From NCBI GenBank assembly GCA_024638265.1, contig JAHEKQ010000026.1, forward strand, positions 1-39,346: 39,346 nt of DNA. Reading direction: 5' to 3'. Below, one piece after another: positions 1-39,346 of this stretch. Origin of the DNA: Flammeovirgaceae bacterium (lineage in GTDB: Bacteria > Bacteroidota > Bacteroidia > Cytophagales > Cyclobacteriaceae). The translations under genes were made by a program, and so were the position numbers. The notes beneath the pieces were generated by a model, which was not told the origin of the DNA, searched no databases, and saw nothing but the letters and a program-made list of their open reading frames with translations. Each line of letters opens with the position of its first letter. The first letter of the stretch is position 1.

Positions 1-361
1 ATCAAGAAGCCCGAGGACGCCGCGCTCGTCGCCGAGCGCGTGCTCGGCGCGCTCGATCAGCCGCTCGCGGTCGCGGGCTCGGAGGTTCGGATCACCGCGA
101 GCATCGGGATCGCCGTCGCCGACCCCGTCTACAACGAGGCCGACGAGATCATCCGTGACGCCGACACCGCGCTCCACCAGGCGAAGTCGGCCGGCAAGGC
201 CAAGTACATGGTCTTCAAGAGCGAGATGCGCGACCGGATCGTCTCGCGTATGCAGCTCGAGCACGACCTCCACCGGGCCATCGAGCGCCGGCAGCTCTTC
301 CTGCTCTACCAGCCGATCGTCTCGCTCACGACCGGCGAGATCGAGGGCTTCGAGGCGCTCC
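1..361 (+). CDS. GGDEF-EAL (cyclic-di-GMP) protein, internal fragment, foreign to the rest of the window
   Basis: The reading frame is open from the first base. It shows the end of a GGDEF diguanylate cyclase domain (ASIGIAV, then DADTALHQAKSAGK) followed by the start of an EAL phosphodiesterase domain (LEHDLHRAIERRQLFLLYQPIV, here quoted only as its pattern LExDLxxAI...YQPIV, then TGEIEGFEAL). Such proteins make or degrade cyclic-di-GMP. The EAL motif ends at base 360, and the frame then reads seven unrelated residues into a stop at 382-384 instead of the usual basic/tryptophan continuation. Base composition is about 70% GC (43 of 60 in the first 60 bases), with a codon pattern typical of high-GC Actinobacteria, against about 45% just beyond base 420. 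Both ends are missing, the left by the window edge and the right by the join near 361. The domain call is secure; membership of this genome is doubtful. Confidence 0.85.
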
Positions 362-366
362 AGCAA
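358..366. other. Probable chimeric join between two unrelated genomes
   Basis: At this point a high-GC plus-strand EAL domain and a moderate-GC minus-strand TolC domain are both interrupted, each in the middle of a conserved domain. No insertion-sequence end, tRNA, integrase or target-site duplication is visible. Both frames stay open across the join by chance: the minus TolC frame runs without a stop to base 1, because GC-rich DNA rarely has stops. The exact point is uncertain by a few bases. A real recombination event is possible but less likely than an assembly or library artefact. Confidence 0.75.
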
Positions 367-921
367 AAATCGCTTAACGGCTGAAGGAAGAGCCGCACCG
401 TTTTCGACCCTCGACTCGATTACTTCAATCTGCCGGTCAAGGTCCTGGAAGATTTGCTCCAAAAGCTCAATCTGCTTTTCCGAAGCCAGGATACCAAAGA
501 ATAACTCGGATATAATACCCCTCGTCTGGTTATATTCTGTATCGGTCTCCAAGTCCTTTTTATGAACCATTGCCCTGTCAAGTTCATTCTTTATACCTAT
601 CCGATTGCCGCCATAAATCAATTGTTGAATTTCCAGGTAAAACCGGCTTTGAAGTTTTGGAATATCAACGGTTATCAGCGGGTTGTCCGGGAGATTTACT
701 ACTTCCGACTGGTAGGTCAACTGGCCATTGAGATTCAGCTGGGGCATCTTCCCAGATTTATTCAGGGATTCCATCAACAATAAGGACTCCTGATTGAGTG
801 ACTTCTGGGCAGCAAGCGGGTGCCTGCTTAGGGAGAGATCAATTGCTTCAGGGAGGGTAAGGGTATCAGCTCCCGCTATAAACACACCAATTGACAGGAA
901 GAAAGAGAATGTTAATTTCAT
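361..921 (-). CDS. TolC-family outer-membrane efflux protein, 3'-truncated at the join
   Basis: The ATG is at 921 and about 187 native codons are present. The protein begins with a signal peptide (MKLTFSFFLSIGVFIAGA) and then the classic TolC/OEP start, TLTLPEAIDLSLSRHP. Amphipathic helices follow, and the segment IESRVENGAALPSAV corresponds to the conserved NGVALPSD-type turn of the first OEP repeat. TolC-family proteins form trimeric outer-membrane exit ducts for tripartite drug and metabolite efflux pumps. A full protein has about 420-480 residues, so more than half is missing. The start lies 2 bp after the stop of tetR, so the two genes are co-transcribed; in Bacteroidota such a pair is usually followed by HlyD-type adaptor and RND pump genes, which would lie beyond the join. 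The ORF stays open into the foreign DNA, so simple gene callers may miss it. Confidence 0.85.
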
Positions 922-923
922 GT

Positions 924-1535
924 TCAGTTTCTTTTAATCGATTCAAGGATCAACTCGGGTATCAGTTTCTTTTTTTCCTCGAGGAATTGCATGTATTCCT
1001 TATCGTCCATCTGAAAAACCCGGGTCAATAAAGGTTGCGAGATCAGGGGAAAGACAGACAACGAAATCAGGTTTGACAATAAATGGGCAGGCTTAATCGG
1101 ATGGTACAGGCCCGTTTCTATCCCTTCACTTATTTGCACCATGAAACGTGAAGTTTTCATCCCTTCAATAGCCATTGACATAGAAGCCAGCCTTTCCGGG
1201 TTTTGATGTATTTCATTAAGGATAAATACGGGTATATACGCTTTGTGAGAAAACTCATCGATATAATGACTTACAAAATGGCTGAGTTTCTCCTCGATAG
1301 AATTATCACTGTTTAGTATCTGGATTAGCGCCGGGATAAACCTTGGGAAAACATCATCAAATATGGCGTCGAACAGTTGTTTTTTGTTTCTGAAGTAATA
1401 GTGAAGTAAGGCCTTATTAATTCCGGCTTCATCCGCTATTTCCTGCATTCTGGCGCCCGTCATACCTTTTCTTGTAAATACCTTCCTCGCCGCATCAAGG
1501 ATCAGCTCTTCCGAATCAACCTTAGTCTTAACCAT
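924..1535 (-). CDS. TetR/AcrR-family transcriptional repressor
   Basis: This 203-residue protein has an N-terminal TetR helix-turn-helix at about residues 9-55 (ILDAARKVFTRKGMTGARMQ, EIADEAGINKALLHYYFRNK, KKQLFDAIF). The C-terminal ligand and dimerisation domain is alpha-helical and rich in aromatic and methionine residues. TetR proteins repress promoters as dimers and are released by small molecules. It heads an operon with the TolC-family gene 2 bp downstream, so it very probably controls an efflux pump and its own expression. The inverted repeat at 1540-1557 lies five bases upstream of its start codon and is the obvious autoregulatory site. The ligand cannot be told from the sequence. Confidence 0.93.
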   Translation of the reverse strand: MVKTKVDSEELILDAARKVFTRKGMTGARMQEIADEAGINKALLHYYFRNKKQLFDAIFDDVFPRFIPALIQILNSDNSIEEKLSHFVSHYIDEFSHKAYIPVFILNEIHQNPERLASMSMAIEGMKTSRFMVQISEGIETGLYHPIKPAHLLSNLISLSVFPLISQPLLTRVFQMDDKEYMQFLEEKKKLIPELILESIKRN

Positions 1536-1539
1536 TCAG

Positions 1540-1557
1540 TTTAACCATTTGGTTAAA
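1540..1557. promoter_or_regulatory. Perfect inverted repeat, probable TetR operator
   Basis: The 18 bases TTTAACCATTTGGTTAAA consist of two perfect 8-base arms (TTTAACCA and TGGTTAAA) around a 2-base spacer. The element sits immediately before the tetR start codon. Size, symmetry and position fit a TetR-family operator for autorepression of the tetR-tolC operon. A half-like copy (AATGGTTAA on the minus strand) overlaps the start codon. Confidence 0.7.
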
Positions 1558-1602
1558 TGTAAGAATTGAAATTCTAATTGCCAAGTATTTTGGTGAAATG
1601 TT

Positions 1603-1626
1603 AAGTGGTTAAGTGGTTGAGTGGTT
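1603..1626. repeat. Octanucleotide tandem repeat, three copies
   Basis: Three successive 8-base units (AAGTGGTT, AAGTGGTT, GAGTGGTT) lie in the gap between tetR and the OmpA gene, just before the heptamer array. No function can be assigned. Slippage-prone short repeats like this may vary in copy number among strains. Confidence 0.85.
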
Positions 1627-1643
1627 CCGATATCCCTTTCCGG

Positions 1644-1739
1644 TATCCGCTATCCGCTATCCGCTATCCGCTATCCGGTATCCGGTATCCGCTATCCGCT
1701 ATCCGGTATCCTCTATCCTATCCTCTATCCTCTATCCTA
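1644..1739. repeat. Heptanucleotide tandem array (TATCCGC / TATCCGG / TATCCTC)
   Basis: I count 13 full 7-base units plus one 5-base partial unit. The third-from-last to last positions vary between GC, GG and TC. Read on the minus strand, the array starts exactly at the stop codon of the OmpA-family gene: the TAG is itself part of the repeat (TAGGATAGAGGATAG). Unit changes therefore do not change the protein. Together with the octamers it occupies most of the 200-bp gap between two minus-strand genes. It is not a CRISPR array, because the units are contiguous and there are no spacers. Confidence 0.9.
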
Positions 1740-3527
1740 CTTCGCAAGGACGGTAAACTCTACCCTCCGGTTCTGGGCTCTTCCTTCGTCGGTCTCGTTG
1801 GTTGCAATAGGCTTGGATTCGCCATAGCCCTTGGCGACAAGGCGATTGGTGCCAATACCGTTTTCTATCAGGTACTGAACTACCGATTCTGCTCTACCCT
1901 GGGAGAGGTCTTCGTTGTATTTGTCTGTACCGACCGCGTCGGTATGACCACTGATCTCTATTTGAAGAGTGGGATTATCATTGAGAAAATTCACCACTTT
2001 ATTGAGCTCCACAAAAGATTCTGACTTGAGAGTGGTCTTGTTGAAGTCGAAATAGATATTTTCCAGTACTACCGTAGTACCCACTTCGATTGGTTCGAGG
2101 TAGACATCCGCCACTGCCTGGTTCTCATCCTGTGAGATACTGAACGATCCGCTGGACTCCAGGTAGCCGGATCTGGAAGCCTGGACTGAGTAAGCCCCTT
2201 CCCTCTTTATCTCACTCTGATAAGTTCCGGGTGATTCAACTGACAGGATATCATCCAAGCCATCATTGACAACGATTTTGGTTTCTGGCAGCAATTCATT
2301 GGTTTTACTATCGTAGGTGTTGATAGTCACAACCATGGGTTTAACTACAGTTCTGAGCTTCAATTCTACATTTACAGTAGTATCGTTAAATACATCCTTT
2401 AGCGTGAAGGATTCCCTGGATTCCACATATCCCTCCTTTCGGGAAATCACTGAATAGGTTCCCTCACCTGGTAATGTTGTCTTGAATCCTGCCGATCCTG
2501 ACTTCAGGGTATCAATACCCCCTTCACCGGTATGGGTAACAAATACATCTGCCACGAGGGGATTACCTGAATCGTATTCTTTGACAATTCCTTCGAGGTA
2601 TATATGGATGTCCTTGGGAACTACCTGTAGAATATCAAGGTTTCCCCCATCAATCTTCTTACCCGCCATGGCCAGATAAATATTTCCTTCAGCATCAATG
2701 GATATATAGCCATCAAATTCAGTGGTATTGATAGGAGGTCCGAGGTTTTCAGGTTCAGACCAGTTTAGCCAGGTGTCATCTAACCGTCGAGAAACATAGA
2801 GATCAGCGCCACCCAAGCCGCCGGAGTTTTTACGATCCGATGCGAAATAAAGACTCTTATTATCGGGTGATAAAAATGGACCAAACTCATCCCATCCGGA
2901 GTTTATAGCTCCTTTAAGTTTTACGGGTTTGCTGAATTTGTTTCCGCTAAGTCGCTTGCTGTAATAAAGATCACTCCATACAACCCTGGGATTTGTACTG
3001 AAATAGATGATCATATGTTGCATGTCCGTAGACATCGTTGCCCCATAGAAACGGTTTTTATTCATCTCCTCGAAACCATCCACCTCAATTTTACGCGGCC
3101 TGGACCATCCATTACCCGAACGATTCGTAATACTGAAACCCGTATCATCTCTTCCGGCAGTCCCTCTTATAAATAATGTATTGCCATTATTGAGTACAGT
3201 AAAAACCTGGTTGCCATGATTCTCATTCAAAGGAGATTTTAAATGCTCAGCTGGACTCCAATTGCCACTTTCGTCCATATAGCTTACCCAAATGTCCTGG
3301 CTCCCCTGCTCACCGAATTTATTATCAGGATGGTTGGATATAAAATAATAGAGTGTCTTCCCGTCAGGGCTGATTACAGGAGCCGCATCATCATGCCTGG
3401 TGTTAATGCCCCCTTCCAGTTTCTGCATCTCATATTTACGGGTAATTTTGAGCTCTTGTGCTAGAGAGTCAAAGGAAACTATTCCCGCCAGAAAAATCAG
3501 GCTAATCGATAAGGATAATCGCGTCAT
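1737..3527 (-). CDS. Outer-membrane PD40/TolB-like propeller protein with OmpA C-terminal domain
   Basis: This 596-residue protein starts with a signal peptide (MTRLSLSISLIFLAGIVSFD...LAQ). Residues ~40-300 hold PD40/TolB-like beta-propeller blades, recognisable by SPDGKTLYYFIS, SPDNKSLYFASDR and GGADLYVSRR. Residues ~310-470 hold two carboxypeptidase-regulatory-like modules (GTYSVISRKEGYVES; GAYSVQASRSGYLESSG). The C-terminal ~110 residues are an OmpA peptidoglycan-binding domain: NIYFDFNKTTLK, ISGHTDAVGT, the YNEDLSQGRAESV helix and the NRRVEF end. The OmpA domain holds the outer membrane to the cell wall, while the propeller probably binds another protein or sugar. This architecture is common in Bacteroidota envelopes. 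It stands alone, reading away from the plus-strand operon that starts at 3698. Confidence 0.92.
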   Translation of the reverse strand: MTRLSLSISLIFLAGIVSFDSLAQELKITRKYEMQKLEGGINTRHDDAAPVISPDGKTLYYFISNHPDNKFGEQGSQDIWVSYMDESGNWSPAEHLKSPLNENHGNQVFTVLNNGNTLFIRGTAGRDDTGFSITNRSGNGWSRPRKIEVDGFEEMNKNRFYGATMSTDMQHMIIYFSTNPRVVWSDLYYSKRLSGNKFSKPVKLKGAINSGWDEFGPFLSPDNKSLYFASDRKNSGGLGGADLYVSRRLDDTWLNWSEPENLGPPINTTEFDGYISIDAEGNIYLAMAGKKIDGGNLDILQVVPKDIHIYLEGIVKEYDSGNPLVADVFVTHTGEGGIDTLKSGSAGFKTTLPGEGTYSVISRKEGYVESRESFTLKDVFNDTTVNVELKLRTVVKPMVVTINTYDSKTNELLPETKIVVNDGLDDILSVESPGTYQSEIKREGAYSVQASRSGYLESSGSFSISQDENQAVADVYLEPIEVGTTVVLENIYFDFNKTTLKSESFVELNKVVNFLNDNPTLQIEISGHTDAVGTDKYNEDLSQGRAESVVQYLIENGIGTNRLVAKGYGESKPIATNETDEGRAQNRRVEFTVLAK

Positions 3528-3646
3528 TCTTTGATTTAGGTCAGTTACAAAAATTCAAAATTCAATTAAGAAAACCAATTTGTTGGATTAGTTCAGCAAA
3601 ATGTATTCCAATTAGAATTTATTTGGGTTGAAACGCTTTAAAAAGC

Positions 3647-3673
3647 TTGTGATTGGTTTTTTTCTTATATTTA
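3647..3673 (+). promoter_or_regulatory. Possible Bacteroidota-type promoter for the seven-gene operon
   Basis: TTG at 3647-3649 and TATATTTA at 3666-3673 resemble the -33 TTTG and -7 TAnnTTTG boxes of Bacteroidota sigma-ABfr, with a 16-base spacer that is shorter than usual. If this is the promoter, the upstream ATG at 3653 cannot be the start and translation would begin at the GTG at 3698. The match is imperfect. Confidence 0.35.
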
Positions 3674-3697
3674 GTGACAAGTACCTATTGTTCAACC

Positions 3698-6600
3698 GTG
3701 AAGTCTATTATCTATCGCCTGCTCGATGTCGAGCCGCAGCAAGCCCCCCGTGTTTTCTTAATGCTCGGAATGGGATTTTTCATGGGTATTTTCCTCGCTA
3801 CTTATGATGTGGCAGCAGCTTCGATTTTCCTACTCAATTTCGCCGATCAACTACCTATTGCGATACTACTCAGTGGATTTGCCGGTATAGTTCTGACCTT
3901 TATATATAACTTTTTCCAGAGCCGCATTCCATTCAGAATCCTTGCCATCGCCACCATGCTATTCATTGTTGGTGTTGTGGCAAGCATAGAGTTCATTGAC
4001 CCGTTTTTACCAGACCCCTCCTATAAATACTTTGGGGCATTTGTACTTGCCCTACCCCTGAACTACCTGACACTACTCATATTCTGGGGAACTTTCGGCA
4101 GATTGTTTAACCTGCGGGAATCCAAAAAGATCATTGGAAGTATTGATACGGGCCAACTTATTGCCTCTATCCTTGCCCTGTTTTCAATTCCGCTGATTCT
4201 TCAATACCTGGAAACCGAACAATTGTTCTTGATAAGCCTAGGCAGTTCTGTCGGTGTATTTGGGATGATCTTCGTCATTGCACTTTCCGGAAGGCTTATT
4301 AAACAAACACGAAGAGGCAGAATCGGATACAGTAAGCTGCTCACTTCCAAATACCTGGCTCTGATGGTGGGATTTGTTATCCTCTCGATGATTGCGATCT
4401 CATTTGTTGATTTTGCCTTTCTCCGCGCTACAGAACAACAGTTTGATGAAAAGAATCTACCCAACTTCCTCTCCCTGTTTGAGGCGACCGTGGTTATTTT
4501 CTCTTTCCTGTTCCAGACCTTTGTCACGGACAGGATTATTTCCTTGTACGGACTTAGGGTTGCCCTCATCATTAACCCCATATTGATTAGTGGGTTTACT
4601 CTCATAGCAGTGGTCGTTGGTTCTCTATTGGGATATGAGAAGGCAACCAGTGAGAATTTTATCTTCTTCTTCATCATTATTTCGATGAGTAAACTGTTTA
4701 TTGATTCCCTGAAAGATGCACTCGACGGGCCCTCTTTTAAACTGTATTTCCTCCCGGTTGATTCAGTAGTCAGGTTTGATGTCCAGACCAAGATTGAAGG
4801 GGTGGTAACGGCATTCGCCGGGCTAATGGCCGGTGCATTGATACTCCTCATTGAAAACACTGAAGGCCTTACACTTCTATTCATAACCATTTTTACCATT
4901 CCACTTCTGGGTGCCTGGTACTTCATTACCAATAGGATGCATGGCGGGTACAAGACAACGCTGCAAGAGACCCTTATTCGAAATAAGCAGCAGCAGAATA
5001 TCGATGTAAGGGAGGAATTCTCGGTAAACCAGGTGCTTGAAAATGAACTACAGTCCAGTGAGGCAGCCAATATCATCTACAGTCTCAAGTTGATGGAACG
5101 GTTGGAACCTGCCCTTTTTGAGGACGCGATCATACATGAGCTCAACAGCTCTTCACCGGAGGTTAGGGAGTTTGCAAAGGCCAAATTGCGTGATCTGAAC
5201 CTGCAATATGACGGCAACTCAGATATAAAAGAGCTGGTACAAGGTGCCCTGGATGATGTCGAGGATCTCGATGTTATGGAAGTAACTCAACTGCAACTTG
5301 AGAAACTCGGAAAATCCCTGGACAAGTCGGACAGGATTACGGCTGCCAGGCTTCTGAGGACCCACACCAACCAGAAGACCATTTTCCTTTTACTTGAATT
5401 ATTAAGGGATATCGACGAAGACGTAAGAATGGAGGCTATTATTACCGCACGAAAGGTGAAAAAGCCTGAAACCTGGACCGTATTAATCGATATGACTGAC
5501 TCCATCCGTTTTGGTCATGCTGCTACATCCGCACTCATTGAAGCAGGGGAAGAAGCGATGCATAACTTGGAAATGGCATTCCACAAGTCTGCCCAGCGAG
5601 ACTCGGTAATGATGAAAATCATTACTATTATCGGCCGGATTGGTGGACAGAAGGCAATTGATTCGCTCTGGCACAAAATAGACTACCCTGATAAGCGAAT
5701 TGCCTCTCAAGTACTCATCTGGCTTCGGTACTTTAACTACCGTGCTACCAGGGAAAGGGAACGCAACGCCATTATGGAACTCCTGGATGATGACATTGCC
5801 AAGGCAATCTGGAATATATCGGCGATTGAGGAGCTACCGGACAGGGAAGAATTCAAATACCTAAAGGAAGCGTTGGAAGAGGAACTGGCAGCTAATTACG
5901 ATCACATTTTTATGCTCTTGAGTATTCTCTACGACCAGGAATCTATACGGCTGGTTCGTGAAAACATAGAGACCGGGACCTCTGAAGGAATTGCATTTGC
6001 GCTTGAACTCATGGATATATTTATCGATAAAGAACTGAGGGCTCACCTCTTCCCTCTTTTCGATGACCTAGATCCTAACGATAAGCTGATCCAACTCCAG
6101 GAATTCTTCCCAAGGGAGGAATACACACCCCGTGAAGTGCTTAATTTCATCCTCAACCGGAATTTTGACCAGGCCAACCGCTGGACGAAGGCCTCTGCTC
6201 TTTATTGCATGGCGTTTATCTCTGACTTCAAGGTCACCAAAGCCATGGTTGCTCAATTATTCAATAACGACTATCTGCTACAGGAAACTGCTGCCTGGGT
6301 GATATATCATAAAGAGAGAAGCATTTTTGAAAAAGTAACAAAACGACTTCCCGAAGAGGATAAGAAATACCTCGAAGAATCCATTTCCAGGAATCAGCTC
6401 ATAGAAGGACTGGATGACGGAGCCTTTCTCAGTATAGAAATGGCCATGTTCATGAAAAATATCCCGGTCCTCTCTGGAATTAAAGGAGTGATGCTCTGTG
6501 ATCTGGCCGACAAGATGAATGTAATCCAACTGGCGCAGGGTGAAGAATATGATCTTACCGAGAAATTTGACAGTAAACCCGTACTGGTAATGGCCGAAGG

Positions 6601-6841
6601 CCAGGTGGAATTACAGTTCAACGATACTGAAAACAAGGTACTTAACAAAAATGATGTGTTTGGTGAGCTATTTATTCTTGAGAGTGGAATAAACGCTCAA
6701 AAACTGACTGCCATTGAAAATAACTCAGTGGTATTTGCCATCGCATCTAATGATTATTATGCAATTATGGGCGATAACCATATCCTGGTTCAGGACATGA
6801 TCGCCAGTGTAAGCGCACATTATAAAAGTGAAATAGTTTAA
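3698..6841 (+). CDS. ATP/ADP-translocase/MFS-like membrane protein with HEAT repeats and C-terminal cyclic-nucleotide-binding-like domain
   Basis: I prefer the GTG at 3698 (1,047 residues, MKSIIYRLLDVEPQQAPR) because the earlier ATG at 3653 lies within the likely promoter. Residues ~20-430 contain about 12 hydrophobic helices resembling the ATP:ADP antiporter/MFS fold. Residues ~450-880 are helical and acidic HEAT-like repeats (SSSPEVREFAKAKLRDLNL; DIDEDVRMEAIITARKVKK). The last ~130 residues resemble a cyclic-nucleotide-binding domain (LAQGEEYDLTEKF, VFGELFILES), but the arginine that normally contacts the phosphate is missing: the sequence reads GINAQKLTAIENN where RSATV-like residues are expected. 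Domain combinations of this kind occur in Bacteroidota, but the transported substrate is not established here. The TIR gene starts 9 bp downstream, so this is the promoter-proximal gene of the large operon. It may be a sensor rather than a transporter. Confidence 0.75.
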   Translation: MKSIIYRLLDVEPQQAPRVFLMLGMGFFMGIFLATYDVAAASIFLLNFADQLPIAILLSGFAGIVLTFIYNFFQSRIPFRILAIATMLFIVGVVASIEFIDPFLPDPSYKYFGAFVLALPLNYLTLLIFWGTFGRLFNLRESKKIIGSIDTGQLIASILALFSIPLILQYLETEQLFLISLGSSVGVFGMIFVIALSGRLIKQTRRGRIGYSKLLTSKYLALMVGFVILSMIAISFVDFAFLRATEQQFDEKNLPNFLSLFEATVVIFSFLFQTFVTDRIISLYGLRVALIINPILISGFTLIAVVVGSLLGYEKATSENFIFFFIIISMSKLFIDSLKDALDGPSFKLYFLPVDSVVRFDVQTKIEGVVTAFAGLMAGALILLIENTEGLTLLFITIFTIPLLGAWYFITNRMHGGYKTTLQETLIRNKQQQNIDVREEFSVNQVLENELQSSEAANIIYSLKLMERLEPALFEDAIIHELNSSSPEVREFAKAKLRDLNLQYDGNSDIKELVQGALDDVEDLDVMEVTQLQLEKLGKSLDKSDRITAARLLRTHTNQKTIFLLLELLRDIDEDVRMEAIITARKVKKPETWTVLIDMTDSIRFGHAATSALIEAGEEAMHNLEMAFHKSAQRDSVMMKIITIIGRIGGQKAIDSLWHKIDYPDKRIASQVLIWLRYFNYRATRERERNAIMELLDDDIAKAIWNISAIEELPDREEFKYLKEALEEELAANYDHIFMLLSILYDQESIRLVRENIETGTSEGIAFALELMDIFIDKELRAHLFPLFDDLDPNDKLIQLQEFFPREEYTPREVLNFILNRNFDQANRWTKASALYCMAFISDFKVTKAMVAQLFNNDYLLQETAAWVIYHKERSIFEKVTKRLPEEDKKYLEESISRNQLIEGLDDGAFLSIEMAMFMKNIPVLSGIKGVMLCDLADKMNVIQLAQGEEYDLTEKFDSKPVLVMAEGQVELQFNDTENKVLNKNDVFGELFILESGINAQKLTAIENNSVVFAIASNDYYAIMGDNHILVQDMIASVSAHYKSEIV

Positions 6842-6850
6842 TCCTGTAAA

Positions 6851-8293
6851 ATGGCTTTTAAAATAGACGTACTGATTTCTTATGCCGCTGCAGACAACCT
6901 GACAGAGGATGAGAATGAAAAAGGATGGGTATCCGATTTCAAATATTTTTTAGAGTTAATGTTGGAACAGGTCTTGGGTGAAAAACCCACGGTCGCATTA
7001 AAAGAAGAAGGAGATACATTGACGGCTGCTAATCTCGAAGATGTAGCAGTCCTGATCCCGGTCCTGAGCCCCAATTTTATTTCATCCGGTCATTGCCTTG
7101 ACCTGTTGGAAGAATTTGGAAGAAACGCTGAAGGTACAGGAGCACAACGCATATTCAAGGTGATGAAGGCTCCCCTATCCAGTGAAGAGATTCCAACCCG
7201 TCTAAGGGACATTCATGGCTATGAGATGTACAAAATGGACCAGGATACGGGTATTGCTGTGGATTACAGTGATTATTTCGATACCGAAGCTACCAATAAC
7301 TATTGGATGCATATTGTGGACATTGCCTTTGATGTGCACGAGTCCATCATTATGCTGACATCGAGCAAGAAAGGTGCAAAAACTATAAATACCCGGAAAT
7401 GCATATATCTCGCTGAAACCGCCCATGACCTGATTGTACAGCGAAATATCATTCGTAGGGAATTGCAGCGCCATGGTTACAAGGTACTGCCCGATCACCC
7501 TTTGCCCAGTACCATTTCAGAGGCCGAGAAACAAGTGAAGGATTATCTCGACCAGTGCAGTTTATCTGTTCACCTGATAGGGACCTCCTATGGAGATATT
7601 CCCGATGGAACCGATAAATCCATTGTCGATATTCAGAACAAACTGGCAGCCGACAAGGCTGGTTCAGAAGGCAAATATGAATTTCCAAGGTTGATCTGGA
7701 TTACGCCCCTACTAAGATCTGCCAGTGAAAAACAACGGACGTTTATTGAAAACGTAAAACGTGATTCCGATGTGTCGGAAGGCGCTGAGATCCTACAGAC
7801 ACCACTGGAAGATTTTAAAAACATGATCAGGACTGAGGTTATTGAGGGAGGGCTGGACCGTAAAAAAGAGGCCGTTCATGCCGATGAGGAGTCTAATGGT
7901 CGCACTTCTATCTACCTGATACACGACAAAGTGGATACGGACAAAGCATCCGGATTAAGGAATATGCTCGAAAAATCAGGATTCAACGTTCTGTTACCCC
8001 GTTTTGAAGGCGAGTTACTGGATGTGAGAGAAGATCACATCTCAAATCTACGGAAATTTGATGGTGCCATCGTATTCCAGGGTAATGTGAATCGTCAATG
8101 GGTGCGAATGAAAGTATTGGACTTGTTGAAAGCGCCCGGTTTTGGTCGACGTAAACCCGTAAGAGGCCGCGCTCTCATCAGTCCCGACAGTACCGGCTAT
8201 GAACTTTTCACCAACCAGGGCATCAAATTAATTGAAGATGACGGGGACATGAAAAATAACCTTGATTCATTTCTTGAAGACATTAAAAGCTAA
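6851..8293 (+). CDS. Cytoplasmic protein with three TIR/DUF4062-like modules
   Basis: This 480-residue protein has no signal peptide or TM helix. Residues 1-~160 form a TIR-like domain: VLISYAAADN at the first strand, and VLIPVLSPNFISSGHC at the region before the usual active-site helix. In NAD-cleaving TIRs a glutamate normally sits three residues after this cysteine; here C82 is followed by L-D-L-L-E-E, so the glutamate is shifted or absent. Residues ~183-335 form a DUF4062-like TIR relative (KCIYLAETAHDLIVQR, VHLIGTSYGD, RLIWITP). Residues ~350-480 are a third module of the same fold (SIYLIHDKVDTDKASGLRNM, DGAIVFQG). TIR domains act as NADases or as death-fold-like adaptors in immunity. 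It is 5 bp upstream of a STAND ATPase, the classic partner for TIR domains, so an adaptor or effector role is likely. Confidence 0.78.
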   Translation: MAFKIDVLISYAAADNLTEDENEKGWVSDFKYFLELMLEQVLGEKPTVALKEEGDTLTAANLEDVAVLIPVLSPNFISSGHCLDLLEEFGRNAEGTGAQRIFKVMKAPLSSEEIPTRLRDIHGYEMYKMDQDTGIAVDYSDYFDTEATNNYWMHIVDIAFDVHESIIMLTSSKKGAKTINTRKCIYLAETAHDLIVQRNIIRRELQRHGYKVLPDHPLPSTISEAEKQVKDYLDQCSLSVHLIGTSYGDIPDGTDKSIVDIQNKLAADKAGSEGKYEFPRLIWITPLLRSASEKQRTFIENVKRDSDVSEGAEILQTPLEDFKNMIRTEVIEGGLDRKKEAVHADEESNGRTSIYLIHDKVDTDKASGLRNMLEKSGFNVLLPRFEGELLDVREDHISNLRKFDGAIVFQGNVNRQWVRMKVLDLLKAPGFGRRKPVRGRALISPDSTGYELFTNQGIKLIEDDGDMKNNLDSFLEDIKS

Positions 8294-8298
8294 TTGCC

Positions 8299-11200
8299 AT
8301 GAGTGACGAAAACATGGAAGAATTTAACGAGGAGGAATACAACGAACCTGAATTCTCATCAGAGGATGAGAATGAAGAGGAGGAGGAAGAGAATACTCCC
8401 ACAAATGAGAAGCTGAAGGAAGGATTTAATCCATTTCCCGGTTTAAGGCCCTTCAAGATCGAGGAGAGCCACTTGTTTTTCGGGCGTGAAGGCCAAAGTG
8501 ACGAAGTGTTACTCAAGCTGTCCAAAAACAGGTTTGTCGGTGTTATCGGACCCTCGGGTTCTGGTAAGTCATCCTTTGTCTATTGTGGTGTGCTTCCTAT
8601 TCTATATGGAGGCTTTCTTACCGATGTCAGTGCGGACTGGGAAGTGGTAGTTACAAGACCCGGTGCCGGCCCTATCGAGAACCTCGCGGAATCACTCCTG
8701 AGAACCGATAAGGAATACAGGGAATCGGATGAGGACGAAAGAAAGGTGAAGAGACAGATTTTCTCCACGTTACTGAGAAGTAGTTCTCTCGGATTGGTAG
8801 AAGCTATCAAGCAATTTAAGAGAAGTACGAAAAAGAACTACCTCGTTCTTGTAGATCAGTTCGAGGAACTTTTCCGTTTCAAGGAAAGTAGGGATAAGGG
8901 AGCGGTAGATGAGACTCTGGCATTTATTAATCTTCTGCTTGAAGCGGTGGATAACCAGGATGTCCCTTGTTATGTAGCCATAACTATGAGGTCCGACTTC
9001 ATTGGTGAATGTGCACAGTTTGCCGACCTGACCAAAAAGATCAACGACAGTCATTACCTGATCCCCCAGATGACACGGGAACAGAAGAGAAAGGCCATAG
9101 AGGGGCCTGTGGCTGTGGGTGGCGCTGAAATCACCACCAGGCTTGTGCAAAGGTTGCTCAACGACCTGGGTGACAATCCTGACCAACTGCCCATTCTCCA
9201 GCACTCGCTGATGCGTACATGGGACTATTGGGACAAATTCAAGGATTTCGAGGACGAATCAGTTGATATCAAGCATTATGAGGCGATTGGCACTATGTCC
9301 GAGGCGCTCTCATTGCATGCCAACGAGGCTTATGATGAACTGGATGACGAGCAAAAGCGTATTTGCGAATCGATGTTCAAGGCGATTACAGAGAAGCGCG
9401 GTGAGAACTTTGGCATCAGACGCCCGACAAGACTTGGAGATATCGCAGCAATTGCTAATGCATCAGCCAAGGATGTAGCGGCCGTTATTGAAAAATTCAG
9501 GGAGCCCGGCAGGTCCCTGTTAGTGCCCGCACATGGTATTACTCTGTCTCCAAAGTCCGTGATTGACATCTCACACGAGTCCCTCATGAGGATCTGGGTA
9601 AGGCTTAAGAACTGGGTGGATGACGAAGCGGATGCGGTTCAAATGTACATTCGTCTTGCCGAGGCGGCCAGCATGTACCAGCTTGGAAAGGCAGGACTCT
9701 GGAGGCCCCCGGATCTCCAACTTGCCTTGAACTGGGAATCCAAGCACCGCCCTACCCTTATTTGGGCACAACGATATCATCCCGCTTTCGAACGCACCAT
9801 GGAATTCCTTTCGCATTCCAAGCGTGAATACGAGACGGAACAGCGAATAAAGGAACTCCAGGCCAAGAGGAGGCTGAAAACCGCAAGGATCACGGCCATG
9901 GTAATGGCCGGATTAGTGGTGGTAGCTATCGGGTTCCTGATCTACGCCTTTGACCAGCAGATTGAGGCTGCTAGACAGGCTCAAAGAGCCCAGGATAGTG
10001 CAGCTGCTGCACAAGTAGCCAGGGCGGATGCCGTAATTCAAAGGGATAGTGCCATTCTCGCAAAAAATGAAGCAGATATTCAGCGATCTAAAGCCGACAG
10101 TGCGAGTTTAAAGGCCATTGCAGAAGCACAGCGAGCCGATTCCGCTGCAACAGAAGCTCTTATCGCCAAAGATACTGCAGAATATCAGCGTCAGCTGGCC
10201 ATAAAAAGTGCTGCTCTTGCAAGACTCAATGAGACCAAGGCCGTACTGGCCAAAGAGGAAGCTGATTCTGCAAAATTTGTAGCTGAAGAGAACTTTACCG
10301 TTGCCCAGCAAAGATTATACGTTTCTAACGCTAAGACGATAGCACTCAAATCTCTAAGTTTTTCGGGAGAACTATTTAGAGATATCAAATCTCTACTGGC
10401 ACAGCAAGCCTACAATTTCAACTCCAGATTTGGTGGATACAGCTATGAGGTAGACGTCTTTAAGGGTCTATATTATGCATTGAGAGCAAATGGCGATCCG
10501 ATCGCTGCAACAAATAATAATGTGTATCCTACACCTGGGGATATTTTAATGGAATCCAATTCCAATAATCGAACGGTATTTTCCATTCATGAAAATGGAA
10601 GAATATTTTCCTGGGTGGATAATCAGAAAAATATGGTTACTGATAGTATCCCGGGAGTTACCGTAAAAGCAGCCAGTTTGAGCTCTGATAACCGGTATAT
10701 GGCCCTTGGAGGGAAGGGTTTCAGTGGTGCCTACTTAGCGATTGTGGACCTCAATACAAAATCAATCCAGGAACTGGAGGAATTGGGCGATGGTGTCATT
10801 GATTTGGATTATGCTCCAAACAATAACCTTTATCTACTGGACGACCACGGCTACACAATTAACAGAGTGACGGGAAATTCCATCACAGAGGTAATTAAAA
10901 GTGACGACAAACTCACCGAAATAGTCGTAAGTCATGATGGCCAATTCTTATATGGTGTGAGCACATTGGGAAATCTTCATCAATGGAATATTAAGAAAAA
11001 CTACGAAGATCATCCAAATGATTACAGAACCACCAATCGAATTGAATCCCTCGAAATTAGTGACAATGGTCGATGGGTAGCTTTTGGTGACAGCAAGGGA
11101 ATCCTATACATGATTGATAGCCAGGGCAACATGGAAAACCTATTTGGTCATGAAGCACCAATTACTTCCATCACCTTTAGTTATGATGGGAATTTTATGG

Positions 11201-11517
11201 CCACTTCCAGCAGGGACCGTACTGTTCGGCTTTGGAATCTCAATGATATAAACAAGGATCCAATTGTTATGGATGATCATAACGGAGCGGTTTCCGATAT
11301 GATATTTATGTATGATAATTCGCGGGTCTATGCCGGAACTCATAACAGGCAGGTTAAGGTTTGGCCTACTGATATTGACCAGATGGGTAACAGGCTATGC
11401 CAGTATGTAACCAGGAATATTGAAGAAGATGAGTGGTCAAGGTACCTCGATCCGAATATTCCCTACGAGAAGACTTGCGAGAATGTACAGGAGCAGTTGA
11501 GTGGCGGGGAGGATTGA
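8299..11517 (+). CDS. nSTAND1-type NTPase with one TM helix, coiled coil and C-terminal WD40 propeller
   Basis: This protein has 1,072 residues. A very acidic tail (1-40) precedes the nSTAND1 signature NPFPGLRPF...FFGRE. Walker A GPSGSGKS is at residues 84-91 and Walker B with acidic catalytic residues, VDQFEE, at 185-190. A STAND helical region runs to ~520 (GDNPDQLPILQHSLMRTW; ISHESLMRIW). A single TM helix lies at ~531-551, preceded by KRRLKTAR, so the positive-inside rule puts the NTPase in the cytoplasm and the C-terminus in the periplasm. Next comes an Ala/Asp/Arg-rich coiled coil (~552-680), then a propeller domain (~690-1050) with clear WD40 blades such as GHEAPITSITFSYDGNFMAT. STAND NTPases are switch proteins that oligomerise on sensing a ligand. 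Here the sensor is predicted to be outside the inner membrane and the effector (TIR) encoded by the preceding gene. The final ~390 residues are paralogous to the next gene product. Confidence 0.88.
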   Translation: MSDENMEEFNEEEYNEPEFSSEDENEEEEEENTPTNEKLKEGFNPFPGLRPFKIEESHLFFGREGQSDEVLLKLSKNRFVGVIGPSGSGKSSFVYCGVLPILYGGFLTDVSADWEVVVTRPGAGPIENLAESLLRTDKEYRESDEDERKVKRQIFSTLLRSSSLGLVEAIKQFKRSTKKNYLVLVDQFEELFRFKESRDKGAVDETLAFINLLLEAVDNQDVPCYVAITMRSDFIGECAQFADLTKKINDSHYLIPQMTREQKRKAIEGPVAVGGAEITTRLVQRLLNDLGDNPDQLPILQHSLMRTWDYWDKFKDFEDESVDIKHYEAIGTMSEALSLHANEAYDELDDEQKRICESMFKAITEKRGENFGIRRPTRLGDIAAIANASAKDVAAVIEKFREPGRSLLVPAHGITLSPKSVIDISHESLMRIWVRLKNWVDDEADAVQMYIRLAEAASMYQLGKAGLWRPPDLQLALNWESKHRPTLIWAQRYHPAFERTMEFLSHSKREYETEQRIKELQAKRRLKTARITAMVMAGLVVVAIGFLIYAFDQQIEAARQAQRAQDSAAAAQVARADAVIQRDSAILAKNEADIQRSKADSASLKAIAEAQRADSAATEALIAKDTAEYQRQLAIKSAALARLNETKAVLAKEEADSAKFVAEENFTVAQQRLYVSNAKTIALKSLSFSGELFRDIKSLLAQQAYNFNSRFGGYSYEVDVFKGLYYALRANGDPIAATNNNVYPTPGDILMESNSNNRTVFSIHENGRIFSWVDNQKNMVTDSIPGVTVKAASLSSDNRYMALGGKGFSGAYLAIVDLNTKSIQELEELGDGVIDLDYAPNNNLYLLDDHGYTINRVTGNSITEVIKSDDKLTEIVVSHDGQFLYGVSTLGNLHQWNIKKNYEDHPNDYRTTNRIESLEISDNGRWVAFGDSKGILYMIDSQGNMENLFGHEAPITSITFSYDGNFMATSSRDRTVRLWNLNDINKDPIVMDDHNGAVSDMIFMYDNSRVYAGTHNRQVKVWPTDIDQMGNRLCQYVTRNIEEDEWSRYLDPNIPYEKTCENVQEQLSGGED

Positions 11518-12947
11518 AAAGTCCCCTCACCATATGTATTATGTTGGCCTTTATAACCATAGCGCACCCCCAAACCAGCTTCGAACAGCAATTGTCCGAT
11601 GCAAGAAAAATGTCTTCAAGTGGGGAGTACACCAAAGCAGATAGCTTGCTGAACAGACTTTTGAAAAGCGGGCTGAATAAGGACCAGGAACTTCAGGTTT
11701 ACAAGTTTCTTTATTCCAATTCCAACATTGAAGCTAACAAATACAGGCTTCTCGAAGCAGCCAGGATCATTGCCCTTCGCTCACGTGAATACAAGGGCGA
11801 ACGCTTCTCACAACTGAAAGGCCTCCTGGCGGAACAAGCATACAACTTCCATAGGTCGGCTAATGGCTATGCCTATAATTCCGACTTATACAATGCAATG
11901 TATTTTGCCTTGAAGGAATTCAATGATCCCCTGACCCGGACCTATGGTACGATTTATGAAAACCCGGGTGATATTTTCCTTATCAATTCAATTAAAGACC
12001 GATATTTCTTTTCCATCCATCAGAACGGCAGTCTTCTGAAATGGAATATTGACGGGGATATGCTATCCTTTGAAAAACACTCATCCTTCTGGAATCGGGT
12101 AACCGTTAAAACTGTCGAAGTAAGCGAGGATGGATTGAGCTTATTTATGGCGGGCACCCTTAACAATAGCGCCTTTGCAGAGATTTTCGATACCAGGGAC
12201 CTGTCCCGGAAGGCAAGCCTCAAGCAGCTTGGGAGCTCCGTAATTGATGCTGCTTACTTAAAGAATGATGCAGTATACTTGCTGGACAACTACGGCAAGA
12301 TGATCAGCCTGTACTCCAATAATTATACAAATACCCTCTTCGAACCCGAAGAAAAGCTGACCCAGATTACCGTCAATCGTCTGGGTACTACCCTTTACGG
12401 GACGGGCAGTGAAGGAAATCTCTATGCCTACGATATACTAGAGAACCATAGGGCATCGGTAGTATTAAGTACAAACCACCGCCTACGGTCCATTGAGATC
12501 AATCATAATGACTCTTTAGTTGCAGTGGGTGACTATGAGGGCAATATTTACCTCAGTATTGACAATAAATGGCAAGTGCTGGCTGGTCATACAGCGGCTA
12601 TTGTAAGTATGGCCTTCAGTAGTGACGGAAAACATTTCGCCAGCGCGAGTGCCGATAAGAGTATCCGGGTTTACAATCTTGAGGAACTGAATAGGGATCC
12701 CCTTGTCTTGCGGGATCACAACAGCGCCGTGACCTCACTGGCCTTTTCTAAAGACAGCCAACGATTGCTCGCAGGCACCCACAACCGGGCTATAAAATCC
12801 TGGCCCATGGATATCGAATCAATGAGCGGTCGCATGTGTAATTACCTGTTGAGAAATATGACTAAAGAAGAGTGGAAAAGAAATATTGGTAGTGAAATCG
12901 CTTACCAAAACACCTGTAACAATATTAACACTAACGAGACACCCTGA
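11514..12947 (+). CDS. Secreted WD40-propeller protein, paralogue of the STAND NTPase C-terminal domain
   Basis: I choose the TTG at 11514, overlapping the previous TGA (TTGA). It gives 477 residues and a full signal peptide (MKSPLTICIMLAFITIAHPQ) preceded by the purine-rich GGGGAGGA. The ATG at 11541 would leave only a stub of the hydrophobic stretch. Residues ~25-75 are a short TPR-like helical part. From ~85 on, the sequence runs collinearly with the end of the STAND protein: LLAEQAYNFHRSANGYAY against LLAQQAYNFNSRFGGYSY, NPGDIF against TPGDIL, FSIHQNGSLLKWN against FSIHENGRIFSWV, LAGTHNRAIKSWP against YAGTHNRQVKVWP, and matching Cys-x-Tyr ends. It therefore carries the same sensor propeller but without NTPase, TM helix or coiled coil. 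It is probably periplasmic, where it could pair with or compete with the STAND sensor. Confidence 0.85.
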   Translation: MKSPLTICIMLAFITIAHPQTSFEQQLSDARKMSSSGEYTKADSLLNRLLKSGLNKDQELQVYKFLYSNSNIEANKYRLLEAARIIALRSREYKGERFSQLKGLLAEQAYNFHRSANGYAYNSDLYNAMYFALKEFNDPLTRTYGTIYENPGDIFLINSIKDRYFFSIHQNGSLLKWNIDGDMLSFEKHSSFWNRVTVKTVEVSEDGLSLFMAGTLNNSAFAEIFDTRDLSRKASLKQLGSSVIDAAYLKNDAVYLLDNYGKMISLYSNNYTNTLFEPEEKLTQITVNRLGTTLYGTGSEGNLYAYDILENHRASVVLSTNHRLRSIEINHNDSLVAVGDYEGNIYLSIDNKWQVLAGHTAAIVSMAFSSDGKHFASASADKSIRVYNLEELNRDPLVLRDHNSAVTSLAFSKDSQRLLAGTHNRAIKSWPMDIESMSGRMCNYLLRNMTKEEWKRNIGSEIAYQNTCNNINTNETP

Positions 12948-12949
12948 AA

Positions 12950-14026
12950 ATGAGATTAACCACCTCCCTCCTATCCCTGGCGCTCGTGTTTTTTGCTGTT
13001 GAAGCGTCATTTGCACAAACTTGTGCTGAACGACTCACTGCAGCTCAAACAGCCTATGATGAAGGTCGTATTCACGACCTTGTTGACCAATTCCAGCAAA
13101 CGTGGGGCTCATGCCTGAATGAGAATAACCTGGAGTTCACCAAAGAGGAGCGTGTCCAGGCCTATCGCCTTCTAACACTGACTTATCTTCAGCTAGACGA
13201 ACCGGAAAAGGCAGATGAATATATGTTGTTGATGCTGGGTACTGATCCGGAATATCTCCTGAATCCCTCGGTCGACCCTACAGAGTTCATAAATCTTTAC
13301 AGGACCTTCAGGACCGATCCGATTTTCAGGATAGGAGCGCGATTCGGAACTAACACCAATTTTTCTCACATGAAGAATCGAGTAACCCCTTATCAAGGGG
13401 CAGCAACAGTCGAGGTCACCCCGGGGTTTCAGGCATTTGTCAGTGCGGAATTCGATTTGTTCCGCAATAAGCCCACTCTGGAGAAATTGATTTTTAATCC
13501 CGAATTGGGTTTTGTCAGCAGGATTGTAACGGATTATTATGAAGATGATTTTGAAAAGGTCAGGGTGGTAGGCAGGTTTAATAGTCTACAGCTTAATACA
13601 CTTGCACATTACAACTTGATAATGAATCGAAGGGTAAGAGTCCACGGGACATTTGGCATTTCCGGACAATACCGCATGAGCGTAACAGATCAAATCTCAA
13701 CGGAGCTCGTGACTACGGGTGAGGAAACCGGGGGTGGAGAGCTCCTGGAAAGTCCAAATCTTGATGTTACTGACGGATATCATTCGTTTGATATGGAAAT
13801 AATTGCTGGGGGGGCGTTGCGCCTAAAAATTGGACGCCCATGGGCCACCCTGGATGTAAGGTATAATTACGGTTTATTCCAGGTAGTAAAAGACCGCTTC
13901 CAGTTTTATGAAAATGCAGTAGCATATGGAGGAGGACTTAGGAATGATCAAAGATTTCAATCTTTCAGTATTAGTGCGGGAATCCACCTCCCCATATTCA
14001 AACACGAAAAACTTCTAGAAGAATGA
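12950..14026 (+). CDS. Outer-membrane beta-barrel protein with N-terminal periplasmic helical (TPR-like) domain
   Basis: This 358-residue protein has a signal peptide ending in SFAQ. Residues ~24-120 are helical and TPR-like (YDEGRIHDLVDQFQQTWGSC; RLLTLTYLQLDEPEKADEYM), with two Cys residues (one just after the cleavage site) that could form a disulphide. Residues ~130-358 show alternating hydrophobic beta-strands typical of a small Bacteroidota outer-membrane barrel (FRIGARFGTNTNFSHM; FGISGQYRMSV; FQSFSISAGIHLPIF). It is not an evident PorP/SprF homologue. It starts 2 bp after the secreted WD40 gene and its stop overlaps the next start (ATGA), so all three are translationally coupled. I infer that it is the outer-membrane anchor or channel of the system, with the helical domain facing the periplasmic propellers. 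Confidence 0.75.
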   Translation: MRLTTSLLSLALVFFAVEASFAQTCAERLTAAQTAYDEGRIHDLVDQFQQTWGSCLNENNLEFTKEERVQAYRLLTLTYLQLDEPEKADEYMLLMLGTDPEYLLNPSVDPTEFINLYRTFRTDPIFRIGARFGTNTNFSHMKNRVTPYQGAATVEVTPGFQAFVSAEFDLFRNKPTLEKLIFNPELGFVSRIVTDYYEDDFEKVRVVGRFNSLQLNTLAHYNLIMNRRVRVHGTFGISGQYRMSVTDQISTELVTTGEETGGGELLESPNLDVTDGYHSFDMEIIAGGALRLKIGRPWATLDVRYNYGLFQVVKDRFQFYENAVAYGGGLRNDQRFQSFSISAGIHLPIFKHEKLLEE

Positions 14027-15300
14027 TGAAAAGACTTTTACCAAGTATTGCTGTATTTTCCATTCTAAGTGTCTTTTCAGGATGTACCGTAGAGGAAAAT
14101 ATCGAGCCTTCCGATACCAGTGGATTTGTGAAATTGATCGGGGAAAACTCCAACTCCCCTACCACTGCAGTAGATATGAAATATCATCCTGATGGGGGCT
14201 ACCTCTTATTGGCCAACGTCGAAGAGGTGGAGGATGGAGCATCGAAATTCAGGCCCAAACTACTTCGAGTGGATGACCGGGGCATTATTCAGTGGTCGCT
14301 CGTTTCCACTACGGATGAAATTGGGGATTTCCGATCCACTTCCCTCACAGTCCTTGGAAACAACAGTTTTATCATTTCAGGCTATGAGGTAGTCGATTCA
14401 GAAAACTATGCGGCGGTATGTCTCGCCACTGGTTCTGACTTCAAATTCCTGCGATTTGGTAATCAATCTGGAGCTATAAAGGGAATTCTAAGGGGAGCTA
14501 TTAAAGAAAGTGATGGCAATGACCTGGTGGGAATTGTTGAGCAACCTGACCAGGCTGACAAGCATTCGCTGCTAATAGAATTCGCTTCTTCAGCACCGGG
14601 AACTGTACCTGAGGATGATAATGTGGCAGATATCATTAAGGATAAAATCGAATTTGAACGCCAGGTTTCGTCCGATTCAAACCCCGATGAAAAAGCACCC
14701 ATTCTGAACACTCTTCAAATGGATAATTCAGGGAAGGTGATCTGGGGTGGTCCGAGGGATCTTAAAAGTGAGCTTTCAACGGCCCAAAGGGGATCTGATA
14801 TAGAACAAAGTCCACTTTACCCCTACCAGGAGAGCACGGAATTCAAGATGACTGATTTTCATGTTACCAATACAGGTGCCAACCGGTACTATATGATCGG
14901 AACAATAACAGATGAAGACCAAACCAATATCAGGCTTGTGATTACAGATAATTTGTCTGCCCAGCCTATTCTGCAAAATGTGGAATATGATTATGAAGGT
15001 ACTGATACTCCCAACTCTATTACGGTATCAGCGTTTGGAGATATTTTGATACTGGCCACCTCCGACCGAGGGGTTATAGGAGATGAAGATTTTATGCTTC
15101 TCAAAGTAGATGTGGATGGCAATATTACTTTCCCTGGTGGAGAACCAAAATACTACGGGGGAGCCGGCACCGAAACGGCTGCAGCTGTTTTGCCCAGCGA
15201 AGACAACGGCATATTGATGTTTGGCCACACTGAATTTGCCGATGTAAATACGCTTCTCCTGATCAAGGTGATGGAGAACGGAGAATTTGAAAAGAAATAA
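14023..15300 (+). CDS. Surface or periplasmic lipoprotein with beta-propeller-like repeats
   Basis: This 425-residue protein has a lipoprotein signal peptide with lipobox VFSGC (lipidated Cys21). Directly after it comes TVEEN, whose acidic residues at +3/+4 resemble Bacteroidota lipoprotein export signals that send lipoproteins to the cell surface. The body has recurrent segments of the type found in delta-60/propeller-like proteins (PDGGYLLLANVEE; NNSFIISGYEVVD; FGDILILATSDRG; DNGILMFGHTEF), about 60-100 residues apart. No catalytic motif is visible. Its start overlaps the stop of the barrel gene (ATGA), which suggests that the two proteins work as a pair, and it is followed 38 bp later by the giant T9SS substrate. 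A role as a surface receptor or adaptor is an inference. Confidence 0.75.
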   Translation: MMKRLLPSIAVFSILSVFSGCTVEENIEPSDTSGFVKLIGENSNSPTTAVDMKYHPDGGYLLLANVEEVEDGASKFRPKLLRVDDRGIIQWSLVSTTDEIGDFRSTSLTVLGNNSFIISGYEVVDSENYAAVCLATGSDFKFLRFGNQSGAIKGILRGAIKESDGNDLVGIVEQPDQADKHSLLIEFASSAPGTVPEDDNVADIIKDKIEFERQVSSDSNPDEKAPILNTLQMDNSGKVIWGGPRDLKSELSTAQRGSDIEQSPLYPYQESTEFKMTDFHVTNTGANRYYMIGTITDEDQTNIRLVITDNLSAQPILQNVEYDYEGTDTPNSITVSAFGDILILATSDRGVIGDEDFMLLKVDVDGNITFPGGEPKYYGGAGTETAAAVLPSEDNGILMFGHTEFADVNTLLLIKVMENGEFEKK

Positions 15301-15338
15301 ACCATAGAATCTATAGTCAAGACTTTTACCTGAACAAT

Positions 15339-18300
15339 ATGAACCTATTTATACTAAAACTAAGGAAATCATTTATTGCGGTAACACTGCTTTTTTCCTT
15401 GCTGGTTCTTACCAGTGCAAGTAGGGATTGGGCCAATCCCACTATCGATGTAGCCACGGTGGCCACTGATAACTCGTACATTGAGGTTACTTTCAGTGAG
15501 GGGGTATTCAACAGCACTGGTGCTGCACTATCGAATACCATAGGTACTGAGTTTAATTTAAATTACAGCGACGGTGGTTCAGGCGTAGCTGTAACAGTTT
15601 CATCCATCAAGCAAAGTGATGGAAGTACCGACCCGGCAGGTGGGGAAACGGTGCTCAGGTTCTTATTAAATGTTACAGGTACACCTACAGGGGCGGAAAC
15701 GGTTGAAATCGTACCCGTAGATGGCAATTCTGTCTTTGATACAGGTGGTACAAATCCAATGGCTGGTACACAAACTACTGGTGTGTTGAATATGGAGGAT
15801 GAAGCGGAACCGACAGTTACAGGACTCAATTTTGTTAATAATACCACGCTAGTCGTAAGTTTTAATGAAGAAGTGGACCAAACCACTGCTGAAGCTATTG
15901 GAAACTACTCTTTAGATAACGGTATAACCGTAAGTGGGGCAGTGAAATCCGGTTCTGATGTCACTCTGACCGTCTCGGATATGTCTGCTCTCAGTGAAGG
16001 GACAGACATAACAGTTACCGTGATCAACGTTACAGATCTTAACAGCAATGTTGTAGACAATGCAAATGACCAAGCTACTACAAGTGTAGACAATGTAGTT
16101 CCGGGATTCAGTAATCTGAATGTTGCAGGAAATAATGCTTCTGCAACAGTCACTTTCACAGAAAACGTATGGGCAACGGTTAACCGGACTGGTAATATTG
16201 ATGAAACCAACCTGGAAGTTACTATTTCCAGTGGTACGGCAACCCTCCAATCTTATACTATAAGTCATACGGGAGGTTCCAATACAGCCACCATTAACCT
16301 TACTTTAAACGGTGTCCCCGATGGTAATGAGATCTTGACGGTTTCACCATTTTCAAATAGTGATGCATTTGACGGCAATGGCACGAATATTCCAGATGCC
16401 GCTGATATAACGGCCAATCTTAATGATGAAACGGATCCTGGATTCCAATCTCTCACAGTAAATGCCGCCAACACCCAGGCCACCCTAACATTTACAGAGG
16501 TGGTTTGGGCGAATAATGACATGACCGGAGACCTTGTGGATGCTGACTTCGATGTTTCTATTACGGGTGGTACCGCAACCTTGACAAGTAGTACCATAAC
16601 ACATACCGGGGGAACTAATAGCCTGACAATAGATCTCACCCTAAGTGGGGTAGCCGATGGCAGTGAAGTACTCACCGTATCTCCTTCAGCCAATAACAGG
16701 GTATTTGACGATGCCGGATTGGATGTACCTGACGCCGACGAGATTACACAAAACCTTAACGATCTGACTCTACCGTCAATCAATTCGGTGGTTGTAGCGA
16801 CAGACAATTTATCAGCCCTTATTACCTTTTCAGAATCTGTTTCAGGATCCAACAGCAGTGCAACTTCCATTGTTGAGGCAGACTTGAATGTGCAAATTAC
16901 CGGTGGTTCAGCCACGCTCAGTTCATTCACCGTATCACATACGGCGGGAACAGATAATGCCACCATCAATCTAACTCTGAACAATACTCCCGCTGACGGA
17001 AGCGAATTACTGACTGTTGGCCCTGCAGATGGAGCTTCAATTTTCGACCTCGCCTCCCCTACCGGGAATGCTATGGATGCCGGACAATCAGCAAATGATA
17101 ACCTGGATGATCGAAAACCGGCAACTATATTGAGTTCTACGCTCGATACCGAGAATGCATTTATCGATGTGTTTTTTAGCGATGGAGTATATTCTTCAGG
17201 GGGTTCAGGAGCGCTCGGACCGGGAGCATTCAGTGTAAACTTCCTGCAAAATGGGGGTGCTGCAAGTGATATTACCATATCATCTGTTACAAAAACAGAT
17301 GGCAATACGGCCACTGGGGGAGAAACTGAACTCAGATTGAATTTGAGTATTACAGATGGCCCTCCATCAGGTGTAGAATCTATCGAAATTAAGCCTGCCT
17401 CAGCAACTTCCATCTTCGATGATGACAGTGTAACGCCTAATCCAATGGCGGATACCCAATCAGGAGGAGTTAAGGTACTCAATGATAAGCTCGCCCCATT
17501 TGTAACTCCATTTGAATTTGTTCTCTATGACGCTGTAGGAACAGATTCCGATACCATCAGGTTCTTTATTTCGGAAGATTTGCAGATCGCCGATGGAAAT
17601 CCTTTAACTGGTTTTACACTTTCCCAGGCAGCAACCGGCTCATCATGGAATGCGACTACCAGGCAGGGAAGATTTACAGCTCCTGCCGGCACATGGAATT
17701 TATCATCCACCATATCTTATACAAGTGGTGGAGTAGGCAATATAATAGACCTTAACAATAATGAAATGGCTTCCTTTGGTGCTACCACCCTGGCAGCACC
17801 CGGGCAGGTAAATTTAAGTCCTGGAGATATTGTTTTTACTTCCTTTAACTCCATTGTAGATCTGGGAGGCGATGATGATTTCGTCCAGTTCTTATTGTTA
17901 AAAGATGTGGAAGACGGTACTAAGATTAATTTTACTCGCAGAGGATGGTCTGGCACACAATTTACAACCAATGCAGAACAAACGGTTGTATGGACCGCCT
18001 CCGGATTTACTTACGCCGGTACGGAAATTACCATAACGGACTTTGAAATCGATCAGGGAGGTGGAGACCAGGTACTGGCATACCAGGGAGAAGTTAGTTC
18101 ACCTACGTTCCTAGCAGGAATTATGATTAATGGAAGCTGGCAAGGAAGCATGTCTGAACCTAGTTCAAATGAAAGTCAATCAGAAGTTCCTACCGGATTA
18201 ACCGATGGTTCGTTTTCAGCAATCGCCAGCTCTAAGAATGCGGGAGCCTACAACATACCTACAGAGACTAATACCGGTACGGTTAGTTCACTAAGAGGAG

Positions 18301-21300
18301 CTATTTCATCAATTTCAAATTGGGATGATGACGACAATGCAGGGAATGTACCATTCAGATCAGATGGGATTAATTTTGACCTACCTCCTGATGTTGACAG
18401 TTATTCCCCCACAGATGGTGACATCGTTAATCCAACATTGGCCGCAACAAGTTCAGAAATTACCATTACATGGAATGCAGACATACAGGCGGGAACAACG
18501 GGGAACATTGTACTGAAAGAGAACGGTACGCCGGTACATACATTTACCGCCGGCGGGGCAAATACTACCATCCTAGGCACTAATCTGACATTAGATCTGG
18601 CTGGAGTAACCTCACTCCTGCCGCTAACCCATGGCTCTACCTATACGCTGGAGATTCAATCCAACAGTGTTACCGATGTTACCGATGGGAACCTAAATTA
18701 TCCGACCATAGAAAATTATGACCTTGTGGTGGATGGTGTTGCGGCAAGTATCCAAACGGCCACCGCCGAAACTGACCTTCCGACCTACGAAGCATATGTC
18801 GCGGTAACATTCGATGAGGGCGTTTGGGGTGATGCGGCAACAAGCACTCCTATTACAGAAACAGATTTTTCCGTCACAGCTTTTAATGATAATGGAGGAC
18901 GTATAACAGGGGTCACGGTAAGTGATGTAAAACTTACCAATGACCTGAACCCGGTAGGTGGAGAATCATCCTTCAAACTTATCCTTGATCTGACACCGGA
19001 TCTTGCATCCGGAATTGAAGATTTCGTGGTATCTGTGGTAGCCAGTTCAGTCTATGATGAAGCGGGAAATGCAACTCCCGATACAGAAAACACCGGATCT
19101 TTGATTTTGAAAGACACTTATCCACCAGAGATTCAAACCACTCCTACCCCAGTTGTAATTGCAACAGGGGCTACTACATTTTACATAGACGTAACCTTTG
19201 ATGAAGGTATCTGGGGGAATGCTGGCAATAGCCAACCAGTGACTGCATCCGACTTCGACAGGGTATTTGTCGCAGGTCCCCTTACCGCTCTTAATATCTC
19301 ATCAGTCAAAGCCCCGGACAACAGTGTGGAGGGTTCGGCTTCTGCCTTGGTTGGAGGTGAAACCACCGTAAGGGTATTCCTCACCGGCGCCGATGGTCCA
19401 CCTGATGGAACAGAGACCATAGAAATACTTGCAGTGAATGGCGCAATATTCGACGATGCAGGTAACAGCACGGTAGGCACTGAATCAACAGGTGCATTAA
19501 CGGTAGAAGACACGGTAAAACCTGACTTCTTCTCAGCAGATGTTGATCTCGACAACCGATGGATTGATGTCACCTTTGCAGAAGGAATCTTTACAAATGA
19601 CGGTCCTGATCCAAGTCCCCCCACTGGCGGAGTAACAGCTACTGACTTTACTCTTACCTTCGCACAGAACACGGGCACTGCTACTGCAGCGACCTTGATC
19701 TCTGTGAAACTACCGGACAACGCGGACTCTACTCTGGCTACTTCTGCGTCCGGGGGAGAAAGTACATTCAGATTCTATATCGATGTTACAGGAACACCAA
19801 ACGGACTTGAAACAGTCACCATAACACCGCGTGACGGCCTGGCAGACAAATTCTGGGATTTTTCCAATAATGGAAACGATGTAACCGCTACATCTGGACC
19901 CATTAATCTTCAGGATAACGTACCACCCGCGCAACATACCGTATCATGGACCGTACTCGAAACATATATTAATGGAGCCAATCAGAATTCCGTGAGTTTT
20001 GAGATTACGGGTGCTGAAGACCAGTCCACCTACGATTGGGTCATAACGGATACTACTACTCCCACCCCATTAGAAATTACAGGGACTGGAACCATTTCTG
20101 GTTCCAGTGCTACTATTTCCGGAATTGATGTGGGAGCGGCTGGACTTATAGATGGTAATATAACAGTAAGTGTGATATTGACGGACAACAGTCCTAATGG
20201 AAATCCAAATACAGCAGAAACAGATATCATAGTTAAAGATGCAACAGCCCCGTCAAGCCCCACCATTTCAGATGTCAGCAGCAATGGCGGAACCGTTGTA
20301 GTAAATCGTTGGAATTCTACTAATACTGAGCTGCTAGTTACTGTTCCGATTGCTAATGACGCATCCCTCCAAAACGGTTCCATTGAAATCCTTGCAGATG
20401 TTGGGGGTGGATTTGCATCCGAATTTGGACCTGTCAATATACCCACTGTAAATACGGATCAAATCATCCCAATACCTGCAGCAACATTTGAAGGTTTTGA
20501 TAGTGGCTTGATAGACGGGGATAATGTCTCGTTCAGGATTATTATGCGTGATGCATTTGACAATTCAACGCAAAGCCCCACAGCGGCTGATTTCATGCTG
20601 ATTGACCAGACTTCGGCTGGTGCATTTACGGTTGGAAATGTAATTGCAAGTGGTGGTAATGTTGTTGCGGGATATTGGAACAGCACGAACGGTAATATTA
20701 ATATTGATGTACCCATTGCCAACGACCAAACGCTTGATCAAGGATCGATTCAAATACAAGCCCGAGCCGGTGCCGAACCATTGGAAAATTTAGGCGCTCC
20801 GGTAACAATCGGAGGTGTAAACACCACTCAAACCGTTACAATTGATGCTGCCACTTTTGAAGCAATGAGTGCGGGGCTCCTGGAAGGAGAGGTTATTACG
20901 TTTACTGCAATCCTATTTGATTATGGTGGAAACCCGGGAACACTTGGTACAGAGTCTACAACGACAATTATCATTGATCAAACGGCCCCTACCCAGTTAA
21001 CCACAGATCTTGCCCAGGCAAGGGGTGGAAACGAATTTCTCAACTACTATAATAGCACCAACACGAGCTTTGAAGTAACTGTCCCCATAGACAGTGATCC
21101 CACCCTGGATGGCGGATCAATTCAACTAAGGGCAAATGTGAACAGTGGAGGATTCGAAGACCTTGGCTCACCTTTTAGTATCGTCACTATTGATGTGGGA
21201 ACTAATAAGGTTGTATCAGTAAGTGATGCTGACTTTGAATCACTGGATGGCGGATTGGTTTCAACCAATGCATATAGTATTGAAATTACAGCCACCGTTA

Positions 21301-24300
21301 CGGATGCCTCCGGTAATAGTACTCAATTTTCACAATCAACAAACGTCATTGCCTTTGATGAAGTGGAACCCCTGGTAAATTCAATTGTCAGGGATCCATC
21401 CTTCTCAAATCCCACCAAGGAGATTTCTGTTCGGCTTGACGTTACATTCTCAGAAGACGTAATAAGTGTGGATGTTGGTGATTTCACCTTGTACAACGTA
21501 GGTATATCACCTGACCCTACTATTTCACTTGTAACTGGCTCGGGTACAGCTTATGAGGTGACAGTCGACGGCCTGGAGAATCGTGAAGGAGATGTGGGTG
21601 TCCACCTCGTACAGGGAAACAGTCCGACTATTACAGACCTTGCTGGTAATCCTTATACAGATGATTTCGACCTGGCTGACGGTGCCGAATTCTTTGTAGT
21701 GGATAATACCCCTCCGGGTGCACTGACCTTTGTTGCAGGTGATAACAACGTAGCCTTCCCTGTAGCCGGCGACCTTTCCATAACATTTACTGAGGACGTA
21801 CAGATTGTTGTACCCGCTGATATTCGATTACGATATACTTCGGATGATACAGACATACCATTCAGTGCCAATGTAGTCGGTGATCAACTAATCATCGATC
21901 CTACTTCTAATTTGCCTGACTCAACGGGCGTATATGTAGAAGTGTTGAACGGAGCTATCACGGATATTGCCGGCAATATTTATATCGGCGTAAACGATAA
22001 GAATGGATGGAATTTCAGGACGTACGGTCCTCCCAAAATCACTTCTGTCAGTCCCATTGCCTGCATACAAACGCCAATTACTATTATTGGACAGAATTTT
22101 GCCTCCTACCCCGGAACCGATCCTTTACAAAGCGCGGTGACAAATGTGGAGTTTTGTGATCCATTGGGTGGTAACTGTGTATCGCAGACTTCCAATATCA
22201 CTATTGTTTCCGATTCTGAATTAACGGTGGTAGTGCCCAATAATGCACCCAGTGGTCAGATTCGATTGACTAAGGCACAGCAAAATATTGTTTCACTTGG
22301 AACAAACTCTCAAACCTCAACAATTTCCGGAGTTTCAATACAAACCGAGACCGGACCTTCATTTGCCGATCTTGTAGCTACCGGACCATTTAGTGGTGGA
22401 GACGGATATGATGCCAATGTATGTAATAACGGAACCGTAATTACCGCAGATGCACAGGTGACCATTACCGGGGGTATTACTGCACAGAATGGAATGAATG
22501 ATTACCTGATTGTTTATGATGATGATGATGGTGGTCCCGCTCCCGATCCTGATGTCCCATTTTACGATAATGGTACTACCTTCCAGATTGACCCTCCATT
22601 TAACGGAGACAATATCATCAAACTTGTCAGTGTTCGGGATAATTATACTTCCTGTTTTGTTCCTTCAGGTAATATTCGTACCGAAGGAACGCTAGGTGGA
22701 CAGGTGGATATCAAGGAATGGATCAGGACAACATTGGACGCAGGGGGTATTGATAATGACGGCAATACTCTTGGAGAAATTGAAGTTCTATTATCTGATA
22801 ATACTACCTATCCAAACGGAGATATTGACCTCTCAGATCCTGTAATTATGAATGTGGTTCCCTCTGTGGCAGGGGATGAAACAGGAGTTTCATGGGATGT
22901 TAGTAATGGACCTTCCAGCGGTGGAGGAAGCTTTCAAACTTCCAGCACGATATTACAGCCTACTTACAGGGTAAGCCTTTCTGATGTAGCATTCCCACAA
23001 CAATTCAGGGTGAGAATTACATCTGATGACCCGGCTGATCCAAATCCTTGCGAAACGGTCAATGATGAACTGGAAATTATATTTATCTCCGATCCAAAAG
23101 CCAACCCGGGCAGTAACCAGGTATTGTGCCTCAATGACAACCTCGCCCCTCTCTCTGCTATTCTTACAGGTGGAGCTGATGGCGTAGTTTGGAGCAGGAA
23201 TGCCGGAAGTGCAGCCAGTACTTTTGATGGAACCTGGGGATTCACGACCGATGGTGGCACTACCTACCTGGAAACTTATACTCAGCAGGACGGCGTGGAT
23301 CCGGATCCTGAATATAAGCCCAGTCCACAAGAAGAAACAGCGGGAACTGCCCTGATCGATGCTGATCCTACCGCATTTGGAAATGTTCCTCAGAATAATC
23401 CTTCAACCCTTACTCTTGAAGTTGTTGCCAATCCTGTAACCAACTTTGTACCGGATGTGGATCTGTGTTTAGGTGATGAAAACGTGCTTTTCTCTGTTAA
23501 TACCGCAACAAAACAAAGTACTTATCAATGGACACTCGGTTCAAATCTGGAACTTGTAGCAGGGGGAAGTTCCAATGCCATCCTGGTCAATATCCTGAAA
23601 GCCGAGCTGGAATTTGATTATTCCAACGAGGCAAACGGGCCTTTCCAACTCGGTGAAGAAGTAATATTCACGGATATCGAAAGTGAGCAAGTAGGACGTG
23701 CGGAGATAACAGATATTACAGACAATGGATCTACAGGAACCATACGTGTTCGGATGATTACAGAAACAGATCCTGATCCGGCTGATGAAATAGTACTCAC
23801 CGGTTCTAATTCAGGGGCTTCAGCTAATATCTCCAGTGATATTACCGTGATTGACCCTGAACCGGCACAGGACTTTGCCGAGACTTCTATTACCGTTGTT
23901 GAAACCAGCGATTTGGATGGTTGTGTGGCCACTCCGTCAGTCATCAATATCGATATGTATGATCGTCCTTTTGCCAGGTTCAATCCCAGGAGGAGTCACT
24001 CTATCACGGATGAAGTCCCCTACCCCCTTGAGTTGACAGATGCTTCAGGTATTGCCTACGCAACTGGTATTGAAGGGCAAACCCCTTACATTTCATTCTC
24101 TGGAAGTGGTGTATTGAAAATCCGACAATCCGGAGAAGACAATTACTTCTTCAACTCCAGCGAGATGACCGAAGACGATCTCGGTAAGCATAAAGTGAAC
24201 TGGAGAAGGGTATTCAATTACGGTATCTCAGGACTAGGATGTAGCAACACGGGAACTAAGACTTTCACTGTTAATGCTGCAACAAATAATATTATCGGGT

Positions 24301-27300
24301 TGAACCTGGAATACTGTGAAAATGACATCATTACCAGTGCACTGGAACCTCAGCTGCTCCAGGGAGAAGAATTTGTTCGCATGTACATTAAGATTGGGAA
24401 CACAGAAATCCCGCCGGAACCCTATGTGCAGGGTAATACCCCTGATCAATACACCGGGTCAGGTTATGGCCTTCTGTTTGATCCGGGCCTCTTACCAGCA
24501 GATGCTAGCGACGATGAGTATTTCTTCGATCCAAGGGTAGCCGCACTCAACTTTACTCCCGGTAAGAATAACCAGGATGAAGTGATTGCCGTGAAAGTTG
24601 AATTCGAATTCAAGAAAGTGGATGAAACACTGGATGTTCTGAACCAGGATTTATCCATATTCGAGCAACCTGAAATTGAATTCAATTTCGACGGTTCGGA
24701 TAACCAGGGCTTCGTAGTTACTCCTTCTGAAGAGTTTATTACTTGTGACTATGATAAGAGCCCCTGGGATAGTGATCCAATTCTGTTGAGACCGACCAAT
24801 ATTGCCTCCAGTAATCCAAATACTGAATTCAGGTTTACATATGAGGTAAGGTATCCTGAAAAGAATCCGGATTTACGAGGTGCTGTTCCGGATACGGCAT
24901 TTACGGTACTGTCTGATGAAGAGCAGATCGCAATTTATTTCAACGACGCGGATGCCAGTGATCCACGATGGGAATTCGATCCCACTTTGATCGATACTTC
25001 CAACCCGGATTCGGTGGCACTCGACGAATATGTTGAGGTACGGGTTACATACAGGTATACACTTGGATTACCTCTTGGGTCAGAGCTAACCTCTCTTTGC
25101 GAGAGTGTGGTCTCCAAGGTGATCAGGGTTTATCCTGAGCCTCCCAAACCGGAAATACGTGAGATTATTTCCCAAATGATCGTCAGCCAGGTTTGTGTTT
25201 CAGACGAACAAATAGGCATCGAAATCGATTCCCTGGCAGCAGGAAATACCATCTCTGCAGTCGTAAACTGGTGGGATGCAAAGGATCTCGTGGGAACTGA
25301 TCAGACTACTGAAACCGGTACTCAATTCAATCCTGAGATTGCCGCACTTTCATTTGGAAAGAATAATTACTGGATGAGACAGGAGTTCGTATACTGTCAT
25401 AGCGATACTCTGGAATTCTTCTATGAAAAACTGGAGCCTTTTGACTTTGAAATTGCAACGCAATGCCTGAACGGGGATCCTGTCCTTGTCAACGGTGATC
25501 CGCCCAGTAATGCGGTCCAAAATTCAGGATATCCCAACTGGAATGTTTTTGATGTGGCACTGGCTTCAGATATTACACAAACAGCCAGTACTGATACTGC
25601 TACACTGATCGTTAACCAGGGAGGATTGTATGACGTCACATACAACGTGATCACAGAGAATCAATGTCCAGCGGAAATTACAAAGAGACTGGTATTTGGT
25701 GACATTGTAGAGGTGGATGGAGATGAGTTTGAGAGTTTTGATGATGACGATGGTGGATGGACCAGTGTATTTCTTGAGTCTACCGGTGAATTAGTTCCCA
25801 ATATAATTTGGGACTATGGTACACTCAGCAATGCAGGAGGTACACTCCAGGGCTTAGTCGCCGACCGTGGGAATGTTTGGGGTACCAGGCTGGAGAAACA
25901 GGGGATAAACAAGCCCCTGTGGTACAGAACCACTGAAAGTGATGTGGATGAATATAGTTACCTGTACTCGGCATGCTATGACTTCTCCAATCTCGACAGG
26001 CCTATGGTTGCCTTTGATCTGCTTACCAAGACCTTAACAGGATCGGATGATGGTTTAATACTTCAGTATTCCACTGATATGGTATTCAGTGATGAGACTA
26101 CCTGGACTACCGTGGTAAGTACCATTAACGGACAATTGTCAGGGCTCAACTGGTATAACGCCACAGGCCTTGGACCATTGAGCTTACCCGGACTGGATAA
26201 CCAGTTTGGCTATGGTTGGAATGATGGCAGTGAAAACCAAGCTCCTGTCTGGCAGGAAGCCAAACACGAATTGTCAGCGACGAAAGGCGATACTGTGATA
26301 TTCAGATTTATAGCAGGTACAGAGCGTTTTGCCGGTTCTCAAAGCGAGAATGATCCTGCCGGATTCCTTATAGACAACTTCTTTGTCGGAAACAGGACAC
26401 GAACAGTTCTCCTTGAGAACTTTACCAACGATTCACAAGTTGCATCCTTGCTTGCTGATGTAAAGGAGGAAAATGACAGTATCAGGAATTTCATTATCAG
26501 GAAAAATGGTACTTCTGAAAATCCTATCTTCAGCAATCCGGAAGTAGTAGTCATTAACTATCGTACAGGATTCCCTAATCCTCTTGACGATATTTACCTG
26601 GATAATCCGGCAGAAGTTGGGGCAAGGGCTCAATACTATGGAATTAGTAACGTACCCCAATCCCTGCTTGATGGTGGTGTTACCTACGATGGTGTAAATA
26701 TTGCAAGGGGTGTGTGGAATAGCTTTGGAGAAATAGCTTATGGTAAGCGCACTCTAAGACTTTCTGAAATTGAGATTGATGCAGACATTGAAATTAATTC
26801 CGAAGGTGAACTTGTGGTATTACCGAGAATTATACCTAATCGTGATATTGATGGCGATGCGGTGCTTCACATCGCGGTTGTAGAAAAAGGAGTCACACCT
26901 GAAGAACTCCAGATTGAGAATTTCAATACCAACGAGGACTCGGTTAGCTATGTCTTCAAGAAAATGCTTCCCTCTCCAAGTGGTTATAGATTCAATGGTG
27001 ATCTCGATGAAGGCACCCTTTACCAACCCCCTACTGGGTTCAAATGGGCAATCTCCAATTTCTACGGTCCCGGCGGTCCAACTCCTGGAGATCCTACATC
27101 TATTGAAGACATGTCTGTTATAATCTTTGTACAAGATGATACGGAGGGTGCAGAGAAGCAGATTTTCCAATCGGCAACCTTTGATGTGACTCCTTTCAAC
27201 GTCATAACAGGCCTCGACCAGGAAGTTCAGAATAAACTGATTTCCCTCTACCCTAACCCTGCTGATAAGCAGACCAGGTTGGTCATGCCATATAGAGCCC

Positions 27301-27482
27301 GTGAGGATCTGACGGTTAGGCTTTATGATAACTTCGGGAAAGAAGTATACCGTGGTAGAATAGCCAAGGGAGAATTTACGCTCGATATAAACTCGACTAA
27401 GCTCTCAATCGGCATGTACCAGGTAATCATAGAAGGAAAAGATGGTGCGGTGGGTATGAAGAGGCTTATTGTAACACACTAG
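15339..27482 (+). CDS. Giant T9SS-secreted surface protein with many Ig-like repeats (4,047 residues)
   Basis: After a signal peptide (to ~residue 28) the protein has at least three repeat families. Family 1 has about 125 residues and five copies near 34-157, 595-718, 1135-1261, 1261-1394 and 1394-1528 (pattern IDVTFxEGxW/F ... GGExxxR ... GxExxxI). Family 2 has about 113 residues and three copies near 254-594 (ISHTGGxNxATINLTL). Family 3 has about 120 residues and three copies near 1640-2010 (NSTNxxxxVTVPIxxD). A non-repeat beta domain lies at ~825-1018, two SwmB/Big-like modules near 2010-2230, and an IPT/TIG domain from ~2231. The cysteine-containing C-terminal half ends with a jelly-roll-like module (~3456-3680), an Omp28/thioredoxin-like segment (~3686-3850) and a type A T9SS sorting domain from ~3967 (LYPNPADKQTRL ... 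GMYQVII). The latter targets it through the T9SS to the surface. Probable role: adhesin or long surface filament forming the outermost part of the operon's machinery. Confidence 0.9.
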   Translation: MNLFILKLRKSFIAVTLLFSLLVLTSASRDWANPTIDVATVATDNSYIEVTFSEGVFNSTGAALSNTIGTEFNLNYSDGGSGVAVTVSSIKQSDGSTDPAGGETVLRFLLNVTGTPTGAETVEIVPVDGNSVFDTGGTNPMAGTQTTGVLNMEDEAEPTVTGLNFVNNTTLVVSFNEEVDQTTAEAIGNYSLDNGITVSGAVKSGSDVTLTVSDMSALSEGTDITVTVINVTDLNSNVVDNANDQATTSVDNVVPGFSNLNVAGNNASATVTFTENVWATVNRTGNIDETNLEVTISSGTATLQSYTISHTGGSNTATINLTLNGVPDGNEILTVSPFSNSDAFDGNGTNIPDAADITANLNDETDPGFQSLTVNAANTQATLTFTEVVWANNDMTGDLVDADFDVSITGGTATLTSSTITHTGGTNSLTIDLTLSGVADGSEVLTVSPSANNRVFDDAGLDVPDADEITQNLNDLTLPSINSVVVATDNLSALITFSESVSGSNSSATSIVEADLNVQITGGSATLSSFTVSHTAGTDNATINLTLNNTPADGSELLTVGPADGASIFDLASPTGNAMDAGQSANDNLDDRKPATILSSTLDTENAFIDVFFSDGVYSSGGSGALGPGAFSVNFLQNGGAASDITISSVTKTDGNTATGGETELRLNLSITDGPPSGVESIEIKPASATSIFDDDSVTPNPMADTQSGGVKVLNDKLAPFVTPFEFVLYDAVGTDSDTIRFFISEDLQIADGNPLTGFTLSQAATGSSWNATTRQGRFTAPAGTWNLSSTISYTSGGVGNIIDLNNNEMASFGATTLAAPGQVNLSPGDIVFTSFNSIVDLGGDDDFVQFLLLKDVEDGTKINFTRRGWSGTQFTTNAEQTVVWTASGFTYAGTEITITDFEIDQGGGDQVLAYQGEVSSPTFLAGIMINGSWQGSMSEPSSNESQSEVPTGLTDGSFSAIASSKNAGAYNIPTETNTGTVSSLRGAISSISNWDDDDNAGNVPFRSDGINFDLPPDVDSYSPTDGDIVNPTLAATSSEITITWNADIQAGTTGNIVLKENGTPVHTFTAGGANTTILGTNLTLDLAGVTSLLPLTHGSTYTLEIQSNSVTDVTDGNLNYPTIENYDLVVDGVAASIQTATAETDLPTYEAYVAVTFDEGVWGDAATSTPITETDFSVTAFNDNGGRITGVTVSDVKLTNDLNPVGGESSFKLILDLTPDLASGIEDFVVSVVASSVYDEAGNATPDTENTGSLILKDTYPPEIQTTPTPVVIATGATTFYIDVTFDEGIWGNAGNSQPVTASDFDRVFVAGPLTALNISSVKAPDNSVEGSASALVGGETTVRVFLTGADGPPDGTETIEILAVNGAIFDDAGNSTVGTESTGALTVEDTVKPDFFSADVDLDNRWIDVTFAEGIFTNDGPDPSPPTGGVTATDFTLTFAQNTGTATAATLISVKLPDNADSTLATSASGGESTFRFYIDVTGTPNGLETVTITPRDGLADKFWDFSNNGNDVTATSGPINLQDNVPPAQHTVSWTVLETYINGANQNSVSFEITGAEDQSTYDWVITDTTTPTPLEITGTGTISGSSATISGIDVGAAGLIDGNITVSVILTDNSPNGNPNTAETDIIVKDATAPSSPTISDVSSNGGTVVVNRWNSTNTELLVTVPIANDASLQNGSIEILADVGGGFASEFGPVNIPTVNTDQIIPIPAATFEGFDSGLIDGDNVSFRIIMRDAFDNSTQSPTAADFMLIDQTSAGAFTVGNVIASGGNVVAGYWNSTNGNINIDVPIANDQTLDQGSIQIQARAGAEPLENLGAPVTIGGVNTTQTVTIDAATFEAMSAGLLEGEVITFTAILFDYGGNPGTLGTESTTTIIIDQTAPTQLTTDLAQARGGNEFLNYYNSTNTSFEVTVPIDSDPTLDGGSIQLRANVNSGGFEDLGSPFSIVTIDVGTNKVVSVSDADFESLDGGLVSTNAYSIEITATVTDASGNSTQFSQSTNVIAFDEVEPLVNSIVRDPSFSNPTKEISVRLDVTFSEDVISVDVGDFTLYNVGISPDPTISLVTGSGTAYEVTVDGLENREGDVGVHLVQGNSPTITDLAGNPYTDDFDLADGAEFFVVDNTPPGALTFVAGDNNVAFPVAGDLSITFTEDVQIVVPADIRLRYTSDDTDIPFSANVVGDQLIIDPTSNLPDSTGVYVEVLNGAITDIAGNIYIGVNDKNGWNFRTYGPPKITSVSPIACIQTPITIIGQNFASYPGTDPLQSAVTNVEFCDPLGGNCVSQTSNITIVSDSELTVVVPNNAPSGQIRLTKAQQNIVSLGTNSQTSTISGVSIQTETGPSFADLVATGPFSGGDGYDANVCNNGTVITADAQVTITGGITAQNGMNDYLIVYDDDDGGPAPDPDVPFYDNGTTFQIDPPFNGDNIIKLVSVRDNYTSCFVPSGNIRTEGTLGGQVDIKEWIRTTLDAGGIDNDGNTLGEIEVLLSDNTTYPNGDIDLSDPVIMNVVPSVAGDETGVSWDVSNGPSSGGGSFQTSSTILQPTYRVSLSDVAFPQQFRVRITSDDPADPNPCETVNDELEIIFISDPKANPGSNQVLCLNDNLAPLSAILTGGADGVVWSRNAGSAASTFDGTWGFTTDGGTTYLETYTQQDGVDPDPEYKPSPQEETAGTALIDADPTAFGNVPQNNPSTLTLEVVANPVTNFVPDVDLCLGDENVLFSVNTATKQSTYQWTLGSNLELVAGGSSNAILVNILKAELEFDYSNEANGPFQLGEEVIFTDIESEQVGRAEITDITDNGSTGTIRVRMITETDPDPADEIVLTGSNSGASANISSDITVIDPEPAQDFAETSITVVETSDLDGCVATPSVINIDMYDRPFARFNPRRSHSITDEVPYPLELTDASGIAYATGIEGQTPYISFSGSGVLKIRQSGEDNYFFNSSEMTEDDLGKHKVNWRRVFNYGISGLGCSNTGTKTFTVNAATNNIIGLNLEYCENDIITSALEPQLLQGEEFVRMYIKIGNTEIPPEPYVQGNTPDQYTGSGYGLLFDPGLLPADASDDEYFFDPRVAALNFTPGKNNQDEVIAVKVEFEFKKVDETLDVLNQDLSIFEQPEIEFNFDGSDNQGFVVTPSEEFITCDYDKSPWDSDPILLRPTNIASSNPNTEFRFTYEVRYPEKNPDLRGAVPDTAFTVLSDEEQIAIYFNDADASDPRWEFDPTLIDTSNPDSVALDEYVEVRVTYRYTLGLPLGSELTSLCESVVSKVIRVYPEPPKPEIREIISQMIVSQVCVSDEQIGIEIDSLAAGNTISAVVNWWDAKDLVGTDQTTETGTQFNPEIAALSFGKNNYWMRQEFVYCHSDTLEFFYEKLEPFDFEIATQCLNGDPVLVNGDPPSNAVQNSGYPNWNVFDVALASDITQTASTDTATLIVNQGGLYDVTYNVITENQCPAEITKRLVFGDIVEVDGDEFESFDDDDGGWTSVFLESTGELVPNIIWDYGTLSNAGGTLQGLVADRGNVWGTRLEKQGINKPLWYRTTESDVDEYSYLYSACYDFSNLDRPMVAFDLLTKTLTGSDDGLILQYSTDMVFSDETTWTTVVSTINGQLSGLNWYNATGLGPLSLPGLDNQFGYGWNDGSENQAPVWQEAKHELSATKGDTVIFRFIAGTERFAGSQSENDPAGFLIDNFFVGNRTRTVLLENFTNDSQVASLLADVKEENDSIRNFIIRKNGTSENPIFSNPEVVVINYRTGFPNPLDDIYLDNPAEVGARAQYYGISNVPQSLLDGGVTYDGVNIARGVWNSFGEIAYGKRTLRLSEIEIDADIEINSEGELVVLPRIIPNRDIDGDAVLHIAVVEKGVTPEELQIENFNTNEDSVSYVFKKMLPSPSGYRFNGDLDEGTLYQPPTGFKWAISNFYGPGGPTPGDPTSIEDMSVIIFVQDDTEGAEKQIFQSATFDVTPFNVITGLDQEVQNKLISLYPNPADKQTRLVMPYRAREDLTVRLYDNFGKEVYRGRIAKGEFTLDINSTKLSIGMYQVIIEGKDGAVGMKRLIVTH

Positions 27483-27566
27483 GAGACAAGAGGCAGGAGA
27501 TAAGAGGCAGAAGGCAGGAGACAAGAGTCTTCCCTCCTGCTTCTTGCATCATCCCTCTTGCCTCCT
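27481..27566. repeat. Purine/pyrimidine imperfect inverted repeat, possible terminator of the giant-gene operon
   Basis: The left half is purine-rich with internal direct repeats (GGAGACAAGAG at 27482-27492 and 27517-27527). The right half is its rough complement. The outer arms AGGAGACAAGAGG (27481-27493) and CCTCTTGCCTCCT (27554-27566) pair at 12 of 13 positions; the inner arms 27514-27526 and 27528-27540 pair at 11 of 13. There is no U-run, so this is not a classic intrinsic terminator, but the RNA could form a long hairpin. The repeat begins within the stop codon of the giant gene. Confidence 0.7.
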
Positions 27567-27587
27567 ACCAAGCATCTGCTATCTTTG
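27558..27587 (+). promoter_or_regulatory. Bacteroidota-type promoter for the transketolase operon
   Basis: TATCTTTG at 27580-27587 is an exact match to the -7 consensus TAnnTTTG. TTG at 27558-27560 lies 19 bases upstream, the usual spacing for the -33 box. The ATG of the transketolase gene follows at 27604, implying a very short leader. Confidence 0.6.
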
Positions 27588-27603
27588 CGTGAAATAATTC
27601 TCC

Positions 27604-28452
27604 ATGTCTCAGCCCGATTACGAAAAACTTCAGAAACTCGCTACCCAAATTCGCCGCGATATCGTCAGAATGGTTCATGGTGCAGCTTCCGGGCACCCCG
27701 GTGGAAGCCTTGGATGTACCGAATATTTTGTAGCCCTTTATTTCCATATCCTTGACCGCAAGGATACTTTTAATATGGATGGTAAAGGGGAAGATATATT
27801 TTTCCTTTCCAATGGGCACATCTCCCCCGTCTGGTACGCCACGCTGGCCAGGGCGGGATATTTTGAAGTATCAGAATTAGCAACATTCAGGAAACTCAAC
27901 ACCCGGTTGCAGGGACATCCGGCTACTGAAGAAGGACTCCCCGGAATAAGGGTTGCTTCAGGAAGCCTGGGACAGGGACTATCCGTCGCAGTGGGTGCCT
28001 CCAGGGCCAAGAAACTTAACCAAGACGATCACCTCGTATATGTGCTCATGGGAGACGGCGAGCAGCAGGAAGGACAGGTTTGGGAAGCAGCGATGTTTGC
28101 TGCACACAATAAGGTGGATAATCTCATTGCCACGATCGACTATAATGGTCAGCAAATCGATGGACCGGTGGATGAAGTGATGTCTTTGGGTGACCTTCGG
28201 GCAAAATGGCAGGCTTTTGGCTGGGAAGTACTTGAATCAAACGGTAACGACCTGAAAGACCTCATAGACACGCTGGAAAAGGCGAAGTCCATGACAGGCC
28301 AAGGAAAACCCGTCCTCAACCTCATGAGAACAGACATGGGCTACGGGGTTGATTTTATGGTCGGAACACACAAATGGCACGGCATAGCACCCAACGACGA
28401 AGAACTGGAAAAAGCACTATCCCAACTGGAAGAAACGCTGGGAGACTACTAA
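27604..28452 (+). CDS. Transketolase, N-terminal (thiamine-diphosphate-binding) subunit
   Basis: At 282 residues this is half the length of a one-chain transketolase (~660), as expected for the split form. It contains the N-terminal pyrophosphate-binding half: SGHPGGSLGCTE near residue 30, the FLSNGHISP segment, GSLGQGLSVAVG, and the metal/ThDP-binding motif GDGEQQEGQVWEA...DYNG. Transketolase moves two-carbon units between sugar phosphates in the non-oxidative pentose phosphate pathway. The partner half is encoded at 29844, separated from it by a VWA gene. An in-frame DXS function is unlikely, because DXS proteins are single-chain and the motifs here are those of split transketolases. Confidence 0.93.
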   Translation: MSQPDYEKLQKLATQIRRDIVRMVHGAASGHPGGSLGCTEYFVALYFHILDRKDTFNMDGKGEDIFFLSNGHISPVWYATLARAGYFEVSELATFRKLNTRLQGHPATEEGLPGIRVASGSLGQGLSVAVGASRAKKLNQDDHLVYVLMGDGEQQEGQVWEAAMFAAHNKVDNLIATIDYNGQQIDGPVDEVMSLGDLRAKWQAFGWEVLESNGNDLKDLIDTLEKAKSMTGQGKPVLNLMRTDMGYGVDFMVGTHKWHGIAPNDEELEKALSQLEETLGDY

Positions 28453-28454
28453 GC

Positions 28455-29840
28455 GTGAAACACCTATACAGCTTCCTGTGTCTTGGCTTGCTGTTAATAT
28501 CCCCTTTTCTGTCAGCGCAGGATCGCGGAAGTCAACTGGCTGACCGCACCCGAATCCTTTTCATCCTGGATGCCTCCAAATCCATGCTGGACGAGATGCA
28601 AATGGACCGATCCAAGATGGACGTCGCCAAGGAAGTACTCAGCGAATTGGTCGATAGCCTCAGAAACTACCCCAATCTCGAAGTGGCCCTGAGAGTGTAC
28701 GGTAATAATCCCCTGCCAAACAGGGATGCCTGTGACGATACAACCCTGGAGGTTCCTTTTAAGATTAACAATCACGACGAAATCATTAAGAAGCTTGGTA
28801 CTATCGAACCTAAGGGCGGTACACCAATTGCCTATTCGCTGGAACAGACGGTCAATGACTTTCCAAAGGATGGCCTCTCCTACAATGTTGTGATCTTGAT
28901 TACCGACGGGGCAGAAAGCTGTAAAGGGGATCCCTGTACGGTCTCCAGGAAACTACAGGAAGCCGGTGTTTTCCTCGAGCCATATATCATCAGCCTGGAC
29001 ATGAAGGGAGAATTTCGAGATATGTTCAATTGTCTTGGCCAACAATATACTGCAAACGACATACCTTCATTTAAGGGCGCTCTTGATGAGTCTGTAAGAA
29101 AGACACTCGAAGGCCCTACGGTTACAATTGAGATCCTCAACGGACGGGGAATCCCCTATAAATCAGACCTGACCGTTAATCTTTACAATAAAAAAACAGG
29201 CGAACTTAAATACCAGTTAATCCATTATATGTCTCCTCAAGGGACTACGGATACCCTGTTGCTACCGCCGGGTATTGACTACAACATTGAATTGAGTACG
29301 GTTCCCCCTTTGAAAATGAGTAATGTTCGTTTTATCGAAGGAAAGCACACCAATTACCAAATTCCCGCACCGCAGGGCATCCTCGATATATTCATGCAAA
29401 ATGCCACCTATTATAAAAAGCCTCTGACTGCTTTAGTGAAATCGGTAAAAGACGGTCATATTTTTCATTCCCAATCCCTAAATTCCAGGCAAAAGTATCT
29501 TGCTGGGATTTACGATCTTGAAGTGACGACCAGACCTCCGTCTTATTTTAAAAGTGTCGAGGTTTCTTCAGACGCCACGAGCATCATTAGGATTAAGGAA
29601 CCGGGATTTGTTTCCGTTAATCATAGGGTTCCCGGCTTTCTGAGTATCTATTCGATTAATGGCCAGGAGCTTGAGTTAGTGGAAAACTTCGAGGTTAAGG
29701 GTCCCTCAGAAACAATTACGCTGCAGCCGGGAAAATATCAACTCGCTTTCCGTGCAAAAAATGCAAAAGGCAGTAAATTTACGGTCGTTAAAAAATTTGA
29801 CATAACATCCCGCACAACCAGCAGAGTCTCAATCTATTAG
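28455..29840 (+). CDS. Secreted von Willebrand factor A (VWA) domain protein
   Basis: The GTG at 28455, 2 bp after the transketolase stop, gives 461 residues with a clean signal peptide (MKHLYSFLCLGLLLISPFLSAQ). An in-frame upstream ATG at 28374 would put 27 basic residues in front and lies inside the transketolase gene. The VWA domain spans ~25-220 with an intact metal site (MIDAS): DASKS, a threonine in KGGTPIAYS, and the aspartate in ITDGAESCKG. The remaining ~240 residues are predicted beta-sandwich modules (VTIEILNGRGIPYKS; KYLAGIYDLEVTTRP; TITLQPGKYQLAFRAKNAKG) like those in VWA proteins with carboxypeptidase-regulatory-like tails. MIDAS VWA domains bind protein ligands in a metal-dependent way. 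It sits between the two transketolase halves and 3 bp before the second one, an odd pairing of an exported protein with cytosolic metabolism. Confidence 0.88.
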   Translation: MKHLYSFLCLGLLLISPFLSAQDRGSQLADRTRILFILDASKSMLDEMQMDRSKMDVAKEVLSELVDSLRNYPNLEVALRVYGNNPLPNRDACDDTTLEVPFKINNHDEIIKKLGTIEPKGGTPIAYSLEQTVNDFPKDGLSYNVVILITDGAESCKGDPCTVSRKLQEAGVFLEPYIISLDMKGEFRDMFNCLGQQYTANDIPSFKGALDESVRKTLEGPTVTIEILNGRGIPYKSDLTVNLYNKKTGELKYQLIHYMSPQGTTDTLLLPPGIDYNIELSTVPPLKMSNVRFIEGKHTNYQIPAPQGILDIFMQNATYYKKPLTALVKSVKDGHIFHSQSLNSRQKYLAGIYDLEVTTRPPSYFKSVEVSSDATSIIRIKEPGFVSVNHRVPGFLSIYSINGQELELVENFEVKGPSETITLQPGKYQLAFRAKNAKGSKFTVVKKFDITSRTTSRVSIY

Positions 29841-29843
29841 TTC

Positions 29844-30797
29844 ATGACAAAATTTACATTCAGCGAAAAAAAGGATACACGTTCAGGCTTTGGTGAAGGT
29901 CTGCTTGAGGCAGGAAGAAAGAACCCCAATGTCGTGGGACTTTGCGCCGATTTAACCGGATCACTGAAAATGGGTGACTTCCAGGGTGAATTTCCAGAGA
30001 GATTCTTTCAAACGGGAATTGCTGAAGCCAATATGATGGGGCTAGCAGCGGGCATGACTGTGGGAGGTAAAATCCCATTTACAGGTACATTCGCCAACTT
30101 CAGTACCGGCAGAGTATACGACCAGATCAGGCAATCGATCGCCTATTCAGAAAAAAATGTGAAAGTCTGTGCAAGCCATGCCGGATTAACCTTAGGAGAA
30201 GACGGTGCTACACACCAAATCCTTGAAGATATCGGTATGATGAAGATGCTACCCAACTTTACTGTGGTAGTACCTTGTGATTTTAATCAGACGAGGCTGG
30301 CAACTATGGCGATAGCAGAACATGAAGGTCCTGTATACCTAAGGTTTGGCCGTCCTAAATGGCCTATATTTACAGATCCGAATGATTCTTTTGAGATTGG
30401 AAAAGCTCACAAACTGATCGATGGAAATGATGTAACAATTTTTGCGACAGGCCATATGGTATGGCTGGCCATCGAGGCTGAGGCTATCCTTGCCGAAAAG
30501 GGAATTAGTGCAGAAGTAATCAATATTCACACTATTAAGCCCCTAGACATTAAAGCAATACTTGAATCGACTCGTAAAACTGGTGCCGTAGTTGTAGCAG
30601 AGGAGCACCAACGATTCGGAGGCCTTGGAGAATCGATAGCTACAGAACTCGCAGTTCACAGCCCCACGCCCATGGAATTTGTCGCAGTAAATGACCATTT
30701 CGGTGAAAGCGGGAAGCCTGAAGAGCTTCTATCCAAATACGGGCTAAGCAAAGAAGCAATCGTAGAAAAGTGTGAGATGGTGATACAGAGAAAGTGA
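29844..30797 (+). CDS. Transketolase, C-terminal (pyrimidine-binding) subunit
   Basis: This 317-residue protein corresponds to the Pyr and C-terminal domains of transketolase. Visible features are [20 protein letters not shown] at the start, [15 protein letters not shown] holding the glutamate that activates the ThDP cofactor, and [19 protein letters not shown]. The C-terminal transketolase domain follows from ~190 ([35 protein letters not shown]). It should form the active enzyme together with the 27604 product. Its start lies 3 bp after the VWA stop and its own stop overlaps the next start (GTGA), so the four genes from 27604 to 31720 form one operon. Confidence 0.93.
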
Positions 30798-31720
30798 CCT
30801 GGGGGATAAAGGGACATATCACAATATTACTTATGCTATCAGCCTTGGTTGACTTACCGGCACAGGATGCCAAAAAGATCTTCAACAAAGCTTTCCATTA
30901 TATGTCGGTAGATAACGTCGAAGCCGTTCATTACTTCGACCAGGTTATTGAGTTGGACAGTGCCTATGCAGAAGCCTATTATTTCCGAGGTATAGCTCAT
31001 TTCAAACTGGAAAAATATTATTCAGCCTTATCCGACTTTGATAGAGCATACCATTTCGACAATAAATTGGAGCTGACAAATATTTACAAGGGGTTCATAT
31101 ACAGGAAGTTGCAGGAAAATGACTCTGCCCTTGAATACTTTAATCGATATATAGAGGCGAATCCCCGTGACACCTCAGCTTATAACCTCGTATTGAGGGG
31201 AAAACTTCGATCTCTCATGGGTGATGTTGTGGGTTCGATTGAAGATTTTGAGGCGGCACTCAACCTTGATCCCGTCCAGGAGAGTTATCATTATTATAAG
31301 TTCGTGGCATTATTTGATGATGCTCAATACAGGAAAGCGCTGGCAGAGATAAGTAAGGCCATTGATCTCAACCCTGGGTTCTATGGATATTATTTTAATC
31401 GTGGCAATACCCATTTCCAGTTAGAGGACTACGATCATGCGGTAGAGGAATATACGGTAGCGCTTGAATTAGATGTTCATAATGCCGATATATACTATCA
31501 CAGGGGCCTTGCTGAACATGCCAGGAGAAATTTTGTTGAAGCTATAAGGGATTATGATACAGCTATCGCATATAATCCTTATGATGGCACTTACTTCTTT
31601 CAGAGGGGATATGCTAAACTCGCCGAGGGAGATAAGTCGGGAGCGTGTGATGATTGGTTTGTGGCAGGATCCTTAGGATATTATGAGGATTTTCAAAAAA
31701 TCAGGGATGTGTGTGAGTAG
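30794..31720 (+). CDS. Secreted TPR-repeat protein
   Basis: Translation probably starts at the GTG at 30794, overlapping the transketolase stop (GTGA). The 308-residue product has a signal peptide-like start ([20 protein letters not shown]...PAQ). Nearly the whole mature part consists of about eight 34-residue TPR units, for example [40 protein letters not shown] and [20 protein letters not shown]. It ends with [14 protein letters not shown] and a last Cys, as is common in Bacteroidota TPR proteins. TPRs are protein-binding scaffolds and the partner is unknown. Co-expression with the exported VWA protein suggests that these two may cooperate in the periplasm. Confidence 0.88.
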
Positions 31721-31865
31721 GTTCAGCGGTTCAGCAATGAAGAAAATATGATACGAGATTTAATAAGGTTACAGAAAAAATAAATTCAAAAATTATAAAC
31801 AGATCTGATGAGAGATTTAAATATTCAATCATCATTCACGAAACAAACAACTAAATACCAAGAAA
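31721..31865. other. AT-rich intergenic region upstream of the prohibitin gene
   Basis: This 145-bp stretch is rich in A and T and holds no convincing ORF, RNA gene or hairpin terminator. It presumably contains the promoter for the SPFH gene, but I see no exact TAnnTTTG box at a sensible spacing. Confidence 0.5.
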
Positions 31866-32684
31866 ATGGATAACAGAAAATTTTTACCCGTAGTAATTGT
31901 AGTAGTGGTGGGGCTTATACTAATCCTCGCATTTTCTTCAAGTATCTTCTTCAATGTAGGAGCCACGGAAAGAGCAGTAGTCTTTTACAAATTCTCAGGT
32001 GGATTGGATAAAGATGATGTAAAAACCCCGGGATTAAATTTTAAGGCACCCTGGAATGACGCATTTATTTATGACGTAGCTGAAAAGACACAGGAAGAAT
32101 CAATGGATGTTCTTGATAGAAATGGACTTTCAATCAGCGTGGACGTAACAGTTAGATTCCACCCTATGTTCCTGAGAATCGGATATATTCATGAGCGATT
32201 TAATCGGGATTATATCAATAGACTGGTTATTCCTGAAGTTAGGTCCACGGTAAGACAGGTAATGGGACGATACTCTGCTGAAGAGATCTATTCAACCAAG
32301 CGGTCAGAAGTAGAAACCGCCATTAAAAATGAGTCTGTAGAAGTACTCAGTGGAAATAATGTAATTATGACCGCTCTTCTTATCAGGTCAATAAACCTTC
32401 CGGAAAAAATCAAGCAGGCCATTGAGACCAAGTTGGAGCAGGAACAGGAAGCCCTTGCTTATCAGTTCCGTTTGGAAAGAGAAAAAAGTGAGGCAGAGAG
32501 AAAAAGAATTATGGCCGAAGGAGAAGCAAATGCCAATAATATTGTAAACAAATCACTTTCAGATAAACTTCTGAAAATGAGGGGAATTGAGGCTACGCTT
32601 GAGCTTTCCAAGTCACCAAATTCCAAAATTGTAATTGTGGGTAGTGGAGAAGACGGCCTTCCTCTAATTCTTGGAAATAACTAG
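31866..32684 (+). CDS. Prohibitin/SPFH (band 7) family membrane protein
   Basis: This 272-residue protein has an N-terminal TM anchor (LPVVIVVVVGLILILAFSSS) followed directly by the PHB/SPFH domain (residues ~30-200): GATERAVVFYKFSGGL, TPGLNFKAPWNDAFIYDV, and VTVRFHPM...IGYIHERFN. An Ala/Glu/Arg-rich coiled coil follows (EQEALAYQFRLEREKSEAER). Length and order match bacterial prohibitins, which form large membrane rings often tied to FtsH-type protease control or membrane microdomains. The ending (GSGEDGLPLILGNN) matches the usual prohibitin tail. It appears to have its own promoter and is followed by a 63-bp gap before citrate synthase. Confidence 0.92.
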   Translation: MDNRKFLPVVIVVVVGLILILAFSSSIFFNVGATERAVVFYKFSGGLDKDDVKTPGLNFKAPWNDAFIYDVAEKTQEESMDVLDRNGLSISVDVTVRFHPMFLRIGYIHERFNRDYINRLVIPEVRSTVRQVMGRYSAEEIYSTKRSEVETAIKNESVEVLSGNNVIMTALLIRSINLPEKIKQAIETKLEQEQEALAYQFRLEREKSEAERKRIMAEGEANANNIVNKSLSDKLLKMRGIEATLELSKSPNSKIVIVGSGEDGLPLILGNN

Positions 32685-32747
32685 TGATCAGTTGATTTTA
32701 ATTGAGGTCCAAATTTGTTAATTTAACTCGCCACTAAATAATACAGT

Positions 32748-34037
32748 ATGTCCGAGAAAGCAAAAGTTATAGTAGACGGTAAAGAATTTGAGCTTCCCGT
32801 CATCACAGGTACAGAAAATGAGAAAGCCATTGATATTGGTAAACTGAGGGCCGAAAGTGGTGGTGTAATTACCCTGGATTACGGTTTCAAGAATACAGGC
32901 TCTACTACAAGTAGCATAACTTTCCTGGATGGTGAAAAAGGCATACTGAGGTACAGGGGATATCCGATTGAACAACTTGCAGAAAAATCTGAATTCCTGG
33001 AAGTTGCTTATCTCCTGATTTATGGTGATTTGCCGGACAAGGAAACCTATGAGAAATTCAAACGCGAGATCTCAGATTCCTATTTCGTTCATGAGGATAT
33101 AAAAAAGATCATGGATGGATTTCCGTCCAATGCGCATCCAATGGGGGTACTCTCTTCAGTAGCGACTTCGCTGACTGCCTTCTATCCGGCCTCGCTGGAT
33201 CCCAACCGGTCTCCGGAGGGGGTGAATCTCAGTATCAAACGGATACTGGCAAAAATGCCCACATTCGCCGCCTGGACTTATCGAAGGAAGTTGGGGAGGC
33301 CAATTATCTACCCGGACACGGCGATGGACTATTGCAGCAATTTCCTGAACATGATGTTCAAGATGCCGGGAGGACGATATGAAGTTGATCCGGTTGTTGC
33401 CAATGCACTTGATAAACTTCTCATTCTACATGCAGATCATGAGCAAAACTGCTCAACCTCTACGGTCAGAATCACAGGATCCTCCAGGGGCAGCCTTTAC
33501 ACTTCTATCTCGGCAGGCATCAATGCATTATGGGGCCCATTACATGGTGGAGCCAACATGGCTGTTATTGAAATGCTTGAAAATATCCGGATGGACGGTG
33601 GCGATACTAAGAAGTGGATGGATAAGGCAAAGGACAAAGATGATCCATTCAGGCTAATGGGATTTGGACACAGGGTTTATAAGAACTTTGACCCAAGGGC
33701 CAGGATAATAAAAAAGGCAGCAGATGAAGTCTTAGAAGCATTGGGAGTACAGGATCCAGTTCTGGATATAGCCAAAGGACTCGAGGAAGTTGCCCTGAGT
33801 GATGACTATTTTGTGGAGAGAAAACTATACCCCAATGTAGATTTCTATTCGGGAATCATATATCGGGCTATGCAAATCCCCGTGGATATGTTCACCGTGA
33901 TATTTGCCCTGGGCAGACTGCCGGGTTGGATTGCACAATGGAAAGAAATGCGTGAAAATGGTGAACCCATTGGAAGACCACGACAAATCTATGTCGGACA
34001 TACTAATAGGACTTACCAACCAATAAACGAGCGATAG
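32748..34037 (+). CDS. gltA: Citrate synthase
   Basis: This 429-residue enzyme of the gram-negative (GltA-type) length condenses oxaloacetate and acetyl-CoA to citrate, the entry step of the TCA cycle. Catalytic residues are all visible: His266 in GPLHGGAN, His308 in GFGHRVYKN and Asp365 in NVDFYSG. Other hallmarks are RYRGYPIEQLAEKSEFLEVA, the HADHEQNCSTSTVR stretch and the C-terminal GRLPGWIAQWKEM. The N-terminal ~45-residue beta domain is of the type found in the NADH-sensitive hexameric group, but allosteric control cannot be proved from sequence alone. A weak -7-like CAAATTTG at 32710-32717 lies upstream. The stop overlaps the GTG start of the acyl-CoA-binding protein gene. Confidence 0.96.
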   Translation: MSEKAKVIVDGKEFELPVITGTENEKAIDIGKLRAESGGVITLDYGFKNTGSTTSSITFLDGEKGILRYRGYPIEQLAEKSEFLEVAYLLIYGDLPDKETYEKFKREISDSYFVHEDIKKIMDGFPSNAHPMGVLSSVATSLTAFYPASLDPNRSPEGVNLSIKRILAKMPTFAAWTYRRKLGRPIIYPDTAMDYCSNFLNMMFKMPGGRYEVDPVVANALDKLLILHADHEQNCSTSTVRITGSSRGSLYTSISAGINALWGPLHGGANMAVIEMLENIRMDGGDTKKWMDKAKDKDDPFRLMGFGHRVYKNFDPRARIIKKAADEVLEALGVQDPVLDIAKGLEEVALSDDYFVERKLYPNVDFYSGIIYRAMQIPVDMFTVIFALGRLPGWIAQWKEMRENGEPIGRPRQIYVGHTNRTYQPINER

Positions 34038-34303
34038 TGAGTATTGAAAAAGACTTTCAGGAGGCCAGGCAATCAATTGATTCATTAACAACAAGGCCTT
34101 CAAATGAAGAACTGCTTCGTCTTTATGGCCTTTACAAGCAAGCAATGCTTGGAGATAATGTCGAGGAAGAGCCAGAGGGTTTTGATTTCAAAGGAATTGC
34201 TAAACACAGGGCATGGCTGGAAAATAAAGGGAAAAGTGCTGAGGATGCCATGCTTGAGTACACTCAGGTAGCAAATAGACTCATCAATAAGTATAGTGGT
34301 TGA
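34037..34303 (+). CDS. Acyl-CoA-binding protein (ACBP family)
   Basis: This 88-residue protein has the whole ACBP fold: DFQEARQSIDSL at the first helix, the signature RLYGLYKQAMLGD, DFKGIAKHRAWLENKGKSAE with the conserved KxxAW core, and the ending DAMLEYTQVANRLI. ACBPs bind long-chain acyl-CoA esters with high affinity and act as a cytosolic pool or carrier. They are nearly universal in eukaryotes and scattered in bacteria, including Bacteroidota. The start is the GTG at 34037, sharing its G with the citrate synthase TAG, and the stop overlaps the ATG of rsmE (TGATG). It is therefore translationally coupled on both sides. Coupling with citrate synthase makes sense as acyl-CoA metabolism beside acetyl-CoA use. 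Confidence 0.92.
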   Translation: MSIEKDFQEARQSIDSLTTRPSNEELLRLYGLYKQAMLGDNVEEEPEGFDFKGIAKHRAWLENKGKSAEDAMLEYTQVANRLINKYSG

Positions 34304-34986
34304 TGGATCTGTTCTTTGACCCGGAATTTACCGATTCCGATCCGGTCCTTGAAAAATCTGAAAGCCACCACTGCATTCGTGTACTGAGAAATAAACCCGG
34401 TGATCCAATCCAAATAACAGACGGGAAAGGGAATATTTGGAGCGGAGAAATCAACTCATTTAAGAACCATAGGGTTAAAGTAGAAATTACCGCACACCAG
34501 AAGCAACGCCGACCTAAAGTTGAGCGTTCATTAGCTGTTTCAGTTCCCAAATCCTCTGATCGGCTGGAATGGATTATTGAAAAAGGTACTGAGTTGGGCA
34601 TGCACAGCTTCTACCCTCTTCATTCCGAGTTTTCCGAAAGAAGGAAAATCAACCCGGGAAGATTACTGAAGAAGGCATTAAGTGCCTGTAAGCAGTCCCA
34701 TAATCCATATCTACCCGAAATAAACCCCATCAACAGCTTCGTAGATTTTATTTCAAGTACCAGCTCATTTCAGCATAAGTTTATCTGTCAGCAGGGAGCT
34801 AATCCAGAGCCACTGAGTATATTAACTGGTAAAGTACTTTTTTTGGTTGGGCCTGAAGGGGGCTTCAGTACAGCAGAATTTTCAAAGGCAAAAGAATATG
34901 GGTTTGGCTCACTTTCATTGGGCAAATTTATCCTTCGGACCGAAACTGCCGCTATTGCAGCGCTTTCCCTATCCTTTCCGCAATAA
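34303..34986 (+). CDS. rsmE: 16S rRNA (uracil1498-N3)-methyltransferase
   Basis: I use the ATG at 34303 (227 residues); an in-frame TTG one codon earlier is possible. The N-terminal PUA-like part begins MDLFFDPEF and contains SHHCIRVLRNKPGD. The C-terminal SPOUT (trefoil-knot) methyltransferase domain has RLEWIIEKGTELGM, the SAM-binding loop LFLVGPEGGFSTAEF and the knot LGKFILRTETAAIAAL. RsmE methylates N3 of U1498 in the small-subunit rRNA decoding region using S-adenosylmethionine. Length is close to the family norm (~235-245). It is linked by overlap with the ACBP gene. Confidence 0.95.
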   Translation: MDLFFDPEFTDSDPVLEKSESHHCIRVLRNKPGDPIQITDGKGNIWSGEINSFKNHRVKVEITAHQKQRRPKVERSLAVSVPKSSDRLEWIIEKGTELGMHSFYPLHSEFSERRKINPGRLLKKALSACKQSHNPYLPEINPINSFVDFISSTSSFQHKFICQQGANPEPLSILTGKVLFLVGPEGGFSTAEFSKAKEYGFGSLSLGKFILRTETAAIAALSLSFPQ

Positions 34987-35001
34987 TCCTTAATTTTAGA
35001 C

Positions 35002-36231
35002 ATGACCTTTAACTACATCTGGGTAGGCTTCTTCATCATTGGGTTTCTCGTTGCACTAGTAAAGCTCATTTTCTTTAATGATATGGATGTATTTCCGGCT
35101 ATGCTGGATTCAACCTTCGACATGGCTAAAACTGCTTTCGAGATATCCATATATCTGACAGGCGTGATGAGCCTTTGGCTTGGAATCATGAGGATTGGTG
35201 AAAAAGGTGGGATGCTTAAGATTCTGTTCAGATTTGTAGCACCGTTCTTCTCAAGGCTATTTCCGGGTATTCCAAAGGATCATCCTGCTATGGGTTCAGT
35301 AATCATGAATTTCTCAGCCAATTTACTCGGTTTGGATAATGCAGCTACTCCGCTTGGTCTGAAGGCAATGAAAGAGATGCAGGAGGTGAACGAGACGAAG
35401 GACACCGCCTCCAATGCTCAGATCATGTTTCTTGTTCTCAATACCTCGGGTCTTACGCTGATACCACTGGCCATTCTTATTGATCGATCGGTCTTGGGAG
35501 CTGCTAACCCAACAGATGTCTTTATTCCGCTATTAATTGCTACTTTCTTCTCCACGGTAACAGGATTGGCAGTTGTATCGCTATTTCAGAAAATAAAATG
35601 GGATTGGGTTATTCTCACATATCTCCTGGGAGCTACCGGATTCATCGGATTAATTATCTACTACTTCTCCTCCCTCCCACAAGATGAAATTGGGCCCGTC
35701 TCTACACTTGCCAGTAGCCTGGTAATAATGATTATCATTGTTTCATTCTTTAGCCTTGGTGTAGTTAAAAAGATCAATCTCTATGAAACATTTATCGATG
35801 GAGCGAAGGAAGGATTTCAGATTGCTATAAAGATAATCCCCTACCTTGTCGGGATTCTTGTAGCTATTGGGATTTTCAGAAGCTCTGGGACGCTTGAACT
35901 GATAACAGACGGTATCGGCCAATTAGTAGTTATGACGGGATTTGACAATCGATGGGTGGATGCATTGCCCACTGCCCTGCTTAAACCCTTAAGTGGTGGA
36001 GGTGCCAGGGGAATGATGATTGATACCATGGAGGCCTATGGACCTGATTCATTTGCCGGACGATTGAGCAGTATCTTCCGTGGCGCCACTGAAACAACTT
36101 TCTATATCATCGCGGTTTACTTCGGAAGTGTTAACATCAAGAAGACACGCTATGCAATTACTGCAGGACTACTGGCGGATTTAGCCGGGATCATTGCAGC
36201 CATTTATGTGTGTTACTTATTCTTTGGTTAA
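35002..36231 (+). CDS. SpmA-SpmB fusion, nucleoside-recognition (Gate) domain membrane protein
   Basis: This 409-residue polytopic protein has about ten hydrophobic helices. The first half (residues 1-~200) matches SpmA: MDVFPAMLDSTFDMAKTAFE, GVMSLWLGIMRIGEKGG and MNFSANLLGLDNAATPLGL. The second half (~230-409) matches SpmB: FIDGAKEGFQIAIKIIPYLV, KPLSGGGARGMM and RGATETTFYIIAVYFGSV. In Bacillus these are two separate spore-maturation proteins involved in core dehydration; the single-chain form in non-sporulating bacteria must have another, still uncertain, transport role. It begins 15 bp after rsmE and its stop overlaps the stop of the convergent gene on the other strand by four bases. Confidence 0.92.
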   Translation: MTFNYIWVGFFIIGFLVALVKLIFFNDMDVFPAMLDSTFDMAKTAFEISIYLTGVMSLWLGIMRIGEKGGMLKILFRFVAPFFSRLFPGIPKDHPAMGSVIMNFSANLLGLDNAATPLGLKAMKEMQEVNETKDTASNAQIMFLVLNTSGLTLIPLAILIDRSVLGAANPTDVFIPLLIATFFSTVTGLAVVSLFQKIKWDWVILTYLLGATGFIGLIIYYFSSLPQDEIGPVSTLASSLVIMIIIVSFFSLGVVKKINLYETFIDGAKEGFQIAIKIIPYLVGILVAIGIFRSSGTLELITDGIGQLVVMTGFDNRWVDALPTALLKPLSGGGARGMMIDTMEAYGPDSFAGRLSSIFRGATETTFYIIAVYFGSVNIKKTRYAITAGLLADLAGIIAAIYVCYLFFG

Positions 36232-38195
36232 TCTGACTTGACGGAGCCGTCTTTGTTGGAGATTATCAGCATACTCATTGCCCTGCCACCTTCTTCTGAT
36301 TGCTCATCAATAATTATCTCGCCCAGGTCGTTCAAACGGAGCCTTACCGGTTGATCTCTCAAGTTGAGAGGTACCATCCACGAAATACCATCAACACGGT
36401 ATATCTTAGCCAACAAAGCCGGGTGAACAACCTTAAATCCTTCCGCGACGCCCTCGCCGATACTATCAGGTGGCCCGTTACTCGATGAACTTTCGTGAGT
36501 ATCAGTTTGCACCGTGGTAGAATCACTACTCACAGTGGCTGAATCAGGCTCCTGGTATTCCACCTCTGCAAATTCTGTATCTACGGGTACATGAAGTGTA
36601 TCTCCGTAAAATAAGAGATAAAAAACCTGTCCTGAAGGATCAGTTTCGCCGATTAATTGCGGGGAATCGCCCAATTGCGCTGAGTCCAGGCTTATTTCAT
36701 AGAAGATGTTTGTGACCCTTTGAGGATTGACCTCCACGACATACCCGGACTTGCCGTCCTCTCCTTCAAGATACCCCCCGCTGAAATGGTCATTGGTAAA
36801 TAGTAACTCATAATTAAGCGTGTCCCTTGCCTGTTCGAAATAAAGGCTATCAATAAAGTAATTTTGCTGGTTCGCTATTACATAGGAGTTCCTCTCCCTG
36901 ATTCTTTCTATTTTCTCCTGTGTTCTTGTTATATAGGCTTTAGATGCCTCCAACTTATTCTTGAGGAACTTGTCCAGTCCCAGGTAACCATCATACCTCG
37001 ACTCTACAAAGTCGGTATAATTGCGAATCTGCTCATCAATATTGAGCTTGATGATCTTTTCCACCACGCTGTCCATTTTCTGGATCAATTCAATTTCACC
37101 TTCAAGTAACCTGAGCCTGTTCCCATAATCTGAAGACCCATTGAAATCCTTGTTCACAAGCATCCGGTTAAAATAATCCAATTCCGCATATCTGAGATTG
37201 AAGAGCTTAAGTGGTAGGGGATCCTGATCATATTTTCGAAGAATTTCGCCGGAAAACGCAGATCGTAAAGAATTCAATTGGGGCCCGAAAACAGCAGAAT
37301 CACCCTGCGCCTTTTCGAGTAAATCTTCAAGCTTACGATCATGCTCAACAAGTTCATTTTTCATGGGAAGGACCTCAGTTAGCACTGTTACCTTGGTTTT
37401 CTTTGCCCATTCAGAATAATTCCATACCATGATATCATCATCGAGGAAATGGCTTTCTGACTCCCCGTCCTCTTCGAATGATTCAATAGACTTAGGCCTG
37501 ACCTGTTGAGAATAGCCAGAATTTGGAATTTCCTCGAGTAGCTCTTTCATTTGAGTAAAACCCAATTGGAACGAATCATAGGTATCAGCAAGCCTGTCAA
37601 GTGCACCTATGGTCTTTAGGTTCGCCCGGAGAAGTAGTTCATTCAGGTGCTTACTATTGGTCTTGAAATTAATGAAATACCTGCGAGAATTATTGTAAGC
37701 CGTAATTACATCAAGAAGCTTATCATTGACTTCTGCGACTTTCTGTTGCCGGTTCTTTATGGCTTCTACCTTCTCATCAATGGCAAAATGTATATCAAAT
37801 GCCTCCACTTCGAGTTTACCCGTTCGCATATCCCTTTTGGCAAAATCCTCGTAGTAATCATCATTTTTCCTAACTTCCTTTTCGTCGATGTACTGCTTGG
37901 CTAAACCATAAAAATGAATGGAAGAGTCGGAATATATCCAGGCCAGATCCGACTCCTGGAAAATATCAGCTTCTTCTGCTTTTATTTCATAAATAACAGC
38001 CATTTGAAAATTGGCATTGGGATGGTCGACATTTTTTTCCTCAGCCAGGAATTGCTTGAGAAATGGCTCAGCCTGATCATACTTCTTGCTGCTAAGCAGA
38101 TAGTATAGGTCCTTGTACTTAACTTTCTTCTGCCCAAAAGAACTCAGACAACAAAGACTGATCAATGCCAAGACTATGGGTAATCTCCAATTCAT
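36228..38195 (-). CDS. Secreted helical/coiled-coil protein of unknown function
   Basis: The ATG at 38195 gives 655 residues and a signal peptide (MNWRLPIVLALISLCCLSSF-GQ); a TTG three codons earlier is less likely. Residues ~25-110 look like TPR-type helices (YYLLSSKKYDQAEPFLKQFL; IHFYGLAKQYIDEKE). From ~110 to ~440 the protein is charged and helical with coiled-coil segments (EKVEAIKNRQQKVAEVNDKL; KAYITRTQEKIERIRERNSY). A Ser/Thr/Asp-rich linker lies near 540-580 and a small beta-rich C-terminal part follows (YRVDGISWMVPLN; VRLRLNDLGEIIIDEQ). I do not recognise a named family. It is probably periplasmic or outer-membrane associated. A Bacteroidota -7 box stands just upstream on the minus strand. 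Confidence 0.8.
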   Translation of the reverse strand: MNWRLPIVLALISLCCLSSFGQKKVKYKDLYYLLSSKKYDQAEPFLKQFLAEEKNVDHPNANFQMAVIYEIKAEEADIFQESDLAWIYSDSSIHFYGLAKQYIDEKEVRKNDDYYEDFAKRDMRTGKLEVEAFDIHFAIDEKVEAIKNRQQKVAEVNDKLLDVITAYNNSRRYFINFKTNSKHLNELLLRANLKTIGALDRLADTYDSFQLGFTQMKELLEEIPNSGYSQQVRPKSIESFEEDGESESHFLDDDIMVWNYSEWAKKTKVTVLTEVLPMKNELVEHDRKLEDLLEKAQGDSAVFGPQLNSLRSAFSGEILRKYDQDPLPLKLFNLRYAELDYFNRMLVNKDFNGSSDYGNRLRLLEGEIELIQKMDSVVEKIIKLNIDEQIRNYTDFVESRYDGYLGLDKFLKNKLEASKAYITRTQEKIERIRERNSYVIANQQNYFIDSLYFEQARDTLNYELLFTNDHFSGGYLEGEDGKSGYVVEVNPQRVTNIFYEISLDSAQLGDSPQLIGETDPSGQVFYLLFYGDTLHVPVDTEFAEVEYQEPDSATVSSDSTTVQTDTHESSSSNGPPDSIGEGVAEGFKVVHPALLAKIYRVDGISWMVPLNLRDQPVRLRLNDLGEIIIDEQSEEGGRAMSMLIISNKDGSVKSD

Positions 38196-38211
38196 ATTAA
38201 ACAAAGCCTAA

Positions 38212-38219
38212 CAAAGTTA
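38212..38219 (-). promoter_or_regulatory. -7 box upstream of the 36228-38195 gene
   Basis: On the minus strand the bases read TAACTTTG, an exact TAnnTTTG match, 17 bases before the ATG at 38195. No good -33 TTTG is seen at 19-21 bases upstream, so the call rests on the -7 box alone. Confidence 0.45.
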
Positions 38220-38314
38220 AAATATTCTTTCACTAATGACACCCCCTTTTGTGTACGGAACTTTTACCTTTTTATTCATGTAATCAACATATATTTACAA
38301 AAACCATACGAGCT

Positions 38315-38887
38315 TTGAGAAAAACGATCCGTGAACTTCTAATCATTTCCCTGGTCCTGGGTTTCCTGTATATAACGGGCTTACATACCGAGGTGGCGGC
38401 ATTTACCCAAAGAATCATCCTTTCAACGGGTCTGATGAATGCGGATGCAGAACCTGAGAACTCTGTGGAACCCTTTGATTTCAACCAGGATATTAAATCA
38501 GTGGATGGGGACATCATCAACTTGTCTGAATACCGTGGAAAATTGATCTTTCTGAATCTATGGGCGAGCTGGTGCGGACCATGCAGGGCAGAAATGCCAG
38601 GGATTGAAGAGCTTTATGAAGACCTCCAAGAAGAAGAAGATATCGTATTTATTATGTTATCTGTAGACCGGAATGAAAACGCTGCTTTGAAGTTCCTGAA
38701 GCGAATGAAATTTGAATTCCCGGGCTATACCCTGGGGGGACCGCTAACAGAACAATTACGCGTTCCAAGTATACCGACAACTTTTGTCATTTCACCTGAT
38801 GGCCAGGTGATAAAGAAGAAGGTGGGAATGGCCCGTTACAATACCCGATCGTTTAAAAATTTTCTCCTCGAGAATAAACCTAAGTAA
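38315..38887 (+). CDS. Membrane-anchored TlpA/ResA-like thioredoxin-family protein
   Basis: I start at the TTG at 38315 (190 residues) because the upstream in-frame extension is Cys-rich, lacks an ATG and gives a poor leader. No in-frame ATG precedes the hydrophobic anchor (LLIISLVLGFLYITGL). The thioredoxin domain covers ~50-190 with the redox motif WCGPC at residues 86-90 (context LWASWCGPCRAEMPG), then IVFIMLSVDRNE and the cis-proline loop SIPTTFVISPDG. Proteins of this type reduce disulphides outside the inner membrane, for example in cytochrome c maturation or envelope repair. The gene is alone, and its end overlaps the convergent sirtuin gene by eight bases. Confidence 0.88.
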   Translation: MRKTIRELLIISLVLGFLYITGLHTEVAAFTQRIILSTGLMNADAEPENSVEPFDFNQDIKSVDGDIINLSEYRGKLIFLNLWASWCGPCRAEMPGIEELYEDLQEEEDIVFIMLSVDRNENAALKFLKRMKFEFPGYTLGGPLTEQLRVPSIPTTFVISPDGQVIKKKVGMARYNTRSFKNFLLENKPK

Positions 38888-39346
38888 GCAGGTCAAATAC
38901 TTTCTTCATTCCTTCACTCGCTCCTGCTTCTACTTTGTAAAGCCCTGGCAGGAATCCCACCTCGGGAATTTTAGGATCAACGATGTATTTGGGAACCGAG
39001 TGGTTGACAAAATTAAGTAGGCTGGCTGCCGGGTAAACTACCAGTGAGGTGCCTACCACAAGGAATATTTCGGCAGTGGATGTAATATGTGCAGCTCTCT
39101 CAATCATGGGTACCGGCTCGCCAAACCATACGATATTTGGACGGTATTGTGAACCATCCGGAGCCAGGTCGCCGAGTGTAATGTCCCCCAATTCTTCCTG
39201 GATATGATGATCACCAAGCGAACTACGCTTTTCAAAAACACTTCCATGAAGGTGTACGACATTGGTGGATCCCGCCTTTTCGTGTAAGTGATCAATGTTT
39301 TGGGTAACGACGGTTACGTCATAATATTCCTGCAACTTCGCGATGT
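38880..39346 (-). CDS. cobB: Sir2-family NAD-dependent protein deacylase (CobB type), N-terminus beyond the window
   Basis: About 155 C-terminal residues are present and the frame is still open at the right edge; sirtuins of this type have about 230-250. Clear motifs are TQNIDHLHEKAGS, LHGSVFEKR (LHGS carries the catalytic histidine), the RPNIVWFGEPVP segment after a shortened region, VVGTSLVVYPAASL and the final VEAGASEGM. No zinc-binding CxxC pair is visible in the segment where it would lie (between LHGS and RPNIVWF), as in short bacterial class III (SIRT5-like) sirtuins. The enzyme removes acyl groups from lysines using NAD. The stop overlaps the thioredoxin gene stop. Confidence 0.9.
   Translation of the reverse strand, partial: IAKLQEYYDVTVVTQNIDHLHEKAGSTNVVHLHGSVFEKRSSLGDHHIQEELGDITLGDLAPDGSQYRPNIVWFGEPVPMIERAAHITSTAEIFLVVGTSLVVYPAASLLNFVNHSVPKYIVDPKIPEVGFLPGLYKVEAGASEGMKKVFDLLT

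Follow-up and report, generated by a model that had tools for sequence, protein, structure and literature searches.

A foreign GC-rich tip, very probably an assembly artefact, on a contig of a Flammeovirgaceae draft genome

Introduction

In a chimera formed by template switching in PCR, unrelated templates are fused abruptly where they share a short stretch of identical bases. The left end of contig C54 resembles such a chimera in its sharp join at a short identity. Inter-genome misassemblies of the kind treated for metaMIC (PMC9661791) and GUNC (PMC8201837) likewise join fragments of two genomes within coding sequence. C54 differs in having a foreign part that is only a tip of about 352 bases at the very end of the contig, and in that its correct arm has survived on a separate contig of the bin. 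The GUNC article counts misassembly, described as relatively rare, among the sources of error in metagenome-assembled genomes (PMC8201837). The outer 300 bases of contigs are ignored by metaMIC (PMC9661791), which puts a join at 353-360 at the border of its reach.

The host locus at the join is an efflux cluster of the type TetR-TolC-HlyD-ABC/ABC-2. Up to the first ABC gene, it resembles the cluster of 11 of 11 relatives examined in gene order and orientation. It differs from theirs in that the copy is split over two contigs and that the TolC gene of C54 is truncated, very probably by an artefact.

The window, the whole stretch analysed, is the entire contig C54 of 39,346 bases. It is one contig of a draft genome, G000, of 3,633,475 bases in 173 contigs, with 97.57% completeness and 3.05% contamination.

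Composition and coding content of the left end

The G + C content is 0.682 in bases 1-352 and 0.44 thereafter. The highest value among 38,642 other windows of 352 bases tested in C54 is 0.551, and no GC jump comparable to that of the tip is present in the rest of the contig. The counts that had drawn attention to the break, 43 G/C in bases 1-60 (0.717) and 27 in bases 421-480 (0.450), are exact. For the first 3000 bases a single change point of GC is best placed at 364, with a gain in log-likelihood of 38.7. The frame of bases 1-360 has a third-position GC of 0.967, the TolC frame one of 0.537. The original prediction placed the join near base 361; it holds, but is refined to 353-360 (possibly 361) by the match to contig C134 and by homologues of the foreign gene. 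Coordinates of the features are given in Table 1.

Table 1. Features at the left end of contig C54
Feature	Position	Strand	Remarks
Foreign fragment	1-360	+	End of GGDEF domain, then the ~32 opening residues of EAL domain; open at both ends
AGGCGCTC, 8 bases present in donor and host	353-360		Join interval, very probably of a false join; C54 compared with the end of C134
Match to C134	353-450		Identity over 98 bases with the terminus of C134 (22832-22929)
TolC-type outer membrane efflux protein (OEP), N-terminal ~190 residues	352-921	-	Pfam OEP/TolC, E 2.7e-13; cut by the join
TetR-family regulator	924-1535	-	TetR_N, E 3.6e-17; 2 bases upstream of TolC

C54 and the host allele on C134 disagree over bases 1-352, and bases 353-360 are common to donor and host. 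The domain sequence encoded by bases 1-360 breaks off at the E-A-L codons of the EAL domain. Proteins with GGDEF and EAL domains are enzymes of c-di-GMP. The GGDEF match in the tip covers residues 5-67 (E 2.8e-9) and passes the Pfam cut-off with 37.4 bits against 23.8. The EAL match (E 8e-6) covers profile positions 3-34 of 236 only and scores 25.8 bits against a cut-off of 31.3, because the tip holds only a fragment of the domain. As had been proposed from the sequence, the EAL domain and the TolC domain are both cut at the join, with Pfam matches on the plus and minus strands, respectively. Fortuitously, no stop interrupts the TolC frame of C54 within the foreign DNA, and the frame extends up to the contig end, reaching 307 aa (1-921, minus strand).

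The EAL and GGDEF matches of the tip are the only ones in the draft genome. No match to EAL (PF00563) was found among 58 relatives, and 6 of 14 control genomes gave one. GGDEF (PF00990) is found in one of the 58 relatives, a genome of the same family. In a search of the draft genome with window bases 1-1200, bases 1-352 have no other match, by which the tip is ruled out as a second locus of this genome.

Origin of the two parts

The right part of C54 had been read as Bacteroidota and the left part as actinobacterial. For the right part the assignment is supported. Matches to Por_Secre_tail number 33 in the draft genome, 32 of them above the cut-off, with one match within C54 (27246-27473); in the controls the domain is matched in one of 14 genomes, a Bacteroides, with a score below the cut-off. 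C54 to the right of the join fits a Bacteroidota-type genome, a reading that these domain counts support.

For the left part, the relatives come from many phyla and neither they nor the tree establish the actinobacterial assignment. Short exact peptide patterns scanned against genome contigs yielded 31 loci. No donor genome was found among them: the best loci are 45-51% identical, none exceeds 51%, and they are distributed over many phyla. An exact 24-base search of viral contigs gave no match to the tip. The tree comprises 31 rows, namely the query and 30 of 33 compared loci; three loci with fewer than 90 aligned residues were dropped. The query falls in a mixed set of 11 rows with Actinomycetota, Cyanobacteriota, Planctomycetota, Acidobacteriota and four rows without an assigned group. 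Rows of Trichodesmium are sisters of the query with weak support (93/78). The nearest rows by tree path belong to Phycisphaerae, and the nearest rows are not labelled actinobacterial. Two of the relatives, Bacterium HR12 and a member of Nanopelagicales, have a similarly extreme third-position GC, both with 0.98, which makes an actinobacterial donor possible. Among 198 genomes drawn from the host phylum, the host included, the 120-residue fragment is matched in 16 of the 197 others (best match E 3e-24, 43% identity), and none of these 16 belongs to the family or order of the host.

The host arm on contig C134

Contig C134, 22,929 bases in length, is the only other contig of the draft genome matched by window bases 1-1200. 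Its host allele matches C54 from base 353 onward. The rest of the TolC gene lies on C134 in the same frame (L002, positions 822-1598), and the two pieces form a single frame of 415 aa with no stop. Because 98 bases are identical and TolC is completed in frame, the host chromosome is taken to run from C134 into C54 at 353. Beyond TolC, C134 carries on the same strand genes for HlyD, two ABC ATPases and two ABC-2 permeases; neighbouring genes overlap by 4-34 bases or stand no more than 9 bases apart. The TetR gene of C54 is the first of a seven-gene cluster, TetR-TolC-HlyD-ABC-ABC-ABC2-ABC2. The joined TolC is matched in 24 of 58 relatives. In the best-scoring 11 of these 24, in which gene order was checked up to the first ABC gene, the order TetR-TolC-HlyD-ABC is present with the same orientation in every case. 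The suspicion of a chimeric assembly is supported by these data, as the cut TolC continues at the end of C134 in the same genome and in the order of all 11 relatives.

The join and its microhomology

The donor end was compared with 33 loci, 28 of which have alignments that reach the EAL codons. Past these codons the homologues read xR in 28 of 28 cases (xRW in 27), where C54 reads QQK from 361; the donor therefore ends at about 360. Eight bases are shared at the join. With bases taken as independent, two sequences joined at random would have 8 or more in common at the junction with a probability of about 7e-5, and among 200,000 random pairings of both sequences no one-sided run as long as 8 occurred. 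A shared run so improbable at a random join favours short-homology joining over blunt ligation.

The absence of a mobile-element signature, reported from the first inspection, was reproduced: no mobile-element domain is present in the seven frames scanned with Pfam, no tRNA in bases 1-4000, and no convincing repeat at the join. One imperfect direct repeat of 19 bases (79%, 292-310 and 1503-1521) straddles the join; both copies sit away from it, and repeats of this kind are often due to chance. At the side visible in C54 nothing indicative of insertion by a mobile element is observed, and the foreign DNA starts at the contig edge.

Contig ends of the draft genome

Both ends, 1500 bases each, of 61 of the 173 contigs were surveyed (122 ends). 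Six ends consist entirely of N and were dropped, leaving 116 readable ends. Exact end-to-end overlaps are present in six pairs, five of 121 bases and one of 120. The right end of C54 overlaps contig C22 exactly over 121 bases. Among branches with both partners sampled, within 1500 bases of contig ends, there are five in which a contig terminus matches another contig slightly inside its end. Their shared stretches are 120, 120, 120, 114 and 98 bases, the shortest being that of C54 and C134. In three of the five (C53R/C9L, C58L/C18L and C2R/C25L) the arms are 85-96% identical without gaps; these branches probably reflect differences between strains of the population that was assembled. Another is a tandem-repeat end. 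Only the C54/C134 branch has unrelated coding arms, with 29% ungapped identity and GC of 0.68 against 0.46. With a GC of 0.68 the left tip of C54 ranks first among the 116 readable ends, the runner-up having 0.594. The supposition that foreign tips are common in this draft genome is not borne out, with one such case in five sampled branches.

The second most GC-rich sampled end (0.594) is the right end of contig C7. Its last ~200 bases (L080, 1289-1500) have a GC of ~0.63, contain G-rich low-complexity stretches and follow a PolyA_pol/HD gene. This end may be a further tip of foreign or repeat sequence. The sampled start of contig C12 holds 10 consecutive N, which suggests that scaffolding was applied to the assembly.

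Interpretation of the join

There is very little room for doubt that bases 1-352 of C54 are an artefact, a false extension of the contig by sequence of an unrelated, very GC-rich bacterium. C54 is an ordinary inter-genome chimeric contig, and its tip is not a biological feature. The two sides of the join belong to different genomes, as is evident from the jump in GC and third-position GC, from 58 relatives with no EAL match and a single GGDEF match among them, and from the host gene order. The intact alternative, the correct adjacency of the host side, is present elsewhere in the data, at the end of C134 with its completed TolC. The join interval holds a short shared sequence (AGGCGCTC), as a template switch would leave it.

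In the course of events proposed as the most likely, a donor strand ending in ...GAGGCGCTC, at the EAL codons, would have re-primed during library amplification on AGGCGCTC in the host tolC gene and given rise to a chimeric molecule. The assembler may then have followed this molecule at a thinly covered spot, and the genuine path would have been left as a separate contig end. We infer the wet-lab step and the thin coverage from the contigs. The shared stretch of 98 bases, the shortest among branches and adjacent ends, would agree better with a pair of ends that lie where coverage dips than with adjacent nodes of the assembly graph. A length of 352 bases is much to expect of one short read; it agrees better with a merged read pair or with a donor contig that was assembled on its own. 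It also counts against the artefact that a few genomes of the host phylum encode proteins similar to the fragment and that one relative of the same family has a GGDEF match.

The false join may also have been made purely by computation, a scaffolder or gap closer having merged a short donor contig ending at ~360 with a host contig starting at ~353 over the 8-base overlap. This course, counted within the confidence given to the artefact as a whole, is possible rather than probable. An overlap of 8 bases could be used by such programs, scaffolding is hinted at by the N run in C12, and the overlap with C134 is shorter than the 120-121 bases of adjacent ends, as though neither host end had a continuation and both had been passed to a scaffolder. 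Scaffolders, however, require linking pairs, and such pairs could arise here only through chimerism or wrong mapping.

A real rearrangement in a minority of cells, by which a GC-rich c-di-GMP gene from another phylum was fused into tolC through microhomology and with no mobile element, is highly improbable. The same 8-base homology could mediate end joining in a cell, but the same bin holds an intact TolC cluster in the order of 11 of 11 relatives, and the join has no mobile-element domain, tRNA or convincing flanking repeat. Moreover, EAL in this genome amounts to this scrap, with none in 58 relatives, and the foreign part lies at the contig edge with no far junction visible. That the tip of C54 is genuine and the end of C134 chimeric is so improbable as to be nearly negligible. 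Nothing was found in favour of it; the C134-C54 join is carried by 98 shared bases. Against it, joining C134 restores the TolC frame of 415 aa and the common gene order, while the tip of C54 yields two truncated genes on opposite strands.

Consequences for annotation

The significance of the artefact is one of data quality only. Doubt had been raised about the trustworthiness of the contig and its organism label; its extent is narrow, foreign sequence making up about 352 of the 39,346 bases. From the tip alone, an automatic annotation could ascribe c-di-GMP enzymes to the organism; at the threshold used, 58 of 58 relatives are without a match to EAL and 57 of 58 without a match to GGDEF. A gene caller could also report the 307-aa frame as a plausible-looking but false TolC fusion protein. 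The remedy is to trim bases 1-352 and to treat C134 and C54 as neighbours through bases 353-450.

Other features of the contig

A tandem array of the 7-base unit TCCGCTA with ~16 copies occupies window positions 1626-1737 and is intergenic. A 20-base pattern, TATCCGCTATCCGCTATCCG, gives 12 partly overlapping matches on four contigs of the draft genome and none in 38 relatives. For a second family, GTGGTTGAGTGGTTGAGTGGTT, 20 partly overlapping matches are found on nine contigs, and again none in 38 relatives. A degenerate stretch of the second family (1601-1626) is situated just ahead of the TCCGCTA array in C54. Dispersed short arrays seem to be special to this lineage. An open reading frame of 4047 aa at 15339-27482 (plus strand) ends in the Por_Secre_tail domain, which is associated with type IX secretion.
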